Assembly (NCBI RefSeq): GCF_035968265.1
Contig: NZ_JAVYIM010000002.1
Coordinates: 310,001-374,000 of the forward strand
Reading direction: 5' to 3'
Source of the DNA: Nitrosarchaeum sp.
Lineage (GTDB): Archaea > Thermoproteota > Nitrososphaeria > Nitrososphaerales > Nitrosopumilaceae
DNA: 64,000 bases
Shown: one piece after another, positions 1 through 64,000 of the stretch
How positions within the stretch are numbered: position 1 is the stretch's first letter
Layout of the letters: the number at the start of each line of letters is the position of its first letter
The notes under the pieces: model-generated
Told to the model about the DNA's origin: nothing
Seen by the model: only the letters and a program-made list of their open reading frames with translations
Database searches by the model: none
Position numbers and translations under genes: made by a program

Positions 1-1
1 T

Positions 2-322
2 ATTCCTCTTTTAGAAAGAATGATCAAATCCACTCTTGGTTTTTCTGATAAAATAGAACAAAACAATAATTCAAAAATAATTCAACAAAAATCAGACTAT
101 TTCATAAAAAACTCAATGCTCTCAGATTGCTATTTTTACTTGGGATACATAAATAGAGATAATTTTGAAAAGATCAAAGACAAAATTGACCACCAGCCAG
201 ATCTAATACATTTACTTAGAGTTGCCTTTGATATTGAAGCTGACTCTAATCTGCTTGAACAGCAGGCAAAACTCATTCAAAAATCATGCAATACTGTTCT
301 AAGCCATGTCTCTGGTGCGTAA
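2..322 (+). CDS. Hypothetical protein, 5'-truncated by window edge
   Basis: The reading frame is open from base 2 through an in-frame ATG at 20 to the TAA at 320-322, so the visible 106 codons are probably the C-terminal part of a longer gene. The translated part is polar, rich in Asn, Gln and Lys, and looks helical. A central stretch (DCYFYLGYINRD) carries the only aromatic cluster. No motif was recognised, and no function is proposed. If the ATG at 20 is the true start, the protein has 100 residues. Confidence 0.55.
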   Translation: MPLLERMIKSTLGFSDKIEQNNNSKIIQQKSDYFIKNSMLSDCYFYLGYINRDNFEKIKDKIDHQPDLIHLLRVAFDIEADSNLLEQQAKLIQKSCNTVLSHVSGA

Positions 323-375
323 TTTTCTATACTCTTGTACTAACATTTTAAAATAAGTAATTCCATTGCGTATCT

Positions 376-519
376 ATGACAGATCAAGCATGTGGATGCG
401 AAGCAGACAGCGGCGATCCAACTTACTCATGTGATTGTGATATGCAAGGTCATTGTATATGCAGCGCAGATTGCAAATGTAAAACTGACGTTTGTAAAGA
501 AGCAGTCAAACAACTGTAA
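376..519 (+). CDS. Small Cys-rich metallothionein-like protein (47 aa)
   Basis: ATG at 376, TAA at 517-519. Nine of 47 residues are Cys (6, 8, 19, 21, 27, 29, 33, 35, 40), and eight of these form four CxC pairs, with one His (26). There is almost no hydrophobic core. This density and spacing are characteristic of metallothioneins, which bind Zn, Cu or Cd through thiolate clusters, so metal binding is inferred; there is no signal peptide, so it would act in the cytoplasm. The gene is a single transcription unit followed by a T-rich stretch (528-552). It could instead be a Cys-rich fragment of a Fe-S or zinc protein, but the compact start and stop argue for a complete gene. Confidence 0.7.
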   Translation: MTDQACGCEADSGDPTYSCDCDMQGHCICSADCKCKTDVCKEAVKQL

Positions 520-527
520 ATCAAAGT

Positions 528-552
528 TGTTTTAATTTTATTTTTTCTTTTT
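528..552 (+). terminator. T-rich transcription end after the Cys-rich gene
   Basis: Long T tracts just after the stop codon, without a clear stem. Archaeal RNA polymerase commonly terminates at such U-rich stretches. This is an inference from composition only. Confidence 0.3.
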
Positions 553-554
553 AA

Positions 555-719
555 TTATTCTTCTTCCTCAATTCCCCAAGATTTTACTAGTTCTTTTTGG
601 AATTTGTCGGATTGTTTTTCATCTAATGAAAATCCACAATTTTTGTGAGTTGGAACTACAGTCATTCCATCAAGCTTAAACTCTACTTCATACAAGTGAA
701 CTTTTGAGCATTCACACAT
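555..719 (-). CDS. Small CxC-containing hypothetical protein (54 aa)
   Basis: ATG on the minus strand at 719, stop at 555-557. The protein begins MCECSKVHLYEVEF and has a further Cys in HKNCGF (residue 28), then an acidic tail ending in four Glu. The Cys2/Cys4/His8 plus His26/Cys28 pattern could coordinate a metal, which is an inference. It converges on the upstream Cys-rich gene across a short T-rich gap. Codon use is like the neighbours, and the orderly hydrophobic/charged alternation supports real coding. No family was recognised. Confidence 0.55.
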   Translation of the reverse strand: MCECSKVHLYEVEFKLDGMTVVPTHKNCGFSLDEKQSDKFQKELVKSWGIEEEE

Positions 720-799
720 TATGTAATTTCCTGATTTTTCCTCTATATTTGCTTATTTGAATAACGTTTAACTATCCGTAGCGCTCATTTTTTTGTGAA

Positions 800-2308
800 A
801 TGAAGGCATTGTTTTTAGTTATTTCTTCAATCATGATTTTAGGTTCATATGCTATTCCATCTGCAATGGCTCAAGTTCAAGCTGGTGGTGTTGAACTTCC
901 AGGTGATCCAACATGGTTTGCAGGAGAGGGTCTCAAAAAAGGTGATTTCTTTTCATATTCAATGTGTCATGTGGATTATAGAGAATGCGTTCCTTTTGAA
1001 ATGGATATGTGGATTAAAGGTGATAAAGCAGCAGGGTCTGAACAAAAGTGGCTTGTAGATGTTGTAGTTTATGATGGAAATAAAGTGATTAAAGGAAATA
1101 TGGAAATTGGAAAACTAGCTCCTGAACCATCTGGTGGTACTGAAAATCTTTCTGTGTATAGAGGTGCATTCAAATCATCTATTGTATGGTTGTCTGCTTT
1201 TGCAAATGGATATGACGAAAGTGGTGATAAAGGACCAAAAAAATTCTCTGCTAAATCATGGGGTAAAATCGCAAACATCGGTGGTGAGCAAGTGATTCCA
1301 TTTGCTATTGAAAAAGTAACTGTTAGAGCTGGAACATTTGATACTGTTGATATCTCTTGGAAGACAGGTGGTGTTAGAAGCCACGTTTGGGTAGTTGATA
1401 ATTTCCCATTTCCAGTTAAGGCTCACACATATACTCATGTGTCATCTGGAATTCCACCCACAGAATACGAGTTTGAATTATTAGAGTACAAAGAAAATGT
1501 TGTCAATGATCCTTTTGCAAAAGTTATCTCTACTGAAGATAGTTCTAATTTTCAGGGATGTCCAAGTACTGATTCTCTGAATAAATCCGTAAAAAGACCT
1601 ACCAAAAACTTTGAATATCAAATTCATGCTTACTATAGCCCAGATTTCCCTGTGGAGGGATGTCCGATGAAATGGCAAATAAACTTCCTTAGTAAATTTC
1701 ATGACACTGAATTTTTGAATCAGGTTCAGTTTGATCTTATGGTTGTCGATGACAAATTCACTTTACCGCCATTACGTTCTGTTGCACAAGATCAAGGATA
1801 TGATTATCTGTATTCTCCGTCTGGACTAGCTACAATCGACATGACTGTTAACCATGAACCTGGTATTGCTCATTTTGTTGTTTACGTGTATGGATTATCT
1901 CCACAGGGAATAGTTCCATCCAATCCAATTGATTATCTAGTCATTGATCTTCCAATATCTGCAAAGACTGGTGGTACTACCTCGACTATCCCATCTTGGA
2001 TTAAAAATAATGCAGGATGGTGGGCTGATGGCTCAATTGATGATAACTCCTTTGTTCAAGGAATTCAATTTTTGATCAAAGAGAACATAATTAAAATCCC
2101 ACCAACATCCCAGGGCACCAGTTCTACTGCTAAACAAATTCCATCTTGGATTAAAAATAATGCAGGATGGTGGGCTGATGGCTCAATTGATGATAAATCC
2201 TTTATCGAAGGACTCCAGTTTTTGATCAAAGAAGGAATAATGAAAATTCCTCGAGCAGCTTCAACCTCTAGTTCAAGTAGCTCTGGTCCTGCATCATGGC
2301 TTGATTAA
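800..2308 (+). CDS. Secreted protein with two C-terminal WWADG modules
   Basis: Residues 1-25 form a signal peptide ending in AMAQ. Residues about 30-390 are a beta-rich extracellular region of unknown fold. From 397 and again from 447 come two near-identical modules starting IPSWIKNNAGWW and ending in a short LIKExIxKIP strand. This module is common in predicted thaumarchaeal envelope proteins, and its role there is not established to my knowledge. The C-terminus is a Ser-rich tail with no membrane anchor. The two modules share a 56-nt identical DNA stretch (1991-2046 and 2141-2196). A role in the cell envelope or matrix is inferred from secretion and module content. Confidence 0.8.
   Translation: MKALFLVISSIMILGSYAIPSAMAQVQAGGVELPGDPTWFAGEGLKKGDFFSYSMCHVDYRECVPFEMDMWIKGDKAAGSEQKWLVDVVVYDGNKVIKGNMEIGKLAPEPSGGTENLSVYRGAFKSSIVWLSAFANGYDESGDKGPKKFSAKSWGKIANIGGEQVIPFAIEKVTVRAGTFDTVDISWKTGGVRSHVWVVDNFPFPVKAHTYTHVSSGIPPTEYEFELLEYKENVVNDPFAKVISTEDSSNFQGCPSTDSLNKSVKRPTKNFEYQIHAYYSPDFPVEGCPMKWQINFLSKFHDTEFLNQVQFDLMVVDDKFTLPPLRSVAQDQGYDYLYSPSGLATIDMTVNHEPGIAHFVVYVYGLSPQGIVPSNPIDYLVIDLPISAKTGGTTSTIPSWIKNNAGWWADGSIDDNSFVQGIQFLIKENIIKIPPTSQGTSSTAKQIPSWIKNNAGWWADGSIDDKSFIEGLQFLIKEGIMKIPRAASTSSSSSSGPASWLD
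1991..2046 (+). repeat. 56-nt perfect direct repeat, copy 1
   Basis: Bases 1991-2046 are identical to 2141-2196, exactly 150 nt (50 codons) apart and in frame. Both encode the PSWIKNNAGWWADGSIDD core of the WWADG module. Identity at third codon positions points to a recent duplication or ongoing gene conversion. Confidence 0.9.
2141..2196 (+). repeat. 56-nt perfect direct repeat, copy 2
   Basis: Second copy of the repeat at 1991-2046. Identity stops at base 2197 (a instead of c), after which the protein modules differ (DDN versus DDK, VQGIQ versus IEGLQ). Confidence 0.9.
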
Positions 2309-2358
2309 AGATACTTTTTTCATGTACATTCAAATTGTTTGATTTTAAAGTTGATTAA

Positions 2359-2718
2359 ATGACTGGTTTGTTTAGCTATCCGAAACGACGTCTAAAAAAA
2401 CTAGTTAAAGATGGAGATTATTCAGAGGCACTTGAATTTGGAAAGAGTCTAGAGAAAAAATTTTTCAATGATCCTGATTATATGTTTATGATGGGAAGCA
2501 TCTATTTTATTTTAGAAGATGCAAAGAGAGCAATCCCGTATTTTGAAAAAGCAGCTAATATGGCACCTGATGATATTGAAACTTTAACTTTAAAAACAAA
2601 TGTTCATCTCGCATTAGAACAAAAAGAAGAAGCGATTGACTGTTGCAAAAGAATCGTAAAATTACAACCAGACAACTACGAAGCACACGGCCTACTTGAA
2701 AAATTAGAATCTCTATGA
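2359..2718 (+). CDS. TPR-repeat protein (119 aa)
   Basis: Three tetratricopeptide-like helix pairs are visible. Repeat one is around residues 15-45 (GDYSEALEFGKSLEKKFFNDPDY), repeat two around 46-82 (YFEKAANMAPDD) and repeat three around 83-115 (EEAIDCCKRIVKLQPDN). TPR folds mediate protein-protein contacts. No signal peptide or membrane segment is seen, so it is cytoplasmic. It sits 50 nt after the secreted protein on the same strand and converges on the next gene. The partner is unknown. Confidence 0.85.
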   Translation: MTGLFSYPKRRLKKLVKDGDYSEALEFGKSLEKKFFNDPDYMFMMGSIYFILEDAKRAIPYFEKAANMAPDDIETLTLKTNVHLALEQKEEAIDCCKRIVKLQPDNYEAHGLLEKLESL

Positions 2719-2723
2719 AATAA

Positions 2724-3206
2724 TTACTTATTTTTACTTTTCATCTCATATGCGTTTTCTAATAACCAATCACAAAACTTTGTAACGTTTTCATCAAATT
2801 CAGTCCAGATGTGAACTGAATGAGGTAGAATGTCAATCTTCCAATTATCCGTAAACACTCTGACTCCCTCTTTGTTATCATACATATAGGCGTCTTCCAC
2901 TTTGATATTTCCTAAAACTTCCTTTGCCTTTTCTTTAATTAATTCTCGATTAATTGGAAATCTCTTTTTATCATAATCTACAATCAAGCTAAGATCTCTT
3001 TTTCCATACATCTCAAACTCTTCTATTCTTCCTTCTTTTGGAAAATTCACAACTAGTTTGATCTTGTATTTTCTGCCAACTTCCTTACCGATATCTACAA
3101 TTCTTGCATATGCCATGCCTGGATTTTTCTTTAACATGAAGCGAATTTGTGGCAGATTGGATTTTAGCTGTTGTTGAAGATCTGTTACTATTTCTGTGAA
3201 TAACAT
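2724..3206 (-). CDS. Hypothetical protein (160 aa)
   Basis: ATG at 3206, stop 5 nt from the stop of the convergent TPR gene. The protein is soluble with no signal peptide: an N-terminal amphipathic helix, a basic strand region (KYKIKLVVNFPKEGRIEEFEMYG) and a C-terminal helix (EFDENVTKFCDWLLENAYEM). One Cys (near 144) gives no metal site. I do not recognise the family; coding character is clear. Confidence 0.7.
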   Translation of the reverse strand: MLFTEIVTDLQQQLKSNLPQIRFMLKKNPGMAYARIVDIGKEVGRKYKIKLVVNFPKEGRIEEFEMYGKRDLSLIVDYDKKRFPINRELIKEKAKEVLGNIKVEDAYMYDNKEGVRVFTDNWKIDILPHSVHIWTEFDENVTKFCDWLLENAYEMKSKNK

Positions 3207-3287
3207 GATATTATTAATTTGAAACTGGTTATATTCATTAATCTTCTGACCTGATTAGTTTTTTTAGATGTAAAAATAATTGTCATT

Positions 3288-3932
3288 ATGGCAATGCCGA
3301 TGGATTACAACGGTGTACGAATTGATGATGGTTCAGAAAGAACAGACAATGTTAATGACTACAAAATAACTTGCATGGATTTTATCAAAGAAATATCTCA
3401 TGATTATGAAGCATGGGTTGATTATTACAAACTTCCAGAAGATGAAGACAAAATCAGACGCAATGGAATTCATTCAACCATAGAAAGAACAAATGATTGG
3501 ATTGCTAAAGTTGCCCAAACAATCAAAGCAGTTGACGTTGTCATGAATGATGGAATTCAAAAGATGGCAGAATCCACAGCAGGAAAACCACTAGAGTTTG
3601 GTGTATTTGTAAATGGCAAATCAAGCTATACCATGGCAAAACCTGGAATTATAGATGTAAATGTAAAATCAAGTGGCAGACAAGGTAGAAAAACAAAATT
3701 AGGATTTCATTTCAAAGATGATAGATTTAGAATTGAATCTACATGTGGTGCATTTTTAGATGACACTGACTTGCCGACAAAAGAATTTGATTTAATGGAT
3801 ATTCATCTAAAACTGCATGCAGAAAATGCAAAGCAACGTGATGTCATATCTTTTACTGTTACTGTTAGCGAAATGGAAAATGATGTAGAGTTTGAGCGAA
3901 GGGGATTAACTACTATTGTTCATATAGTGTAA
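3288..3932 (+). CDS. Hypothetical protein (214 aa)
   Basis: Starts at ATG 3288 (MAMPMDYNG); ATG 3294 and 3300 are alternatives. The N-terminal half is helical with charged and aromatic residues (DYEAWVDYYKLPEDEDK). The C-terminal half is a beta-rich domain (residues about 95-214) with paired strands such as KLGFHFKDDRFRIE and ISFTVTVSEME. No enzyme motif is visible and there is no signal peptide. The last 20 nt overlap the convergent nitroreductase-like gene (3913-3932). Function unknown. Confidence 0.7.
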   Translation: MAMPMDYNGVRIDDGSERTDNVNDYKITCMDFIKEISHDYEAWVDYYKLPEDEDKIRRNGIHSTIERTNDWIAKVAQTIKAVDVVMNDGIQKMAESTAGKPLEFGVFVNGKSSYTMAKPGIIDVNVKSSGRQGRKTKLGFHFKDDRFRIESTCGAFLDDTDLPTKEFDLMDIHLKLHAENAKQRDVISFTVTVSEMENDVEFERRGLTTIVHIV

Positions 3933-4227
3933 TCTCTATTGCAACTCTTTTTTCTTCTGCTCTTTTTTCACCTGGATATTTTAGCTGAGAAATTTTTTGC
4001 TCTAGTTTTTCATCTTCAACTACTTTTGCCTTGCCCGTATATCTTGAATTGTCATATTCTATGATTACGTCAGGATTTACTACGGCATTTTTGAACCAGT
4101 CTCCGTCTGGTTTATGTCTTGAAAAATAGATTTTTTCATTATACTTTACAGCACGAAGCATTACCGAATGTGTTCTGCCTGTCTTTCTGCCTTTTGTGCT
4201 TAATACCGCACGAAATATCTGGCTCAT
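3913..4227 (-). CDS. Deazaflavin-dependent (F420) nitroreductase-like protein
   Basis: The N-terminus LSTKGRKTGRTHSVMLRAV matches the start of the Ddn/F420-dependent family, where LxTxGRKTGxxR is followed by a strand and then a W..N...NP motif; here DWFKNAVVNPDVIIEY. Family members bind F420 in a split beta-barrel. At 104 residues this is a short, near-minimal version. Thaumarchaea are known to make F420, so an oxidoreductase role is plausible, but the substrate cannot be read. It overlaps the convergent gene by 20 nt. Confidence 0.7.
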   Translation of the reverse strand: MSQIFRAVLSTKGRKTGRTHSVMLRAVKYNEKIYFSRHKPDGDWFKNAVVNPDVIIEYDNSRYTGKAKVVEDEKLEQKISQLKYPGEKRAEEKRVAIEITLYEQ

Positions 4228-4320
4228 TTCCCTGAGGCAATACTTCTGTCAAGTAATTTAACCTCATTGCTAGAAAATTATGATATTTGGTATGATAAGC
4301 AAATCTGAATACCATTATTC

Positions 4321-4773
4321 ATGTCAGTTAAACTCGAAGATATGCCTGAAAATACAGCAACAGCAGATGACTTTGTTGGAAAAAAAGTCATAGACAGAGA
4401 AGGAATCTCTTATGGCAAAGTCAAACATATTCACATTAATCAAAAAACCCTAATTGTTTCTGGAGTTACCATTCATCAAGGATTTAACAAAGACTATTTC
4501 CTTAGTGCTGATTACATTGACAAATTCACAGCGGAAACACTACTACTTGGTCGACCTCCAATTAGAACTGGAATTCCTGTAGTTGACATTGACGGTCACA
4601 AAATAGGCAAAGTAAAACGATTACACAAAAACCCTGATACTCACGAATTAGAGTCACTCGAAGTCGGAGATGGCATTTTACATTCAAAAATAATCTCTAA
4701 ATCTGAAGTATGGGGTATTGGAGAAAAAGTAATTCTTAAAGTGACAAAAGAAGGATACAAAAAATTAGAATAG
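4321..4773 (+). CDS. Tandem PRC-barrel domain protein (150 aa)
   Basis: Two PRC-barrel-like halves are visible: residues about 17-72 (DFVGKKVIDREGISYGKVKHIHINQ) and about 80-150 (RTGIPVVDIDGHKIGKVKRLHKNPDTHELESLEVGDG). The repeated V-D-x-x-G-x-x-[IY]-G-K-V-K signature marks each barrel. PRC barrels bind proteins or RNA and are widespread in archaea (RimM and photosynthetic H-subunit types). The gene is monocistronic. Its partner is not identifiable. Confidence 0.8.
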   Translation: MSVKLEDMPENTATADDFVGKKVIDREGISYGKVKHIHINQKTLIVSGVTIHQGFNKDYFLSADYIDKFTAETLLLGRPPIRTGIPVVDIDGHKIGKVKRLHKNPDTHELESLEVGDGILHSKIISKSEVWGIGEKVILKVTKEGYKKLE

Positions 4774-4792
4774 TATATTTTAAGAATTTAGT

Positions 4793-4888
4793 TTATTGTT
4801 TTTTATTACAATTGAGACAAATTGGTATTCCTTTATCCAACGTAATCTCAACGTTTGATGTGTGACACTTTTGACAGAGCCCTTTCAT
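4793..4888 (-). CDS. 31-aa zinc-ribbon miniprotein
   Basis: ATG at 4888, stop at 4793-4795. CQKC (residues 5-8) and CLNC (24-27) form two CxxC knuckles 15 residues apart, the classic spacing of a single zinc ribbon. Nothing else is encoded. Small stand-alone ribbons of this type are common in archaea and usually contact nucleic acid or protein; that part is inferred. The frame is open upstream for several codons, so a longer form with a non-ATG start is possible. Confidence 0.55.
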   Translation of the reverse strand: MKGLCQKCHTSNVEITLDKGIPICLNCNKKQ

Positions 4889-4972
4889 GTTGTGACTGAC
4901 TAAAATGACCTTTAAATTTTTTGTGAGATGATTAATACTTAACAATTTATAATTGCAATAATCGATCAGAAC

Positions 4973-5968
4973 ATGTACTCAGTAGAGACTAGATCTCTTT
5001 CAAAAACTTTTGGTACTGTAAAAGCTGTAAATGATATCTCTTTTGCAGTAGAATCTGGTGAGATATTTGGATTTCTTGGTCCTAACGGTGCAGGTAAAAG
5101 CACAACAATTATGATACTTACTACATTACTCAAACCAACATCTGGACAAGCCCTTGTTTCTGGGTTTGATGTAATGACACATGCAAAGCAAGTTCGTCAA
5201 AGCATAGGATATGTGCAACAGGAATCTACTGTTGATGAATACTTGTCAGGACGCGAAAATTTACTATTGCAAGCAAGACTCAATCATATCCCAAAAGATC
5301 AAATCAATAAAAGAATCGACGAAATTTTGGAATTAATTGAATTAACTGATAAGCAAAATGACTCTGTAGTTACTTATTCTGGCGGTATGAGAAAGAGATT
5401 GGATATTGCAGGTGGACTACTACACCATCCCAAAGTTTTGTTTTTAGATGAGCCTACAGTTGGCTTGGATATTCAAACACGTAGAAAAATTTGGGAATAT
5501 ATAAAAAAAATACACAAAGAATTCAATATGACTATCTTTCTTACAACCCACTACATGGAAGAAGCTGATCAACTGTGTGATAGAATTGGAATTATTGATC
5601 ACGGGCAGATTCAAATCATTGATACTCCAGAAAATATGAAAAATGCAATGGGTAATGAAGTAATATCTGTAAAATTTGAAAGCAAAAACCCAGATGATTT
5701 TTTATCACAACTACATAAAATTGAATATGTTAAAAAAATAAACAAAGACAATGACAAGTTAACAATTTTTACATCAAATGGAACACAAGTAATTCCTGAA
5801 ATTTTTAAAATCTCATCTACACTTGAAATTAAAATCATTTCCATTTCATTGACTCAGCCGACTTTGGATGATGTCTTTATCTCTTACACCGGTCGGGAAA
5901 TGAGAGATGATGATGTTGGATTTAATAGAAAACGTGAACATGCAAAGATGAAGAGGCTACGTGCATGA
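4973..5968 (+). CDS. ABC-2 type exporter, ATP-binding subunit (DrrA-like)
   Basis: Full ABC ATPase: Walker A GPNGAGKST at 36-44, Q-loop near VQQES (81-85), signature YSGGMRKR at about 135-142, Walker B LFLDEP, and H-loop LTTHYMEEAD. The C-terminal region after about residue 225 matches the extension of the daunorubicin-resistance/CcmA-like group. It powers the permease encoded next: the stop and the permease ATG overlap by 4 nt (ATGA at 5965-5968), so the two are translationally coupled. Substrate unknown; drug or lipid-like export is usual for the family. Confidence 0.93.
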   Translation: MYSVETRSLSKTFGTVKAVNDISFAVESGEIFGFLGPNGAGKSTTIMILTTLLKPTSGQALVSGFDVMTHAKQVRQSIGYVQQESTVDEYLSGRENLLLQARLNHIPKDQINKRIDEILELIELTDKQNDSVVTYSGGMRKRLDIAGGLLHHPKVLFLDEPTVGLDIQTRRKIWEYIKKIHKEFNMTIFLTTHYMEEADQLCDRIGIIDHGQIQIIDTPENMKNAMGNEVISVKFESKNPDDFLSQLHKIEYVKKINKDNDKLTIFTSNGTQVIPEIFKISSTLEIKIISISLTQPTLDDVFISYTGREMRDDDVGFNRKREHAKMKRLRA

Positions 5969-6750
5969 ATTCTTTGATGTACGATACTTATACTGTATTT
6001 TGGAGAGAGCTGAAAAGATACAAAAAATCTCGTAGTGGGGTTTTGATTCGGTTAATTCAACCTGCAATTTGGATTATTGTAATTGGTAATACTTTTTCTG
6101 GAACTCAACCACTGATTCAATCTGTTGGATTCGAAGGAGAATACATCGAATTTATGGCGCCAGGTGTGATAATACTTACTGCAATTTTTACTAGTATTTT
6201 TGGTGGAGTAAACACCTTGTGGGATAGAAGATATGGATTTATGAACAAGGCATTGACGTCTCCTATTTCACGTTCCTCTATTGCATTGGGAAAAATGTCG
6301 GCAATCTCTTTAATCTCTGCAATGCAAGCTAGTTTGATAGTTGGAATTGCTTTGGCAATTGGTGTAAATTTTCCAAATCCGTTTATGATTGCACCAATAA
6401 TGGCAATTGTTGTATTATTTTCTCTTGGATTTTCCGGAATCTCTGTTATAGTTGCAGCCACTGCAAAGTCTCAGGAGACCTTTTGGGGCGTGATTAATTT
6501 TCTTGGGATGCCGTTATTCATGTTGAGCCCTGCACTTTTTCCTCTAGAATTGCTACCTGACTGGTTGGCAACCGTAGCAAAACTCAATCCTGTAACCTAT
6601 ACTGTTTTACTTGTTAGAGAGATGATGACTGGAGTTTCAGAAGGAGGAATCCCCGCGTTGCTCAGTATAGGAATTATCACTGCATTTGTTTTAGTGATGA
6701 TTGGTCTGGCAAGCTATGTCTTTACAAGAGAAGTAAACAAACCATTTTAG
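5965..6750 (+). CDS. ABC-2 type transporter permease
   Basis: 261 residues with about six membrane segments (for example around 31-50, 70-85, 110-135, 145-165, 170-195 and 230-250). A central stretch runs YGFMNKALTSPISRSSIALGKM and is followed by helices typical of the ABC-2 (DrrB/NodJ-like) family. It pairs with the ATPase whose stop it overlaps. No Pst-type motif is present, so it is separate from the phosphate genes that follow 116 nt later. Confidence 0.92.
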   Translation: MNSLMYDTYTVFWRELKRYKKSRSGVLIRLIQPAIWIIVIGNTFSGTQPLIQSVGFEGEYIEFMAPGVIILTAIFTSIFGGVNTLWDRRYGFMNKALTSPISRSSIALGKMSAISLISAMQASLIVGIALAIGVNFPNPFMIAPIMAIVVLFSLGFSGISVIVAATAKSQETFWGVINFLGMPLFMLSPALFPLELLPDWLATVAKLNPVTYTVLLVREMMTGVSEGGIPALLSIGIITAFVLVMIGLASYVFTREVNKPF

Positions 6751-6783
6751 GAAAAACTAATACTGCTAAACAATTATTTGATT

Positions 6784-6794
6784 TTCTATATAGT
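6784..6794 (+). promoter_or_regulatory. Candidate phosphate-regulon box upstream of pstS
   Basis: TTCTATATAGT, 72 nt before the pstS ATG. The same 11 bases occur upstream of the secreted-protein gene (8177-8187) and, on the minus strand, in the pstC/AbrB-PhoU divergent region (10092-10102). The core CTATATAG is palindromic. It may be an operator, a TATA element, or both. Confidence 0.5.
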
Positions 6795-6866
6795 TAACAG
6801 AGTGATATTGTTTTTTCGTAATCTATTATTGTCATTGCTAAATAAATTACAAAACATGATATTCTA

Positions 6867-8135
6867 ATGATAACAAAGACGACATCTATGCTTATGATCG
6901 CAACTATAGTTGCTATTATGGCACCACTAAATGTAAATGCTGAATCAGAACCTGCAGCTCCAAACACCAGTTTTGTTTATAACATAAATGGTGCTGGTGC
7001 TACATTTCCATTTCCGCTGATTGATCTATGGAGAGTAGAATACAATGCCGATTTTAAGAATGTAAACCTAAATTATCAATCAATTGGAAGTGGAGGTGGA
7101 ATTAAACAGCACATTGAAAAAACTGTGAACTTTGCAGCAACTGATGCACCATTAACTGTTAAAGAACGAGGTCTAGCTCCAAATACATTGCATATTCCTG
7201 AAACAATGGGAGGAGTAACCATACCATACAATATTCCTGAAATTCCTAAAAGTGGATTGAAACTAACTGGAAAAGTGATTTCTGGTATATTTCTTGGTGA
7301 AATTACTAAATGGAACGATCCATTAATCAAAGAACACAATCCTGGATTGAATCTTCCTAATCAAGATATTGTAGTGGCACACCGTTCAGATGGATCTGGA
7401 ACTACTTTCGTATTCACTGATTATCTTGCTACAGTTGATCCAGATGGTTGGAATGCAAAAGTAGGAAAAGGAAAATCGGTTCCTTGGCCAGTAGGTTTAG
7501 CTGCTGCAGGAAATGAGGGTGTTGCAGGAATTATAAAATCTACAACATATTCAATAGGGTATGTTGAATTAGCATATGCATTCCAAACTGGAATGACTGT
7601 TGCTTCTGTTCAAAATGGTGACAAAAATAAATTTGTTGAACCAACAATTGATAGTATTGCTGCTTCCGCAGCTAGTATTGTTGATAAACTTCCTGCATCT
7701 GAATCTGATTGGTCAGCAGTGTCTATGGTAAATGCCCCAGGTTCTAATTCATATCCTATCTCAAGTTTGACGTATCTTCTGTTATATGAAGATCTAAAAG
7801 ATACCTCAAAGAACAAAGAACAAGCAAAAACCACACTTCACATGATTCATTGGATGATAACTGATGGACAGGAATTTTCACATAGTCTGTTATATCCTAA
7901 ACTTCCAGACAATGTTGTGGAGCTGAGTAAGAAAGGATTATCTAAGGTAAAATACGACGGTGAAATTCTTTGGAACTATGATGTTAAAACTACATCTAAA
8001 ACAGAAACCAAAAATTCAAACATTCCAGATTGGATTAGAAACAATGCAAAATGGTGGGCAGATGGATTAATCACTGATGAGGACTATATCCAAGGACTGC
8101 AATATCTTATATCTCAAGGTATTCTAAAAGTCTAA
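6867..8135 (+). CDS. pstS: Phosphate-binding protein PstS with C-terminal WWADG module
   Basis: Signal peptide at residues 1-25 (ends NAESE). The mature domain begins INGAGATFPFPLIDLW, the usual PstS start, followed by SIGSGGGI and TDAPL phosphate-loop elements and HRSDGSGTTFVFTDYL, whose Ser/Arg/Asp/Thr residues bind the anion in the family. After the solute-binding domain (to about 375) a module beginning IPDWIRNNAKWW has been added at residues about 387-422; bacterial PstS lacks it. It is also found in the secreted protein at 800-2308. The extra module could anchor PstS to the S-layer, which is an inference. Delivers phosphate to PstCAB. Confidence 0.95.
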   Translation: MITKTTSMLMIATIVAIMAPLNVNAESEPAAPNTSFVYNINGAGATFPFPLIDLWRVEYNADFKNVNLNYQSIGSGGGIKQHIEKTVNFAATDAPLTVKERGLAPNTLHIPETMGGVTIPYNIPEIPKSGLKLTGKVISGIFLGEITKWNDPLIKEHNPGLNLPNQDIVVAHRSDGSGTTFVFTDYLATVDPDGWNAKVGKGKSVPWPVGLAAAGNEGVAGIIKSTTYSIGYVELAYAFQTGMTVASVQNGDKNKFVEPTIDSIAASAASIVDKLPASESDWSAVSMVNAPGSNSYPISSLTYLLLYEDLKDTSKNKEQAKTTLHMIHWMITDGQEFSHSLLYPKLPDNVVELSKKGLSKVKYDGEILWNYDVKTTSKTETKNSNIPDWIRNNAKWWADGLITDEDYIQGLQYLISQGILKV

Positions 8136-8176
8136 ATCTCTTTATTTTCTTTATTTTTTATTTTCTTTATTTTTTC
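8136..8176 (+). terminator. T-rich terminator region after pstS
   Basis: Repeated TTTATTTTCTTTATTTTT-like blocks immediately after the pstS stop, with no stem. This is consistent with an archaeal oligo-U terminator. It is followed directly by the next gene's phosphate box. Confidence 0.4.
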
Positions 8177-8187
8177 TTCTATATAGT
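8177..8187 (+). promoter_or_regulatory. Candidate phosphate-regulon box upstream of secreted protein
   Basis: TTCTATATAGT, identical to the element before pstS (6784-6794), 82 nt upstream of the ATG at 8270. Confidence 0.5.
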
Positions 8188-8269
8188 ACTACGATTACCA
8201 TCTATCATCATGTTCTATATGTAAAGAACATTGATTCAATTTATAGTACCTAAATTAATTTCTATATCA

Positions 8270-8956
8270 ATGAACTACAAAAAAATAGTGAGTGTCACGA
8301 CACTAAGTGTAATTGCAGTGTTTGCTATTACATCTTTTACAGGTCTTGATATTGCTGATATTGATGCAGCCACAGTTGCAGTTCAACCAGAAAAATTTGT
8401 GTTTGTTGAAAAAATTTCTACAACTGCAATATTTTCATTTCGAGATGGTACTGAAATTGTTCCAATCCAACTATTTTCTCAAAGTGGTGGGTTTGGTACT
8501 ACAACGTTGAATCAAGACGATGATCCAAAAGCACCATCTGGTGTTACTGGTCGAGCTAAACCTGCATTTACTATGGAAAAAATTGCAGGTGGAACACCAC
8601 TTCTTTATCACGCTGCTGATCAGGCTCAAAGAAATGCCTTAAATGCAGGAATGGAGTATCCGTTCAAATTCTTTGATGTTGAAGTACTAGTGGCTGCAGG
8701 CGGTGATGTAATTCGATCTTTCAAATACAAAGATTGTCAAATTACTAACTATGTTCTGGTTTCAAGGGCTGATAACGAAGAAGGTTACACTGGTAAAGGA
8801 TTTGCAGTTGTAGATCAATATGCATTCGAATGTAGTGGCTATACTCCAGGTAATCCTGCTATGGACACTATGAAAAAAACTGAGCATGCAAAAACAATCA
8901 GTTCAAGTGATCTAAAATCTACAAGCAGTTGGGAACACGGTTTCTATCAAAAATAA
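8270..8956 (+). CDS. Secreted protein of unknown function, phosphate-linked
   Basis: I chose ATG 8270 over the upstream TTG (8231) because it places a hydrophobic signal/anchor (residues about 8-25) right after MNYKKIV. The mature part is about 200 residues, beta-rich, with paired segments such as DVEVLVAAGGDVIRSFKYKD and two Cys (in KDCQITNY and FECSGYTPG) that could form a disulfide. I do not recognise the family. It lies between pstS and the AbrB-PhoU regulator, and its promoter region shares an 11-bp box with pstS and pstC, so a role in phosphate acquisition is inferred. Confidence 0.75.
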   Translation: MNYKKIVSVTTLSVIAVFAITSFTGLDIADIDAATVAVQPEKFVFVEKISTTAIFSFRDGTEIVPIQLFSQSGGFGTTTLNQDDDPKAPSGVTGRAKPAFTMEKIAGGTPLLYHAADQAQRNALNAGMEYPFKFFDVEVLVAAGGDVIRSFKYKDCQITNYVLVSRADNEEGYTGKGFAVVDQYAFECSGYTPGNPAMDTMKKTEHAKTISSSDLKSTSSWEHGFYQK

Positions 8957-9003
8957 ACCTCCCTTCTTTTTTTTATTTTACATAATAATATTTTTTGCGC
9001 GTT

Positions 9004-10047
9004 TTATTCTTCAGAAATAATACTCTGAATATTTTCATCGATTGCAACTTCTGCAATATCTCCTGAATATTCTATAATTCTCCTCAAATCTTCTAAAATA
9101 AATTTTATTACTGTTGAATTTTTTCCATTGTCGTTTATCTTTGACATAATTTCTTTTTCTTCCTCAATTATTTTGCTTACCTTTTCTGCAACATTTTCAG
9201 CTTTTTGAAAATCATGATTTTGAACAGACATCATTGATTCTTCAAAAACTTCTAGTGCTTTTTCAGATAATTTTTTAATTTTTGATATGGTTTTTAGATC
9301 AATTTCATCTTCAATAAATTTAATTCTCTTTGCAATTAGACTTGCATGATCTCCTATTCTTTCTATCTTGCCTACTATGGTTCTATATTCAAGACAATCT
9401 GATGGTCTTTTTAATCCCATATCTTCAAGTATACTTTGATTTTCAATTGCCAAAACTAAATTTCGCCGCATATACAATCCAAATCTATCTACCTCGTCAT
9501 CCATATTGATAACTTCATCTGCATGTGGAATGTCTTTTTCTTCTAAAGATTCTATTGCCTCTTTAATCATATTGATAGCCATTAGATGCATTCTCTTTAG
9601 TGCGGATTCAAATGACAATTCTGGCAATCTAGTTAAAATTTGAATAGTCATTGCCTCTGAACTAGATTCAACAATCTCGGTTCCTATCATAGATGAGTGG
9701 ACCAGCTCTCGTATACTTCTGGAATGTTCTGACGGAATCTTCATTCCCTTAGTCTTAATTTGAATAGTTTTATACCCTGCAAGATATGCTGCGATTATTT
9801 TTCTTTTGACTGATTCACCTGAATCTTTTTGACTTGAAATTATAGTGGCCGTAGTTTGATTTTTATCATTACCATGTTCTCTTGGAAATAGAGTTAATGA
9901 TTTGTTTGAATTTTTTACTATAGTTACATTTTCTCCGACTTTAATTTTTAATTCCTCAATCCATTCTTTTGGCATTGATATGATGTATGTGGAACCTCCA
10001 CTAAGCTGAATTTTCCTTGTTTGTTTAGTGTTTTCAGATAGTTTCAC
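9004..10047 (-). CDS. AbrB-domain/PhoU fusion, predicted phosphate regulator
   Basis: 347 residues with a GTG start (CAC at 10045-10047). Residues about 8-52 are a SpoVT/AbrB-type swapped-hairpin DNA-binding domain (KIQLSGGSTYIISMPKEWIEEL). From about 130 two PhoU-like three-helix units follow (for example MNMDDEVDRFGLYMRRN and RIGDHASLIAKRIKF; ERIGDH is the PhoU hallmark). The architecture joins a DNA-binding head to a phosphate-signalling PhoU body and is known in archaea. It is transcribed divergently from pstC across a 116-nt region holding the shared box, which makes it the obvious candidate regulator of the Pst genes; that link is inferred. Confidence 0.88.
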   Translation of the reverse strand: MKLSENTKQTRKIQLSGGSTYIISMPKEWIEELKIKVGENVTIVKNSNKSLTLFPREHGNDKNQTTATIISSQKDSGESVKRKIIAAYLAGYKTIQIKTKGMKIPSEHSRSIRELVHSSMIGTEIVESSSEAMTIQILTRLPELSFESALKRMHLMAINMIKEAIESLEEKDIPHADEVINMDDEVDRFGLYMRRNLVLAIENQSILEDMGLKRPSDCLEYRTIVGKIERIGDHASLIAKRIKFIEDEIDLKTISKIKKLSEKALEVFEESMMSVQNHDFQKAENVAEKVSKIIEEEKEIMSKINDNGKNSTVIKFILEDLRRIIEYSGDIAEVAIDENIQSIISEE

Positions 10048-10091
10048 TGTCTATTTTACAGAAATTTTACTAATTACAATTTAGTCGATGA

Positions 10092-10102
10092 ACTATATAG
10101 AA
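10092..10102 (-). promoter_or_regulatory. Candidate phosphate-regulon box in pstC divergent promoter
   Basis: Minus-strand TTCTATATAGT, identical to the elements at 6784-6794 and 8177-8187. It lies 45 nt from the GTG of the AbrB-PhoU gene and 61 nt from the ATG of pstC, so it could serve both directions. Confidence 0.5.
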
Positions 10103-10163
10103 TTATGATCAACACGTAAAGTATAGTGACATGCTAGATATCCAATTTTTTTAACAAAAAAAT

Positions 10164-11135
10164 ATGAATAAAGTAAATCTGAATATAAAACAAAGAAAAA
10201 TAATTTCAGATAAAATATTCAAGATCGGGGTTACTGTTGCTGGTGCATATGTTTTGGTAGTAGTTGTATTGATAGCATTTCAACTAGTCTCAGAATCATA
10301 TCCTGTATGGGAGGAAGAAGGATTGTCATTTATCACAAAAACAGATTGGAATGCCGTGGAAGGTAGAGAATCATTTGGTGCACTGCCTTATATTTTGGGT
10401 ACACTGACTACATCCGCAATTGCAATGATGATCGGTGTTCCGCTAAGCATAGGAATTGCAATGTTTATCTCAGATGCCCCTCCTAAAATTGGAGCTCCTC
10501 TGGGCTTTTTGGTAGAACTTTTAGCTGCAGTCCCAAGTGTAATTTATGGACTATGGGGATTGTATGTTTTTAGAATTTATTTTCGAGATTGGTTTGAAAC
10601 CCCATTACATGATGCATTTGGAGATAATATTTGGTTGTTTTCTGGTAATCCATATGGATTGGATATTCTAACTGCAAGCGTTATACTTGCAATTATGATA
10701 ATTCCAACCGTTTCTGCAGTATCTCGAGAGATAATGAAGGCTGTCCCTCAACAACAAAAGGAGGCAGCTTACATGCTTGGTGCAACAAAATGGGAGATGT
10801 TCAAACTCGCAATATTTCCATATTCCAAAACTGGATTGATAGGTGCTTCTATTCTAGGTCTAGGCCGAGCTGTCGGTGAAACAATGGCAGTCACAATGCT
10901 AATTGGAAATGCAACTGGACTTGGTGCAATTCCATCATCGTTATTCGGTCCCAGTCAAACCATGTCAAGTATTATTGCAAACGAATTCGTTGAAGCATCA
11001 CCTGCATCTATTCATATGCCTGCACTAATTGGAATTGGGTTGATTCTTTTGTTAATTGCTATTGTGATTAATGTAGTTGCTCATTTGCTTGTAACAAGAA
11101 TGTTAAAAATTAAAGAAGGTGCAATTAATAATTGA
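10164..11135 (+). CDS. pstC: Phosphate ABC transporter permease PstC
   Basis: 323 residues with about six membrane helices. An N-terminal helix (about 22-46) is followed by a periplasmic loop (YPVWEEEGLSFITKTDW) typical of PstC, and the EAA cytoplasmic loop KEAAYMLGATKWEMFKLAIFPYS contacts PstB. The AVGETMAVTMLIGN segment is a strong PstC signature. First gene of pstC-pstA-pstB-phoU; its stop overlaps the TTG start of pstA by 4 nt. Confidence 0.96.
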   Translation: MNKVNLNIKQRKIISDKIFKIGVTVAGAYVLVVVVLIAFQLVSESYPVWEEEGLSFITKTDWNAVEGRESFGALPYILGTLTTSAIAMMIGVPLSIGIAMFISDAPPKIGAPLGFLVELLAAVPSVIYGLWGLYVFRIYFRDWFETPLHDAFGDNIWLFSGNPYGLDILTASVILAIMIIPTVSAVSREIMKAVPQQQKEAAYMLGATKWEMFKLAIFPYSKTGLIGASILGLGRAVGETMAVTMLIGNATGLGAIPSSLFGPSQTMSSIIANEFVEASPASIHMPALIGIGLILLLIAIVINVVAHLLVTRMLKIKEGAINN

Positions 11136-12058
11136 ATGATATTCAAACCAGAAGACAAGAATATCGTTTATTATTCAAACAAAATGTTGCAAAAAGATTA
11201 TTTGTAGATAAGATTGTTCGAATAATTGTTTTTTCTTGTGTAATAATTGCGATTATCCCATTAGGCAGTATCTTGGTTGAAGTATTCAAAAACGGTATAA
11301 CTGCAATTAGTATTGAATTTTTAACTGAAACTCCTGGTTCTATTGGTTCTGGGGAAGGGGGAATAGGACCTGCCATTCAAGGAACTTTGATAATTATTGG
11401 ATTGTCTAGTTTAATTGGTGTTCCAATAGGTGTGATGTCTGGTATTTTTCTTTCTGAATACGGTGACAACAAACTTGCAAAATCAATTCGATTCTTTAAT
11501 GATGTTTTTATGGAATTTCCATCAATCATTCTTGGAATCTTTGCATTTTTGATAATTGTTTTAGTTCTTGGTCATTTCTCAGTTTGGGCTGGAGCATTTG
11601 CCTTGTCTTTGATAATGTTTCCAATTGTTGCCCGAACTACAGAAGAGTCATTGAAGATGGTGCCAATGACTTATCGTGAAGCTGGAACTGCATTAGGACT
11701 AAAAAAATGGATTATCACATTTAGAATTGTAATCTCCGCTGCAAAGAGCGGTATGATTACTGGAATACTGCTTTCTGTATCTCGAATTGGTGGCGAGACA
11801 GCTCCTCTAATCATGACAATTCTTGGAAGTAGTCAATTCTTTAGCAGTATGGATACGCCTATGGATGCTTTACCTTTGAGAATATGGCGACTTTCTTTAT
11901 TGCCTTATGATAGTGCCCAACTTCAGGGATGGGGGGCTGCATTAGTTTTGATTATGATTATACTTGGAATTAATTTGGGAGTCAGATATTATTTTTCAAA
12001 TAAAAAAAATCTATTTTTTGGTAAATTCATCAAACAGAGGAGAAATACTATAAAATGA
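11132..12058 (+). CDS. pstA: Phosphate ABC transporter permease PstA
   Basis: TTG start at 11132 overlapping the pstC stop; no in-frame ATG lies close. 308 residues, six predicted helices, with the EAA loop [21 protein letters not shown] and the PstA-type [11 protein letters not shown]-like segment ([21 protein letters not shown]). Forms the channel with PstC. The downstream pstB start overlaps its stop (ATGA, 12055-12058), with a good ribosome-binding site (gaggag) about 12 nt before it. Confidence 0.96.
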
Positions 12059-12888
12059 CTGCATTGAGTACAAAACCAACTGATATGGAGACATCTCATC
12101 TTACTAACATCGATTCAAAATCTATTGAATCAAAATACAAAATGATTGCAGAAAATGTTACAGTAAGTTATGACGGTATAGAAGCAGTGAAAAATGTCAC
12201 CATGAAATTCAAAGAAAAATCTGTCACCGCATTAATCGGTCCATCTGGTTGTGGAAAAACTACGTTTCTTCGATGTCTAAACAGAATGCATGATATGACA
12301 AAAAACGCCAAAGTTACAGGTAAAGTCATGATTGACGATATTGATCTTTATTCAAAAGATATTGATCCAATTTATCACCGAAGAAAAGTTGGAATGGTTT
12401 TCCAAAAACCAAATCCGTTTCCAACCATGTCTATTTTTGATAATGTAACTGCAGGACTCCGACTAAATGGAGTTCGTGATAAACGAATTCTTGATGAAAT
12501 TGTTGAGGATTCTTTGAAGATGGCTTATCTTTGGGACGAAGTAAAAAATGATCTAAAAAAGTCTGCAATTGAATTGTCTGGTGGTCAACAACAACGTCTT
12601 TGTATTGCTAGAGCACTTGCTATACAACCTGAAGTATTATTGATGGATGAGCCCGCATCAGCACTTGATCCAATCGCCACTCAAAAAATTGAAGAAACAA
12701 TTACAGAATTAAAAAAAGATTATGCTATAATTATTGTAACTCATAATATGCAACAAGCAATCCGTGTTTCAGATTACACTGGATTCATGTATCTGGGCGA
12801 CCTAATAGAATTCCGTGAAACAAAGAAACTATTCACAGATCCTAAAGATGAACTAACTGCAAAATATGTGCAAGGACATTTTGGTTAA
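12055..12888 (+). CDS. pstB: Phosphate ABC transporter ATPase PstB
   Basis: 277 residues. Walker [10 protein letters not shown] at 62-70, [16 protein letters not shown] after the Q-loop (a PstB hallmark), signature ELSGGQQQR at about 173-181, and Walker B LLMDEP at about 195-200. It has an N-terminal extension of about 28 residues before the ABC domain. It powers PstC/PstA. The stop is immediately followed by the phoU ATG with no gap. Confidence 0.97.
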
Positions 12889-13554
12889 ATGACTCGTCTG
12901 ATAGATCCATCATTGCACAAGTTGTCATTTATCATGTCTGAAATGGGAGATATGGTAATTGAATCCATCTCTTTGGCTATTGATTCGTATCTGACAGGAA
13001 CAAATACAAAAGATCAGGTTCTCAAATTATCTGATTCTATACGTGTAAAATATTATGAAGTAGAAGATCTCACATTTGATATGCTATTAAAATATCAGCC
13101 GGTTGCAGATGATTTTAGACTAATTCGTTCGTCTACAGAAATTTCATACGCATTTTCTAGATTTGGAAGATATGCTTACGATATCACTCTTGTTCGAGAT
13201 TTGTTTGGTGATGTATCTGAATGTACCAATGCATCACTTGTTGAATCCACAAAAAAAGTAAAACACATGATCAAAGAAGCTGTTTTATCATTTGCTGAAC
13301 TGGATATTCGAAAAGCTATTGAAATTAGAGAAGATGAAAAATTCATTGATCAAATTTATCGTGAAAGACTACCAAAACTTATAGAATCTACTAATACCAG
13401 ATGTGCCCTTGCTGAAGCACTTTTGTTGCGATATTTGGAACGAATTGGCGATCATGCCGTATTCATGAGTGATGCAATTAATTACATTGTTACTGGCAAA
13501 CACCGCCCAACAGATGAACGAATTGCCTCACATACAAAAACTGAACAAAATTAA
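12889..13554 (+). CDS. phoU: Phosphate transport regulator PhoU
   Basis: 221 residues, two PhoU three-helix repeats (about 7-95 and 110-205). The metal/phosphate-site motif ERIGDHAVFMSDAINYIVTG near the end and FSRFGRYAYDI in repeat one are typical. It begins one base after pstB, so it is co-translated. In bacteria PhoU throttles Pst and relays phosphate status; the archaeal role is inferred to be similar. With the AbrB-PhoU and DUF47 proteins it is the third PhoU-like protein in 5 kb. Confidence 0.95.
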   Translation: MTRLIDPSLHKLSFIMSEMGDMVIESISLAIDSYLTGTNTKDQVLKLSDSIRVKYYEVEDLTFDMLLKYQPVADDFRLIRSSTEISYAFSRFGRYAYDITLVRDLFGDVSECTNASLVESTKKVKHMIKEAVLSFAELDIRKAIEIREDEKFIDQIYRERLPKLIESTNTRCALAEALLLRYLERIGDHAVFMSDAINYIVTGKHRPTDERIASHTKTEQN

Positions 13555-13625
13555 CGATCATATTTTAATTATTTTTTAATATATTTAACTCATGAAAATA
13601 TTTGTAGATCTAAAAATTTTATGCA

Positions 13626-13637
13626 TTATCTAGATAA
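13626..13637. promoter_or_regulatory. 12-bp palindrome upstream of the DUF47-PiT operon
   Basis: TTATCTAGATAA, a perfect palindrome 33 nt before the ATG at 13671. Like the pstS box it has a CTA-TAG type core and is followed by ACAG. A regulatory role is inferred and unproven. Confidence 0.35.
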
Positions 13638-13670
13638 CAGTTTTAACATCCATCTCTTTACACTGGATTC

Positions 13671-14300
13671 ATGGGGCACATGTTTTCATGGATAAAATCA
13701 AATGATAAAGAAATTTTGCTGATTCTTGATAGTTTAGCTAAAAAAGCAGTTGAAACTGCTGAAGCGCTAGTTGTTTTGTTTTCAGATCTTAGTAATGTAG
13801 AACAACATGCAAAAATCAAACGACTTGAAAATGAAGCTGATATTCTTACGCGCGATATTTTTTCTGAACTAAATAAAACATTCATCACTCCTCTAGATCG
13901 TGAGGATATGCAAAGAATAGCCTCAAAAATAGACGATGTGATTGATTTCATGGATGGAATTTCTGCACGAACCCATAGCTACAAAATCACTACGACTCCC
14001 CCATATGCTCTAGAAATGGCAAGGGAGTTAGTCAACGCAACAAAAGAAGTTCAATACATAGTATCAAAATTAAACAATATTAAAAATGCTCAAGACATGA
14101 TATCTCATTGCAGAACAACAAGTATAATTGAGCATACCGTCGATGACTTGTATAGACAATCTATTGAAAAACTTTTTGAAAGCAATGACGCAATTCACAT
14201 AATTAAATTAAAAGATATTTACGAAACAATGGAAACTGCATCAGATAGATGTGTGGATGTTGCAGACGTTATTGAAGATATAGTTCTAAAATACACTTAG
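13671..14300 (+). CDS. DUF47/PhoU-like PiT-associated protein
   Basis: 209 residues, all-helical, with the DUF47 pattern: E-N-E-A-D motif (KRLENEADILTRDIFSELNKTFITPLDREDM) at about 47-80 and DRCVDVADVIEDIVLKY at the C-terminus. DUF47 genes lie next to PiT permeases throughout bacteria and archaea and are thought to control or assist them. Here it is 7 nt upstream of pit. ATG 13680 is an alternative start. Confidence 0.93.
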   Translation: MGHMFSWIKSNDKEILLILDSLAKKAVETAEALVVLFSDLSNVEQHAKIKRLENEADILTRDIFSELNKTFITPLDREDMQRIASKIDDVIDFMDGISARTHSYKITTTPPYALEMARELVNATKEVQYIVSKLNNIKNAQDMISHCRTTSIIEHTVDDLYRQSIEKLFESNDAIHIIKLKDIYETMETASDRCVDVADVIEDIVLKYT

Positions 14301-14307
14301 TGATGTT

Positions 14308-15297
14308 ATGTATGAATTAGCAATAGGTGCAATAATAGCAGCATTAATTTTTGATTTTGTAAATGGTTTTAATGATGCTGCTAATTCTGTAGCTACTGTC
14401 ATTGGTACTCGAGTCTTAAAACCAATTCACGCCGTATTGTTATCTGCAGTAGCTAATTTTGCAGGACCGTTCATTTTTGGAGTTGCAGTAGCTATGACCA
14501 TCTCCAAGGGAATCATCAATCCTGATGATGTTACAATCTACATGATTCTTGGCGGATTGTCTGCAGCCATTACTTGGGGTACTCTTTGCACTCATTTTGG
14601 TTTGCCAATTTCAAACAGTCACTCTTTGATTGGAGGATTGATAGGAGCTGGAATTGCAGGAGTGGGAATTGAAAATTTACTTTTAGATGGAATGACTAAA
14701 ACATTAACTGGAATTATAGTGTCTCCTCTTGGTGGTATGGCAATTGGATTTCTTTTTGCTGGAATAATTATTGCAGTGTTTGCATCAAAACCTCCTCAAA
14801 AAGTAAATTATTCATTTGGAAAATTACAACTAATATCATCAGCATGGTTTGCATTAACTCATGGTGCAAATGATGGGCAAAAAGTAATGGGTATAATTGT
14901 TTTAATTTTATTCTCTGAGGGATTGATAACTGATGTTGCAGATGTACCAATATGGGTAATACTTGCGGCTGCATCTGCTATTGCCCTTGGAACCTTCTTT
15001 GGAGGTTACAAAGTTATCAAGACACTAGGTATGAAAATTGCTAGATTGAGACCTTATCAGGGCTTTGCAGCAGAAACTGGTGGTGGAATTGTATTGGCCA
15101 TATTTGCATTCTTTGGAATTCCTGCTAGTACAACACATGCTATTACTGGCTCTATTATGGGTGCAGGTGCAGTTCGTAGAAAACGTGCAGTACGTTGGGG
15201 AGTTGGAAAAAGAATTGTATTTGCTTGGTTGATTACTATTCCTGGTGCAGCTGCAATTGCGTACGTGGTAACAATTATCCTTAATTTTTTCATATAA
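14308..15297 (+). CDS. pit: PiT-family low-affinity phosphate permease
   Basis: 329 residues, multi-spanning. Both PiT signature repeats are present: FVNGFNDAANSVATVIGTRVL at the N-terminus and ALTHGANDGQKVMGIIVLIL in the middle, plus FGIPASTTHAITGSIMG-like conserved segments. It carries phosphate (as metal-phosphate) driven by H+ or Na+. It is co-transcribed with the DUF47 gene, so the organism has both Pst and PiT routes side by side. Confidence 0.95.
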   Translation: MYELAIGAIIAALIFDFVNGFNDAANSVATVIGTRVLKPIHAVLLSAVANFAGPFIFGVAVAMTISKGIINPDDVTIYMILGGLSAAITWGTLCTHFGLPISNSHSLIGGLIGAGIAGVGIENLLLDGMTKTLTGIIVSPLGGMAIGFLFAGIIIAVFASKPPQKVNYSFGKLQLISSAWFALTHGANDGQKVMGIIVLILFSEGLITDVADVPIWVILAAASAIALGTFFGGYKVIKTLGMKIARLRPYQGFAAETGGGIVLAIFAFFGIPASTTHAITGSIMGAGAVRRKRAVRWGVGKRIVFAWLITIPGAAAIAYVVTIILNFFI

Positions 15298-15392
15298 TCA
15301 ATGAAATTTTGAGATGAATGATCTGAAATGGTCTATCTCATGCATGGAATTATAATAACGTGGAACATCTTTTCAAAACAAATTTTCAAGAT

Positions 15393-15767
15393 TTACTTTG
15401 ACCATTTTTTCATCCAATTAAGGAGATCAGTAATCGATTCGATTAGTTCTTGTCCCTTTTGCGTTAGCCTATATTCCACTCTTGGTGGTACCTCTGCAAA
15501 TGTTTCTCTAGTTAGAATTCCTTCAGAAACAAGTTCAGATAATCTTGTGGATAATGTTTTACTGCTAATTCCTTTGAGGGATTTTTTGAACTGTTTGTGT
15601 CTTACTGGTTCAGTTGTACAGCATAGAGGAAATAGAATTTCAAGCGTTGCTCTCTTTGTTATCAGATCTCGTATGGTAGAAGTTTCTTTTAGTAATTTTG
15701 ATACATCATAACCGTCAAATTCACATTTGTTTGCAATTACGGGTAGTTTTTTTCTATTAGTTTCCAT
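15393..15767 (-). CDS. HxlR-type HTH regulator, likely arsenic-responsive
   Basis: 124 residues, winged-helix HxlR architecture: IRDLITKRATLEILFPL (helix), RHKQFKKSLKGISSKTLSTRLSELVSEGIL (recognition helix) and RVEYRLTQKGQELIESI (wing). A vicinal Cys pair (49-50) sits at the position where HxlR/ArsR-type sensors often bind thiophilic ligands, with another Cys at 15. It is transcribed away from arsM over a 63-nt region holding a strong inverted repeat. Control of the arsenic genes by As(III) is therefore inferred. Confidence 0.85.
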   Translation of the reverse strand: METNRKKLPVIANKCEFDGYDVSKLLKETSTIRDLITKRATLEILFPLCCTTEPVRHKQFKKSLKGISSKTLSTRLSELVSEGILTRETFAEVPPRVEYRLTQKGQELIESITDLLNWMKKWSK

Positions 15768-15802
15768 GTTTACACTAACTTCATTAGTTTCTACTTGACA
15801 AC

Positions 15803-15810
15803 TTTAATAG
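15803..15810 (+). promoter_or_regulatory. TATA-like element of arsM
   Basis: TTTAATAG centred about 25 nt before the arsM ATG at 15831, so a leaderless transcript starting at that ATG is expected. Confidence 0.35.
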
Positions 15811-15825
15811 TTTACCTAGTAAACT
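15809..15825. promoter_or_regulatory. Inverted-repeat operator between HxlR gene and arsM
   Basis: AGTTTAC-CTA-GTAAACT: perfect 7-bp arms around 3 bases, ending 5 nt before the arsM ATG. A protein bound here would cover the transcription start. The divergent HxlR-type protein is the natural ligand, which is an inference. Confidence 0.65.
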
Positions 15826-15830
15826 GTCAT

Positions 15831-16589
15831 ATGGAAAAATCAATCAAAGAAGAGATCAAAAAAAGATATTCAAAGATAGCAGTTACTGGAAACACAAATT
15901 GTTGTTGTATGCCTGGAGAGTGTAAAACAGGAGATTCTCCGATTGACGCAACAAAATTAATTGGCTATGCACAAAAAGAACTCGAATCAATCCCCCAAGA
16001 AGCAATTTTGGGAGTTGGATGTGGAGCTCCGCTAAATTATCTTGAACTTAAGGAAGGAGAGACGGTCGTAGATTTGGGGTCGGGTGCAGGAATCGACATA
16101 TTTTTAGCTGCAAAAAAAGTATCAAATTCAGGCAAAGCCATTGGGATTGATATGACAGATCAGATGTTGGAAAAAGCTAGAGAAAATGCTCTAAATGGAA
16201 ATTATTCTAATGTAGAATTTAGAAAAGGAGACATTGAAGAAAATATCCCACTATGCAATAACTCTGTAGATGCTGTGATTAGCAATTGCGTTATCAATCT
16301 AACGACAAACAAAACAAATGCGTTCAAGGAAGTTTTTAGAATTCTAAAAAATGAAGGGAGAATGGTGATCTCTGATCTAATAACTGATGTAGAGTTGTCT
16401 CCAAACCAAATAACCTCTGAACAGTGGTGTGAATGTATTGATGGTGCCTTGACTAAAGAAAATTATATCTCATCAATGAAGCAAGCAGGTTTTGAAAAGA
16501 TTGAGATCTTGGAAGAAAGAGTATACATGGAAGGAGAGAAAGTAAATGGAAGAAGAATTACAAGTCTGGTGATAAAGGCGGTTAAGTAA
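15831..16589 (+). CDS. arsM: Arsenite S-adenosylmethionine methyltransferase ArsM
   Basis: I took ATG 15831 over the upstream TTG 15795, because the operator lies between them. 252 residues. SAM-binding motif DLGSGAGID at 81-89; ArsM-type cysteines at C64 (GVGCGAPL), C153 (SNCVINL) and C200/C202 (WCECIDGAL), which match the As(III)-binding Cys of the family; and an N-terminal CCC..C cluster (24-26, 31). It converts As(III) to methylated species that are less retained or volatile. First gene of arsM-arsC-aquaporin. Confidence 0.92.
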   Translation: MEKSIKEEIKKRYSKIAVTGNTNCCCMPGECKTGDSPIDATKLIGYAQKELESIPQEAILGVGCGAPLNYLELKEGETVVDLGSGAGIDIFLAAKKVSNSGKAIGIDMTDQMLEKARENALNGNYSNVEFRKGDIEENIPLCNNSVDAVISNCVINLTTNKTNAFKEVFRILKNEGRMVISDLITDVELSPNQITSEQWCECIDGALTKENYISSMKQAGFEKIEILEERVYMEGEKVNGRRITSLVIKAVK

Positions 16590-16597
16590 TTTAAAAC

Positions 16598-16999
16598 ATG
16601 ACAAAAAAAATTCTTTTTGTATGTGTTGAAAATGCTGGAAGAAGCCAAATGGCTGAAGCATTTTTTAAAAAATTCATGCCAAAAGGGTTTGAAGTTATTA
16701 GTGCAGGAACAAAGCCCAGTGATAAAATAAATCCAATTGTTTTGCAAGCGATGAATGAAATTGGTATTGATATGAAAAATCAAACTCCAAAAACTATCTC
16801 ACAACAGATAATGTCTGAATCTGAAAAAGCTGTAAACATGGGATGTATAGACCAAGAGTCATGTCCTGCGCTATTTCTAAAAGATGTTCTTGATTGGCAA
16901 ATTCCTGATCCTAAAGGAAAATCAATTGAACAAGTAAGAGAAATTCGTGATCAGATTAAATCAAAGGTGATGAATTTGATCAAATCTCTTGAGGAATAG
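16598..16999 (+). CDS. arsC: Arsenate reductase, low-MW phosphatase type (ArsC)
   Basis: 133 residues. CVENAGRS at 9-16 is the C-x5-R phosphatase loop, with the redox cysteines C83 and C89 in NMGCIDQESC and Asp in DWQIPDP as general acid. This Cys9/Cys83/Cys89 relay is that of thioredoxin-coupled ArsC (Staphylococcus type), which reduces As(V) to As(III). It lies 8 nt after arsM and 5 nt before the aquaporin. A plain protein tyrosine phosphatase is less likely, given the extra Cys pair. Confidence 0.9.
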   Translation: MTKKILFVCVENAGRSQMAEAFFKKFMPKGFEVISAGTKPSDKINPIVLQAMNEIGIDMKNQTPKTISQQIMSESEKAVNMGCIDQESCPALFLKDVLDWQIPDPKGKSIEQVREIRDQIKSKVMNLIKSLEE

Positions 17000-17004
17000 A
17001 CCTA

Positions 17005-17670
17005 ATGACTTGTTCTAACTTACAAATTTTCATCGTTGAACTAATTGGAACTTTTATTCTTGTTGTATTTGCAACTGGTTCTATTGTGTATGATGCGCAA
17101 ACTGGTGGAACACTTGGAATTGCTTTTGTAGCCGTTGCACCATTTATCGCATTAATTATTGGAATTTACTTTTTTGGCAAGGTATCACTAGCTCATTTTA
17201 ATCCGGCAGTAACTATCGGTTATTACATCACTGGACATATCTCTAAAATACAGATAGCGATTTATTTTGCAGCTGAAATTATTGGTGCATTACTTGGCTC
17301 ATTGTTTGTAATGACCTTTATTGGAACAGAAGCAAATCTTGGAGAAAATTCTCCAAATCATGATTTCTCAATGTCTCTGATATTTCCTGTTGAAGTTTTA
17401 GCATCTGCTTTACTTATGGCTGTAATCTTTACTGTAGTTTACACAAAAGGACTGCGAGGATTTGGTGGAATAGCAATCGGTGGGATTGTTGGATTGGATA
17501 TCTTTTTTTTGGCTTTTATCTCTGGCGCGTCTATGAATCCTGCAAGAGCATTGGCTCCTGCGTTATTTTCTGGAGTGTTTGAAGATTTATGGTTATATTG
17601 GACTGCTCCATATGTCGGGACTATAATTACTGCATTTTTATTTAGAAACAAGTTTCGCAAGCAAAAATAG
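17005..17670 (+). CDS. Aquaporin/glycerol-facilitator family channel (AqpS-like)
   Basis: 221 residues, six helices and the two half-helix signatures of the MIP family: NPA at 66-68 (AHFNPAVTIGYYITG) and NPA at 178-180 (GASMNPARALAPAL). As the last gene of the arsenic operon it would let As(III) or methylated arsenicals leave down a gradient. This is how AqpS works in Sinorhizobium ars operons; the role here is inferred from context. No ArsB or Acr3 pump is seen nearby. Confidence 0.9.
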   Translation: MTCSNLQIFIVELIGTFILVVFATGSIVYDAQTGGTLGIAFVAVAPFIALIIGIYFFGKVSLAHFNPAVTIGYYITGHISKIQIAIYFAAEIIGALLGSLFVMTFIGTEANLGENSPNHDFSMSLIFPVEVLASALLMAVIFTVVYTKGLRGFGGIAIGGIVGLDIFFLAFISGASMNPARALAPALFSGVFEDLWLYWTAPYVGTIITAFLFRNKFRKQK

Positions 17671-17718
17671 TTCATAGTCATTATTACGAATAATAATGAC
17701 TACAAATAGAGTTGATTA

Positions 17719-18996
17719 TTGTCAAAATCTCAAAAATTATTCAGTGAATCTAAAAAAGTAATTCCTTCTGGTGTAAATAGTCCTGTTAGATATTTTGAAC
17801 CGTACCCATTTTTTGCAAAAAAATCAGACGGTGCTTATATCTGGGATGAAGATAATCAAAGATACATTGATTTCTGTAACGGGTATGGCGCGTTACTCTT
17901 AGGACATAGACGTAAAGAGATTCTCAGTGCAGTATCAAAACAACTAACTCAGGGAACAATGTTTTGCACTCCTACTCAATCTGAAATAGATCTATCCAAA
18001 CTAATTATTGGTAACTTTCCCTCAATTCAAAAAGTTCGACTTGTAAACACTGGGGGCGAAGCTACGATGACTGCTATAAGATTAGCTCGTGGTTTTACAA
18101 AAAAGAAAAAAATCATAAAGTTTGAAGGATGTTATCATGGTGCACATGATTCTGTTCTAGTAAAAGCAGGTTCTGGTTCTGCCCATAATGGAATTTCTGT
18201 TTCTGATGGTGGATTAGATGAGGTATCAAAAAGCACACTTGTTGTACAATACAATAATTCCGAAGAACTTGAAAGAATAATCTCAAAAAATAAAGACATT
18301 GCCGGTGTTATTGTTGAACCAATACTTGCAAACATGGGATTAATTTTACCTGAAAAGAATTTTTTATCTGAAATCAGAAAGATTACAAAAGACAATGACA
18401 TTCCTTTAATTTTTGACGAAGTTGTAACTGGATTTAGAATATCTCCTGGAGGTGCTCAACAACATTTCGGAATTAAACCCGATATCACAACTTTGGCAAA
18501 GACTCTTGGTAGTGGATTTGCAGTTGCAGCAGTAGGCGGTAAAAAAGAGATTATGGATCTTCTTTCTCCTGGAGGCAAAGTCTACCAAGCAAGCACATAT
18601 GCAGGAAATCCAATATCTGTCAGTGCATCTATTGCATCAATTAAGACAATCAATAAAATAAAAAATAAACTATATTCCAAACTTGAAAAATACAATATCA
18701 TGCTTACTAATGCCATTGATGATATTGCAACTGACCTGAAAATACCACATCAAATTAACTTTACATCTTCAATGTTTCAAATTTTCTTTACTGACAAGCC
18801 TGTAGTAGATTATACTTCATCAATGAATGCAAATGCAAAAAAATTCAAAAAAATGTTTTCTGTGTTATTAAAAAAAGGCATTTTTATTGCGCCCTCTCAG
18901 TTTGAAGTAGTCTTCTTATCTGATGCACACACCAAAACTGATCTAGAAAATACAATAAATGCTTATGATGTTGCATTAAAATCGGTGAAGAATTGA
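17719..18996 (+). CDS. hemL: Glutamate-1-semialdehyde 2,1-aminomutase
   Basis: TTG start, 425 residues. PLP Lys261 in TTLAKTLGSGF, DEVVTGFR at 233-240 and the GSGSAH loop at about 151-156 identify HemL rather than another class-III aminotransferase. It makes 5-aminolevulinate from glutamate semialdehyde supplied by HemA (encoded at 40191-41456). First gene of hemL-hemC-sumT-hemD; its stop overlaps the hemC start by 4 nt. Confidence 0.96.
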   Translation: MSKSQKLFSESKKVIPSGVNSPVRYFEPYPFFAKKSDGAYIWDEDNQRYIDFCNGYGALLLGHRRKEILSAVSKQLTQGTMFCTPTQSEIDLSKLIIGNFPSIQKVRLVNTGGEATMTAIRLARGFTKKKKIIKFEGCYHGAHDSVLVKAGSGSAHNGISVSDGGLDEVSKSTLVVQYNNSEELERIISKNKDIAGVIVEPILANMGLILPEKNFLSEIRKITKDNDIPLIFDEVVTGFRISPGGAQQHFGIKPDITTLAKTLGSGFAVAAVGGKKEIMDLLSPGGKVYQASTYAGNPISVSASIASIKTINKIKNKLYSKLEKYNIMLTNAIDDIATDLKIPHQINFTSSMFQIFFTDKPVVDYTSSMNANAKKFKKMFSVLLKKGIFIAPSQFEVVFLSDAHTKTDLENTINAYDVALKSVKN

Positions 18997-19931
18997 AATA
19001 TGTAATTGGTGCAAGAGGCAGTCAGCTATCCATTGCACAAACAAACTGGGTAAAATCTGAACTAAAAAAAATAAATCCTGATGCTGAATTTGAAATTAAA
19101 ACAATTACAACTAAAGGTGACACTGATGCAAGACCATTATTTACAATTGATCAAAAGGGAATATTTGAAAAAGAGATTGATAGAGCAGTTGCTGACAATG
19201 AAGTGGACTTTGCAGTACATAGTCTCAAAGATGTTCCATCTCAATTAATTGATAACTTGATTTTGTCATCTATCCCAAAACGAGAGATGGTAAATGATAT
19301 TTTTATTTCGTCAGATGGAACTAATCTGGATTCTATAAAACCAGGAGCTGTTATAGGTACAAGTTCATTGAGACGGGCAGTACAAATAACAAGAAAGAGA
19401 TCTGATGTTATAGTTCGTCCAATTCGTGGCAACATTGAAACCAGGATTCGAAAAGTCTTTGAAAATGAATTTGATGCCATAGTATTGGCACAAGCAGGTA
19501 TCACAAGATTGGGAGTAGATACAACATTTACACAATTATCTATTGATGATTTTTCACCATCTCCTGGACAAGGAGCACTTGCTATAGTTTCACGAAAAAA
19601 TGATTCTGATACAAATTCAATGTTGGCAAAGATTGAAGACTCTGACTCTAGATTAGAAATAGAAGCAGAACGTGCTCTTTCTGACTATGTTGATTCTGGA
19701 TGTAGATTTCCGATTGGTGCATATGCTAAATCAAATGGCGATGAAATGACTTTGAGTGTATCTGCTTTTTCTGTTGATGGTAAACAATCTCTTTTTGTGA
19801 AAAAGTCTGGAAGCAAGTATGATCCTGCATCTCTTGGTAAGGCTGTGGGTATGGAATTACGCAAGAAAGGCGTAAATGACCTTGCAATAAATTGGAGAAA
19901 AAAAGTAGAGGAATGGAACAATGACAGGTAA
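18993..19931 (+). CDS. hemC: Porphobilinogen deaminase (hydroxymethylbilane synthase)
   Basis: TTG start overlapping the hemL stop. 312 residues. The start YVIGARGSQLSIAQT, catalytic Asp80 in HSLKDVP, RPIRGNIETR, and Cys237 (DSGCRFPIGAYA), which carries the dipyrromethane cofactor. It links four porphobilinogens to hydroxymethylbilane. Its end overlaps sumT by 11 nt, implying coupled translation. Confidence 0.96.
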   Translation: MKYVIGARGSQLSIAQTNWVKSELKKINPDAEFEIKTITTKGDTDARPLFTIDQKGIFEKEIDRAVADNEVDFAVHSLKDVPSQLIDNLILSSIPKREMVNDIFISSDGTNLDSIKPGAVIGTSSLRRAVQITRKRSDVIVRPIRGNIETRIRKVFENEFDAIVLAQAGITRLGVDTTFTQLSIDDFSPSPGQGALAIVSRKNDSDTNSMLAKIEDSDSRLEIEAERALSDYVDSGCRFPIGAYAKSNGDEMTLSVSAFSVDGKQSLFVKKSGSKYDPASLGKAVGMELRKKGVNDLAINWRKKVEEWNNDR

Positions 19932-20670
19932 GGTGTATCTCGTTGGAGCTGGTCCTGGTGATAGTAAACTGATCACATTAAGGGCTGTTGAACTATTACA
20001 AAAAGCCGATGTTGTATTGTATGATAGACTGGTAAGCAAGAAAATAATCTCAATGATTCCAAAGACTGCTCAAAAAATATACGTTGGAAGGGCAGTAGGG
20101 GATGATACCACACACCAGAATAACACCAATGACTTGATGGTAAAATTTGCAAAATCAAAGAAAAACATAGTTCGGCTCAAGGGTGGTGATCCAATAATTT
20201 TTGGTAGAGGTGGCGAAGAAGCTGAATTTCTTAAAGAAAACAAAGTACAGTATGAGATTGTTCCGGGAATCACATCTGGAATCGGCTCTGCAACCTATGC
20301 TGGAATTCCACTAACTCATAGAAAACATGCATCATCTGTTGTATTTGTTACAGGTCATGAAGATCCTGAAAAGAAAAATGAATCAGTAAAATGGAAACGT
20401 CTTGCAAAATCTGTCGACACCATTGTAATTATGATGGGACTCTCACGACTTGATGTGATATGTAAACAACTTGTCGCAGGTGGATTGGATAAAAAAACTC
20501 CTGTAGCTGTAATCCAAAATGGTACTACACCAAAACAAAAAATGATTATTGGTACTGTTTCTAACATTGCAAAACTTGTAAAGGCAAATAAAATTACACC
20601 TCCAACAAATATCATTATAGGAAAAGTTGTAGATTTGTCTCAAGTAATAGGGTGGAAAAAAAATGCTTAA
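19921..20670 (+). CDS. cobA: Uroporphyrinogen-III C-methyltransferase
   Basis: 249 residues. VYLVGAGPGDSKLITLRAVELLQ at the N-terminus, RLKGGDPIIFGRGGEE (SAM site, about 81-96), GITSGIGSATYAGIPLTHR and VIMMGLSRL are the SUMT motifs. It makes precorrin-2, the branch point to siroheme, heme (via siroheme) and cobalamin. It has no fused HemD or Met8 domain; those are separate genes here (hemD next, met8 at 41453-42106). Confidence 0.95.
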   Translation: MTGKVYLVGAGPGDSKLITLRAVELLQKADVVLYDRLVSKKIISMIPKTAQKIYVGRAVGDDTTHQNNTNDLMVKFAKSKKNIVRLKGGDPIIFGRGGEEAEFLKENKVQYEIVPGITSGIGSATYAGIPLTHRKHASSVVFVTGHEDPEKKNESVKWKRLAKSVDTIVIMMGLSRLDVICKQLVAGGLDKKTPVAVIQNGTTPKQKMIIGTVSNIAKLVKANKITPPTNIIIGKVVDLSQVIGWKKNA

Positions 20671-21463
20671 AGGAAAAGTAATTGCAATCACTCGTTCAAA
20701 AGATGATTCTACTGAATTCATAGATTTAGTTACCAAAAATAATGCAATCCCAATTTCGTTACCCACTATTGAGTTAGTTAGTAAGGGAGAAAAAATTGTA
20801 GATGAATTTTTGGAATCAGTAAAGCAGTATAATCCCGATTATTCTGTTTTTATGAGCTCAAAGGCTGTAACACTACTTTTTGATACTGCAAAAAAAACAT
20901 CAAAATTTGAAAAACTCCAACTTGCTGTAGCAAATACTATAGTGATTGCAGTGGGGCCTAAAACAAAAATTGCACTAGAAAATGAGGGAATCAAAATTGC
21001 CCACGTGCCAAATATCTATTCCTCAGTAGGCGTTGGAGAATTATTTACAAAATTACATGCAGTTGGAAAAAAAGTAATTGTTCCAAGAAGCGGTGCTTCA
21101 ACACCTTTTTTGAAAGAATTATTGGAAAAAATAGGAATCAATGTAAAGGAAATTCATCTATACGATGTTTGTGCCTTTAGGGATATCTCTCAATGGAATG
21201 AATTTAGGGAATTATTTTCAAAAAATAAAGTGGATGGAATTGTGTTTACCAGCGTATCATCTGTTAAAGCATTTTTTGAAATAATGACAAAAGATTATGA
21301 TGAAAATTCATTGTTGGAAAATATGGCAAAATTATCAGTAATTTCAATTGGACCCTTTACATCTGATGAGCTCAAAAAATTTAAAATTAAAAATACTATA
21401 TCTCAGGTCCATACTGTCTCAGGTGCATTTGATACTGTGAAAACTATTTTTTCAATTATCTAG
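20663..21463 (+). CDS. hemD: Uroporphyrinogen-III synthase
   Basis: 266 residues, weakly conserved as usual for the family. It has the two-domain pattern: KGKVIAITRS at the start, VFMSSKAVTLLF near 60, then VIVPRSGASTPFLKELL and VDGIVFTSVSSVKAFFE (about 190-206), then SIGPFTSDELKKF. It cyclises hydroxymethylbilane with D-ring inversion. It overlaps sumT by 8 nt and ends the operon. Confidence 0.93.
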   Translation: MLKGKVIAITRSKDDSTEFIDLVTKNNAIPISLPTIELVSKGEKIVDEFLESVKQYNPDYSVFMSSKAVTLLFDTAKKTSKFEKLQLAVANTIVIAVGPKTKIALENEGIKIAHVPNIYSSVGVGELFTKLHAVGKKVIVPRSGASTPFLKELLEKIGINVKEIHLYDVCAFRDISQWNEFRELFSKNKVDGIVFTSVSSVKAFFEIMTKDYDENSLLENMAKLSVISIGPFTSDELKKFKIKNTISQVHTVSGAFDTVKTIFSII

Positions 21464-21659
21464 AATCACCTGAAATCTTTATCATGTCTGTATGATTTAC
21501 TGTCGCTGACTTTGTTATTTTCGAAATGATTCTAAATCTGGCTAAATTCAAAACTTTCTTTTTGCATAACTGCACTTTGACCTTTCTTTTTTCCGATCTA
21601 CAGTCTAACTACAAGTCATATGTATAGTTAATATATATCCGATATTTTATAATAAATTA

Positions 21660-23780
21660 GTGAATTCGCATATTATCTTACTATCTGTAGTTTTTAGTCT
21701 ATTTTTAGCTGGTTCTGTATCAACTTACTCTTTTGCTCAAACCAACACCGTAGAAGTTGTTGAGAATAGAATCGTTACACTAGTCGGCGAAGGAATTGAT
21801 CCTGATGACGACACTCTAACATTTGAATGGGTACAAGTTGACGGTGAACAAGTCGAATTATCCTCAAATAATGATCCAATGCCAACATTCATGGCTCCAG
21901 AGGTTGTAAACGGTCAAATCAAAGTCTTGACATTCACATTAACTGTAACTGACCCATTTGGTGCAGCAAGTTCTGACACAGTTGAAGTCATTGTAAACCC
22001 AGTTAATCACGCTCCAATTGTTAGTGCAGGCAGAGACCAAGTCACATTTAAAACAATTAACGTAGTTACTCTAGTCAGCAGCGTTGTCGATCCAGACGGC
22101 GACTCATTGACCTATAATTGGAAACAAATTGCAGGTCAAACAATTCCATTATCTTCTACTACTGGAAAATATCTAACTATTCTTCCAATGCATATTGATT
22201 ATTCTCAAACCAATCCACTAACATTCGAACTTACTGTTGAGGATGGTTTTGGTGGTGTAGGTAGTGACACCGTAAGCGTTTATCCATTAACTGGTCTTTT
22301 ATCAAATAGATTAATTTCAATTCAAGCAGGTCCAATGCAAACTGTACATGAAGGAGAAACCGTTACACTTAGTGCAACTGGACAAACTGCAAATGGACAA
22401 CCAATCAGTTACTCTTGGGTACAACTAATTGGAACCGGAGTATCATTGAATGCATATACTGGTCCAACAGTCACATTTACAGCACCTGAACTTCCAGATG
22501 AAACAGAAATGATTCTATCATTCCAAGTAACTGGATATTCAGCTGGAAATGGATGGGCAAATGCATTAGCATTAGTTAAAGTAATTCCATCCAATGCTGG
22601 ACCATTAGCTGATGCAGGACCAGATCAAAGTGTAGGTGAAAAATCACTAGTAAAATTAATTGGAACAGCTACTGATCCTGATGACGCTGAAAGCAAATTA
22701 CGTTATTCCTGGAAACAAACATCTGGAATGAATGTAGAATTATACAAACAGGCTTCATTCTCTGTGTATTTCTTCGCACCAATGATTAATACTAGTTCTG
22801 AAACTCTAACTTTTGAATTAACTGTAACTGATCCTTCTGGCAACTCTGACAAAGACGATGTATCTGTAGTTGTTAGTACTGTAAACTTGCCACCAAGAGC
22901 AAATGCAGGTCCAGATAGAAAGATTATTGGAGAATCTCAAGTAACTGTAACTGGTTCAGGCTTTGATCCAGAAAATCTACCAATTACATATGAATGGAAA
23001 CAACTAGCTGGAGAAACAGTCACATTTGATGCTACAAAGCCAACATTCTCATTTAAAGCACCATCCGTAGTTTCTGGTGAAACTAAACGAATGGTATTCC
23101 AATTAACAGTAACTGACTCTGAAAATCAAAAGGGAACTGATCAATTGATCCTCCTCGTAGTTCCAGAAAATAGTGCTCCAATCGTAGATGCTGGCGTTGA
23201 TCAAATTGCTGATGAGAGAACTATGGTTGATCTAGTTTGTTCAGCATATGACCCAGATGGTGATACAGTAACATCCACATGGACTTCATCAAACAGTGAT
23301 GTTGTAATTGATATGCCTTCATCTCTAAGTACCTCTGTAACACTCCCAGCAGTCACTACCGATCAAACCATTAGCATGACATGTACTGCATCTGATGGTA
23401 GACTCTCTTCATCTGATAGCATGAACATTAAAGTTGTAAACACATTGAATCTACCAATCGTAGCAGATGCAGGTCCTGATCAAATCGTAAATGAAAATGT
23501 CAAGATTTCATTAGATGGTAGCAAGAGCAATGACCCAGAAGAACAAGAACTTTCATACATGTGGAGCCAAGTATCTGGTGAAACAGTAAAGTTGTCTTCA
23601 ACATCTTCAGTGACTCCATCATTTACATCTCCAATAGTTGCAAATAATGAAATCAAAGTACTAGTCTTCGAACTTAGAGTCTTTGATGACAATGGTCGTT
23701 CATCAACTGATACTGTGACAATTACAGTTGACCCAGTTAATGCTGCACCAACAGCAACTGCAACTGCTAAACAATCTTGA
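21660..23780 (+). CDS. Secreted PKD/cadherin-like repeat protein (706 aa)
   Basis: GTG start with a signal peptide (residues 1-26, ends SFAQ). The rest is about seven beta-sandwich repeats of about 95-100 residues, each ending with a (D/E)TVxVxVxxVNxxP border and starting near xADAGPDQ. Recurrent DPDxDxLTYxWxQxxG signatures match PKD/REJ-type domains. No membrane helix or sorting signal follows; the protein ends PTATATAKQS just after repeat seven. It is probably an extracellular adhesin or matrix protein, attached by unknown means or released. It has its own TATA-like upstream region. Confidence 0.88.
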   Translation: MNSHIILLSVVFSLFLAGSVSTYSFAQTNTVEVVENRIVTLVGEGIDPDDDTLTFEWVQVDGEQVELSSNNDPMPTFMAPEVVNGQIKVLTFTLTVTDPFGAASSDTVEVIVNPVNHAPIVSAGRDQVTFKTINVVTLVSSVVDPDGDSLTYNWKQIAGQTIPLSSTTGKYLTILPMHIDYSQTNPLTFELTVEDGFGGVGSDTVSVYPLTGLLSNRLISIQAGPMQTVHEGETVTLSATGQTANGQPISYSWVQLIGTGVSLNAYTGPTVTFTAPELPDETEMILSFQVTGYSAGNGWANALALVKVIPSNAGPLADAGPDQSVGEKSLVKLIGTATDPDDAESKLRYSWKQTSGMNVELYKQASFSVYFFAPMINTSSETLTFELTVTDPSGNSDKDDVSVVVSTVNLPPRANAGPDRKIIGESQVTVTGSGFDPENLPITYEWKQLAGETVTFDATKPTFSFKAPSVVSGETKRMVFQLTVTDSENQKGTDQLILLVVPENSAPIVDAGVDQIADERTMVDLVCSAYDPDGDTVTSTWTSSNSDVVIDMPSSLSTSVTLPAVTTDQTISMTCTASDGRLSSSDSMNIKVVNTLNLPIVADAGPDQIVNENVKISLDGSKSNDPEEQELSYMWSQVSGETVKLSSTSSVTPSFTSPIVANNEIKVLVFELRVFDDNGRSSTDTVTITVDPVNAAPTATATAKQS

Positions 23781-23883
23781 TTCTAAATTTATTTTAAATC
23801 TGAATTATTTTATCTGATCATCTATATCGTCTTTGATTTTAACAGTAAAAGTCTAATTCTAATTTAGCGTTTAAGTAAATGAT

Positions 23884-25113
23884 ATGATTTTAAATTGGCT
23901 AACAAGAGATGGTAAATTATTACTTTCTGCTAGAATAGTCCGAACATTTTCTTATGGCTTTCTGAGCATGATTCTGGCAATTTATCTGAGTTTGATTGGC
24001 TTTGATGAAATCTTAATTGGGTTTATTTTATCTGCAACTCTTGTAAATAGCATAATTTTCAACTTATTTTCTAGCTTTTTTGCAGATCGAATTGGGAGAA
24101 AAAAAGTACTGATAATTTATGCCTCTTTGATGGGAATATCCGGCGGTGTTTTTTTTGCCACTGAAAATTATTTTGCACTGATCATTGCCGCCTTTATTGG
24201 AACAATCAATGTCACTGGTTCTGAAACTGGAGCATTTTTGTCATTAGAGCAAGCTATACTTCCACAAACTGTAAAAAATATCAAAAAACGAAATACTGTT
24301 TTTGCACTTTATAATATGATTGGAACATTTGCAATGGCCGGGGGAATTTTGTTGGCTTCTTTACCTCAAATTATGGAAGAATCTTTTGGGTTTTCTACAA
24401 TTGACTCATTTAAGCCGCTCTTCTTGATTTACATGTTGGCAGGGATTGCCGTTGTAGTGATCTATTTTTTCTTTTCAAAAGAAATTGAAGTTAAAAAATC
24501 ACTTGATTCAAAATCATTTTCATCTAATTTGTCTCCAAAATCCAAACAAATTATTCTTAAAATGTCATCTTTGTTTGCATTGGATTCTTTTGCAGGAGGA
24601 TTTGTAATTCAAAGTATTGTTGCTTTTTGGTTTTTCACAAAGTTTGGAGTAGATCTTACAACATTATCCATAATTTTTTCAATTGCAGGAGTACTTACAG
24701 CAATTTCTTTTTTCTTTGCAGCAAAAATTGCAGATAAGATAGGATTGATAAACACTATGGTTTTTACTCACATTCCATCAAACATTCTTTTAATTCTAGT
24801 TGCATTTGCACCTACTTTTCATATTGCGCTAGCATTGTATTTGGTTAGAATGAGCTTGTCTCAGATGGATGTTCCAACAAGACAAGCATACATTGTCACA
24901 GTTGTTGAAGAAAATGAGAGAACCGCAGCCGCTGGAATAACAAACACATCAAGAAATATCGCTCAGTCTATTAGTCCATCTATAACTGGCGCAATAATTC
25001 ATTCTTTGTGGTTTTCTGCACCATTTGTAATTGGTGGATTATTAAAAATCATTTATGATGTAGGGATATATGCAAGTTTTAGAAAGATCAAACCTTCGTA
25101 TGAATCTGAATAA
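23884..25113 (+). CDS. Major facilitator superfamily transporter
   Basis: 409 residues with about twelve membrane helices and the MFS loop motif FFADRIGRKKVLIIYASLMG near 59-78, repeated weakly in half two (FFAAKIADKIGLI). The last loop RNIAQSISPSITGAIIHSL suggests a drug/metabolite transporter of the archaeal/bacterial type. It is a stand-alone gene. Substrate not deducible. Confidence 0.88.
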   Translation: MILNWLTRDGKLLLSARIVRTFSYGFLSMILAIYLSLIGFDEILIGFILSATLVNSIIFNLFSSFFADRIGRKKVLIIYASLMGISGGVFFATENYFALIIAAFIGTINVTGSETGAFLSLEQAILPQTVKNIKKRNTVFALYNMIGTFAMAGGILLASLPQIMEESFGFSTIDSFKPLFLIYMLAGIAVVVIYFFFSKEIEVKKSLDSKSFSSNLSPKSKQIILKMSSLFALDSFAGGFVIQSIVAFWFFTKFGVDLTTLSIIFSIAGVLTAISFFFAAKIADKIGLINTMVFTHIPSNILLILVAFAPTFHIALALYLVRMSLSQMDVPTRQAYIVTVVEENERTAAAGITNTSRNIAQSISPSITGAIIHSLWFSAPFVIGGLLKIIYDVGIYASFRKIKPSYESE

Positions 25114-25220
25114 TGACTGTCGAAATTCTCCTTTTTTAATCAATTTCTGATTTCCATGCAAAATTCATCTATATGGCCGTCTCTTGTTAATAGCCATTCC
25201 TGATTATTGATCCGTCATTC

Positions 25221-25230
25221 TTTATATGGA
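25221..25230 (+). promoter_or_regulatory. TATA box of the Cys-repeat secreted protein
   Basis: TTTATATGGA centred about 26 nt before the ATG at 25251, the archaeal spacing for a leaderless transcript starting at that ATG. Confidence 0.5.
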
Positions 25231-25250
25231 TAGTTCATCAAAATCTGATA

Positions 25251-26435
25251 ATGAAAAAGACACAACTTCTAAGTATTGTTTTTTCACTGATCATGGTTAC
25301 TGGCGTTGCTGCTGGAAATGTGGCATATGCTGAATCAGATGAAAAACAAAACGACCTCAAAGAAAAACTTGCAAACTTTTGCAACATGACTGATACTGAA
25401 AAAGAGCAGTTCTTTTTGGATCATCCAAGAATAGCCCAATTCAAAGACAGACTGGCAAGTATTTGTGAGCAAAGCGAAGATGAACGCAAAATTTCTATTG
25501 AATCTTTCATCGAAGAAATCAAACAAAAATCTGATTATGACATGACAGACAAACTAGAAAAATATTGTTTAATGTCTGATGCTGACAAGGAATCATTTTT
25601 GGCAGATTTTGATAAAGCAGATCTAAAAGATAGACTGGATGCATATTGTGCATTAGATGAATCTGGAAGAGATGCTTACATTACTGAGCATCAAATGTTA
25701 GTAGATGAGATGCAAAAAAGACACACAGAAATGAGTAATCATAAAGCAGAATATCAAAGATTTTGTGAAATGACCGCTGATGAACGTGCTGCAGAAATCA
25801 CTGATGCTGAAAAATTAGCCAAAGTTTCTGAATGGTGTGAAATGACACCTGAACAAAGAGAAGCATACAAAAAAGAAAATCATGATGCTGCAATGAATTT
25901 CAAAGAAAAACACTTTGATGCACTAGAGAGAATGAAAGAAAATCATGACATGTCGCAAAGATTACGAGCCATGATAATGTCTCCTGATATTTCTCAAGAG
26001 AAAATGTATGATCTTAGAGCAAAGTACCAAGAAAAGCATGGCGATTTAGATGAGAAAAGAGCTGAGCTACAAACAAAATTCAAAGATCATGCATCTGCAA
26101 TGCTAGGCAAACTCACTGATGAGAAAAAAGCTGATATTTTAGCAAGACATGCAGAGATGAAGGCACTAAAATCTGAATTGCGAGAAAAGTCGTCTATCTT
26201 AACTGATGAGGAAAAACAAGAACTTAGAGCAGAATTCATTGAAAAGGCAAAATCTGCACAATTAGCGTGGATTTCACCACGACAGCAAGTATCCGCAGGA
26301 ATTGATGCTGGAGAAATTGAATGTCGCGAAGGATACAGTCTTGTAATGAAATCATCAAACGGATTGCCAATGTGCTTAAAAGCTGATTCGGCACTTCGAA
26401 TGATTGAAAATGGTTTTGCAATCCCTACAAACTAA
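25251..26435 (+). CDS. Secreted charged protein with six Cys-headed repeats
   Basis: Signal peptide 1-28 (ends AYAES). Six short repeats follow, each beginning [FYWI]-C-x-[MLQ]-[ST]-x(2)-[ED] and separated by 24-39 residues: Cys at 44, 72, 106, 133, 172 and 196. Their even number would allow three disulfides. Residues about 200-330 are a highly charged coiled-coil. The C-terminus (IECREGYSLVMKSSNGLPMCLK..A) is a Cys-paired motif common at the ends of thaumarchaeal secreted proteins. No enzyme motif. Extracellular structural or metal-binding function is inferred. It has its own TATA box. Confidence 0.8.
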   Translation: MKKTQLLSIVFSLIMVTGVAAGNVAYAESDEKQNDLKEKLANFCNMTDTEKEQFFLDHPRIAQFKDRLASICEQSEDERKISIESFIEEIKQKSDYDMTDKLEKYCLMSDADKESFLADFDKADLKDRLDAYCALDESGRDAYITEHQMLVDEMQKRHTEMSNHKAEYQRFCEMTADERAAEITDAEKLAKVSEWCEMTPEQREAYKKENHDAAMNFKEKHFDALERMKENHDMSQRLRAMIMSPDISQEKMYDLRAKYQEKHGDLDEKRAELQTKFKDHASAMLGKLTDEKKADILARHAEMKALKSELREKSSILTDEEKQELRAEFIEKAKSAQLAWISPRQQVSAGIDAGEIECREGYSLVMKSSNGLPMCLKADSALRMIENGFAIPTN

Positions 26436-26436
26436 T

Positions 26437-26453
26437 CTCTTTTTTTATTTTTA
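26437..26453 (+). terminator. T-rich terminator after Cys-repeat protein gene
   Basis: CTCTTTTTTTATTTTTATG directly after the stop; no stem visible. Inferred oligo-U termination site. Confidence 0.35.
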
Positions 26454-26702
26454 TGGATTTTCTAAAAAAATACGTATAAAACAAATACAAATTTGTTGAT
26501 AAATTACGCTAAAATAAACTCTAAATTATAACATTTCAATTATCTATTTAATGATCTTTGAGAGCATCAAATTTATCTAATGATTCATTAAATCAATTCG
26601 GAAATGATCTGAAGAATTTTTCATCATTAAAATATTCTATTGTACGTACATCTATGCATAATGTTAATTTTCAAATCGATATTTTGTTTGAACTCTAAAA
26701 TT

Positions 26703-26714
26703 TAGCTTAAGCTA
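26703..26714. promoter_or_regulatory. 12-bp palindrome upstream of sufB
   Basis: TAGCTTAAGCTA, perfectly symmetrical, about 27 nt upstream of the TATA box. This is a plausible repressor/activator site for iron or redox control of Fe-S assembly; the role is inferred. Confidence 0.4.
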
Positions 26715-26740
26715 TTTAGCTGCGCCTATTTTTCCTCATG

Positions 26741-26750
26741 TATTTATAAT
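26741..26750 (+). promoter_or_regulatory. TATA box of suf operon
   Basis: TATTTATAAT, centre about 25 nt before the ATG at 26771. This spacing predicts a leaderless transcript beginning at that ATG and decides against the in-frame ATG at 26762. Confidence 0.55.
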
Positions 26751-26770
26751 ATAACGATGTTATGCTATGC

Positions 26771-28171
26771 ATGGCTACAGAAAATCTAAACATGGATTAT
26801 ACAAAATATGATTTTAAGGACTCTACTGACTTGTATGTGCATCTCAGTAAAAAAGGACTCTCAAAAGATACTGTTATCGCAATTAGCAAAATGAAAGATG
26901 AACCTCAATGGATGCTTGACTTTAGATTAAGATCTTTTGAAATTTTCATGAAAAAACCAATGCCGACTTGGGGCGGAGATCTCAGTGTTATTGATTTTCA
27001 AAATATTTACTATTATGCAAAAGCAACTGAGAAAACTGAAAAGAACTGGGATGATGTTCCAGCTGAAGTAAAAGCTACTTTTGATAAATTGGGAATTCCA
27101 GAAGCTGAAAAGAAGTTCTTGGCAGGTGTTGGTGCACAATACGAGTCAGAAGTTGTTTACCATAGTCTAAGAGAAGACTTGGCAAAACAAGGTGTCTTGT
27201 TTTTGGATACTGATTCTGCACTAAAACAATATCCTGAAATTTTCAAAAAATACTTCGGTAAAATTATTCCTCCAGAGGACAACAAGTTTGCAGCACTAAA
27301 CAGTGCAGTATGGAGTGGTGGTTCGTTTATCTACATTCCACCAGGAGTCAAAGTTGACATGCCATTACAAGCCTATTTCAGAATTAACGCTGAAAACATT
27401 GGACAATTTGAGAGAACACTCATCATAGCTGATGAAGGATCTGAGGTTCACTATATCGAAGGATGTACTGCCCCTGTCTATTCTTCTGAATCATTACACT
27501 CAGCAGTAGTTGAATTAGTAGCACACAAGGATGCAAAATTACGTTACACTACAATCCAAAACTGGAGTAGTGATGTGTATAATCTAGTCACAAAACGTGC
27601 TTATGCATATGAAGGCGCAACTGTAGAATGGATTGATGGAAACATTGGAAGTAAACTCACAATGAAATATCCTGGAATTTATCTACTAGGTGAAAGAGCA
27701 TATGGTGAAACACTATCAATTGCTTTTGCAGGAAAAGGACAACACCAAGATACTGGTGCCAAAATGGTCCATCTTGCACCAAATACAACATCAAAAATTA
27801 CATCCAAGTCTGTCAGCAGACTAGATGGAAGATCAACTTATCGAGGATTACTCAATGTTGCAAAAGGTGCAACTAATGTAAAATCAACTGTAAGGTGTGA
27901 CGCATTACTATTAGATGATACATCAAAAACTGATACCTATCCTTACATGGAAATTAATCAAGAAGATGCAACAATTACTCATGAAGCAACTGTAGGAAAA
28001 ATTGGAGATGAACAAATCTTCTATCTGATGACTAGAGGTTTCACTGAAGAAGAAGCATTATCTCTAATTGTCAATGGATTCATGGAACCATTCACAAAAG
28101 AATTGCCAATGGAATATGCCGTAGAATTAAACCGCCTCATCAAATTAGAGATGGACGACTCGGTGGGTTAA
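26771..28171 (+). CDS. sufB: Fe-S cluster assembly scaffold SufB
   Basis: 466 residues from ATG 26771 ([10 protein letters not shown]); the ATG three codons earlier lies upstream of the expected transcript start. SufB hallmarks: [16 protein letters not shown], [34 protein letters not shown], the [15 protein letters not shown] segment, and [42 protein letters not shown] with the conserved E and H. SufB forms the SufBCD scaffold. First gene of sufB-sufD-Rieske-sufS-sufU. Confidence 0.97.
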
Positions 28172-28198
28172 ACCACTCACTTTCAATTTCGATTAATC

Positions 28199-29596
28199 AT
28201 GTCTCAAACACTGTCACAAATTAACTCTCGACATGTTGAAGAAATTTCTTTATCACGAAATGAACCTGATTGGTTAAAACAATACAGGCAGAACTCATTG
28301 TCTATTTATGATGCGTTGCCAATTGAGACATCTCCTTTATACAACAAATACACCGATGCAAAAAAAATGGATCCTCAACAGGTTTCATTTTCTGCAACTA
28401 CAACTAACAACGTACCATCCTTTCTTCAAAAAAGATTATCTGAATTAGAAAAAGAGATTAGCATAATCCAAATAGGAAGTAATACGTACAAAATTCACAT
28501 TTCAGATGATCTAAAATCAAAAGGATTGGTAATCACTTCCATTGATGATGCAATAAAAAATAATCCTGATCTAGTAAAAAAAGCACTAGAGGCATCAAAT
28601 TCAAAAGAAGATAAATTTACTGCATTAAACAATGCTGCATTTAATTCAGGAATATTTATCCACATCCCACGTAATTTAATACTTGAAAAACCAATCCATA
28701 TCTTATCTTGTTTATCCGATGATGGAATTTCTACCATTGCAAGAAATATTATTTTTGCAGATGAAAGCAGCAAGGCAGTGATTATTCAGGAATTGTACTC
28801 TTTTAAGGCACAAAAACAACAAGCATATCTTGAGCTATTGAACACAAACATTGCTCCAAATGCACAACTCGATGTTACAACATTACAAATGATGGACCAA
28901 ACAACTGTAAACTTTTCTACTAGGAGAACTGACTTGGGACAGGATGCTAAAGTCAATTGGTATTCTGGCTTGTTTGGTTCTATGCTATCTAGATACAAAA
29001 TAGAATATTTTCTTAATGGAACTGGTGCATCCTCAAATGATTCTGAGGTAATATTTGGAAACAATGAACAATCTTTTGATATTCAAACTAACGTGAATCA
29101 TGAAAGCCCATCTACTGATGCTAGAGTAGTTGAAAAATCAATTTTAAGAAACAAATCAAAATCCCTCTTTAAAGGAATGATTAGAATTAAAGAAAAAGCA
29201 ACAAAATCAAATTCATTTTTGTCTGGTCGTTCTATCTTACTTGATAAGGATGCAAAATCTGATGCCATCCCTGGATTAGAGATTTTCACTAATGATGTCA
29301 AGGCAACACATTCTGCATCTGTTGCTCAAATTGATGAAGAACAAATTTTCTATCTAAAAACACGATGTCTTACCGAAGCTGAGGCTGAAAGAACAATTAT
29401 TGAAGGATTTTTGGAGCCATTATCTCGAAAAATGTCATACCAAGTTAGAGCATGGATTGCATACTTGATTGAATCTAAATGGGAATCACGTGAATTAACA
29501 ATTAACACTGATGAAGAGCTCACAAAGTTTGTTGAAATTGAAGAAACACGTTACAACGAAGATTCTGAAATTGAACAACACTACAAGTATCGGTGA
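28199..29596 (+). CDS. sufD: Fe-S cluster assembly protein SufD
   Basis: 465 residues, same right-handed helix family as SufB but diverged: EPDWLKQYRQNSLSIYDALPIE at the start, then NESPSTDARVVEKSIL-like region and IPGLEIFTNDVKATHSASVAQIDEEQIFYLKTRCLTEAEAERTIIEGFLEPL near the end, with the conserved H in ATHSA. It pairs with SufB and SufC. It lies 27 nt after sufB; its stop overlaps the GTG of the Rieske gene. Confidence 0.96.
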   Translation: MSQTLSQINSRHVEEISLSRNEPDWLKQYRQNSLSIYDALPIETSPLYNKYTDAKKMDPQQVSFSATTTNNVPSFLQKRLSELEKEISIIQIGSNTYKIHISDDLKSKGLVITSIDDAIKNNPDLVKKALEASNSKEDKFTALNNAAFNSGIFIHIPRNLILEKPIHILSCLSDDGISTIARNIIFADESSKAVIIQELYSFKAQKQQAYLELLNTNIAPNAQLDVTTLQMMDQTTVNFSTRRTDLGQDAKVNWYSGLFGSMLSRYKIEYFLNGTGASSNDSEVIFGNNEQSFDIQTNVNHESPSTDARVVEKSILRNKSKSLFKGMIRIKEKATKSNSFLSGRSILLDKDAKSDAIPGLEIFTNDVKATHSASVAQIDEEQIFYLKTRCLTEAEAERTIIEGFLEPLSRKMSYQVRAWIAYLIESKWESRELTINTDEELTKFVEIEETRYNEDSEIEQHYKYR

Positions 29597-29910
29597 TTAA
29601 CTTGGTTCAATGGATTAAAGCTTGTAAATTAGACCAAGTAAAGACAGGGCAGCTTTTTGGATTCATACATGATGATAAAAAAATTCTCTTGGCAAATCAA
29701 AAAGGAAAAATTTTTGCTACTGACCTAATCTGTACTCATGCAGATGCAGATCTTTCTACAGGATTTCTTACTGATGAAGGTGTGAGATGTCCGTTACATC
29801 TCTCTGTTTTTAATTTGCAAAATGGTAAACCTGAAAATCTTCCTGCTGAAATCCCATTAAACACATACAATGTTAAAATAGATCAAAACGAGATCTATGT
29901 GGAGGTTTAG
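29593..29910 (+). CDS. Rieske-type [2Fe-2S] ferredoxin within suf operon
   Basis: 105 residues from a GTG start overlapping the sufD stop. Cluster ligands are CTH at 47-49 and CPLH at 66-69, spaced as in NirD/BphF-type small Rieske proteins (here C-x-H-x16-C-x2-H). No signal peptide. In the suf operon it may feed electrons to cluster assembly or be a client; that is inferred. It ends 2 nt before sufS. Confidence 0.92.
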   Translation: MINLVQWIKACKLDQVKTGQLFGFIHDDKKILLANQKGKIFATDLICTHADADLSTGFLTDEGVRCPLHLSVFNLQNGKPENLPAEIPLNTYNVKIDQNEIYVEV

Positions 29911-29912
29911 AC

Positions 29913-31157
29913 ATGCAAAGTGCACAAACTACTTTTGAAAATTTACGAAAAGACTTTCCTATCTTACAACGTATAGTTAGAGACAACAAGACACTTGTGT
30001 ATCTAGATAATGCTTCTACAACACAAAAACCAAACCAAGTAATTGATGCAATTACTGATTACTATCGAAATCATAACGCAAACATTCACAGGGCAGTTTA
30101 TGCTTTGGCAGAAGAAGCAACTGAACTTTATGAATCTACTAGAGATAAGATTGCAAAATTTATTCACATACCAAATAGAGAAGAGATTATTTTTGTTAGG
30201 GGAACAACTGAGGCAATTAACCTCGTTGCATATGCATGGGGACGAAATCATATACAAAAAGATGACATCATAGTTACCACTGAATACGAACATCATAGCA
30301 ACATTGTACCTTGGCAACTCTTAACTCAGGAAAAGGGAGCAAAATTAGTATACATTGGAATGGGTGATAACGGGGAATTAATTTTAGATGATCTTGATAA
30401 ATATCTTGCAACAGGTAAAGTCAGACTTGTGACATTTAGTTTAATGTCTAATGTTCTTGGTACAATTACTGATGCAGAAAAAATAATCTCAAAATGTAAA
30501 GAACACGGTGTACTTACTCTAGTTGATGGTGCACAAGCTGTTCCTCACATGCCAGTAAACATTGAGAAATTAGGTTGTGACTTTTTTGCATTTTCTGGTC
30601 ATAAAATGCTAGGACCTACAGGAATTGGAGTTTTATGGGTACGAAAATCTGTATTGGAAACTATGAATCCCTTTCATGGTGGCGGTGACATGATAAGAGA
30701 AGTTCACAAGTATGAAACTACTTGGAATGACTTGCCTTACAAATTTGAGGCTGGTACTCCAAACATCGCTGATGTTATTGGATTAGGTACTGCAATTGAC
30801 TATCTTACAAAACTTGGAATGGAAAATGTACGCGAGCATGAAATTGAACTAACCACTTATGCTATTGAAAAATTATCTCAAGTAAAGGGGCTTACAATTT
30901 ATGGCACAAAAGATATTTCCAAAAGAGGCGGTGTAATATCGTTTAATTTTTCAGATGTTCATCCTCATGATGTAGCTCAAATAATAGATGAAGAAGGAAT
31001 TGCAGTTCGTTCAGGACATCATTGTGCTCAAGTATTGATGGAAAGACTAAACGTTGCAGCTACATCTCGAGCAAGTTTTTACATTTACAATACTAAAGAA
31101 GAAATTGACTCTCTAATTACTGCATTAACTAAAGTTGCGAGGATATTCAAATTATGA
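29913..31157 (+). CDS. sufS: Cysteine desulfurase SufS
   Basis: 414 residues, class-V PLP enzyme: Lys231 in FFAFSGHKMLGPTGIGVLW binds PLP, Cys371 in RSGHHCAQVLM is the persulfide cysteine, and YLDNASTTQKP opens the domain. It takes sulfur from Cys and passes it to SufU (encoded next). A strong ribosome-binding site (ggagg) precedes the start. The stop overlaps the sufU ATG by 4 nt. Confidence 0.97.
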   Translation: MQSAQTTFENLRKDFPILQRIVRDNKTLVYLDNASTTQKPNQVIDAITDYYRNHNANIHRAVYALAEEATELYESTRDKIAKFIHIPNREEIIFVRGTTEAINLVAYAWGRNHIQKDDIIVTTEYEHHSNIVPWQLLTQEKGAKLVYIGMGDNGELILDDLDKYLATGKVRLVTFSLMSNVLGTITDAEKIISKCKEHGVLTLVDGAQAVPHMPVNIEKLGCDFFAFSGHKMLGPTGIGVLWVRKSVLETMNPFHGGGDMIREVHKYETTWNDLPYKFEAGTPNIADVIGLGTAIDYLTKLGMENVREHEIELTTYAIEKLSQVKGLTIYGTKDISKRGGVISFNFSDVHPHDVAQIIDEEGIAVRSGHHCAQVLMERLNVAATSRASFYIYNTKEEIDSLITALTKVARIFKL

Positions 31158-31597
31158 GCGGCAATGCAGACATTTATCATGAGATGATAATAGATTATTC
31201 AAGAAACCCAATTAATTTTGGTAAAATAGAAAATCCAGATATTACTTTTCATGATTCTAATCCATTATGTGGTGATAGTATTGACATTGATATGAAAATT
31301 ACTGATAACAAGGTGTCTGATATCAAATTTCATGGCAAAGGATGTGCTATCTGCATGGCTTGTTCTTCAGTATTAACAGAGATTACAAAAGGCAAGGGAA
31401 TTGATGAAGTCCGAAATATTACTAAACATGATGTATTAAGTGAGCTTGGATTAGAACACTTGCAAGCAGTTCGCATAAAATGTGCTTTGCTTTCACTTAA
31501 AGTATTGAAATCTGCTCTCTACTCTTATCTTGGAACTCATATGAAAGATTCACAAGATGCAGATAAGTTAAAAGAAGAGGCAGCAAACCTGTACTGA
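31154..31597 (+). CDS. sufU: SufU-type sulfur-transfer scaffold
   Basis: 147 residues. Cluster/zinc ligands: C39 and D41 in NPLCGDSIDI, C64 in HGKGCAICMACSS (with extra C67 and C70) and C110 in RIKCALL. The SufU-type pairing with sufS, rather than IscU, is supported by the overlap with sufS. It receives persulfide from SufS. The extra two Cys next to C64 are unusual for the family. Confidence 0.93.
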   Translation: MSGNADIYHEMIIDYSRNPINFGKIENPDITFHDSNPLCGDSIDIDMKITDNKVSDIKFHGKGCAICMACSSVLTEITKGKGIDEVRNITKHDVLSELGLEHLQAVRIKCALLSLKVLKSALYSYLGTHMKDSQDADKLKEEAANLY

Positions 31598-31598
31598 T

Positions 31599-31946
31599 AT
31601 GAGTAGCTTTGTTCCTGTAACTCCTATTCAACTTCAAATTAGAAAAATAATTTTTGAAAACCATAATGACGTTGATGAAAAATTTACTAATGATGAAATT
31701 TTTGAAAAGATAAAACAGAACGGTGACCTGGATCCTTCTTGGATTATCGACGACATTGAATCATATTTTATGGATATTTGCAATTCTGGTCTTGCAAGAA
31801 ATATTGCGCAAAATTTTACAACGATTTGGATGAAATTGTTTGAACCTATGAAAAAACAACACTGCAATAAATGTAATTTGGATGTATATCTTGGAATGAA
31901 TGAAAAACCAATTTGCCCTAATCCTTTGTGTAATTCAACTATTTGA
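31599..31946 (+). CDS. Hypothetical protein with C-terminal zinc ribbon
   Basis: 115 residues. The N-terminal 80 residues are helical with a winged-helix-like pattern (PIQLQIRKIIFENHNDVDEKF..DEIFEKIKQNGDLDPSWIIDDIE). The C-terminus has HCNKC and CPNPLC (around 89-112), a zinc ribbon. It starts 1 nt after sufU, so it belongs to the suf transcript, and overlaps the convergent pgk by 12 nt. It may be a DNA-binding regulator of the operon; inferred. Confidence 0.75.
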   Translation: MSSFVPVTPIQLQIRKIIFENHNDVDEKFTNDEIFEKIKQNGDLDPSWIIDDIESYFMDICNSGLARNIAQNFTTIWMKLFEPMKKQHCNKCNLDVYLGMNEKPICPNPLCNSTI

Positions 31947-33146
31947 TCTGTATTTTGTAGCTGCATCTTCTAGTGCTTTTATCATTGGAAGTCTTTCACC
32001 TGTAAGATAAAGAACAAGTGCTCCACCGGCAGTACTGATATGATCTATTTGTTCTGCAAGTCCATATTTTTTTAATGCCGATGTCAAATGACCTCCGCTA
32101 ACTATTGTTGTTGCCATGGAATTTGCAACAGATGTGAGCAATCCCTTTGTTCCAAAGCTAAAGTTTTCTTTCTCAAAGAATCCAGCTGGTCCACTTATGA
32201 AAACAGTTCCCGCCCCTGCAATTAATTTTGAATAATGTTCTACAGTTTTTGGCCCCAAATCATAAATTTTATCTCCAACCTCAAGTTCTCTTACATCCAT
32301 CTCTACTCTATCTCCATCTTTGTCAATTGCAATGTCTACTGGAGTAGAAAAAACATCTGGATACTCACCAATAAGAGCATGGGCTTTTGATACCACCTCA
32401 TCTTCTCTTTTTATCCCCAATGGATAACGAATTCTTCCCTGTGCACGCATGAAGACATTTCCAATTAATCCTGTTAACAATACATGATCTGCTCGGCCAT
32501 TTTGAATTAGTAATTTTATCGCCTCTAATCTGTCCGGAACCTTGGAACCTCCTAGTACTATCACATGTGGTGCTTTTGCAACTGTCATTATCTCGTCAAG
32601 GTTTCTTACCTCTCTTTCTACAATTCTTCCTGCACAAGCTGGAAGAACGTAAGGAAATCCAACTATGGATGGATGTGACCTATGTGCACTAGGAAATGAA
32701 TCCAACACACAAAGATCAAACAACTTTGATAATCTGCTAACCATAATTGTGTTTGCGGCTTCTTGTTGTGTGAACTCGTAATTTTCTTCAGCACATAAAC
32801 GTAAATTATCTAAAAGTAATATTTCACCATTTTTCAAACTCTTTATTTCATTTTGTGCAGCAATACCAATAACATCTTCTACATATTTGATTTTTTTACC
32901 CATTAATTTTTCAAGAACTTTGGCATGATTGTCCATTCCAGTATAGTCTTTATTTCCAACTCTTCCTTGATGAGAGGCAACAACAACTTTTGCTTCTTCT
33001 AGAGATTTTAAGGTCTCAATAGCTTCTTCAATACGTTTAGTTCCAGAGATTTCCATAGTATCCGGATCTATGGGACAATTCATGTCAACTCGCAAAAAAA
33101 CTGTTTTACCTTTTAGGTCAAAATCATCTAATGTGAGTACCTTCAC
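31935..33146 (-). CDS. pgk: Phosphoglycerate kinase
   Basis: 403 residues, near the family length. KTVFLRVDMNCPID near the start, ASHQGRVGNKDYTGMDNHAKVLEKLMG, HRSHPSIVGFPYVLPACAGR, GGSKVPDRLEAIKLLI (nucleotide region) and the C-terminal GGGHLTSAL-like VSGGHLTSALKKYGL. Interconverts 1,3-bisphosphoglycerate and 3-phosphoglycerate in gluconeogenesis/glycolysis. Monocistronic, convergent with the suf genes. Confidence 0.96.
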   Translation of the reverse strand: MKVLTLDDFDLKGKTVFLRVDMNCPIDPDTMEISGTKRIEEAIETLKSLEEAKVVVASHQGRVGNKDYTGMDNHAKVLEKLMGKKIKYVEDVIGIAAQNEIKSLKNGEILLLDNLRLCAEENYEFTQQEAANTIMVSRLSKLFDLCVLDSFPSAHRSHPSIVGFPYVLPACAGRIVEREVRNLDEIMTVAKAPHVIVLGGSKVPDRLEAIKLLIQNGRADHVLLTGLIGNVFMRAQGRIRYPLGIKREDEVVSKAHALIGEYPDVFSTPVDIAIDKDGDRVEMDVRELEVGDKIYDLGPKTVEHYSKLIAGAGTVFISGPAGFFEKENFSFGTKGLLTSVANSMATTIVSGGHLTSALKKYGLAEQIDHISTAGGALVLYLTGERLPMIKALEDAATKYRSNS

Positions 33147-33278
33147 GCCTCTTCTATTATCCTCTTGGTTAAATTCTTTAGCCGATCTTTTTTGTTATGA
33201 TTTGATATATTTTGAAAATATTTTCAATGCTTATCTACTTGAGAAAAATTAAAAATAACATACTTGAGGTTTAATTGA

Positions 33279-33947
33279 TTGCAAAATTGGATTTTTGATA
33301 TACGGTCTAGATCATTTGTTTTACTTGTATTTTCATTTGTAATTTTATCTATATTAGTATATTTTCAAATTACAGAAAGCTTTGATCAATCTGTAATTTC
33401 TTTTGTTGCAAATAATGATGATAACCCCGCATTAGATATTACAATGCAAATCATCACTGAAAGCGGTGATGCCCTTTGGATGCTGGGTTTTGGCATATTG
33501 ATGCTTTTGATAAAAAAGACTAGAAGAATTGGAATTACTTTGATGATTTTAATCGTTTTGTCCACATTACTTACTGGATACATAAAATGTGGAATGGACA
33601 GAGATAGGCCTGATTTTGAATATGTCGGTACTCCATTTCCAGTAGAAATAAGCCATGATACATTTGCTTTGTTTTGTGAAGGTGGATACAATGCATCTTA
33701 TCCATCTGGGCATGCAGCTAGGGCGATAATGTTTGGAATAGTACTAGGGTATGCCTTATCTGAACGATTTCCTAGAGGATGCTACTTGTTGCTACTTTAC
33801 CCGTTATTGGTATCGATAAGCAGGGTGTATGTACTTCAGCATTTCCCAATGGATGTGATAGGAGGTACGGTTCTTGGTATAATGCTGGCGGGTGTAATGG
33901 CTAAAAGAACAAAATTATACAAAATATTTGAAAAATCAAAAACCTAA
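33279..33947 (+). CDS. PAP2-family membrane phosphatase
   Basis: TTG start, 222 residues, about five or six membrane segments. All three PAP2 signatures are present: KCGMDRDRPDFE, YPSGHAARAIMFG and SRVYVLQHFPMDVIGGTVLG, with the catalytic His in PSGH and in the last motif. Such proteins dephosphorylate isoprenoid or lipid phosphates at the membrane. Substrate not known. Overlaps the convergent gene by 12 nt. Confidence 0.9.
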   Translation: MQNWIFDIRSRSFVLLVFSFVILSILVYFQITESFDQSVISFVANNDDNPALDITMQIITESGDALWMLGFGILMLLIKKTRRIGITLMILIVLSTLLTGYIKCGMDRDRPDFEYVGTPFPVEISHDTFALFCEGGYNASYPSGHAARAIMFGIVLGYALSERFPRGCYLLLLYPLLVSISRVYVLQHFPMDVIGGTVLGIMLAGVMAKRTKLYKIFEKSKT

Positions 33948-34247
33948 CTCTGTTAATATTTTATTGCTAATCAAGACTATGGCATAATGATCTTTATCGT
34001 GATGATATGTCCAATATTTTATATCCCTGATTTCATTTTTTTGTCTGAGTCCATGGGTAACCCCCGTTGTCACGGTATATCCAATTCTTTTTGCAATCTT
34101 TGATTCCTTTGGCATTAGAACTTTGAAACCTTCTTTTTGATTATTGAACCCGATTTTTACCATGTCATCAACAGCATCTGATGCATCTTTGACATCTTTG
34201 AGATCATATATTTTAGCTATTGGCAAATCTTTTGGGTGAAAATCCAT
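33936..34247 (-). CDS. Hypothetical protein (103 aa)
   Basis: Soluble, mixed alpha/beta; no Cys. Segments KIYDLKDVKDASDAVDDMVKIGF and WTYHHDKDHYAIVLISNKILTEL look like a helix and C-terminal beta-hairpin. No family recognised. It overlaps the convergent PAP2 gene by 12 nt. Coding is supported by the codon pattern and hydrophobic spacing. Confidence 0.6.
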   Translation of the reverse strand: MDFHPKDLPIAKIYDLKDVKDASDAVDDMVKIGFNNQKEGFKVLMPKESKIAKRIGYTVTTGVTHGLRQKNEIRDIKYWTYHHDKDHYAIVLISNKILTELGF

Positions 34248-34308
34248 TCCTTTTTTTATAATTCTCTATACTAATATTTTTTTAAAAAGCTGTTTTTGCG
34301 ATCAAAGT

Positions 34309-35127
34309 ATGTTAATTTTCTTAACTGGTAAGTCAAATCATGATTATATTCACAACTTAACCGACGGATTTGTCTTGAATCAAACATTGGCATCACTAGA
34401 AAAATTAGTAGTTAAACTAAGACAAAAGAAACAACAAGCAACTAATTTAAGAAAAAAGTCTGAAAGACAACTTCAACAGTTACGATCACTTGAAAGAAGA
34501 TCGTCATCTGGATTACACTCTATTGATAGAAAAATTGAATCTGAAAAGGAAGATGTAACTGATGTTTCTGGGATACTTAATCAAAAAACATCTCAATTAG
34601 AAAGTATTGAAAGATTGATTGCGTCTGCAAACGAGCGTCTAAATAGTGAAAAAGAATCTTTAACTAATTTTGAACAAGAGCTGGAATTTGCTAAAAACCC
34701 AGAAGAGGAACAAAATGCAAGATTTAGAATTAATACAATTCAGGATCACATTCAGGAACTCGAATCTGAGATAAAAATCAGGGAAAAAATGGCAAAAAAG
34801 ATCACTGATGAGGTTGCACAAATCAACGATGTTAAGTCAAAAATAAGCACAAAAATCCAAAAACAGGCCAAATCCAAGCCATCTTTACGAGAAACAATGA
34901 GTTCCAGTCGTAAGGCCGCTGAAAAACTTGCCAAGGATTTAGAGAAAAAAACTAAAGCGGAGGAAGCGGCTGCAAGAGCCCTTGAAAAAGCATCTTCTTC
35001 TCTTCAAGTAATATTGGCTAAAAAACGAAAATTATCAAAACTAAAAGCGGTAAAAAAGGCCTCAAAGAAAAAGTCCAAAGCTCCAGCAAAAAAGGCCTCA
35101 AAGAAAAAGTCAAAATACAGAAGATAG
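34309..35127 (+). CDS. Coiled-coil protein with Lys-rich H1-like tail
   Basis: 272 residues. After about 30 residues a long coiled coil runs to about 235 (Leu/Glu/Lys heptads), then a tail KKASKKKSK-APA-KKASKKKSKYRR, whose two identical 9-residue units are encoded by a 24-nt direct repeat. The Lys/Ala/Pro tail resembles histone-H1 and other DNA-binding tails. A nucleoid-associated or cytoskeletal role is inferred. It is followed by a stem-loop overlapping the stop. Confidence 0.75.
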   Translation: MLIFLTGKSNHDYIHNLTDGFVLNQTLASLEKLVVKLRQKKQQATNLRKKSERQLQQLRSLERRSSSGLHSIDRKIESEKEDVTDVSGILNQKTSQLESIERLIASANERLNSEKESLTNFEQELEFAKNPEEEQNARFRINTIQDHIQELESEIKIREKMAKKITDEVAQINDVKSKISTKIQKQAKSKPSLRETMSSSRKAAEKLAKDLEKKTKAEEAAARALEKASSSLQVILAKKRKLSKLKAVKKASKKKSKAPAKKASKKKSKYRR

Positions 35128-35152
35128 TACTATCTCTTTTAGATAGTACCTT
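35123..35152 (+). terminator. Stem-loop overlapping stop of coiled-coil gene
   Basis: GTACTATCT (35127-35135), 5-base loop, AGATAGTAC (35141-35149): perfect 9-bp stem starting at the last base of the stop codon and followed by CTTTCC. Possibly an mRNA-stabilising or terminator hairpin. It also contains a direct repeat of AGATAGTAC. Confidence 0.5.
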
Positions 35153-35205
35153 TCCAAAATATAGTTAGTGTTAAAGTAGGCTTTATCTTTAGAACTTTAA
35201 TTAAA

Positions 35206-35811
35206 ATGAAAAAACGTGGTCCTATAATTGGGATTTCTGGATTAGTACTAGTGATTGTATCTCTTTTGATTATTGTATCTGTTTTTCCAACTTCTAGTTT
35301 CACTGATGGAGATTTTTACGCTCCTTCTATGTTTGAAGGAATGTTTAATCAAATATCTGAAAAAATCTCAATTACTCCAGGTGGATTAGGATATTATTCT
35401 TACAGTGCCAAATCTTATGATATTCCTTTGTTATGGGGAGTTCAGATACTTGACTATCGTGATGGAGATAATCTTTCAATATCTATTTCTAACATTTATG
35501 GCGACGATTACGGTGTATTCCCACAAGATGGTCCAATTATTTTTGAGATGCTAGAAATTACTACGTCTGATACACTAAACTTTGAAATTCAAAATCATGG
35601 TTCTAGAATGGTTGACGTAGTAGTGATGATTTCTGAAGATCCTGATAATTCTAATGGATTATCAAATCCAAATTCTCCATTTATGAATAAAATTTTACCT
35701 TTAGCAATATCTGGTATTTTGTTAATTCTTGGTATTATTGTATTGATCGTAGGGATTGTTTTATACTTTATAGACTGGAAAAACATTCAAAATAATAAAC
35801 GAAATTTCTAA
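35206..35811 (+). CDS. Membrane protein with extracellular domain (201 aa)
   Basis: N-terminal helix about 8-27, extracellular beta-rich domain about 30-160 and C-terminal helix about 165-190, followed by a short basic cytoplasmic tail (DWKNIQNNKRNF). The middle contains SYSAKSYDIPLLWGVQIL and GDNLSISISNIYG strands. No known family is obvious. Probably a bitopic surface protein, or one with both ends inside. Confidence 0.7.
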   Translation: MKKRGPIIGISGLVLVIVSLLIIVSVFPTSSFTDGDFYAPSMFEGMFNQISEKISITPGGLGYYSYSAKSYDIPLLWGVQILDYRDGDNLSISISNIYGDDYGVFPQDGPIIFEMLEITTSDTLNFEIQNHGSRMVDVVVMISEDPDNSNGLSNPNSPFMNKILPLAISGILLILGIIVLIVGIVLYFIDWKNIQNNKRNF

Positions 35812-35872
35812 ATTATTTGGTGAAATCATTCTTTTTGAAATTAGTTAATGAATAAAAATCTTAAATTAAAAA

Positions 35873-36178
35873 TTATTGTGGATTAATTTCCATCTTGCCG
35901 AATTTGCCTTTTGTTAAGGAGACCTCTCCTTTGAATTCATTCGTGTATCCGTTTGTAATTACTACTGTGTCTCCTACACTTACTGCTTTAATATCATCTC
36001 CCCATAATGTTAGTTTCATATCATCCGCACCGTCAGATATTATTGCATCGCACACATCAACAGTTCCACCTGTTTTGAGATTCACTGTTCTTGAGTCGCC
36101 TTTGCTTTTTACTTCGGCTTTAAGATTAATGCCACTTCGCATTTTTTTTACTTCTGCTACTGATTGAAATTCTGCCAT
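35873..36178 (-). CDS. OB-fold nucleic-acid-binding protein (SSB/RPA-like)
   Basis: 101 residues from ATG 36178 (MAEFQSVAEV); an upstream ATG at 36202 is possible. LKAEVKSKGDSRTVNLKTGGTVDVCDAIISDGADDMKLTLWGDDIKAVSVGDTVVITNGY matches the OB fold of archaeal RPA-like and aaRS-linked small OB proteins: strand, strand, WGDD turn, then V-G-D-x-V-x-I-x-N. Nucleic-acid binding is inferred from the fold. Confidence 0.82.
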   Translation of the reverse strand: MAEFQSVAEVKKMRSGINLKAEVKSKGDSRTVNLKTGGTVDVCDAIISDGADDMKLTLWGDDIKAVSVGDTVVITNGYTNEFKGEVSLTKGKFGKMEINPQ

Positions 36179-36397
36179 GTGTTTTGACTCTAGTTTGGAC
36201 AATTATAAGCTTTTTTAAATATTTTTGATTGATTAAAAAAGTTCAATTTAATCTCTGAAAATATATTAAATTTTCTAAACATCCTGACTTGGTTGTATGA
36301 ACAATAAAAATATGTGAAAATTATGTTAATTTTAGCATTTTATGTTCGATCTGGAATAATTTTGTATTTTTGTTATAAATGACGACTATGCCCAATC

Positions 36398-36427
36398 ATT
36401 ACCATTGATTACCATTAATTACCAATA
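36398..36427. promoter_or_regulatory. Three tandem 10-bp repeats upstream of phasin-like gene
   Basis: ATTACCATTG, ATTACCATTA, ATTACCAATA in direct series. The period equals one helical turn, so identical sites face the same side of DNA, directly before the TATA box. This is typical of a cooperative activator array; the ligand is unknown. Confidence 0.6.
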
Positions 36428-36428
36428 G

Positions 36429-36436
36429 TATATATA
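36429..36436 (+). promoter_or_regulatory. TATA box of phasin-like gene
   Basis: TATATATA, centre about 26 nt before the ATG at 36458. This predicts a leaderless start there and excludes the in-frame ATG at 36449 as the start. Confidence 0.55.
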
Positions 36437-36457
36437 CTCCAATATATTATGGACATC

Positions 36458-36886
36458 ATGAATACACAAAACCCACAATCAAATCAGTCGGGCAATGCAT
36501 ATTCACTGTACAAGCAAAATGTTCAAAAATACTTTGAAAACGTTACAAAAAATGTACCACAGTATTTTCAATCAATGACCCATTTGCAAGAAGAATGTGT
36601 CAAAGCTTGCGAAAAAACAATCGATGCTTCACTCTCAATGCAGCAAGAATTTGCAAAAAAGAATGGACTTTCAACTGAAATTCCAGATGCAATGAAAACT
36701 ACATTTGTAGATATTAACAAGCAAGTTGTTCAAGCAAATACTGTCCAAAATCAAATTGTAAAAACTACAATTGATGCAACAGTACAAAATATCAAAACAT
36801 TCAATGATAACGTAAGCGCTTTTGCTGACTTGAATAGAAACATTGTCCAATCTTGGATAACCCCATTCACACAAGTAAAAAACTAG
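36458..36886 (+). CDS. Phasin-like helical protein (142 aa)
   Basis: ATG 36458 was chosen because it lies at TATA+26. The whole protein is a Gln/Asn/Thr/Val-rich amphipathic helix bundle (NVQKYFENVTKNVPQYFQSM, VFADLN-type repeats such as VSAFADLNRNIVQSWITP), with no Pro/Cys-based fold, as in phasins that coat polyhydroxyalkanoate granules. Some thaumarchaea make such granules. No phaC is visible here, so the assignment is an inference from composition and could be another surface-binding helix protein. A strong promoter suggests high expression. Confidence 0.6.
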   Translation: MNTQNPQSNQSGNAYSLYKQNVQKYFENVTKNVPQYFQSMTHLQEECVKACEKTIDASLSMQQEFAKKNGLSTEIPDAMKTTFVDINKQVVQANTVQNQIVKTTIDATVQNIKTFNDNVSAFADLNRNIVQSWITPFTQVKN

Positions 36887-36897
36887 TGTGAGTGATT

Positions 36898-36913
36898 TCT
36901 TTTTTTATTTTTT
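36898..36913 (+). terminator. T-rich terminator after phasin-like gene
   Basis: TTCTTTTTTTATTTTTTAG right after the stop, no stem. Oligo-U termination inferred. Confidence 0.35.
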
Positions 36914-37148
36914 AGATCTTATTTTATGATCTTTTAACTCAATTCGCAATAATCTTTAAAAAACAAGTGGATTTTGAGTTTATCTTATTTTGTTTTTTCA
37001 CAAAACTGATCATTGATATTTTTCTTGATTATTGTAATTTTTCTTACTTGGAAAAATTCCTTTTAAAAAATTCTTGGCATTTTACGATCTTTTCTCAAAT
37101 TTTAATCCAATAGCAATCGAAAAATATCGGTCATTATTGAGTCTCATT

Positions 37149-37251
37149 GCAGAGGTATCGAAGCCCGGTCAACCGAGAAGGACTCAAGATCCTTAAAAAA
37201 TAGGAAATCCTTTCTCTCAGGAGTTCGTGGGTTCAAATCCCACCCTCTGCA
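37149..37251 (+). tRNA. tRNA-Leu (CAA) with 18-nt intron
   Basis: Acceptor GCAGAGG (37149-37155) pairs with CCTCTGC (37244-37250); discriminator A at 37251. T arm GTGGG/CCCAC encloses TTCAAAT. Anticodon stem AAGGA (37178-37182) with loop CTCAAGA; anticodon CAA at 37185-37187. The 3' stem strand is found only after removing 37189-37206, the canonical 37/38 intron site. After splicing the variable arm (TCTCTCAGGAGTTC) has the length of other archaeal tRNA-Leu. CCA is not encoded. Confidence 0.9.
37189..37206 (+). other. tRNA-Leu intron (18 nt) flanked by direct repeats
   Basis: Begins with ATCCTT, which is repeated right after it at 37207-37212 (the anticodon 3' stem). Excising 18 nt anywhere within the repeat gives the same tRNA, so exact ends cannot be fixed; the cut after G37 is assumed. 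The bulge-helix-bulge is only approximate. Confidence 0.75.
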
Positions 37252-37297
37252 CTATCCTCTTAAAATTCTGAAAATACCTGATGTTTTTTTGAAAAAT

Positions 37298-37420
37298 TTA
37301 TGCTACGATTTGTTTTACTTTGGTAATGGAATGTTTTGAAATTTTCTTGTGCATATTTGCAATATTTTCATCTTTAAATGTAAGATTGCATCTAAAACAT
37401 TTCCATCTTCCTTCTGCCAT
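37298..37420 (-). CDS. 40-aa C2H2-type zinc-finger protein
   Basis: ATG 37420 (MAEGRWKCFRC) chosen; a longer frame to 37480 gives a non-conserved-looking lead. CFRC at residues 8-11 and HKKISKH around 24-30 form a C2H2 finger with aromatic Phe in the classic place (TFKDENIANMH). Small single-finger proteins of this type are frequent in archaea and most likely bind DNA or RNA. Nothing in context names its target. Confidence 0.72.
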   Translation of the reverse strand: MAEGRWKCFRCNLTFKDENIANMHKKISKHSITKVKQIVA

Positions 37421-37607
37421 GAGTTGTATATACGTAATTTGCTTATAAGTATATTGAACGATTGATGCAATTTCTTCCAATTTCTGATCATTGATCTGAT
37501 TTTTTTGTAATTTTTTGTCTTTTTACGATCATTTTGTTATATTTTCACGCTTAAAGTTCAATCCAAGGGTTTAGAAATAAAAAAATTCTGATTATATCGA
37601 AGATAAG

Positions 37608-38225
37608 TTGGATATTTTAGAAATTATTGCCGAGTTTTCTTATTTTGGTATTTTTCTTATTCTCATTGGAGTAAATGCTTCTCCAATACTAATGCCACCG
37701 ACATGGATTATTTTATCATCATTTTATGCATTAGATCCAAGTTTGAATTTGATAATCCTTTCAATTATTGGAGCAACTGGAGCAACCATTGGAAGATTCA
37801 TTTTAAAAAATGTCAGCAGTTATTTTAGAAAATTTGTCGGTCATGAACAACAATCTAATCTTGATATAATAGGTGATTTTCTTAATAGAAAAAAATATGG
37901 ATACTTTATTGCGTCTTTTCTATTTGGGGCCACTCCACTTCCTAGTAACATGTTGTTTATTACATATGGTTTGATGAGAGCAAAAAGTTTTGGACTGTAT
38001 GTTGGATTCTGGTTTGGAAGGGCTTTATCTTATTATGTAATGTTGTCTGTTAGTAATTTTGTTCTAACACCACTTCTTGAAGTTTTTGAAGAACGCTATA
38101 TTGGAATTTTATTATTAGATGGAATAAGTATTGGTAGTATTATATTTTTCACTTCAATTAATTGGGCCCATTTAATTACATATAAAAAATTAAAATTTGT
38201 AAGACCTAGGTTGTGGAGGTTTTAA
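37608..38225 (+). CDS. VTT/DedA-like membrane protein
   Basis: TTG start, 205 residues, about five membrane segments. ATGATIGRFILKN and LFGATPLPSNMLFITYGLMRAKSFGLYVGFWFGRALSYY match the SNARE-associated/VTT (DedA) core, where P-L-P-S and the following amphipathic helix are conserved. DedA-family proteins move lipids or couple ion gradients. It is 1 nt upstream of the HD-domain gene, so the two are likely co-transcribed. Confidence 0.8.
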   Translation: MDILEIIAEFSYFGIFLILIGVNASPILMPPTWIILSSFYALDPSLNLIILSIIGATGATIGRFILKNVSSYFRKFVGHEQQSNLDIIGDFLNRKKYGYFIASFLFGATPLPSNMLFITYGLMRAKSFGLYVGFWFGRALSYYVMLSVSNFVLTPLLEVFEERYIGILLLDGISIGSIIFFTSINWAHLITYKKLKFVRPRLWRF

Positions 38226-38226
38226 T

Positions 38227-38850
38227 ATGGACGTTGTAAATTTACTAAAAAAGGAAGTGCGGGGTTTAATGGATAATGACTCTGCACACAACTTTGATCA
38301 TATAATACGTGTGTACAAAAATGCCCAAATGATATGTAGAAAAGAACATGTAAACAAAAAACTTGTTCTTTGCGCAGTTTTACTTCATGATGTCGTTTCA
38401 TATCCAAAGTCTGATAAACGCTCAAAACTCTCCTCAATACAAAGTGCTGAAAAATCAAAAAAGATTTTAAAAAAATTTAATTTTACTAATGAAGAAATTC
38501 AACTAATTTCTGACGCTATACGTGATCATAGTTTTTCTCAAAATAAAGTTCCTATCACAATCGTTGGTAAAATTCTTCAGGATGCAGATAGATTGGATGC
38601 CATTGGTGCAATAGGAATTGCCAGAGTGTTTTCAGTTGGCGGTTCTGAAAAAAGACCCTTCTATAATGAAAAAGATCCGTTTTGTGAAAATAGAAATCCT
38701 GATGATAAAATCTGGACCTTAGATCATTTTTATCAAAAATTACTCAAATTGGAATCCATGATGAATACAAAATCTGGTAAAATTGAGGCCAAAAAAAGAA
38801 CCAAAATTTTGAATAATTTTTTGAATCAACTAAAAAATGAGATAAAATAA
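38227..38850 (+). CDS. HD-domain phosphohydrolase (YedJ-like)
   Basis: 207 residues. Metal ligands in order: H22 region (AHNFDHIIRVYKNA), HD in AVLLHDVVSYP at 53-54, RDHSF and QDADRLDAIGAIGIARVFSVGG. This motif set (H..HD..DH..D) is that of the YedJ/RdgB-neighbouring HD proteins, which hydrolyse nucleotides or phosphoesters. Substrate not known. Co-transcribed with the VTT gene. Confidence 0.88.
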   Translation: MDVVNLLKKEVRGLMDNDSAHNFDHIIRVYKNAQMICRKEHVNKKLVLCAVLLHDVVSYPKSDKRSKLSSIQSAEKSKKILKKFNFTNEEIQLISDAIRDHSFSQNKVPITIVGKILQDADRLDAIGAIGIARVFSVGGSEKRPFYNEKDPFCENRNPDDKIWTLDHFYQKLLKLESMMNTKSGKIEAKKRTKILNNFLNQLKNEIK

Positions 38851-38870
38851 TTGAGTTTGAATTTGGTTTT

Positions 38871-39182
38871 TTATCCATAATCTATATATCGATTATATCT
38901 CTTCTCTACTTCTACATTTGTTCCTGAAATAATTTTTTGATACTCTTCTTGTTTTCTTGATTCGATATATTTTATTATCTCTGTAAGATCTTTATCTGCT
39001 TTGTACGATTCAAAAACAGGTTCCATCATTTTTAGGTATTCTAAAACTTTTTTCCTATATTCTTCACGAGTAGGATTTTTAATTTTATTTAATCTGAACC
39101 AAATAACTGTCCAACTTGAGCCTACTATATGTGGTAATACATCAAAAGCCCTTTCTATCTCAAAACGTTCATCGTTTCTCAT
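38871..39182 (-). CDS. Hypothetical protein coupled to hemB
   Basis: 103 residues, all-helical, charged, no Cys: RAFDVLPHIVGSSWTVIWFRLNKI and EYQKIISGTNVEVEKRYNRYI. ATG 39182 overlaps the hemB stop by 4 nt (39179-39182), so it follows hemB in the same operon. No family recognised. Possibly a heme-pathway helper; that is only context. Confidence 0.65.
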   Translation of the reverse strand: MRNDERFEIERAFDVLPHIVGSSWTVIWFRLNKIKNPTREEYRKKVLEYLKMMEPVFESYKADKDLTEIIKYIESRKQEEYQKIISGTNVEVEKRYNRYIDYG

Positions 39183-40165
39183 GCTTTTTGAAGAAACTTT
39201 GCTGCAGATTTTGCAAAGTATGTTACAATCATGTCTGCACCAGCTCGTTTAATTGAATAAAGTATCTCTTCTGTAATGTCTTTTTCATTTATCCAACCTT
39301 GTTTTGCTGCACCTTTCACTAATGCATATTCGCCAGATACACTATACGCTGCAACTGGAACATTGAATCTTCGTCTGGTCTCCGCTATCAAATCAAGATA
39401 CGCTAAAGCTGGTTTGATCATTACAATATCTACCCCTTCATTGATGTCAGTCTCAACCTCCATCATTGCTTCACGTGCATTTGTAAATGGAACTTGGTAT
39501 GTCTTTCTATCTCCAAATTTTGGTGCACATTCTGCTGCATCTCTAAATGGTGAATAAAATGATGAACGGTGTTTTGCCGAATGCGACATTATTGAAACAT
39601 CTTTGAAGCCTTCTTCGTCTAGTGCTTTTCTAATGGCCGATACCTGTCCATCCATCATTGCAGATGGTGAAACCGTGTCGACACCAGCTTTTGCTTGACT
39701 AACTGCAATTTTTGCTAGTGTTTCTAGACTAGAGTCGTTATCTACCTTGTCACTTTTAATAATTCCACAATGACCTGTGGATGTAAATTGACATAAGCAT
39801 ACATCTGCCATGATTACTATTTTATCCCCAAAATTTTCTCTGATTTGAGAAATTGCCTTTTGAACAATTCCTTTATCATCAAACGCTGAAGTACCTGCAT
39901 CATCTTTCTTTGTAGGAATTCCAAACAGCATGATAGATGGGATATTTAGATCAGAAATTGTCCCAATTTCATCATTGATGTCTTCTAAAGGTAATCTCTC
40001 AATTTCTGACATTGATTCAACTTTTATTCTAGATTTGAGGTCTTCTTGAACAAATACTGGGCAAATTAGATCTCTTGGTGTTAAAGTGGTTTCTTGAATT
40101 AATTCTCGCATTTTTTCTGATGTTCTTAATCTACGAAGTCGTCTAGTTGGAAATGACATCATCAA
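39179..40165 (-). CDS. hemB: Delta-aminolevulinic acid dehydratase
   Basis: 328 residues. Cys-type metal site CLCQFTSTGHCG (C123, C125, C133), Schiff-base Lys regions SHSAKHRSSFYSPFRDAA and VMIKPALAYLDLI, and DTVSPSAMMDGQV are all present. It joins two 5-aminolevulinates to porphobilinogen. Several nearby ATGs (40165, 40162, 40159) make the start uncertain by 1-2 codons. Operon order hemA, hemB, hypothetical. Confidence 0.95.
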   Translation of the reverse strand: MMMSFPTRRLRRLRTSEKMRELIQETTLTPRDLICPVFVQEDLKSRIKVESMSEIERLPLEDINDEIGTISDLNIPSIMLFGIPTKKDDAGTSAFDDKGIVQKAISQIRENFGDKIVIMADVCLCQFTSTGHCGIIKSDKVDNDSSLETLAKIAVSQAKAGVDTVSPSAMMDGQVSAIRKALDEEGFKDVSIMSHSAKHRSSFYSPFRDAAECAPKFGDRKTYQVPFTNAREAMMEVETDINEGVDIVMIKPALAYLDLIAETRRRFNVPVAAYSVSGEYALVKGAAKQGWINEKDITEEILYSIKRAGADMIVTYFAKSAAKFLQKA

Positions 40166-40190
40166 AATTTATTCTGGGTCAGATATAATT

Positions 40191-41456
40191 CTAGTCTAAT
40201 TCTTTCTGTTTTTTATAGTCAAATAATTTGCTTGCCATTTCGATAATATCTGGCTCACCTTGTTCCGATGCCTTGCGGATATTATTCATAGGTGTTGATA
40301 CAATACTTTCTACTACAGCTTTTGTCAATTCTTCAATTATTTTGATTTTCTTCTCATCTTTCTCATTAAGCATTTGAAGCGCTTTTTGTAATTCTTTAAT
40401 TCTTAAAGAATCAATATTTTTGAAGACATCTTTTACCAGTGGTTCTGCATCTAATCTTTTCATTGAAGCCTCTAGTACAGATACTTCCTCACTAATTATA
40501 TTTTCAACACTTTTCACCTTGTTTAATCGTGATTTCATATTTTTTTCAACCATCTCAGCAATTTGGTCTAAATTCATTAATTTCACTGCACCTATCATTG
40601 CAACTTTCTCATCAACTGTTCTAGGATTTGATAAATCTAGAATCATCATTCCACTTTTCTTTACTTTCATTGCTTTTACTATTCTTTCTTGAGTGACTAA
40701 AAAGTAAGGAGCAGTTGTTGCAACAAATAACACATCGTAATTTTCAAATCCGGATAGAACCTCTTCAAATTTTACAGGTTTTCCTCCCATGGTTTCACAA
40801 AATGCCTGGGATCTATCCATTGTCCTACTAGTTACAACAAAATCATACCCTCTTCGTACAAGTGATTTTGCAACAAGTGTTGAAACTTCACCAGTTCCAA
40901 TTAACAAAATTTTCTTTAGTTTTAACTCATCTACGTTTTCTTCAGCTAATTTGACTGCCATTGAACCGACTGATATACCACCACGATTAATTCCTGAGGA
41001 ATTCCTAATTCTTGTTCCAATTCTGATTGCTTTATCAAATAAATTATTGAGGTGCTGACCTGAAGCTTTTGCATTTCTAGCAGCTGTTATGGAATTTTTT
41101 ATCTGCCCTAGAATCTGCTCTTCTCCTATGACCATCGAATCTAATCCTGATGTCAGTTTTAGTAAATGGTGAATAGCTTCCAAATTTTCAACAAATTCTA
41201 TGTTTTCTTCAAACGCTTCTTCTTCCAGTCCTGTTAATGAGGCCCATGTTTTTTTGATTTTGCTAATATTGTAATTTTTTGCTTTACCGAATAATTCTAT
41301 TCTATTACATGTTTGAATAATAACACATTCCTCCAAGCCCGAATGTTTTTTGAAGTGTACGTATGCATTTTCTAAATCTCGTATGGTAAATCTTTCAAGA
41401 ATATGAATAGGCGCGTTACGAAAAGTAATCCTTGCATTGATTATGTTTTGGTTCAT
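40191..41456 (-). CDS. hemA: Glutamyl-tRNA reductase
   Basis: 421 residues. Catalytic Cys50 in ECVIIQTCNRIELFG, the LTSGLDSMVIGEEQILGQIK region at about 97-116, NADPH motif LLIGTGEVSTLVAKSLVRRG, and a helical dimerisation tail. It makes glutamate semialdehyde for HemL, whose gene lies 21 kb away. Its start overlaps the met8 stop by 4 nt. Confidence 0.96.
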   Translation of the reverse strand: MNQNIINARITFRNAPIHILERFTIRDLENAYVHFKKHSGLEECVIIQTCNRIELFGKAKNYNISKIKKTWASLTGLEEEAFEENIEFVENLEAIHHLLKLTSGLDSMVIGEEQILGQIKNSITAARNAKASGQHLNNLFDKAIRIGTRIRNSSGINRGGISVGSMAVKLAEENVDELKLKKILLIGTGEVSTLVAKSLVRRGYDFVVTSRTMDRSQAFCETMGGKPVKFEEVLSGFENYDVLFVATTAPYFLVTQERIVKAMKVKKSGMMILDLSNPRTVDEKVAMIGAVKLMNLDQIAEMVEKNMKSRLNKVKSVENIISEEVSVLEASMKRLDAEPLVKDVFKNIDSLRIKELQKALQMLNEKDEKKIKIIEELTKAVVESIVSTPMNNIRKASEQGEPDIIEMASKLFDYKKQKELD

Positions 41457-42106
41457 TTCCAGTTTCTCAATATTGATTTGGCTTGATTTTCTGCTTTTTT
41501 CAGATGACCTTCTTTTATTAACTGTTTGATCTCTTTGTTACTCATTATGCTATTGAGGTAGTTTTTTCTTTCATTTTGGGTAGCGATCTTATTTTTTGCA
41601 ATTTCTCTTGCAATGTTCTGAATTTTTATTTGACCAATTTCCTCTTTTGTAATTAATTTCTTGAATATTTTTTCTGATTCAATTCTCAATTTTTTAGACA
41701 TTGCTGGACTTTTCCCACCTGTAAAGATTGCAATCTGAATTAAATTATCAAAATCAATGATTGCCGGATTAGAAAAATCACTGAATTCTGGATTGTCAGA
41801 GCTATATGCTATGATTTTTTTACTTTTAGCATCGTTGATTATTTTTTGATTTAGTTTTTTATCATTTGTTGTTGTGATTACCATGTATGGTTTATAGATT
41901 GAAAGAATAGATGCGTCTTGAATTTTTTGTTTTTTAAATTTAATTTTTTTATTTTTTATTAGGTTTTTTATCTGATTATTTATTGTGTTACTAATTACTA
42001 TGATTTGACACTTTTCTTTTAATAATGAATTAATTCTTTTTAGTGCTTCATTTCCACCTCCGATAACTATGACTATTTTGTCATGAAGATTTAGATGAAC
42101 TATCAC
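41453..42106 (-). CDS. Precorrin-2 dehydrogenase/ferrochelatase-like (Met8/SirC)
   Basis: 217 residues. NAD-binding fold KIVIVIGGGNEALKRINSLLKEKCQIIVISN at the start, the NPEFSDFSNPAIIDFDNLIQIAIFTGGKSPAMSKKLR segment typical of the CysG N-terminal half and Met8. It oxidises precorrin-2 to sirohydrochlorin and may insert iron. Lys-rich and AT-driven in composition. It leads the hemA-hemB operon and is divergent from the AhbA/AhbB fusion. Confidence 0.88.
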   Translation of the reverse strand: MIVHLNLHDKIVIVIGGGNEALKRINSLLKEKCQIIVISNTINNQIKNLIKNKKIKFKKQKIQDASILSIYKPYMVITTTNDKKLNQKIINDAKSKKIIAYSSDNPEFSDFSNPAIIDFDNLIQIAIFTGGKSPAMSKKLRIESEKIFKKLITKEEIGQIKIQNIAREIAKNKIATQNERKNYLNSIMSNKEIKQLIKEGHLKKAENQAKSILRNWK

Positions 42107-42176
42107 CGATCAAAACAACTGTCGTTTCTATTTATACATTAAACTCTGACGCGTAATGTCCTAGCTACATTTTTAA

Positions 42177-43229
42177 TTGAATAATGAGATTGGTGGTATA
42201 TTGACTCAATCCATGGATGATCTGGATAAGGAAATTCTTAATGAGATTCAATGGACTTTTCCACTTACACCAAAGCCTTTTGATGACATTGCAAAAAAAT
42301 TTGAAACTACTCCTGAAATTATCAAAGAACGACTAGTAAATCTTAAAAAAATTGGAGTATTACGACAGCTTAGCGCAATATTTGACACACGACGACTTGG
42401 TTACAAAAGCTCCTTGGTGGCAATGGAGATTGAATCTGATAAATTAGAATATGTGGCAAATCAAATTAATCGTCATCCTGGTGTAAGTCATAACTATGAG
42501 CGGGATCATCAGTTTAATCTATGGTTTACTCTAGCAGTGCCTCCTGGATCAGATTTGAAATCTGAAGTTGACAAATTTTCTGTTTTAAAAGGAATTAAAA
42601 AAGTTAGAATGTTGCCTACAATCCAATTGTTCAAAATTGGAGTAAAACTGGATATGGTTGATGAAAAAAAACATGATATTGCACCAACTGAAGAAAAAAA
42701 AGAAATTAAAAATATAAAATTTGTTCCTACTGAAGAAGACAAAGAATTCATTCGTGAACTACAAAAAGATATGGATATTGTTGATAGGCCATTTTTAATT
42801 CCTGCAAAAAAACTTGGACTTACTGAAAGCGAATTATTTGATAAACTAAAGTATTACGAGGAAATAGGAGTCATGAGACGATTTGCCGCAATTTTGCGAC
42901 ATAGGGAAGTTGGTTTTACAGCTAATGGTATGATTGTTTGGAATGTACCTGATGATAAAATTTCCGAAGTTGGTTCAAAATTAGGCGCTTTCCCTCAAGT
43001 CAGTCATTGTTACCAAAGACCAACATATCCTGATTGGCCATACAGTGTATTTTCTATGATTCATTGTAAATCTGAAAGTGAAGCAGGAGAAGTTGCAAAA
43101 ACCATTCAAAATCAAATTAACGTAAATGATTACAAAATATTGTTTAGTACACGTGAATTTAAAAAGACACGTGTTGAATATTTTGTTGAAAATACTTTTA
43201 CTTTAGAAGAAACAATCTCGGCATCTTAG
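42177..43229 (+). CDS. Fused AhbA/AhbB siroheme decarboxylase
   Basis: 350 residues from TTG 42177; the in-frame ATG 42213 (MDDLDKEILNEIQ) is a good alternative, since family members start there. Two homologous Lrp-like halves: 13-165 (GVSHNYERDHQFNLWFTLAVP) and about 186-345 (FPQVSHCYQRPTYPDWPYSVFSMIHCK), each with an N-terminal HTH-like region and a C-terminal ferredoxin-like fold, as in AhbA, AhbB and NirD/L. They decarboxylate siroheme to 12,18-didecarboxysiroheme. The halves are normally separate proteins. Divergent from met8-hemA-hemB. Confidence 0.88.
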   Translation: MNNEIGGILTQSMDDLDKEILNEIQWTFPLTPKPFDDIAKKFETTPEIIKERLVNLKKIGVLRQLSAIFDTRRLGYKSSLVAMEIESDKLEYVANQINRHPGVSHNYERDHQFNLWFTLAVPPGSDLKSEVDKFSVLKGIKKVRMLPTIQLFKIGVKLDMVDEKKHDIAPTEEKKEIKNIKFVPTEEDKEFIRELQKDMDIVDRPFLIPAKKLGLTESELFDKLKYYEEIGVMRRFAAILRHREVGFTANGMIVWNVPDDKISEVGSKLGAFPQVSHCYQRPTYPDWPYSVFSMIHCKSESEAGEVAKTIQNQINVNDYKILFSTREFKKTRVEYFVENTFTLEETISAS

Positions 43230-43564
43230 AATTCATTTTCATCATGCCCTACTACATGAATCATACAAAAGTATTGATCATTCATGTTGCAGTAATAATC
43301 TGAATTATTTCCACAAATTTTACATCTCGGTTTTTCATCCTGTTTTGATAGTTTTGTGTGGTATGCCTTACTTCTCACAGTTTTATTTGAATTTTTATAA
43401 ATTCTTGTCATGCTTGAAAAATACTTTAAATCTAAATGACTTAGTTCGCCGTTATTTTTGATTTTTTTAACTATGGCATTCCATTTTTTATATTCTCCAA
43501 TCTTTGCAAATTTCATTCCGTCGATAATCTCTAATGTCTTTATGACATCCATTGGTTTATCCAT
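43226..43564 (-). CDS. Hypothetical protein with C-terminal Cys zinc site
   Basis: 112 residues. The C-terminal half has CKICGN and CNMNDQYFCMIHVVGHDE (Cys pairs with two His), which could hold one or two zinc ions; the first half is helical. It overlaps the convergent fused Ahb gene by 4 nt and is 7 nt downstream of the aldo/keto reductase on the same strand. No family recognised. Confidence 0.65.
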   Translation of the reverse strand: MDKPMDVIKTLEIIDGMKFAKIGEYKKWNAIVKKIKNNGELSHLDLKYFSSMTRIYKNSNKTVRSKAYHTKLSKQDEKPRCKICGNNSDYYCNMNDQYFCMIHVVGHDENEF

Positions 43565-43571
43565 TTGAAAA

Positions 43572-44567
43572 CTAATTTGCTTGAGTTGCTTTTAATTCGT
43601 ATGCAGGCCAGGTATTGTATAGGTCATCAATTTCTTTCATATCTGAAGAATTCAGATATTTACCGTCAGATATTGCTGCAAAGGATTCAATTTCTTCAAC
43701 ACTTACAACTGTAGGTAACACAGATCCAATTGATTTTTTTGATAAGATGAATTTAATTGCAAACTCTGTTATGTTTAATCCATTTCGCTCAGCAATTGGT
43801 CTGAATTGTTCTACCTTTTTTAGTGCTTCTTGTCTCCATTCTTGTTTTCTATCTTTTCTATGATCATTACTTGGAATTACGGTCTCTGCTTTTACTTTGC
43901 CTGTGAGAATTCCTGATGCATCAGGAACCCTGACTAAAATTCCAACATTTTGTTTTTCTGCTTTTTCAATTAACTCATTTCCTGGTGTTTGTTCTAAAAT
44001 ATTATACACTGTTTGAACTGCTGTAACGCTTTTTCTTTCCATTGCTTCTAATCCTTCCTGCGTCCATCCTATTGCTGGACCAAGTGCAACTTGTGATGAT
44101 TTTATTTTTCCTTCCTGAATTAACTTATCAAATAAATTAAAAGTCATGTTATCTCTAATGTGATTTAATTTTGGATTATGTAATCCATACACATCCACAT
44201 AATCTGTTTGTAGTCTTTCAAGTGATGCACTGAGTGCCTTTCTTGTGAACTCTGGTCCAAAACTCTGAGGTAGTTCCGCATGTCCTATTTGCTCTGCATT
44301 TGCAAAATCATATCCGTATTTTGTCGAAATTACTACTTCATTTCTCATTCCTTTGAATACTTGTCCAATTAGTTTCTCGGTTATTCCTTTACCATACATA
44401 TCAGCTGTTTCAAAAAAATTAATTCCTAAATCATATGCTTTTTTGAGCATTCGTTTTCCTTCATCTTCTTCTATCTTCTTACCCCACCAATCAAGACCTA
44501 GTGTCCATGCACCAAATCCGATTTCTGATACTTTGATTCCACTTCTTCCTAATGTCTTGTACTTCAA
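43572..44567 (-). CDS. Aldo/keto reductase
   Basis: 331 residues. TLGRSGIKVSEIGFGAWTLG at the start, catalytic Asp and Tyr in FFETADMYGKG, Lys in ISTKYGYD and His in VYGLHNP give the AKR tetrad. It resembles the oxidoreductase group that uses NADPH. Start overlaps the DUF1802 stop by 4 nt (44564-44567), so it is part of the operon that also carries the chlorite-dismutase-like gene. Confidence 0.9.
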   Translation of the reverse strand: MKYKTLGRSGIKVSEIGFGAWTLGLDWWGKKIEEDEGKRMLKKAYDLGINFFETADMYGKGITEKLIGQVFKGMRNEVVISTKYGYDFANAEQIGHAELPQSFGPEFTRKALSASLERLQTDYVDVYGLHNPKLNHIRDNMTFNLFDKLIQEGKIKSSQVALGPAIGWTQEGLEAMERKSVTAVQTVYNILEQTPGNELIEKAEKQNVGILVRVPDASGILTGKVKAETVIPSNDHRKDRKQEWRQEALKKVEQFRPIAERNGLNITEFAIKFILSKKSIGSVLPTVVSVEEIESFAAISDGKYLNSSDMKEIDDLYNTWPAYELKATQAN

Positions 44568-45109
44568 TTTACTATCTCCTTGAACTCATCTAGTTTTGAT
44601 TCAATTTCTGTATTACTCAAAACAGTTTTTCCATTTGTAATTTCTTCATTTATGTTTATCCAAGATTTGCAACCCTGGTATTCAGATTTTAATGGTATGC
44701 TTAATTCCGGAATGCTGTAGACTTTTAAAAACATGGCTTTCATTGGGTTTTCCGGTTTCCAATTTCTTCTTTCATTGATGTATGACTGACTCCAAATATG
44801 AAATGGCGATAATTTTTTTATTGTTTCTTCTACTGAAATATCTTTTTCTGCTAATACCTCTGCATATGATGTAATTGTATTGAATCCGTTTTTTGGTGGG
44901 TTTGATTTTACCTGTTCTAGATATTTATGAAATTGTGGTTTTATGTGATTATGTTCTTGATGCTCTTGTGTGGGAAATAACAGGAATTTTTTTGATTCAA
45001 TCCTGAATCCTGATGTGACATCTAGTATTCCGCCTTTTCTTAAAAGAACTGTTTGATCACCGTTTTCTAAGGCTTTGGCAACAGTTGCCCATTCTTTTAG
45101 AGATTCCAC
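44564..45109 (-). CDS. DUF1802 family protein
   Basis: 181 residues. EWATVAKALENGDQTVLLRKGGILDVTSGFRIESKKFLLFPTQEHQ is the DUF1802 pattern, and WININ near the C-terminus is also typical. Biochemical role unknown. It sits between the chlorite-dismutase-like gene (1-nt overlap) and the aldo/keto reductase. Confidence 0.82.
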   Translation of the reverse strand: MESLKEWATVAKALENGDQTVLLRKGGILDVTSGFRIESKKFLLFPTQEHQEHNHIKPQFHKYLEQVKSNPPKNGFNTITSYAEVLAEKDISVEETIKKLSPFHIWSQSYINERRNWKPENPMKAMFLKVYSIPELSIPLKSEYQGCKSWININEEITNGKTVLSNTEIESKLDEFKEIVN

Positions 45110-45786
45110 TATCCAAGACTTCCTATCAAAGGAATGATGTCTTTTTTAACACATACGATCATCGGAGTATCTTTTTGTACATATTTTGATACTCTTGTCT
45201 CTCTCAAGTCCATTATCAAATCTTGAAAATCCCTAATTTCATCCACTTCAAATGCTAACATGAAATCTTCATCATGAATACCAAAAGAATATGTTGTATT
45301 GAGTATGATCTGTGGGTATTTTCTGCTAACTTCAATATGTTCATCCATTATTGATTGTCTTTCTTCTTTTGGTAGTAGATACCATTCTCTAGTTTTTGTA
45401 AATGGATAAACTATTACATGTTTTTTCATTTCCTCATCTACGATAAACCCTAATGGTTTTCCAGATTTTATGTATATTGAAGGCCTAGTGCAAGACAAAT
45501 ACGTTCTTGCTGGTATGATATATTTTCCAAAAACAGTTGTGTATAGTTTTTCTATTACCTTTTGAATCTCATCTACAGTTTTTGCTGCAAACCAAAACAA
45601 AAAGTCTGCATCATCTCTTAATCCTAATGTTGAATACGTTCTAAATTTTACACCTGAATTTTTAATTACATTTTCTACTTCTTTTGCGGATTCTGCTTTA
45701 GCTAAATCTGCCATCCATCTCCATTTGGGGTCTACCTTGAAAAATGAGAAATTAAAAAAATACTGCTCTTCGTTATTTGATTCCAT
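45109..45786 (-). CDS. Chlorite dismutase family protein, HemQ-like
   Basis: 225 residues. Proximal heme His150 (SIMDEHIEVSRKYPQ), Tyr127 of YPFTK and the WYLLPKEER helix match HemQ/Cld. At the distal site (position of Cld Arg, HemQ Gln) I read Asn163 (IILNTTYSFG), so it is not an active chlorite dismutase by that residue. HemQ decarboxylates coproheme to heme. No AhbD is present in this window, so a role as a terminal decarboxylase in the siroheme-derived pathway is a hypothesis. Confidence 0.85.
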   Translation of the reverse strand: MESNNEEQYFFNFSFFKVDPKWRWMADLAKAESAKEVENVIKNSGVKFRTYSTLGLRDDADFLFWFAAKTVDEIQKVIEKLYTTVFGKYIIPARTYLSCTRPSIYIKSGKPLGFIVDEEMKKHVIVYPFTKTREWYLLPKEERQSIMDEHIEVSRKYPQIILNTTYSFGIHDEDFMLAFEVDEIRDFQDLIMDLRETRVSKYVQKDTPMIVCVKKDIIPLIGSLG

Positions 45787-45821
45787 GTTTTTCCATTTTT
45801 AAAACCCTATTTAAACAAAAA

Positions 45822-46055
45822 CTAGATTCTCAAATCTTGTATTTGAATAATTTTTTGATTTGATTTATGCCCTGATTTTATTTGAATCATTGATGTTGAA
45901 ACCTTGAAATGTTTCGCAAGTTTTTTTATGATCTCTTTATTAGCTTCCCCTTTGATAGGTTTTGATTTTATTCCTATGGTGATTTGGTCTTTCTCAATAC
46001 TGAAAAATTCTTTGTTAAACTCTACATTTACTTTGAATAGCAATGATGATATCAA
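45822..46055 (-). CDS. DUF167/YggU family protein (77 aa)
   Basis: Whole protein is the DUF167 domain: KVNVEFNKEFFSIE, then IGIKSKPIKGEANKEIIKKLAKHFKVSTSMIQIKSGHKSNQKIIQI, where the P..G.AN.E..K.L and G..S..K positions are conserved. Function unknown, though the fold is widespread. It stands alone downstream of sufC. Confidence 0.85.
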   Translation of the reverse strand: MISSLLFKVNVEFNKEFFSIEKDQITIGIKSKPIKGEANKEIIKKLAKHFKVSTSMIQIKSGHKSNQKIIQIQDLRI

Positions 46056-46104
46056 AAACCATTTACGCTTAAAGTTATTCTTTTTAAAAATATATTAAAA
46101 TTGA

Positions 46105-46875
46105 TTATGCTTTTTGTTCTAAAACCCAATCATATCCTTCGCTTTCTAATTTGTCTGCAAGCGATGCGTCACCCGTCTTTAAAACTTGACCTCTTGCAAA
46201 CACGTGGACATAATCTAATTTATCTAAAAATTTCAAAATTCTTGCATAATGTGTAATAACAATTATTGTGGAATCTTTTCCAGCAACTTTGCTAATTGCT
46301 TGTGCAACTGCTTGAACGGCATCTATGTCTAATCCTGAATCTGGTTCATCTAAAATTGAAATCTTTGGTTTTAAAACTGCCATCTGCAATACTTCGGCAC
46401 GTTTCTTTTCTCCTCCTGAAAATCCTTCATTTAGATATCTTGAAAGAAATTCTTCTTTTAATCCAACTTTGTTTAAATTATCTTTAAGGTATTTTTGAAA
46501 TTCTCTTACTGTGATGAATACTTCTCTATCGTCACCTTGAAGTGCTTTACTTAATGAATTGTAAGCTGTTCTAAGAAAATGTGAAAAACCAACACCTGAA
46601 ACTTCGGTAGGATATTGAAATCCTAGGAATAATCCTTTTTTTGCACGTTCATCAGCTGATAATTCTAAAATGCTTTCTCCATCTAACAAAATATCTCCTT
46701 TAGTAACTTCGTATTTTGGATGTGCAAGTAATGTATATGCTAAAGTACTTTTTCCAGAACCATTCGGTCCCATGATTGCATGTACTTCTCCTGGACCTGT
46801 TTTCAAATTTACTCCTTTGAGAATTTCTTTACCCTCACGAGTAACATGAAGATCTTTAATCTCAAGTACTGCCAT
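46105..46875 (-). CDS. sufC: Fe-S assembly ATPase SufC
   Basis: 256 residues. Walker A GPNGSGKST at 36-44, YLNEGFSGGEKKRAEVLQMAVL with the SufC signature, ISILDEPDSGLDIDA, and VITHYARIL. The ERA insert and DEPDSGLD are diagnostic for SufC. It works with SufB/SufD, whose genes lie about 15-20 kb away on the other strand, so the complex is encoded at two sites. Confidence 0.97.
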   Translation of the reverse strand: MAVLEIKDLHVTREGKEILKGVNLKTGPGEVHAIMGPNGSGKSTLAYTLLAHPKYEVTKGDILLDGESILELSADERAKKGLFLGFQYPTEVSGVGFSHFLRTAYNSLSKALQGDDREVFITVREFQKYLKDNLNKVGLKEEFLSRYLNEGFSGGEKKRAEVLQMAVLKPKISILDEPDSGLDIDAVQAVAQAISKVAGKDSTIIVITHYARILKFLDKLDYVHVFARGQVLKTGDASLADKLESEGYDWVLEQKA

Positions 46876-46974
46876 AATTCAATTTTGATTCTTTCTATAT
46901 ATAATACCGACGAAATTTAGCTAATCCTAATAGAATTTTCTAACAATAAATAATAAAATGAAAAGGGGAGGGGA

Positions 46975-47931
46975 TTAAAATTTGGCCAGAGACGGTCTCA
47001 AAGTAATTTTGAGTTTATAGCATGTTAGAATCTCTTTACATCTGTTTCTGATTGTTACTTCTGTGACACCTGCAATACTTGAGACGTCTCTTTGAAGGAC
47101 ATTTTGTCCTAACAAAACTGAGGCTACATATAGATATGCGGCTGCAATTCCGTTTGGTGCTTTTCCGTCTGCAATATTACTGTCTTTAGTTTTTTCTGCT
47201 ATTTCTAAGGCTAGTCTTTCAACTCTAACTTCAGTTTGTGTCATGTTTGCAATCTTTGAGATGTATTTGTTCATAGTAACAACTGGAGCGCTTACTTGGC
47301 CCATTTCCATTACCATGGTTCTATAGTATTTTGCTGCAAGTTTTGTTTTTGACTTGACATCTTTTGGTGCACATATTCCTCTACAAATTTCTTCTAATGA
47401 TCTTACAACATCGCATTGTTTGCATGCCATGTAAATTGTAGCTGCTGTAATACTTGATACAGATTTTCCTTTTACCTCTACATGTCCATCCAAGTTTCTG
47501 TAAATCATAGAAGCTGTTTCCAAGACATTTTTTGAAAGATTTAGACCATCACATGTTTCACCCATTTTTGATAAAACATTTGCCAATCTTCTTTCTCTTG
47601 GTGAAGAAACGCGTACCCTTTGTTGCCATTTTCTGAGATTGTGCATTTGATTAGCAACTTGGTGGTTGATTGTTTTTCCACTAAAATCTTTTGTGCTAAT
47701 TGATATCTCAGTTGTTATTCCCAAATCATGTTGAGAATAAGTTGTTTGTCCTGTTGCTCTTGCTAGCTTCATCTTGTCTTCGAGATTTGAGCTCTTTGTT
47801 TCTGGACCATAATCTACCATCTGATCTGCAACAACTACGCCGCAACCAGAGCAGATTATTTCACCATTCTGAATGTCATCTACTAATGATGATTTACATT
47901 CAGGACAGCTTTGGGGTTGTAATATGTTCAT
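46975..47931 (-). CDS. tfb: Transcription initiation factor TFIIB
   Basis: 318 residues. N-terminal zinc ribbon C-x2-C at 9-12 and C-x2-C at 32-35 (CPECK and CSGCG), B-finger region, then two cyclin folds (RERRLANVLSKMGETCDGL and RVERLALEIAEKTKDSNIADG). GIAAAYLYVASVLLG and GVTEVTIRNRCKEI end each fold. It recruits RNA polymerase to TBP-DNA. Coupled to gar1 by a 4-nt overlap. Confidence 0.96.
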   Translation of the reverse strand: MNILQPQSCPECKSSLVDDIQNGEIICSGCGVVVADQMVDYGPETKSSNLEDKMKLARATGQTTYSQHDLGITTEISISTKDFSGKTINHQVANQMHNLRKWQQRVRVSSPRERRLANVLSKMGETCDGLNLSKNVLETASMIYRNLDGHVEVKGKSVSSITAATIYMACKQCDVVRSLEEICRGICAPKDVKSKTKLAAKYYRTMVMEMGQVSAPVVTMNKYISKIANMTQTEVRVERLALEIAEKTKDSNIADGKAPNGIAAAYLYVASVLLGQNVLQRDVSSIAGVTEVTIRNRCKEILTCYKLKITLRPSLAKF

Positions 47932-48173
47932 TTTCTTCTTCTCCTAAATTTTTGTGTGTTTGCAGGAGAATGTTCAAATGCAAAAACGCTTTTGCCAATG
48001 TATTTTTTGATGTTGTTTGTTAACGGAGTTGCTGACGCAAACGGTCTTTTTATTGGACCAATTAATTCCATTACTTTTGCTACTTTAGTTCCTGTCTCGT
48101 CACAGAGTATTGCTCCTTCATCTAACTTTTCAGTCAGCTGAATGATCACTCTGCCGCTACCGGCTAAGTGCAT
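47928..48173 (-). CDS. gar1: H/ACA RNP protein Gar1
   Basis: 81 residues from ATG 48173 (MHLAGSGR); an ATG at 48194 is seven codons further upstream. GSGRVIIQLTEKLDEGAILCDETGTKVAKVMELIGPIKRPFASATP is the Gar1/RNA-binding core and FRRRRK the basic end. It guides pseudouridylation with Cbf5, Nop10 and L7Ae. Overlaps the TFIIB start by 4 nt. Confidence 0.88.
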   Translation of the reverse strand: MHLAGSGRVIIQLTEKLDEGAILCDETGTKVAKVMELIGPIKRPFASATPLTNNIKKYIGKSVFAFEHSPANTQKFRRRRK

Positions 48174-48268
48174 TATTTCACCTACCTCCTGCAATTAGAA
48201 ACTGTAATCATGATATTGTTATCATAGACTTCTGTCAACTTTACTTTAGCTAAGAGCTAGATTTGATT

Positions 48269-48568
48269 TTATTTTGTTTGCTTGGCTCTTTTTGAAACTA
48301 ATTTTTCTGAAATCTTGTTAAGAATATTTGTCTTAGTAGTTCCTTTTGGTAAAATTATGTAACCTGACCTGACATATGGTCTTCTTGGAAATCTTACTTT
48401 TTCATCAGTCTCTGTGATTTCAAATCCTGCTGCTTGTGCAGCTTCTGTTAATTCTTTTAGCGAAGGGTCAAAAACACATTTCTCTTTTTCTAATTTCCTT
48501 CCTTTATCTCTTGGTAATGTCTTGTTAAAATAATCTAGCCAGATTACGACATGTTCGTAATCTTTCAT
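48269..48568 (-). CDS. srp19: Signal recognition particle protein SRP19
   Basis: 99 residues: HVVIWLDYFNKTLPRDKGRKLEKEKCVFDPSLKELTEAAQAAGF, then RFPRRPYVRSGYIILPKGTTKTNIL, the complete SRP19 fold with the G-R-[KR] RNA-binding region. It helps 7S RNA bind SRP54 (ffh, 58965-60290). Directly downstream of rps8e (4 nt). Confidence 0.94.
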   Translation of the reverse strand: MKDYEHVVIWLDYFNKTLPRDKGRKLEKEKCVFDPSLKELTEAAQAAGFEITETDEKVRFPRRPYVRSGYIILPKGTTKTNILNKISEKLVSKRAKQTK

Positions 48569-48572
48569 TTTA

Positions 48573-48953
48573 TCACTTTATTAAAACTGCGTTAACTATT
48601 CCTGTTTGTCCTGGTTTAGAAACAACTCTGCATTTTCCTGCATCTGTTTCTAATATTGCACCTTTGGTAATGATGCCTCTTCTTTGATAATCATTGTTTG
48701 TAGCATTTTCTAATACTTTGAGAATTTTAATTTTCTTAACTTTGGAATCTCCTGTTGCTAAGTTTACAAAATCAATTGTTTTCAAAGCTGTTTTTTTATT
48801 ATTTCCTCTTACTCGTCTGGTGACTGTTATTTGTGCACCTGTGACAGATTCATTTGGATATCTATCGATTTCATATTTTCGTCTAATTCTTGCTGGCTTT
48901 CTTCTACCTCCAGTTATTTTACTGGTTGCAAGATTTTCTACTGATTTTCGCAC
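48573..48953 (-). CDS. rps8e: Ribosomal protein S8e
   Basis: 126 residues, basic. KITGGRRKPARIRRKYEIDRYPNESVTGAQITVTRRVRGNNKKTALKTIDFVNLATGD and a C-terminal KGAILETDAGKCRVVSKPGQTGIVNAVLI typical of archaeal S8e. Part of the small subunit; archaeal/eukaryotic only, so it supports the domain assignment. Operon with srp19. Confidence 0.95.
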   Translation of the reverse strand: MRKSVENLATSKITGGRRKPARIRRKYEIDRYPNESVTGAQITVTRRVRGNNKKTALKTIDFVNLATGDSKVKKIKILKVLENATNNDYQRRGIITKGAILETDAGKCRVVSKPGQTGIVNAVLIK

Positions 48954-49015
48954 GAATGCTCTTTTAATTACTCTAATTTATACAAAACGCAAAAAATAGG
49001 CTTAGAATAATTTGT

Positions 49016-49594
49016 TTAGTTTAGTTTTGTGATTATTTCAGGTGAGGGGTTTGTTTCTGACATCTTTGCTGTTTTTCTCACTTTGGAAAATAGTCTTTGC
49101 TTGAGGTTTTCTACATCTCCTTGTATGCCAAAATATTTCTGGAATTTTTCTGTTGTATTGTAAATTTTTAATCTACCTACATTTTGATGAGTGATAAAGT
49201 CTAACTGTCTTAATTCTTTGAGATGTTCGTATACTCCAGAACCTCTAGTTTCAACAAGTTGTTTTGATGAAATTGGTTGCATATATGCAATGTATGATAA
49301 TGTTTTCAGGGTTGCATTTGGAAGAATGGGTTTTGATGCATATCTTTTGATTGTTGAACTGTATTCTGGTTTTAATTGAAATACATATGAGCCATCAGGG
49401 AGTGTGACTATCTCCAATGCCTTAAATGCTGATTTTGTCTTTTTCATTAACTCGTTGAGAATTTCATATGTTTTTGTTCGTGATTCCGTGCCTGAAGCTC
49501 TGATCAAATCCTCTATTTTTAAAGGTCTACCTGCAGAATAAAGCGCTGCTTCGATTCTAGCTATTGCTTCATCATTTGAATCGTTTTTTGTCAA
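49016..49594 (-). CDS. scpB: Segregation and condensation protein ScpB
   Basis: 192 residues. Tandem winged helices: EAIARIEAALYSAGRPLKIEDLIRASG (first) and TLKTLSYIAYMQPISSKQLVETRGSGVYEHLKELRQLDFI (second), as in ScpB, which binds the SMC-ScpA ring. It is encoded 53 nt after scpA on the same strand, so both kleisin partners are made together. Confidence 0.88.
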   Translation of the reverse strand: MTKNDSNDEAIARIEAALYSAGRPLKIEDLIRASGTESRTKTYEILNELMKKTKSAFKALEIVTLPDGSYVFQLKPEYSSTIKRYASKPILPNATLKTLSYIAYMQPISSKQLVETRGSGVYEHLKELRQLDFITHQNVGRLKIYNTTEKFQKYFGIQGDVENLKQRLFSKVRKTAKMSETNPSPEIITKLN

Positions 49595-49647
49595 TTACCT
49601 ATTTTTCCTACAAAATCTACTTAAAGAAACCCTTTCTTCATTTTTGA

Positions 49648-50322
49648 TCAGTTTGTTAACTTCTCCTTTATCAGAATGATTTTGATGTCGTCTTCTATTT
49701 GTTCCAAGTCTATTTTTTCGTCTCTTGCCAAAAATAGAATTGCAAAAAAGCATCTAATTGAATCAACTCCGTCAAGATCTTTTATTATGTCCTGAAGCAT
49801 ACCGTATCCCAAGTCTGTAATTTTTTTAATGATCAAATCTTCGTATTTCCCAATAATGCTTTCAAGAGAAATAAAATACTCTTGAAAATCTGGAGCTTCT
49901 ATCGGTTCTATATTCAGCTTGTTTCTTCTGGATTGTGGATTGGCTATTGTACCAATCAAATTTTGAAGTAATCCTAACAGATCATCTAATGAAACAGGAT
50001 AGGTTGATTCATGTCTATATGGTATATCGATTAACTCTATGTCTACATCGGTTCTTTGTCTAATTGGTTTTTTCTCCATTGCAGCACGCTGTAACGCAAA
50101 AATACTTTCTACTTTCATTCTATAAATCAAAGAAGATGATAGTGCAGCCATTCCTGCAACTCTAAGATCTTTTTTCCCACTTTTTTCAAGAATTTTAATT
50201 AATAAATCAAGAATTTGAATAAGATCAATATCCCATACATCTTTTTTAGCAACAGATGATGGATTAAACAGAATGTTTACCGGTGCTTGTGAAATACCAT
50301 TAGGAGTCTGTTCTTCGCTCAC
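49648..50322 (-). CDS. scpA: Segregation and condensation protein ScpA (kleisin)
   Basis: 224 residues. DVWDIDLIQILDLLIKILEKSGKKDLRVAGMAALSSSLIYRMKVESIF is the ScpA N-terminal SMC-binding region; the C-terminus (AILFLARDEKIDLEQIEDDIKIIL) is the winged helix for the other SMC head. A kleisin for SMC condensin. Coupled to scpB. Confidence 0.88.
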   Translation of the reverse strand: MSEEQTPNGISQAPVNILFNPSSVAKKDVWDIDLIQILDLLIKILEKSGKKDLRVAGMAALSSSLIYRMKVESIFALQRAAMEKKPIRQRTDVDIELIDIPYRHESTYPVSLDDLLGLLQNLIGTIANPQSRRNKLNIEPIEAPDFQEYFISLESIIGKYEDLIIKKITDLGYGMLQDIIKDLDGVDSIRCFFAILFLARDEKIDLEQIEDDIKIILIKEKLTN

Positions 50323-50417
50323 ATACTTTGTCTATTTTTATTCAATAATATCTAAGGGCTCTACTTTTTTCTTTTATCCAGTCAACTCTTATATTGTTAA
50401 GACATAACTATACCGTT

Positions 50418-51470
50418 ATGAAATCTGCTAGGATTACTGGTCCTAATGACCCTCTAGTGCTTGTTGAAACAGAGACCCCTCATCCTAAAGATAATCAAGT
50501 CCTAGTCAAAGTTAAAGCCGTAGGTGTATGTCATAGTGATCTGCACCTTTGGGAGGGTGGATATGATTTAGGCGATGGTAAATTTATGAAAGTAACTGAT
50601 AGGGGAGTAAAATATCCTGTAACTCCTGGACATGAAATTGTTGGGACCGTAGAAGAATTAGGTAATAATGTAAAGGGTTATTCAAAAGGTGATGAAGTTT
50701 TAGTTTATCCTTGGGTCGGATGCGGTGTATGCCCTGCTTGTAAAGTTGAAAATGAAAATTTATGTGATGCACCAAAATCCCTCGGTGTTTTTCAAGATGG
50801 CGGATATTCTCAATACTCGCTTGTTCCTGATTTCAAATATTTGGCAAAACTAAACGGTGTGGATCCAGAGTCTGCAACTTCGCTTGCATGTTCAGGGTTA
50901 ACAGCTTATAATGCAATTAAAAAATCAAATCAAAATTCACCCGAATTTTTGGTAATAATTGGTGCAGGCGGATTAGGTTTGATGGGGGTACAAATTGCAC
51001 ACTCTATTACAAAATCTAAAATTATTTGTGTAGATTTAGATGATCAAAAATTAGAAATAGCAAAAAAAATGGGCGCTGATTTTGTTTTCAATTCCAAAGA
51101 TCCTGATACTACTCAAAAAATAATTTCAACTTGTAATGGAAAGGGCGCTGACAGTGTTGTTGATTTTGTAAATGCTCCTCCAACTGCAAAAATGGGGCTA
51201 GCAGTTCTAAGAAAGAGAGGAAATCTTGTCTTAGTTGGTTTGTTTGGAGGATCTATGGAATTATCTCTAGTTGCAATTCCTCTGAAATCCATTATAATTC
51301 AAGGAGCTTACACTGGAAATTATACTGATATGGTCGAATTGTTGGATTTAGCTCGAAAAGGAACCATTAATCCAATGATCTCAAAGAGATATTCTCTTGA
51401 TGCTGCAAACACTGCTTTAGAGGATCTTAAAGCACGTAAGATTGTTGGACGTGCAGTGATTAATCCTTGA
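50418..51470 (+). CDS. Zinc-type alcohol dehydrogenase
   Basis: 350 residues from ATG 50418 (MKSARITGPND); a TTG-started longer frame (50394) adds eight unlikely residues. Catalytic Cys in VGVCHSDLHLWEG and the GHE motif in PVTPGHEIVGTVEELG; structural zinc CGVCPACKVENENLC; NAD motif VIIGAGGLGLMGVQIAH. Medium-chain dehydrogenase, NAD-type. The substrate cannot be read; archaeal relatives include short-chain alcohol and semialdehyde enzymes. Confidence 0.92.
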   Translation: MKSARITGPNDPLVLVETETPHPKDNQVLVKVKAVGVCHSDLHLWEGGYDLGDGKFMKVTDRGVKYPVTPGHEIVGTVEELGNNVKGYSKGDEVLVYPWVGCGVCPACKVENENLCDAPKSLGVFQDGGYSQYSLVPDFKYLAKLNGVDPESATSLACSGLTAYNAIKKSNQNSPEFLVIIGAGGLGLMGVQIAHSITKSKIICVDLDDQKLEIAKKMGADFVFNSKDPDTTQKIISTCNGKGADSVVDFVNAPPTAKMGLAVLRKRGNLVLVGLFGGSMELSLVAIPLKSIIIQGAYTGNYTDMVELLDLARKGTINPMISKRYSLDAANTALEDLKARKIVGRAVINP

Positions 51471-51516
51471 TCAGTTATCTACAAAATGTTATAAAATAAA
51501 AAAATTATACTGTGAT

Positions 51517-52269
51517 ATGACTTCCAAGATAAATTATGAAGTGGCATTAACTCATTTGAAAAATAAACAATTCCTCACAGCTCATAATTTATTTCTAAAT
51601 CAAGCTGAATCTATAAAAAAAACTGAAAATCTGAAATCTGCTTTTTTGTATATGTTAGCTGCAGAATGCAAAACTAGACAAGGTAAAGAATCCAAAGAGG
51701 AAATTGAAAAAGCCTGTAATTTATTTTTAGAATATTCTAAAAATAAAACTTCAAAAAATATTCAAGGCGCATTACTATGTGCCGCAAAATGTCTGTTGAG
51801 TCTCGGTGAATATGATAAAGCAAAAATTTCATATCAAAAAGCAAAATCTATGATTTCTTCAACCATTGAAGTTTTTAGACCTGTTGTAATTATTGATGAT
51901 AGTAAAGCTGTATCCATGAAACTAAAAAACTATGTAGAAAAACTGGGATATGGAGAAATTTTAATTTATGAAAATGGAAAAAATGGAATAAAAGGATGTC
52001 AAAAACTATTTTCTACAAATAAAAATCCTATAGTGCTTTTGGATATGGGGCTTCCTGATTTAGAAGGAGACGTGGTTGCTACAAAGTTATTAAAAGAAAA
52101 TCTTGATCTACAAATTATTGTAATTACAGCTGATGAAAAAACCACTCAGCGAGTAAATAAGACAATTAGTTCTGGAGTATCTGCATTTATTCAAAAACCA
52201 TTCACACTTGATGAAATAAAAAAAGCTATTAGTATTGCTGAATCTGAATATTCTTTATTACAACAATAA
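51517..52269 (+). CDS. TPR protein with C-terminal receiver domain
   Basis: 250 residues. Residues 1-115 are TPR-like helices (ALTHLKNKQFLTAHNLFLNQAESIKK, and CLLSLGEYDKAKISYQKAKSM). Residues 121-250 are a response-regulator receiver: D127/D128, phospho-Asp D176 in IVLLDMGLPDLEGD, T204 and K227 in QKPF. TPR-plus-receiver has no DNA-binding output, so signal output would be protein-protein. A histidine kinase gene lies at 56260. Its stop overlaps the convergent Lrp gene by 12 nt. Confidence 0.88.
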   Translation: MTSKINYEVALTHLKNKQFLTAHNLFLNQAESIKKTENLKSAFLYMLAAECKTRQGKESKEEIEKACNLFLEYSKNKTSKNIQGALLCAAKCLLSLGEYDKAKISYQKAKSMISSTIEVFRPVVIIDDSKAVSMKLKNYVEKLGYGEILIYENGKNGIKGCQKLFSTNKNPIVLLDMGLPDLEGDVVATKLLKENLDLQIIVITADEKTTQRVNKTISSGVSAFIQKPFTLDEIKKAISIAESEYSLLQQ

Positions 52270-52758
52270 CAAGGACATGTTTAAAATATTCACATCTTTG
52301 ATATCCACTACATTTATTCTGTAATCTATTAATTCGTCGGAAAATTTCTCAACAATTTTTTGTGCGGTGTTTGATTTTCCAGAATCAACTTGTATCATCA
52401 CCAACATATTCCACTCTCCATCCATGTTTGCAATAAGAAGATAGTTGTCTAATTTTATGATGAATTCTTTAATTGAATCTTTAATAGAGTCTAGTGATTT
52501 TGATGGTTTTAATTTCATTAAGATGGTTTGATATTCGTTAATTCCTGATACGTCTGTTAGTACAGCTTTGTATCCTTTGATGATTCCACTTTTTTCTAGC
52601 CTTTCTATCCTCTTTCTAATGGTTCTATCTGATACGTCATGGTTTGATTTTTTTAATTCTAATGCGATTTCTTTAGATGGTGTTCTTGCATTGTTGTTGA
52701 GAATTTCAATGATTTTTTGATCTACTTTATCTAAATCTGACCATGTATCATCGCTCAT
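52258..52758 (-). CDS. Lrp/AsnC-family transcriptional regulator
   Basis: 166 residues. HTH at the N-terminus (DLDKVDQKIIEILNNNARTPSKEIALELKKSNHDVSDRTIRKRIERLEKSGIIKGYKAVL), then the RAM ligand-binding domain (about 70-160). Ligand usually an amino acid. It overlaps the stop of the TPR-receiver gene by 12 nt, convergent. Its target is not visible. Confidence 0.93.
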   Translation of the reverse strand: MSDDTWSDLDKVDQKIIEILNNNARTPSKEIALELKKSNHDVSDRTIRKRIERLEKSGIIKGYKAVLTDVSGINEYQTILMKLKPSKSLDSIKDSIKEFIIKLDNYLLIANMDGEWNMLVMIQVDSGKSNTAQKIVEKFSDELIDYRINVVDIKDVNILNMSLLLL

Positions 52759-52827
52759 AGAAGAATGACGTTTTACATGCTTTTGAATTTTTGCTTAAAG
52801 AATACAACGTCTATGATTTCTCCGTAA

Positions 52828-53391
52828 CTATTCTTCTAGAATCCAACCTGTTTTTATTTGACTTTTATCTGATTCTTCTCCGATCCCAGTGGCGTATCTC
52901 CATATGAGAGGTGCATTTGTTGTCATTTTTGTTTTAATTTTTAATAATGATTCTATTTCTGAATTCAAATTTTTATCTGCGGTACCATGTTCTTTACAAA
53001 ATTTACATTTTTGATCTAGTGTTATTGGTTCTGATTCTATTAATGGATAAGTCATACATGCAAGAGGTCGTTTATTGTATATTTTGCATGGAAATCCACC
53101 ATGAGGTGATCTATCTGATGTCTTAGTATCTAAAAATGGACATGTGTTCCCATTTGGTTCTATCCCCATTAATTGATATGCTAATATTTTTCTTGGACTA
53201 GATTCTCCAGAGTCTGATATCCCTATTCTTGGTAAAACTGATATTTTCAATCCATTTATTTTTGCAAGATGTTCTATTCTTTCTTTTTCTTCTGGTAGTA
53301 TTAACACTCCAATCTTTCCAAATTTTTTATTAGGATAATATTCTCTTTCGATACAACATTGAGAACAATCCTGTATGCAACTAAATTCCAT
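52828..53391 (-). CDS. YkgJ-family Cys-cluster protein
   Basis: 187 residues. CIQDCSQCC at 5-13, CPFLDTK near 111, and CKIYNKRPLACMTYPLIE then CKFCKE give the C..CxxCC....C...RP..C..YP pattern of YkgJ/Fe-S proteins, which bind an Fe-S or zinc cluster. Function unknown in most organisms. It is convergent with the Lrp gene's upstream side and stands alone. Confidence 0.88.
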   Translation of the reverse strand: MEFSCIQDCSQCCIEREYYPNKKFGKIGVLILPEEKERIEHLAKINGLKISVLPRIGISDSGESSPRKILAYQLMGIEPNGNTCPFLDTKTSDRSPHGGFPCKIYNKRPLACMTYPLIESEPITLDQKCKFCKEHGTADKNLNSEIESLLKIKTKMTTNAPLIWRYATGIGEESDKSQIKTGWILEE

Positions 53392-53509
53392 AGGGTATTT
53401 TTATTACATACGAATAAAATTCCTTGTAAGTGTCAAATTTATAAAAAACTTCTGATATTTTTGTTCAAATAATCCCCACAGTTATATGCTCATAACTGTA
53501 GTGTATGCT

Positions 53510-53821
53510 ATGGGTAAGCGCCAAGTCAAAAATGAAAGTGCATTAAAAGAAATACGTTTGCCTGAAGAAGGTGAGATGTTTGGCCGTGTTCTTAAAATGC
53601 TTGGAGGCGAAAATGTCATGGTAAAATGTACCGATGGTGTTACCAGAAGGGGTAGAATTCGAGGTAAATTGAAGCGTAGAGTTTGGATACGTGATAATGA
53701 CATTGTCATAATCGCACCTTGGGATTTCAACGAGGCTGAACGGGGTGATATTGTTTGGAGATTTACCTTACCCCAAGTTGAATGGCTAAAAGATAACAAT
53801 CACATTGCCAAAGACTTCTAA
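53510..53821 (+). CDS. eif1a: Translation initiation factor aIF1A
   Basis: 103 residues from ATG 53510 (MGKRQVKNESALKEI); frames from 53486 add an unlikely leader. EGEMFGRVLKMLGGENVMVKCTDGVTRRGRIRGKLKRRVWIRDNDIVIIAPWDF is the OB-fold core of eIF1A/IF1, and the C-terminal helix region runs to KDNNHIAKDF. It occupies the ribosomal A site during initiation. Monocistronic. Confidence 0.95.
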   Translation: MGKRQVKNESALKEIRLPEEGEMFGRVLKMLGGENVMVKCTDGVTRRGRIRGKLKRRVWIRDNDIVIIAPWDFNEAERGDIVWRFTLPQVEWLKDNNHIAKDF

Positions 53822-53929
53822 ATTCATTTATTCGTATTTATGCTAACTTTGGTTTGAATATCATTGTCTTTTGTCAGATCTATTTTGATAACTTATCTTA
53901 ATATACGGAATAATTCTGTAAATAATCAA

Positions 53930-54121
53930 ATGGAACAAGGCACCGTAAAGTGGTTCAACCGCACAAAAGGCTTTGGTTTTATCGAAAGAGAATCTGGTGA
54001 CGATCTATTCGTTCACAAATCAGATGTTGATGGATTCATCAATGAAGGCGATAAAGTCGAGTTTGTAGTCGGCGAAGGTCAAAAAGGACCAGCTGCTCAA
54101 AAAGTCAAAAAAACAGCATAG
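53930..54121 (+). CDS. cspA: Bacterial-type cold-shock protein
   Basis: 63 residues from ATG 53930. [56 protein letters not shown] has both RNP motifs (KGFGFI and DLFVH) and the PAA end of the CspA fold. It binds single-stranded nucleic acid. CspA is a bacterial family, present in thaumarchaea and few other archaea, so gene transfer is inferred. A strong stem-loop follows. Confidence 0.95.
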
Positions 54122-54136
54122 ACAATAGATATTTTT

Positions 54137-54190
54137 ATTAATTTAAGAGTTCATCATTGTTTTCTTAAATTAGTCTATTTTTTTATTATT
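54137..54190 (+). terminator. Stem-loop with T run after cold-shock gene
   Basis: Bases 54137-54149 pair with 54162-54174 (core TAATTTAAG/CTTAAATTA, 9 bp perfect, up to 13 with wobbles), followed by CTATTTTTTTATTA. This looks like an intrinsic terminator. It also lies between this gene and the convergent tRNA-Tyr. Confidence 0.6.
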
Positions 54191-54213
54191 TTTAAAATTT
54201 AAAAAAACTATGG

Positions 54214-54337
54214 TCCCAAGCGACGGAGTTGAACCATCGACAACCCGGTTTCTGTATGCCTGATATGCTGTTATTCAGTCAGCCATCTAAAGCCAACAAC
54301 TACAGCCGGGAGCTCTACCAGGCTGAGCTAGCTTGGG
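54214..54337 (-). tRNA. tRNA-Tyr (GUA) with 50-nt intron
   Basis: On the minus strand, acceptor CCCAAGC pairs with GCTTGGG; C1-G72 is the archaeal tRNA-Tyr identity. D stem GCTC/GAGC. Anticodon stem CCCGG/CCGGG with loop CTGTAGA after splicing; anticodon GTA. T arm GATGG/CCGTC. Discriminator A at 54214; TGG at 54211-54213 means CCA may be encoded. Intron at the 37/38 site (54250-54299); mature length 74 nt without CCA. Confidence 0.9.
54250..54299 (-). other. tRNA-Tyr intron (50 nt)
   Basis: Begins after G37 and ends before A38. In the precursor, anticodon-loop CTGTA pairs with TACAG near the intron's 3' end (5 bp), next to the CCCGG/CCGGG stem and a 3-base AAA bulge. This is the archaeal bulge-helix-bulge cut by the splicing endonuclease; the inner helix is not clear. 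Confidence 0.85.
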
Positions 54338-54449
54338 ACAAAAACAACGAAGTGTTCTAGTATTAAAAAACTATCGAAGCCAAACTAATCTGATTGGAGA
54401 TCGTATGTGTTTTCTATAGGCATAAATACCATCTTTCAAGAAAAGAAGT

Positions 54450-55064
54450 TTGTTGACAGAACAACATCTATCCTACTCTGGTTATGTTTGTGCTCCTTAT
54501 TTACATAATCATGAGTCTGTTAAGTTAAAAGACATATGGATGTCTTCAAGCAATATTGAGGCATTATATTTTGTAACTGGAACATTTTCAGATGAGAGCA
54601 AACCTTACTTTTCTGAATCATCTAATCATTATATTTTGGGAAAATTCAAAGATAGTCAATTTATTGTAGATGATCTAATCCAACACAATCAAGAAAAAAC
54701 ATCTTTTATTTTTAATGTGCAAAACGAATTATTTCAGAGAATTGTATCTGGAGAGACAAATTTTGTTACTGTATATTATTTAGAATATGGGGAATCTCAT
54801 AATGATTTTCAAGAAGTTGCAGATATTTTATTAAAACGAGAAAAAATTTGTGTAGGTGGGCTAGGTCATATGAATACATATTGTAAATTGCCCCAAAAAT
54901 TCACTTTTCCATATTCCAATAATGTTGTAATAATTGAGGTTGCTAGTGAAAAAGGTCATCAAAGCGTAAAAAAGTACTGCGACCAAACTAAACGAGATGT
55001 AAATAGAAAAGGACTAACGATGACTAATTTGTTGAGTCTCTCAATTCTTGAAAAATTAAAGTAA
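54450..55064 (+). CDS. Hypothetical protein (204 aa)
   Basis: Starts with two TTG codons (54450 and 54453); no upstream ATG in frame. Mixed alpha/beta with many aromatic residues; hydrophobic strands such as IEALYFVTGTF, FIFNVQNELF and FVTVYYLEYG. Short C-terminal helix LTMTNLLSLSILEKLK. No signal peptide, no recognised motif. Function unknown. It follows the tRNA gene and precedes aIF5A. Confidence 0.65.
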   Translation: MLTEQHLSYSGYVCAPYLHNHESVKLKDIWMSSSNIEALYFVTGTFSDESKPYFSESSNHYILGKFKDSQFIVDDLIQHNQEKTSFIFNVQNELFQRIVSGETNFVTVYYLEYGESHNDFQEVADILLKREKICVGGLGHMNTYCKLPQKFTFPYSNNVVIIEVASEKGHQSVKKYCDQTKRDVNRKGLTMTNLLSLSILEKLK

Positions 55065-55173
55065 AAATTGTCTATTCTAATTACTGATGGATCATTTTAG
55101 TAATTTTTTACCGATTTTTGTAATTACTTGAAAAAGTGTAAATGTTAAATATTCGACTAAAATCAGCTTCATC

Positions 55174-55584
55174 ATGAGTAAGCCAGCTGATCTTGGTTCA
55201 TTGAAAATAGGTTCTTACATTTTACTTCCAGTATCTGATCAACCAGATGGTGAACCTTGTAGAATTGTAGAATATGACACATCTAAACCTGGAAAACACG
55301 GTGCAGCAAAGGCCCGAATTGTAGGTGTGGGTGTATTTGATGGTCAAAAAAGACCACACGTAGGACCAGTTAGCATGCAAGTTCACATTCCGCTAATTGA
55401 CAAAAGAGTAGGTCAAGTAATTTCAATAATCGGAGAAACTATTCAAATTATGGACTCGGAAACTTTTGAAACAATCGATGTCACTTTAATCGATGAGGAA
55501 ATTAACGGAACTGTTGCAAACGGTCAAAATGTAGAATACTGGAATGTTATGGGTCGAATTAAAATTATGCGTATCAAAAGTTAA
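55174..55584 (+). CDS. eif5a: Translation factor aIF5A
   Basis: 136 residues. Hypusine/deoxyhypusine site Lys41 in TSKPGKHGAAKARI, flanked by KVGSYI and IVGVGVFDGQKRPHVGP-type segments, and a C-terminal OB fold (IPLIDKRVGQVISIIGETIQIMD). aIF5A helps ribosomes at poly-Pro and other hard motifs. Monocistronic. Confidence 0.96.
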   Translation: MSKPADLGSLKIGSYILLPVSDQPDGEPCRIVEYDTSKPGKHGAAKARIVGVGVFDGQKRPHVGPVSMQVHIPLIDKRVGQVISIIGETIQIMDSETFETIDVTLIDEEINGTVANGQNVEYWNVMGRIKIMRIKS

Positions 55585-55644
55585 TTCTTAATTAAATTTC
55601 ATTGTATTCTTTTAGCTTTTTTATGTTTATTTTATTTGGTTGAT

Positions 55645-56022
55645 TTATGATTCAATACTATCGTGAAAATATTTGGATCTCCAAGACATGAGATTATTGA
55701 AAATTTCTAAATAATTATCTTCTTTAGTAGTAACATGTATGTGGCCATATACATCTTTAAAATAACCTTCAAAAACCAATGTGCATTGTTTTTTAAATAA
55801 AGGTATGGTTACTCCAACTTTTTTAATTTTCTTAAACTCGTATTTATCAATCCTGATGGTTTTATCTCTAATTACTAGCTGTTTTTTTAAATTATTTTTG
55901 TTGATGTCCTTATCCACTTGACTAATAACCCAATCAGGCCATTTTTGAGTATCCAGGGGCCAATGATGAATGTGTACTTTATCTGCCAAGAAATTAATTT
56001 CTGAAAATTCATTTTTAGACAA
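55645..56022 (-). CDS. Hypothetical protein (125 aa)
   Basis: Soluble, mixed strands (QLVIRDKTIRIDKYEFKKIKKVGVTIPLFKKQCTLVFEGYFKDVYGHIHVTTKEDNYLEIF), a likely beta-barrel or PH-like small fold. No family recognised. Divergent from the histidine kinase across 237 nt that holds an inverted repeat (56070-56096). Confidence 0.6.
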   Translation of the reverse strand: MSKNEFSEINFLADKVHIHHWPLDTQKWPDWVISQVDKDINKNNLKKQLVIRDKTIRIDKYEFKKIKKVGVTIPLFKKQCTLVFEGYFKDVYGHIHVTTKEDNYLEIFNNLMSWRSKYFHDSIES

Positions 56023-56069
56023 TAACTAATTTTGATATTATTTCAACTTAAAGATATGCAAAACCAGAT

Positions 56070-56096
56070 GATGTAATATTTGTAACATCTTACATC
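56070..56096. promoter_or_regulatory. Inverted repeat between hypothetical and histidine kinase
   Basis: GATGTAA (56070-56076) and TTACATC (56090-56096), spacer 13. A nested copy TGTAACATC lies in the spacer. Possible operator or mRNA stem; no function known. Confidence 0.35.
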
Positions 56097-56259
56097 TCGG
56101 CAATGGATCTAAATGGCTACTATAAGAAAAATTAAAAATAGTTAATCCGTAAACTCTCTCTTCACAAATTTATTTCTCTTTGGAACTGGACAAAAAATAG
56201 ACAAAATACTTTAGAAATTCATAGCGTAATTATATAATCTTAATAATCAAAAGATCCGT

Positions 56260-57921
56260 ATGAATCGTTTACTGCCGTGGACGATATTGGCAGTCTCAAT
56301 TTTACTTACTATATTTGTAACATTTCTGATTCATACTTCTATGCATGATGCGGCTGAAGAAAAATTCAATGCACAAATCGATGCAACTGTCTATGCAATA
56401 CAAAATCGTATTAAAACATATGAACAAGTTTTAGGTGGTGCAAGTGGACTTTTTGCTGCTTCAGATAATATGACTCGTGAAAAATGGAAAAGATTTGTAG
56501 ATGAACAAGATGTACGTGATCGTTTTCCCGGAATCCAAGGTGTTGGTGTTTCAACAATAATCTATGATAAAGATAATCTCGCATCTCATATTGAGCAAGT
56601 TCGAAATGAAGGATTTCCAAATTATACTGTCTGGCCAGAAGGAGATCGAAAAGAATATCATCCTGTTATTTATTTGGAACCATTTGATACAAGAAATCAA
56701 CGCGCCTTTGGATATGATATGTATTCTGAACCTACAAGGCAATCTGCTATTGATCTTGCACGTGAATCCGGACTACCTACTTTATCTGGAAAGATAAAAC
56801 TAATTCAAGAAACAGAAACCGATGTACAATCTGGGTTTCTGATTTATTTTCCAATATATGATCAAGAAAAATCTATACAATCCATTGAAGACAGAATAAA
56901 TGCATTTGAAGGATTTGTTTACGCCCCATTCCGTATGAACGATCTTATGACAAACACTATTGGCGAAACATATCCTAATATTGTTTTTGTAATCTATGAT
57001 GAAAATGAAGATCCTGAAAATATTTTGTTTGATTATGCCAAAATAAATAATATTGATGAAAGTGATATTGATTATATCTTTACAAAAACATTGACAATCA
57101 ATGTAGACCAAAAAAATTGGATTTTAAAATTTAATGCATTACACTCACTACATAATGATGTTGAAAATCCTTTAATCATATTGATATTATCTGTGGGATT
57201 TGGGTTGTCTACTGCTCTATTTTTTATATTTCGTGCTCACAATAAAATACTTAGACTCACGGAACAATCTGCTCGTGAAGAAAAAATGATAGCAATTGGA
57301 GAACTTTCAGCAAGATTAGTGCATGATATTCGTAATCCTTTAACAGCCATTATTTCATGGGCCCAATTAATACAATTGGCATTAAAAGAAAAACCAAATG
57401 AGAAAATTACTAAACATGTAGATTCAATTTTAGACTCTACTGAAAGAATTACATTTCAATTAAAAACTGTAATGGATTTTGTCAAAGCCAAGCCAAAAAC
57501 CATAGATTTGCATTCTTTATCTTCATTATTTGACGAATCTATCAAAACAACTCCAATACCTGATGAAGTCAAGATAAATGTTCCAAACACTGATTTAAAG
57601 ATTGAATGTGATTCATCACAAATGGTTGTAGTTTTTAGTAATCTAATTACTAATTCAGTTCAGGCGATGAATGGAAAAGGCAATATCGTAGTTAATTTTG
57701 AAGTCAAAAAGAATAATTTGATAATAGAATTTGTTGATACCGGACCTGGAATATCAAAAGAAAATATCTCTAAAATATTTGATCCGTTATTTACCACTAA
57801 AGACACTGGTATTGGATTGGGCTTAGTGAGCTGTAAATCCATAATTGAACATCATAAAGGAACAATTTCCGTAAAGAACAATCCTACAACATTTACAATT
57901 AACCTTCCACTAAAACAATAA
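56260..57921 (+). CDS. CHASE-domain sensor histidine kinase
   Basis: 553 residues. Membrane helix about 7-24; CHASE extracellular domain about 70-300 (KWKRFVDEQDVRDRFPGIQGVGVSTII and ATVWPEGD-like PEGDRKEYHPVIYLEP); second helix about 305-325. His355 in the H-box LSARLVHDIRNPLTAI, N box near N465, G1 DTGPG (493-497) and G2 TGIGLGL. It senses an extracellular signal and phosphorylates a partner. The only receiver seen in the window is the TPR one at 51517, not adjacent. Confidence 0.94.
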   Translation: MNRLLPWTILAVSILLTIFVTFLIHTSMHDAAEEKFNAQIDATVYAIQNRIKTYEQVLGGASGLFAASDNMTREKWKRFVDEQDVRDRFPGIQGVGVSTIIYDKDNLASHIEQVRNEGFPNYTVWPEGDRKEYHPVIYLEPFDTRNQRAFGYDMYSEPTRQSAIDLARESGLPTLSGKIKLIQETETDVQSGFLIYFPIYDQEKSIQSIEDRINAFEGFVYAPFRMNDLMTNTIGETYPNIVFVIYDENEDPENILFDYAKINNIDESDIDYIFTKTLTINVDQKNWILKFNALHSLHNDVENPLIILILSVGFGLSTALFFIFRAHNKILRLTEQSAREEKMIAIGELSARLVHDIRNPLTAIISWAQLIQLALKEKPNEKITKHVDSILDSTERITFQLKTVMDFVKAKPKTIDLHSLSSLFDESIKTTPIPDEVKINVPNTDLKIECDSSQMVVVFSNLITNSVQAMNGKGNIVVNFEVKKNNLIIEFVDTGPGISKENISKIFDPLFTTKDTGIGLGLVSCKSIIEHHKGTISVKNNPTTFTINLPLKQ

Positions 57922-58065
57922 TTTACTAATACCTTGAATGTCTTGCTTGTAAAATTTTATTTCTAATCAACACAATTTATAATTTCAACTTTACATCCGT
58001 AGATATATCGGCAGATTTAACGACCATTTTTAACTAAAAGCTATGTTTTTTGACCCTTTTTCATT
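57922..58065. other. Gap before dph6, partly non-coding
   Basis: The 361-nt stretch from 57922 to 58282 holds one small ORF (58066-58230). The first 144 nt are AT-rich without a supported feature. Confidence 0.5.
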
Positions 58066-58230
58066 ATGGGATATATTTGTCTCTTAATTAGTAATGCCAA
58101 TAACATGTTTGCTGAGAATTCAAGTAATACTTTGGAATATCTACAACTAAAATACTTCATCTCAAAAATTAATATGGATGCTGATGATGAGCGGAAAAGC
58201 CGTCTGACGTATGATGAGGATTATGAGTAA
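58066..58230 (+). CDS. Possible small acidic protein (54 aa)
   Basis: ATG 58066, TAA 58228-58230. A hydrophobic start (GYICLLIS) is followed by an acidic, Asp/Glu-rich C-terminus (DADDERKSRLTYDEDYE). ATG 58105 would give 41 residues. No homologue recognised; open only for 165 nt, so chance is possible. Confidence 0.3.
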   Translation: MGYICLLISNANNMFAENSSNTLEYLQLKYFISKINMDADDERKSRLTYDEDYE

Positions 58231-58282
58231 TGAAGCATCCCACACATCTTTTTCAAAGATTTGTTGATTTTTTTATATTGAA

Positions 58283-58972
58283 ATGAAACTTGCATCTCTT
58301 TTTTCAGGTGGAAAAGATAGCCTTTATTCTGTATTCCTGGCAAAAAAGCAAGGTTATGAAGTAAGTTGTCTATTAAGTGTATTTCCTAAATCTGCTGAAA
58401 GTCATTTATTACATCATCCTAATTTACAATGGACAAAACTCCAATCACAATCAATGCAAATTCCTCAATTAATAATAGAATCAAACTCAGATGAGACTAA
58501 CAATGAAATAACATCACTAGAAAAAATTTTGCTAAAATCTATTGAACAATATGGAATTGAAGGAATAGTACACGGTGGCATACAAAGCCAATTTCAAAAA
58601 GAAAAATTTGAAAATTTATGTAATAAACTAAATCTTGAATCTGTTACCCCACTGTGGAATAGTAATCCGTTTGAATACATGAATGAATTAATCTCTTCAA
58701 ATTTTCGATTCATTATTTCTAGTGTTTCATCTGGAGGGTTAGATGATTTATGGCTTGGAAAGATAATTACCAAAAATGATATATTAATTTTATATGGTCT
58801 CTCTAAAAAATTTGGTTTTAATTTAAATTTTGAAGGGGGTGAAGCAGAAACGTTTGTTGTTGACTGTCCGCTTTTTTCACATTCAATTGATATTGTTAAA
58901 TCTGAAAAGATTTGGGATGGATATAGAGGAAGGTTTGAAATAGTGGATGCGAGGCTAAATTATAATGCTTGA
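58283..58972 (+). CDS. dph6: Diphthine-ammonia ligase (Dph6, ATP-PPase)
   Basis: 229 residues. SGGKDS at 8-13 is the PP-loop; HGGIQSQFQKEKFENLCNKLNLESVTPLWNSNPFEYM and EGGEAETFVVDCPLF are hallmarks of the archaeal/eukaryotic Dph6 (YhbJ-like N-type PPase) family. It completes diphthamide on elongation factor 2. Stop overlaps the ffh start by 8 nt. Confidence 0.9.
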   Translation: MKLASLFSGGKDSLYSVFLAKKQGYEVSCLLSVFPKSAESHLLHHPNLQWTKLQSQSMQIPQLIIESNSDETNNEITSLEKILLKSIEQYGIEGIVHGGIQSQFQKEKFENLCNKLNLESVTPLWNSNPFEYMNELISSNFRFIISSVSSGGLDDLWLGKIITKNDILILYGLSKKFGFNLNFEGGEAETFVVDCPLFSHSIDIVKSEKIWDGYRGRFEIVDARLNYNA

Positions 58973-60290
58973 TGGTCTTAAGAATAACCTTCGTGATGCA
59001 ATTAAGAAAATTGTAAAATCTTCTGGCATAGATGAAGAACTTATCAAAGAGTTATCAAAAAATGTTCAGAGAGCATTATTGCAATCAGATGTTAATGTGC
59101 GATTGGTTCTTGAAATTACAAAGCAAATAGAAACAAGATCATTAAATGAAACGCCCCCTCCTGGACTCTCTAGAAAAGATCATATTGTAAAAATTTTATA
59201 TGATGAACTTGCAAAACTGCTAGGAAAAGAATCTGATTTTGATTTTAAATCTGGTAAACAAAACAAGTTGATCATGCTTGGGATCCAAGGTAGCGGAAAA
59301 ACAACTGTAACTGCTAAACTTGCTAAATTCTTAACCAAACAGGGATATTCTGTTGGTGTCATAGGGGCTGATACGTACAGACCTGGGGCTCTAGTGCAAT
59401 TAAAAACCATGTGTGAAAAATCTAATGTCGAGGTATATGGTGAACCAAATAACAAAAATTCTCCCGATATTGTGAAAAATGGATTAAAGTATTTTGAATC
59501 GTTGCCTTTAGATGTGATATTGATTGATACTGCTGGACGACATAAAGAAGAAAAAGATCTTTTGTCTGAAATGGAGCAAATTAACAAGGTATCAGAACCT
59601 GATCTTGCAATACTTGTAATTGACGGAACTATCGGTCAACAATGTTTCAATCAAGCAGAAGCATTTCATAAAACAATTCCAGTGGGTGGAATTATTATTA
59701 CAAAATTAGATAGCTCTGCAAAAGGCGGAGGTGCAATAGCTGCATCTGCAGCTACGGGTGCCCAAATCATGTATATCGGAACTGGCGAAAGAATCGATGA
59801 TTTAGAAAAGTTTTCACCAACACGATTTGTTGGTAGATTGCTTGGAATGGGTGATATTCAGGCAGTTTTGGATTTGGCAAAAAGATTAGAAAATGAAGGT
59901 GATGATGTTAGACTAAAAAGAATTTCAAGTGGAAAAATGAACATGGATGATTTTTTCTATCAATTGGAAGAAGTTACCAAAGTAGGATCATTGAAAGGAT
60001 TTCTTGATAACATGCCAGGACTTTCAGGTATGGTTAAAGATGATCAATTAGATCAAATGGAAGGACGAGTTTCTAAATGGAGATTTATTATTCAAAGTAT
60101 GACAAAGGAAGAAAAAGCAGATCCTGATCTAATGAATTCATCTAGAATTAAAAGAATTTCAAGGGGGTCTGGTTGGCCAGAACACGAAGTTAAGGAATTA
60201 TTAAAAAATTATAAGAATTCAAAAAGTATGATGAAGGCATCAAAAGGAAGACAGATGCAGGGCACTCTTCGTCGCATGGGATTCGGTTAG
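58965..60290 (+). CDS. ffh: Signal recognition particle GTPase SRP54
   Basis: 441 residues. N domain 1-95; G domain with P-loop GIQGSGKTT (106-114), [38 protein letters not shown]-terminal M domain with Met/Arg-rich [14 protein letters not shown]. It binds signal sequences and 7S RNA with SRP19. Overlaps dph6. Confidence 0.97.
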
Positions 60291-60324
60291 AATTTTTATT
60301 TCTTTGTAAATACTGAAAATTAAA

Positions 60325-61482
60325 ATGACTATTAAAGAAATTATTCCTATTTCAAATGAATTAATGAAAAATTATGGTTTATGCGATAGTTGTCTAGGTA
60401 GACTTTTTTCTAAACAACTACATTTATCTTCTAATAAATTACTTGGAAAAAAATTAAAGGCACATGTAAAACAATCACAAAAAAAATGTTTTATTTGTAA
60501 AAATTTATTGGATGATCTTTCTGCATATTTGAAATTAATGTTGGATGCTTCTTCAAAATATAATTATTCCTCAATAGTTATTGGAGCCTTAATCAAACCG
60601 TCTATAATAGATCGAGATGATTATATAAAATCAAAATACAAACTACGTGGAATCGATAGTGTTAAAACCGATATTACAAAAGAACTTGGAAAACAATTTG
60701 TAAAAAAAACAAAAAAAATTATTGATTTTTTAAATCCGGATCTTACATTTACAATTAATTTTAAAGATGAATCATGTCAGATACGCTCAAAATCAATTGT
60801 ATTATACGGACAATATACAAAGTCTAAACGAGGACTACCGCAAAAACAAAAGTCTTGCACTAACTGTTCTGGAAAAGGTTGTAAGAGTTGTAACCTTCAT
60901 GGTATTTCTGAGTATGGTAGCATTGAGGGTAAAATCTCCGAATTTCTTTTTACTACATTTGGAGGCACTACTGCAAAATTTACTTGGGTTGGAGGTGAAG
61001 ATCAATCAAGTCTAGTTTTAGGTTCAGGTCGTCCATTTTTTGTCAAGCTTCAAAACCCCTTTAAAAGAAATATTTCACTACCAAAAAAAATAATTTCTGA
61101 TCAAGTTGTTATTCATAATTTGAAAATTATATCTGACCCTCCAAAAACTCCTATCAAATTCAACTCGCTAATAGAATTAAAAATATCTACAGAGCATGAA
61201 ATTATTTCTGAGAATCTTAAAAAATTAAAGAATATGCTTTCAAATCCTGTCGTGGTTTATGAAAAATCTGGAAAACGTTCTGAAAAGGCTGTTTCTATTT
61301 TAAAATATAAAAAAATATCCAAAAATCTTTTTAATCTAATTATCAAAGCTGAAGGCGGATTACCTGTAAAACGATTTGTCGATGGTGATGATGTGACTCC
61401 TGGAATCTCTCAAATGATGAATGATAGATGCACTTGTGTGGCATTTGATTTTCTCGAAATTACCCTAAATGATAACAATTAA
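60325..61482 (+). CDS. pus10: tRNA pseudouridine synthase Pus10
   Basis: 385 residues. N-terminal zinc site CDSC and CFIC; THUMP-like region; catalytic domain with GRPFFVKLQNPF and GSGRPF; Cys motif CTNCSGKGCKSCN in the middle. The catalytic Asp is expected within the EGK-ISEFLFTTFGGTT region, not pinned here. Pus10 makes pseudouridine 54/55 in the T loop of archaeal tRNA. Likely co-transcribed with ffh (34-nt gap). Confidence 0.9.
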   Translation: MTIKEIIPISNELMKNYGLCDSCLGRLFSKQLHLSSNKLLGKKLKAHVKQSQKKCFICKNLLDDLSAYLKLMLDASSKYNYSSIVIGALIKPSIIDRDDYIKSKYKLRGIDSVKTDITKELGKQFVKKTKKIIDFLNPDLTFTINFKDESCQIRSKSIVLYGQYTKSKRGLPQKQKSCTNCSGKGCKSCNLHGISEYGSIEGKISEFLFTTFGGTTAKFTWVGGEDQSSLVLGSGRPFFVKLQNPFKRNISLPKKIISDQVVIHNLKIISDPPKTPIKFNSLIELKISTEHEIISENLKKLKNMLSNPVVVYEKSGKRSEKAVSILKYKKISKNLFNLIIKAEGGLPVKRFVDGDDVTPGISQMMNDRCTCVAFDFLEITLNDNN

Positions 61483-61508
61483 CTAATCCCTGTTTTTTCA
61501 CATTATTC

Positions 61509-61610
61509 ATGCCCATGAGAAAAAAAGGTAAACATACAAGACGTGCCGATCAACGAGCTGATAGACGTAGAAAAAAGACTGCGAAATCTGGAAAGCCAAA
61601 ATCTAGATAG
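61509..61610 (+). CDS. 33-aa highly basic protein
   Basis: ATG 61509, TAG 61608-61610. MPMRKKGKHTRRADQRADRRRKKTAKSGKPKSR: nearly half Lys/Arg, no hydrophobic core, so it is probably disordered until bound to RNA. Similar in character to tiny ribosomal proteins such as bacterial Thx or archaeal basic peptides; no homologue named. It lies between pus10 and the HExxH gene. Confidence 0.55.
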   Translation: MPMRKKGKHTRRADQRADRRRKKTAKSGKPKSR

Positions 61611-61649
61611 AATCAACCTTTTTACATTCTAATTCCTCGAGGTGATACA

Positions 61650-62357
61650 TTGGATCCGTTAGTACGACTAAAAGAAGCCCGTCTTAAAGGACTAATCCCA
61701 GACGATGTTTATGATCTTATTGTAAAACGATTTCCTATAACCGTTGAGGGAATTAATAGAATTGAAAAAGCATCGGGGATTCGTTATCCCACTGCTTATG
61801 TGGAACCATCAATTGTTATTTCATCTCCAAATCCTAATTCCTACGAGTTTGGGATATTATTTGCTAGAACCATCCCTGTATTTTTTGATGAAAAATTTCA
61901 TGTAGTGATTCAAATCTCTGCACCTTTGGTTGCATATGGTCTAAAGGGTACAATTCATGCAATTTTGGCACATGAGTTTTTACATTTTCTTGAATTGACT
62001 AGAAAAATTTCTAAAATGGATTTACTTTCAGATGAAATTACTGGAAATCTCTTTGAAAGTGTCTATGCTGATGAGGGAAGATTGTTTGAACCTAAGGTTG
62101 TGTTTAAAGATAGAACTTTGTTAGATCACATTACTAAACGGTTTCCAGCTGGTTTTAGGGATTACAAATTAGAAGATAAGGTGATGAAATTTTGGATAGA
62201 GAAAAATCTTCCAAAAATCAATATTTCACTTGATGCAAACACTGTAAAACTATCAGCTGAATCACTGGCAAAAATAAAACTGGATCCTTTATTCCTAGAT
62301 AAAATAGCACAACTTGAACAAAAAAATGCTAAAATTAAAACCAAAAAACTTTATTGA
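61650..62357 (+). CDS. Putative HExxH metallopeptidase-like protein
   Basis: TTG start, 235 residues. HEFLH (108-112) sits in AILAHEFLHFLELTRKI, a hydrophobic helix as in zincin metallopeptidases. A downstream Glu (for example E137 in LFESVYADEGRLFE) could be the third ligand. The N-terminal helix bundle DPLVRLKEARLKGLIPDDVYD is unusual. No signal peptide, so cytoplasmic. Enzyme activity is inferred from the motif only. Confidence 0.7.
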   Translation: MDPLVRLKEARLKGLIPDDVYDLIVKRFPITVEGINRIEKASGIRYPTAYVEPSIVISSPNPNSYEFGILFARTIPVFFDEKFHVVIQISAPLVAYGLKGTIHAILAHEFLHFLELTRKISKMDLLSDEITGNLFESVYADEGRLFEPKVVFKDRTLLDHITKRFPAGFRDYKLEDKVMKFWIEKNLPKINISLDANTVKLSAESLAKIKLDPLFLDKIAQLEQKNAKIKTKKLY

Positions 62358-62407
62358 TAATTTTTCTATATTTTTTTGTTATTGATGTACAATTATTGTA
62401 TATGAAA

Positions 62408-62764
62408 CTAATTTTGTAATTCTGCAATAATTGATTTAGTTTTAGAAATTATATTCATATAATCAATATTAGGATCTGTGCTTAGCAAAAAGAGATTTTT
62501 ATCAAGTTGAATACTAATTAAAATGACATTTTCATATTCTGTAACTGATAATTTTTCTTTACCAAATTTATAAGATAAATTTTGCAGACGGGTCCATCTT
62601 TCAAAAGTATAATGAACTGACATTTTGACTTCTTGTTCATTTAGTAATGTTACGTCGTCTCGATTTTTTTCAATTATTAAATCCCCTTTTGAGTCTAATA
62701 CCCCTGTGAATCTAACATGTGGATCTACTTCGAATATTTTATTACATAATTTTTCAAAATCCAT
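62408..62764 (-). CDS. Hypothetical protein, roadblock/longin-like fold (118 aa)
   Basis: RFTGVLDSKGDLIIEKNRDDV is the strand-turn-strand start of roadblock/longin-type domains, and VILISIQLDKNLFLLSTDPNIDYMNIISKTKSII ends it, which suggests a DUF6659-like thaumarchaeal family. Such domains regulate small GTPases in other organisms; no partner is seen. Monocistronic on the minus strand. Confidence 0.6.
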   Translation of the reverse strand: MDFEKLCNKIFEVDPHVRFTGVLDSKGDLIIEKNRDDVTLLNEQEVKMSVHYTFERWTRLQNLSYKFGKEKLSVTEYENVILISIQLDKNLFLLSTDPNIDYMNIISKTKSIIAELQN

Positions 62765-62876
62765 TTTTCGTCAGTCTTTTTAACTCCTATCTGTCTTCTT
62801 ATTATATTTTTTTTAGAATATTTTGATATGGGGAATTTTGTGAAAAGTTAAACTGATTTTTAATTAGATTAATGTT

Positions 62877-63068
62877 CTATTGATTAAATTCTGTTAATCC
62901 ACATTTTCCACAAGTGTTTCTATCTTTGTGTTTAGACATGAAAACTCCTTTTCCACATCTAGAACAATTTTTTCTACCTCTTGTTATTTTGTCTTTGTCT
63001 ACTTTGAAATATTTATAGACATTTGGACTAGAGCCTTTTTTTCCTGCAGATGCTTTTTTTGCTGCCAT
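62877..63068 (-). CDS. rps27ae: Ribosomal protein S27ae
   Basis: 63 residues. Zinc ribbon CSRCG and CGKCG with K-rich N-terminus; [35 protein letters not shown] is the S27ae core, without the ubiquitin fusion seen in eukaryotes. Overlaps the S24e stop by 1 nt, co-transcribed. Confidence 0.95.
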
Positions 63069-63436
63069 TATTCAGTTTTCTCCGCAGTCGCTTCAGCATT
63101 TGCATTATCTGCTTCTGCTTGTTTGGCTTTTGTCTTTTCAATTCTTTTGAAGATTATTGGGTTAACATGTTTTTTTGCTAATCCTTCATCATCGTAAATG
63201 AAGAAAGTTCCTGTAACAAGTGCTTTTCCAACATGAGTTTGTAATCTCATAGGAATTATAATTTTTCCCGAAAGTTTGAATTCTTTTGTAATCATATCTA
63301 CTGCCTCAAGTTTTTTGAGTTTACCCCCTAATCCTGTAAAATTACAGATCAGTTCTCTTCTTGATAGAAAGGCGTTATTTACGTCAGTTACGGTCTGAAT
63401 AATAGACATGTATCCAAAATCCTTAAGATATTTCAT
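63068..63436 (-). CDS. rps24e: Ribosomal protein S24e
   Basis: 122 residues. [35 protein letters not shown] and [38 protein letters not shown] match archaeal S24e; the tail is Ala/Glu-rich ([12 protein letters not shown]). ATG 63436 is the first, and ATG 63409 (MSIIQTVTD) is also possible. First of S24e-S27ae. Confidence 0.93.
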
Positions 63437-63492
63437 ATAAACCTTGATTGATAATAGAGAACAAATTTAAGAAAATTCAGTCTAATTCCCAC

Positions 63493-64000
63493 ATGGAACG
63501 ATATATGATTCATTTAAAAAATAACAATTACAGTCCTAAAGATTCCTCTTTTCTTGTAAATCATGCAAGAAAAATATGTTCTACAATACCAGCTTCAGTA
63601 AGAGTTGCTAGAGTTGCACGTAAATTTTTGGAATTTGACGTCTCTGTAAATCCTGAAGATTTGGATCTCGTGATTGAAAAATTATCCCCAATTGGATCTT
63701 TGGATAATGCAAGACATATCTTTGAAGAAAAGATTGGAAAGGAAGATGGAACTCGTGATGGTGTTTTCTATTTTAATAATGAACGATTTTGGGAAAGTCA
63801 TGAATCTTTAGAAGGTGTATGGAAGCAATGTTATGGCCGAGAAAAAGAACTTGTTCAGGGAATTATTCTTCTTGCAGTTGCATTTGCTCATGCACAAAAA
63901 AATGAATCTCGTATAGGTATTGGAATGTTACAGCGAGCGTTAGAAAAATTAGGCGACTCTCCTAGAACTTATGGCGAAATTGATGTTGATAGGATTAGAA
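63493..64000 (+). CDS. DUF309-like protein, 3'-truncated by window end
   Basis: ATG 63493; 169 codons visible. The motif FYFNNERFWESHESLEGVWKQCYG, then KELVQGIILLAVAFAHAQKNE is the DUF309 signature (E-x2-H-E-x-[LW]), an all-helical family of unknown function. The N-terminal 90 residues are extra. The last bases lie at the window end, so the protein continues beyond it. Divergent from S24e. Confidence 0.88.
   Translation, partial: MERYMIHLKNNNYSPKDSSFLVNHARKICSTIPASVRVARVARKFLEFDVSVNPEDLDLVIEKLSPIGSLDNARHIFEEKIGKEDGTRDGVFYFNNERFWESHESLEGVWKQCYGREKELVQGIILLAVAFAHAQKNESRIGIGMLQRALEKLGDSPRTYGEIDVDRIR

Follow-up and report, generated by a model that had tools for sequence, protein, structure and literature searches.

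The palindrome CTATATAG as a probable operator of an AbrB-PhoU-linked phosphate regulon in AOA

The short palindrome CTATATAG, which recurs upstream of phosphate genes in Nitrosarchaeum and its relatives, is probably the operator of a phosphate regulon in ammonia-oxidizing archaea (AOA) that is read by a regulator of the AbrB-PhoU family. The first part of this proposal, that the element is an operator of the phosphate regulon, had been put forward in a sequence-only reading and is strongly supported, because copies cluster at phosphate genes, keep their position and follow changes in the gene content of the regulon. The box, its position and conservation, the content of the regulon and the domains of the AbrB-PhoU proteins can all be read directly from genome sequences.

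The window analyzed here is a 64,000-nucleotide stretch of a Nitrosarchaeum sp. contig (NZ_JAVYIM010000002.1), and its phosphate region contains exact copies of an 11-bp box at 6784–6794 (plus strand), 8177–8187 (plus strand) and 10092–10102 (minus strand), the three places where it had originally been noticed. The first, with its core CTATATAG at 6786–6793, is centered 77.5 nt upstream of the ATG of pstS (6867–8135, plus strand; phosphate-binding protein, Pfam PF12849). A candidate TATA-like element, TAAATAAA (6839–6846, plus strand), lies ~24.5 nt before the pstS start, a spacing that suggests a leaderless mRNA; the element scores low on our TATA matrix, and at this location GCTAAATAAA is conserved in all aligned Nitrosarchaeum pstS promoters. 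The second box (core 8179–8186) is centered 87.5 nt upstream of ATG 8270, which is probably the start, instead of TTG 8231, of secU (8270–8956, plus strand), a gene for a secreted protein with a predicted Hcp/tail-tube-like beta fold for which no Pfam or NCBIfam family was matched. Here the candidate TATA-like element, TTTATAGT (8240–8247, plus strand; 26.5 nt before ATG 8270), comes from visual alignment only and receives no support from the matrix scan. The third box (core 10093–10100) is shared by the divergent genes AbrB-PhoU-1 (9004–10047, minus strand), whose product has AbrB/MazE-type DNA-binding, Alba-like middle and PhoU domains, and pstC (10164–11135, plus strand; PF00528), its center being 49.5 nt from the GTG of the former and 67.5 nt from the ATG of the latter. 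There follow, all on the plus strand, pstA (11132–12058; PF00528), pstB (12055–12888; PF00005), a phoU gene encoding PhoU domains without AbrB (12889–13554; PF01895), the gene for a DUF47 (PhoU_div) Pit accessory protein (13671–14300) and that for a PiT phosphate transporter (14308–15297; PF01384). The DUF47 gene is without a box here and is boxed in Nitrosarchaeum genomes that lack pst at the scanned locus.

A pattern search of the complete source assembly (1.53 Mb in eight contigs, 99.8% complete) returned only these three copies of the 11-mer, all inside the window, in agreement with the initial impression that the window held no other. Markov models of order 1–3 predict 1.0–1.5 exact copies per genome, and the probability that three random places share one 3.3-kb span is ~1.4e-5. 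Of the genome scan with one mismatch that had been suggested, only part proved useful: the 40 matches found are uninformative, as they show no excess over the reversed control, which gave more, and it is the conserved palindromic octamer CTATATAG, present at the orthologous pstS, secU, pstC/AbrB-PhoU-1, DUF47-PiT and AbrB-PhoU-2 promoters of relatives, that is the informative unit. In the source genome the octamer occurs at eight places, compared with 35 for the reversed word and an expected 10–17, a figure that is half the two-strand Markov value because CTATATAG is its own complement; this deficit is mild, and we make no claim of strong depletion. Three of the eight places are the window boxes and a further one lies outside the window, in the promoter of the paralogous gene AbrB-PhoU-2; in this genus the octamer stands as TTCTATATAGT or TTCTATATAGA. 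Within 110 bp upstream of non-phosphate genes it was found at none of 63 in the window and at 15 of 677 in related loci; the scatter over unrelated promoters that would have spoken against a regulon was not seen at these genes.

In an unbiased count of words, CTATATAG is the top octamer of the non-redundant phosphate promoters, being present in 60 of 81, with the next palindrome reaching 5; copies do cluster upstream of phosphate genes, as had been anticipated. By gene, it stands in 31 of 33 orthologous secU promoters, 50 of 59 for pstC, 55 of 64 for AbrB-PhoU-1 and 21 of 22 for AbrB-PhoU-2, and its range takes in Nitrosotalea and Nitrosotenuis as well as other families within the order. Its most deeply conserved occurrence is at AbrB-PhoU-2's own promoter, where it extends to further families, and in one genome (G035) the sole WCTATATAGW is the one at this promoter. 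Across eight representative genomes, about half of the octamers lie away from phosphate genes, among them a conserved one between aspartate-kinase and ilvE genes. A search for an RNA or tRNA at this site gave nothing with ARAGORN and no Rfam match that reached the gathering score.

The distances between box and start codon are kept at the pst loci of relatives, as had been expected of a functional element. The pstS box is centered 77.5/78.5 nt from the start in Nitrosarchaeum, Nitrosopumilus and most Nitrosotenuis promoters, and the distances fall into classes: 77.5/78.5 or 67.5/68.5 nt for pstS, 87.5/88.5 or 77.5/78.5 nt for secU, 67.5/68.5 nt for pstC, 58.5 nt for DUF47 and 26.5 nt for AbrB-PhoU-2. 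Shifts from lineage to lineage are mostly about one helical turn. The best period is 10.3 bp (p<5e-5 for 11 well-defined distance classes, which were chosen after the data were seen; p=0.0066 for all 17), with a poorer fit for AbrB-PhoU-1 (50/60 nt) and for pstC in the Nitrosotalea group (~80 nt).

We further infer a binder, a sign of regulation and a signal, the sign being a guess made from box position. A dimeric AbrB-PhoU regulator, most likely AbrB-PhoU-2, would use its AbrB domains to bind the palindrome and its PhoU domain to report phosphate status; AbrB-PhoU-1 would be its partner or paralog, linked to pst. At pstS, secU, pstC/AbrB-PhoU-1 and DUF47-PiT, the site lies ~2–6 helical turns upstream of the core-promoter position near −26 and would present a similar face of the DNA, an upstream placement as expected of an activator site. 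At AbrB-PhoU-2 the box in most cases coincides with the TATA position, which is where an autorepressor would be expected to bind. It is also conceivable, if rather unlikely, that every copy of the box is a repressor operator, released when phosphate is low. Such a role would suit the AbrB-PhoU-2 promoter, where the box overlaps the TATA position or, in the g19 genomes, the start region, and where the Nitrosotalea group has paired sites 21 bp apart. At pstS, secU, pstC and DUF47, however, the box is well upstream of the core promoter and poorly placed for simple occlusion, and its helical phasing points to a contact with the transcription machinery.

The case for an AbrB-PhoU protein as the reader of the site begins with its union of DNA-binding and phosphate-signaling domains. 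The N-terminal AbrB/MazE-type domain scores 35.4 bits in AbrB-PhoU-1, against a Pfam cut-off of 24.7, and 45.2 bits in AbrB-PhoU-2; the PhoU domain (PF01895) scores 70.7 bits, and PhoU structures are matched by both sequence and fold. The two paralogs are 52% identical in the AbrB recognition part and 29% in the C-terminal PhoU part. The pst-linked protein, originally named as the candidate, cannot be the sole binder, because Nitrosarchaeum genomes whose loci lack pst and AbrB-PhoU-1 retain the box at DUF47-PiT and/or secU. Nor are the housekeeping neighbors of AbrB-PhoU-2, encoding a PUA-domain protein and NAC, favored as targets of the box at that locus: they are less likely because their distance from it varies (58–70 nt, ~170 in g19), while AbrB-PhoU-2 keeps a constant 26.5 nt in most genera. 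An unlikely variant would retain the phosphate-regulon operator and assign it to another binder, such as a winged-helix or small AbrB protein, leaving AbrB-PhoU as merely a regulated target; the genome does encode further AbrB-domain proteins (two of 66 aa, one of 328 aa and one weak match). Against this, the most deeply conserved copy has the signature of autoregulation, and persists even where other sites are few or lacking.

It is quite doubtful that the box is instead a specialized core promoter, with an alternative TBP/TFB using CTATATAG as its TATA box and 5' leaders of ~25–60 nt. The palindrome is indeed TATA-like and is exactly at −26.5 at AbrB-PhoU-2 in most genera, the only class in which, scored against predicted starts, the spacing is that of a TATA box, and the matrix shows no clear −26 peak for secU and pstC promoters. 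Yet CTATATAG itself scores −9.3 on that matrix, which was trained on non-phosphate genes, and a scan with the box masked revealed TATA-like matches peaking at 24–28 nt, in 75% of DUF47, 36% of AbrB-PhoU-1 and 32% of pstS promoters. Because of these separate elements near −26, the box is an upstream element in several classes, and a shared basal TATA box, which the sequence-only reading had kept as an alternative, is rejected for most sites; at pstS, secU, pstC and DUF47 the box centers are 40–88 nt from the predicted starts, not ~26. Even at AbrB-PhoU-2, the g19 genomes have the octamer at −15.5 and a separate ATATATTTA upstream. Moreover, leader lengths would not be expected to shift by whole turns between lineages, and a perfect palindrome is directionless, unlike a core promoter. 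Chance likeness among AT-rich promoters, in favor of which stand the AT-rich genome and the unenriched one-mismatch copies, has a negligible probability and is already refuted by conservation: the first rank of the octamer across divergent promoters, its fixed positions over several families and its presence upstream of pstC even in a genome (G018) where copies are otherwise rare.

The bacterial PhoB Pho box consists of 11-bp direct repeats that are bound by a two-component response regulator. The AOA box resembles it in being one cis element common to pst and other phosphate-uptake promoters, upstream of the core promoter, but differs as a single short palindrome with AbrB-PhoU as candidate binder; direct repeats are absent, and the flanks of the 8-bp palindrome differ between gene classes. 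The nearest precedent is the haloarchaeal pho-box, likened here by promoter location and description. In Halobacterium salinarum the pho-box of the pst promoters is described as a binding motif for PhoU regulators that is needed for induction of the Pst transporters (Furtwangler et al. 2010, as cited in PMC6560208). Both are cis elements that archaea carry in the promoters of Pst transporters; the pho-box, however, is haloarchaeal and experimentally tested, whereas CTATATAG is found throughout an order and also stands at the regulator's own gene. The AbrB and PhoU domain combination is shared with TK2245 of Thermococcus kodakarensis, an AbrB/SpoVT-type and PhoU protein listed as chromosome-associated (PMC7325993); the entry for TK2245 gives no operator, whereas for the AOA protein we propose both an operator and a regulon. 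In the papers searched we found no described regulator, motif or regulatory site for AOA phosphate genes.

Phosphate availability shapes the distribution of marine AOA (PMC7490402), and in ocean populations of Nitrosopelagicus the phoU gene adjoining pst/pit is the most strongly differentiated gene (PMC9239043). A short, rare and position-conserved putative operator with a named candidate regulator makes for a directly testable regulon, whose members, including the secreted Hcp-like protein, can be read from genomes, and it provides a marker of phosphate stress with which to read environmental transcriptomes. It is tempting to go further and to suggest, tentatively, that essentially all AOA share an order-wide switch free of two-component signaling, in which a one-component AbrB/Alba-like/PhoU protein would sense phosphate status and act through a single 8-bp palindrome and helical phasing, repressing its own gene from the TATA position while, from upstream, it activates phosphate transporters along with a surface protein, secreted and Hcp-like.

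The 11-bp box lies exactly where the sequence-only reading had placed it, at the promoters of pstS and secU and in the divergent region between AbrB-PhoU-1 (window 9004-10047, minus strand) and pstC, and a search of the whole Nitrosarchaeum sp. genome (1.53 Mb, 99.8% complete) returned these three exact copies, all in the window, and no others. One-mismatch copies (40 in this genome) are outnumbered in the reversed control and are therefore uninformative. The perfectly palindromic core of the box, CTATATAG, occurs at eight places in the genome: three are the boxes themselves, and a fourth stands 26.5 bp 5' of the start codon of AbrB-PhoU-2 (C6:239,160-240,200, outside the window), a paralog 38% identical to AbrB-PhoU-1. 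In an unbiased count of all octamers, CTATATAG ranked first, being present in 60 of 81 non-redundant phosphate promoters (next palindrome, 5/81), and as controls it was upstream of 0/63 non-phosphate genes in the window and 15/677 in related loci. About half of the copies of CTATATAG in eight representative genomes lie away from phosphate genes, and one such class recurs, between an aspartate-kinase gene and ilvE. Here, in five genera, CTATATAG stands near a non-coding stretch of high conservation, GGGTTTGTTCTTGG...GCCCGGCGTTACCCAAAACACGCG (locus L126:2060-2330; same place in L081, L095, L099, L135 and L143); this stretch has no Rfam or tRNA match and is possibly an undescribed small RNA gene.

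Among relatives, the box keeps its position at phosphate loci in Nitrosarchaeum and further genera, as the earlier reading would have it. The pst-bearing Nitrosarchaeum loci carry it at pstS, at secU and in the divergent AbrB-PhoU-1/pstC region, its centre 77.5 nt 5' of the pstS ATG in all ten pstS promoters that show it (two read ...TATAGA and one GTCTATATAGT) and 87.5 or 88.5 nt from the conserved secU ATG; the DUF47-PiT operon (Pit accessory protein and PiT phosphate transporter) follows phoU there without its own box. Five Nitrosarchaeum genomes showed neither pst genes nor a pst-linked AbrB-PhoU-1 in the locus scanned; in these the box instead stands at DUF47-PiT, secU or both, and the element therefore tracks phosphate transport rather than one gene neighbourhood. 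It recurs in named Nitrosopumilus, Nitrosotenuis and Nitrosotalea loci, and the octamer is present in promoters of pstS (56/74, many of the remainder being a second, boxless pstS-like paralog), secU (31/33), pstC (50/59), AbrB-PhoU-1 (55/64), DUF47 (17/23) and AbrB-PhoU-2 (21/22). The window's own second pstS-like gene (800-2308, 52% identical, upstream) lacks a box, and in most related loci the orthologs of this gene lack one too. Elsewhere in the order, in further families and mainly in f8, which includes several large genomes, the box stands at AbrB-PhoU-2 (21 bp 5' of a TATA-like ATATATAG), pstS (55-64 nt) and pstC (71-79 nt). In G018, a genome with few copies of the octamer, pstC has it at 67.5 nt.

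secU (window 8270-8956) encodes a secreted, putatively co-regulated protein that belongs to no Pfam or NCBIfam family; the structure predicted for it (pLDDT 65) matches Hcp and contractile-injection tail-tube proteins (E about 3e-6). Orthologs were seen in loci L133, L125 and L140, and some versions from Nitrosarchaeum, Nitrosopumilus and genus g4 are about 530 aa and apparently contain repeated units.

Measured from box centre to predicted start codon, the distances form classes, and from one lineage to another these are mostly shifted by about a helical turn: 78 or 68 nt at pstS, 88 or 78 at secU, 58.5, 48.5 or 67.5 at DUF47, and 26.5 or 15.5 at AbrB-PhoU-2. AbrB-PhoU-2 promoters of the Nitrosotalea group have a further site at 47.5, and their two octamers lie exactly 21 bp, or two helical turns, apart (L137:1953-1981; also L229, L233 and L252). 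A period near 10.3 bp fits the 11 well-defined classes with a partly post hoc p<5e-5, and all 17 classes, including genes with uncertain start codons, with p=0.0066. The earlier reading had allowed that the TATA-like box might be a shared basal promoter. A TATA matrix built from 171 promoters of non-phosphate genes has its peak 24-28 nt 5' of the start, consistent with leaderless mRNAs, and with the box masked this peak persists at DUF47 (75%), AbrB-PhoU-1 (36%) and pstS (32%); the same scan gave no clear peak at secU or pstC. AbrB-PhoU-2 promoters retain little TATA signal because the box itself fills that position. Most promoters thus have the box as an upstream element; in that of the AbrB-PhoU-2 gene it overlaps the core promoter.

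The AbrB-PhoU-2 promoter has the deepest-conserved copy, which in G035, a small g19 genome, is the only WCTATATAGW present. Such a box in the gene's own promoter is what an autoregulated transcription factor usually shows, and we infer AbrB-PhoU to be the candidate binder. Both paralogs combine an AbrB/MazE-type with a PhoU domain and are most alike in the AbrB recognition part (52% vs 29-44% elsewhere). AlphaFold models give a PhoU bundle (nearest solved PhoU, 1t72), a low-confidence AbrB part as monomer, and a middle domain that matches Alba-like structures weakly (E 0.2-0.5, probability near 1); in AbrB-PhoU-1 this is a predicted beta-alpha-beta-alpha-beta-beta domain (residues 66-137) between AbrB and PhoU, resembling the DNA-binding protein Alba. 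If real, it would make a regulator with two DNA-binding domains. The box 5' of TATA suggests activation of phosphate genes, and its place over TATA at the regulator's own gene, AbrB-PhoU-2, suggests autorepression.

In Halobacterium salinarum, pst induction needs pho-boxes bound by PhoU regulators (Furtwangler 2010, as summarised in PMC6560208). For ammonia-oxidising archaea, the available parts of PMC7490402 and PMC9239043 cover pst, pit and phoU and describe no cis element for phosphate genes. The element may therefore be classed as an archaeal Pho box whose sequence, rules of position and regulon are its own.
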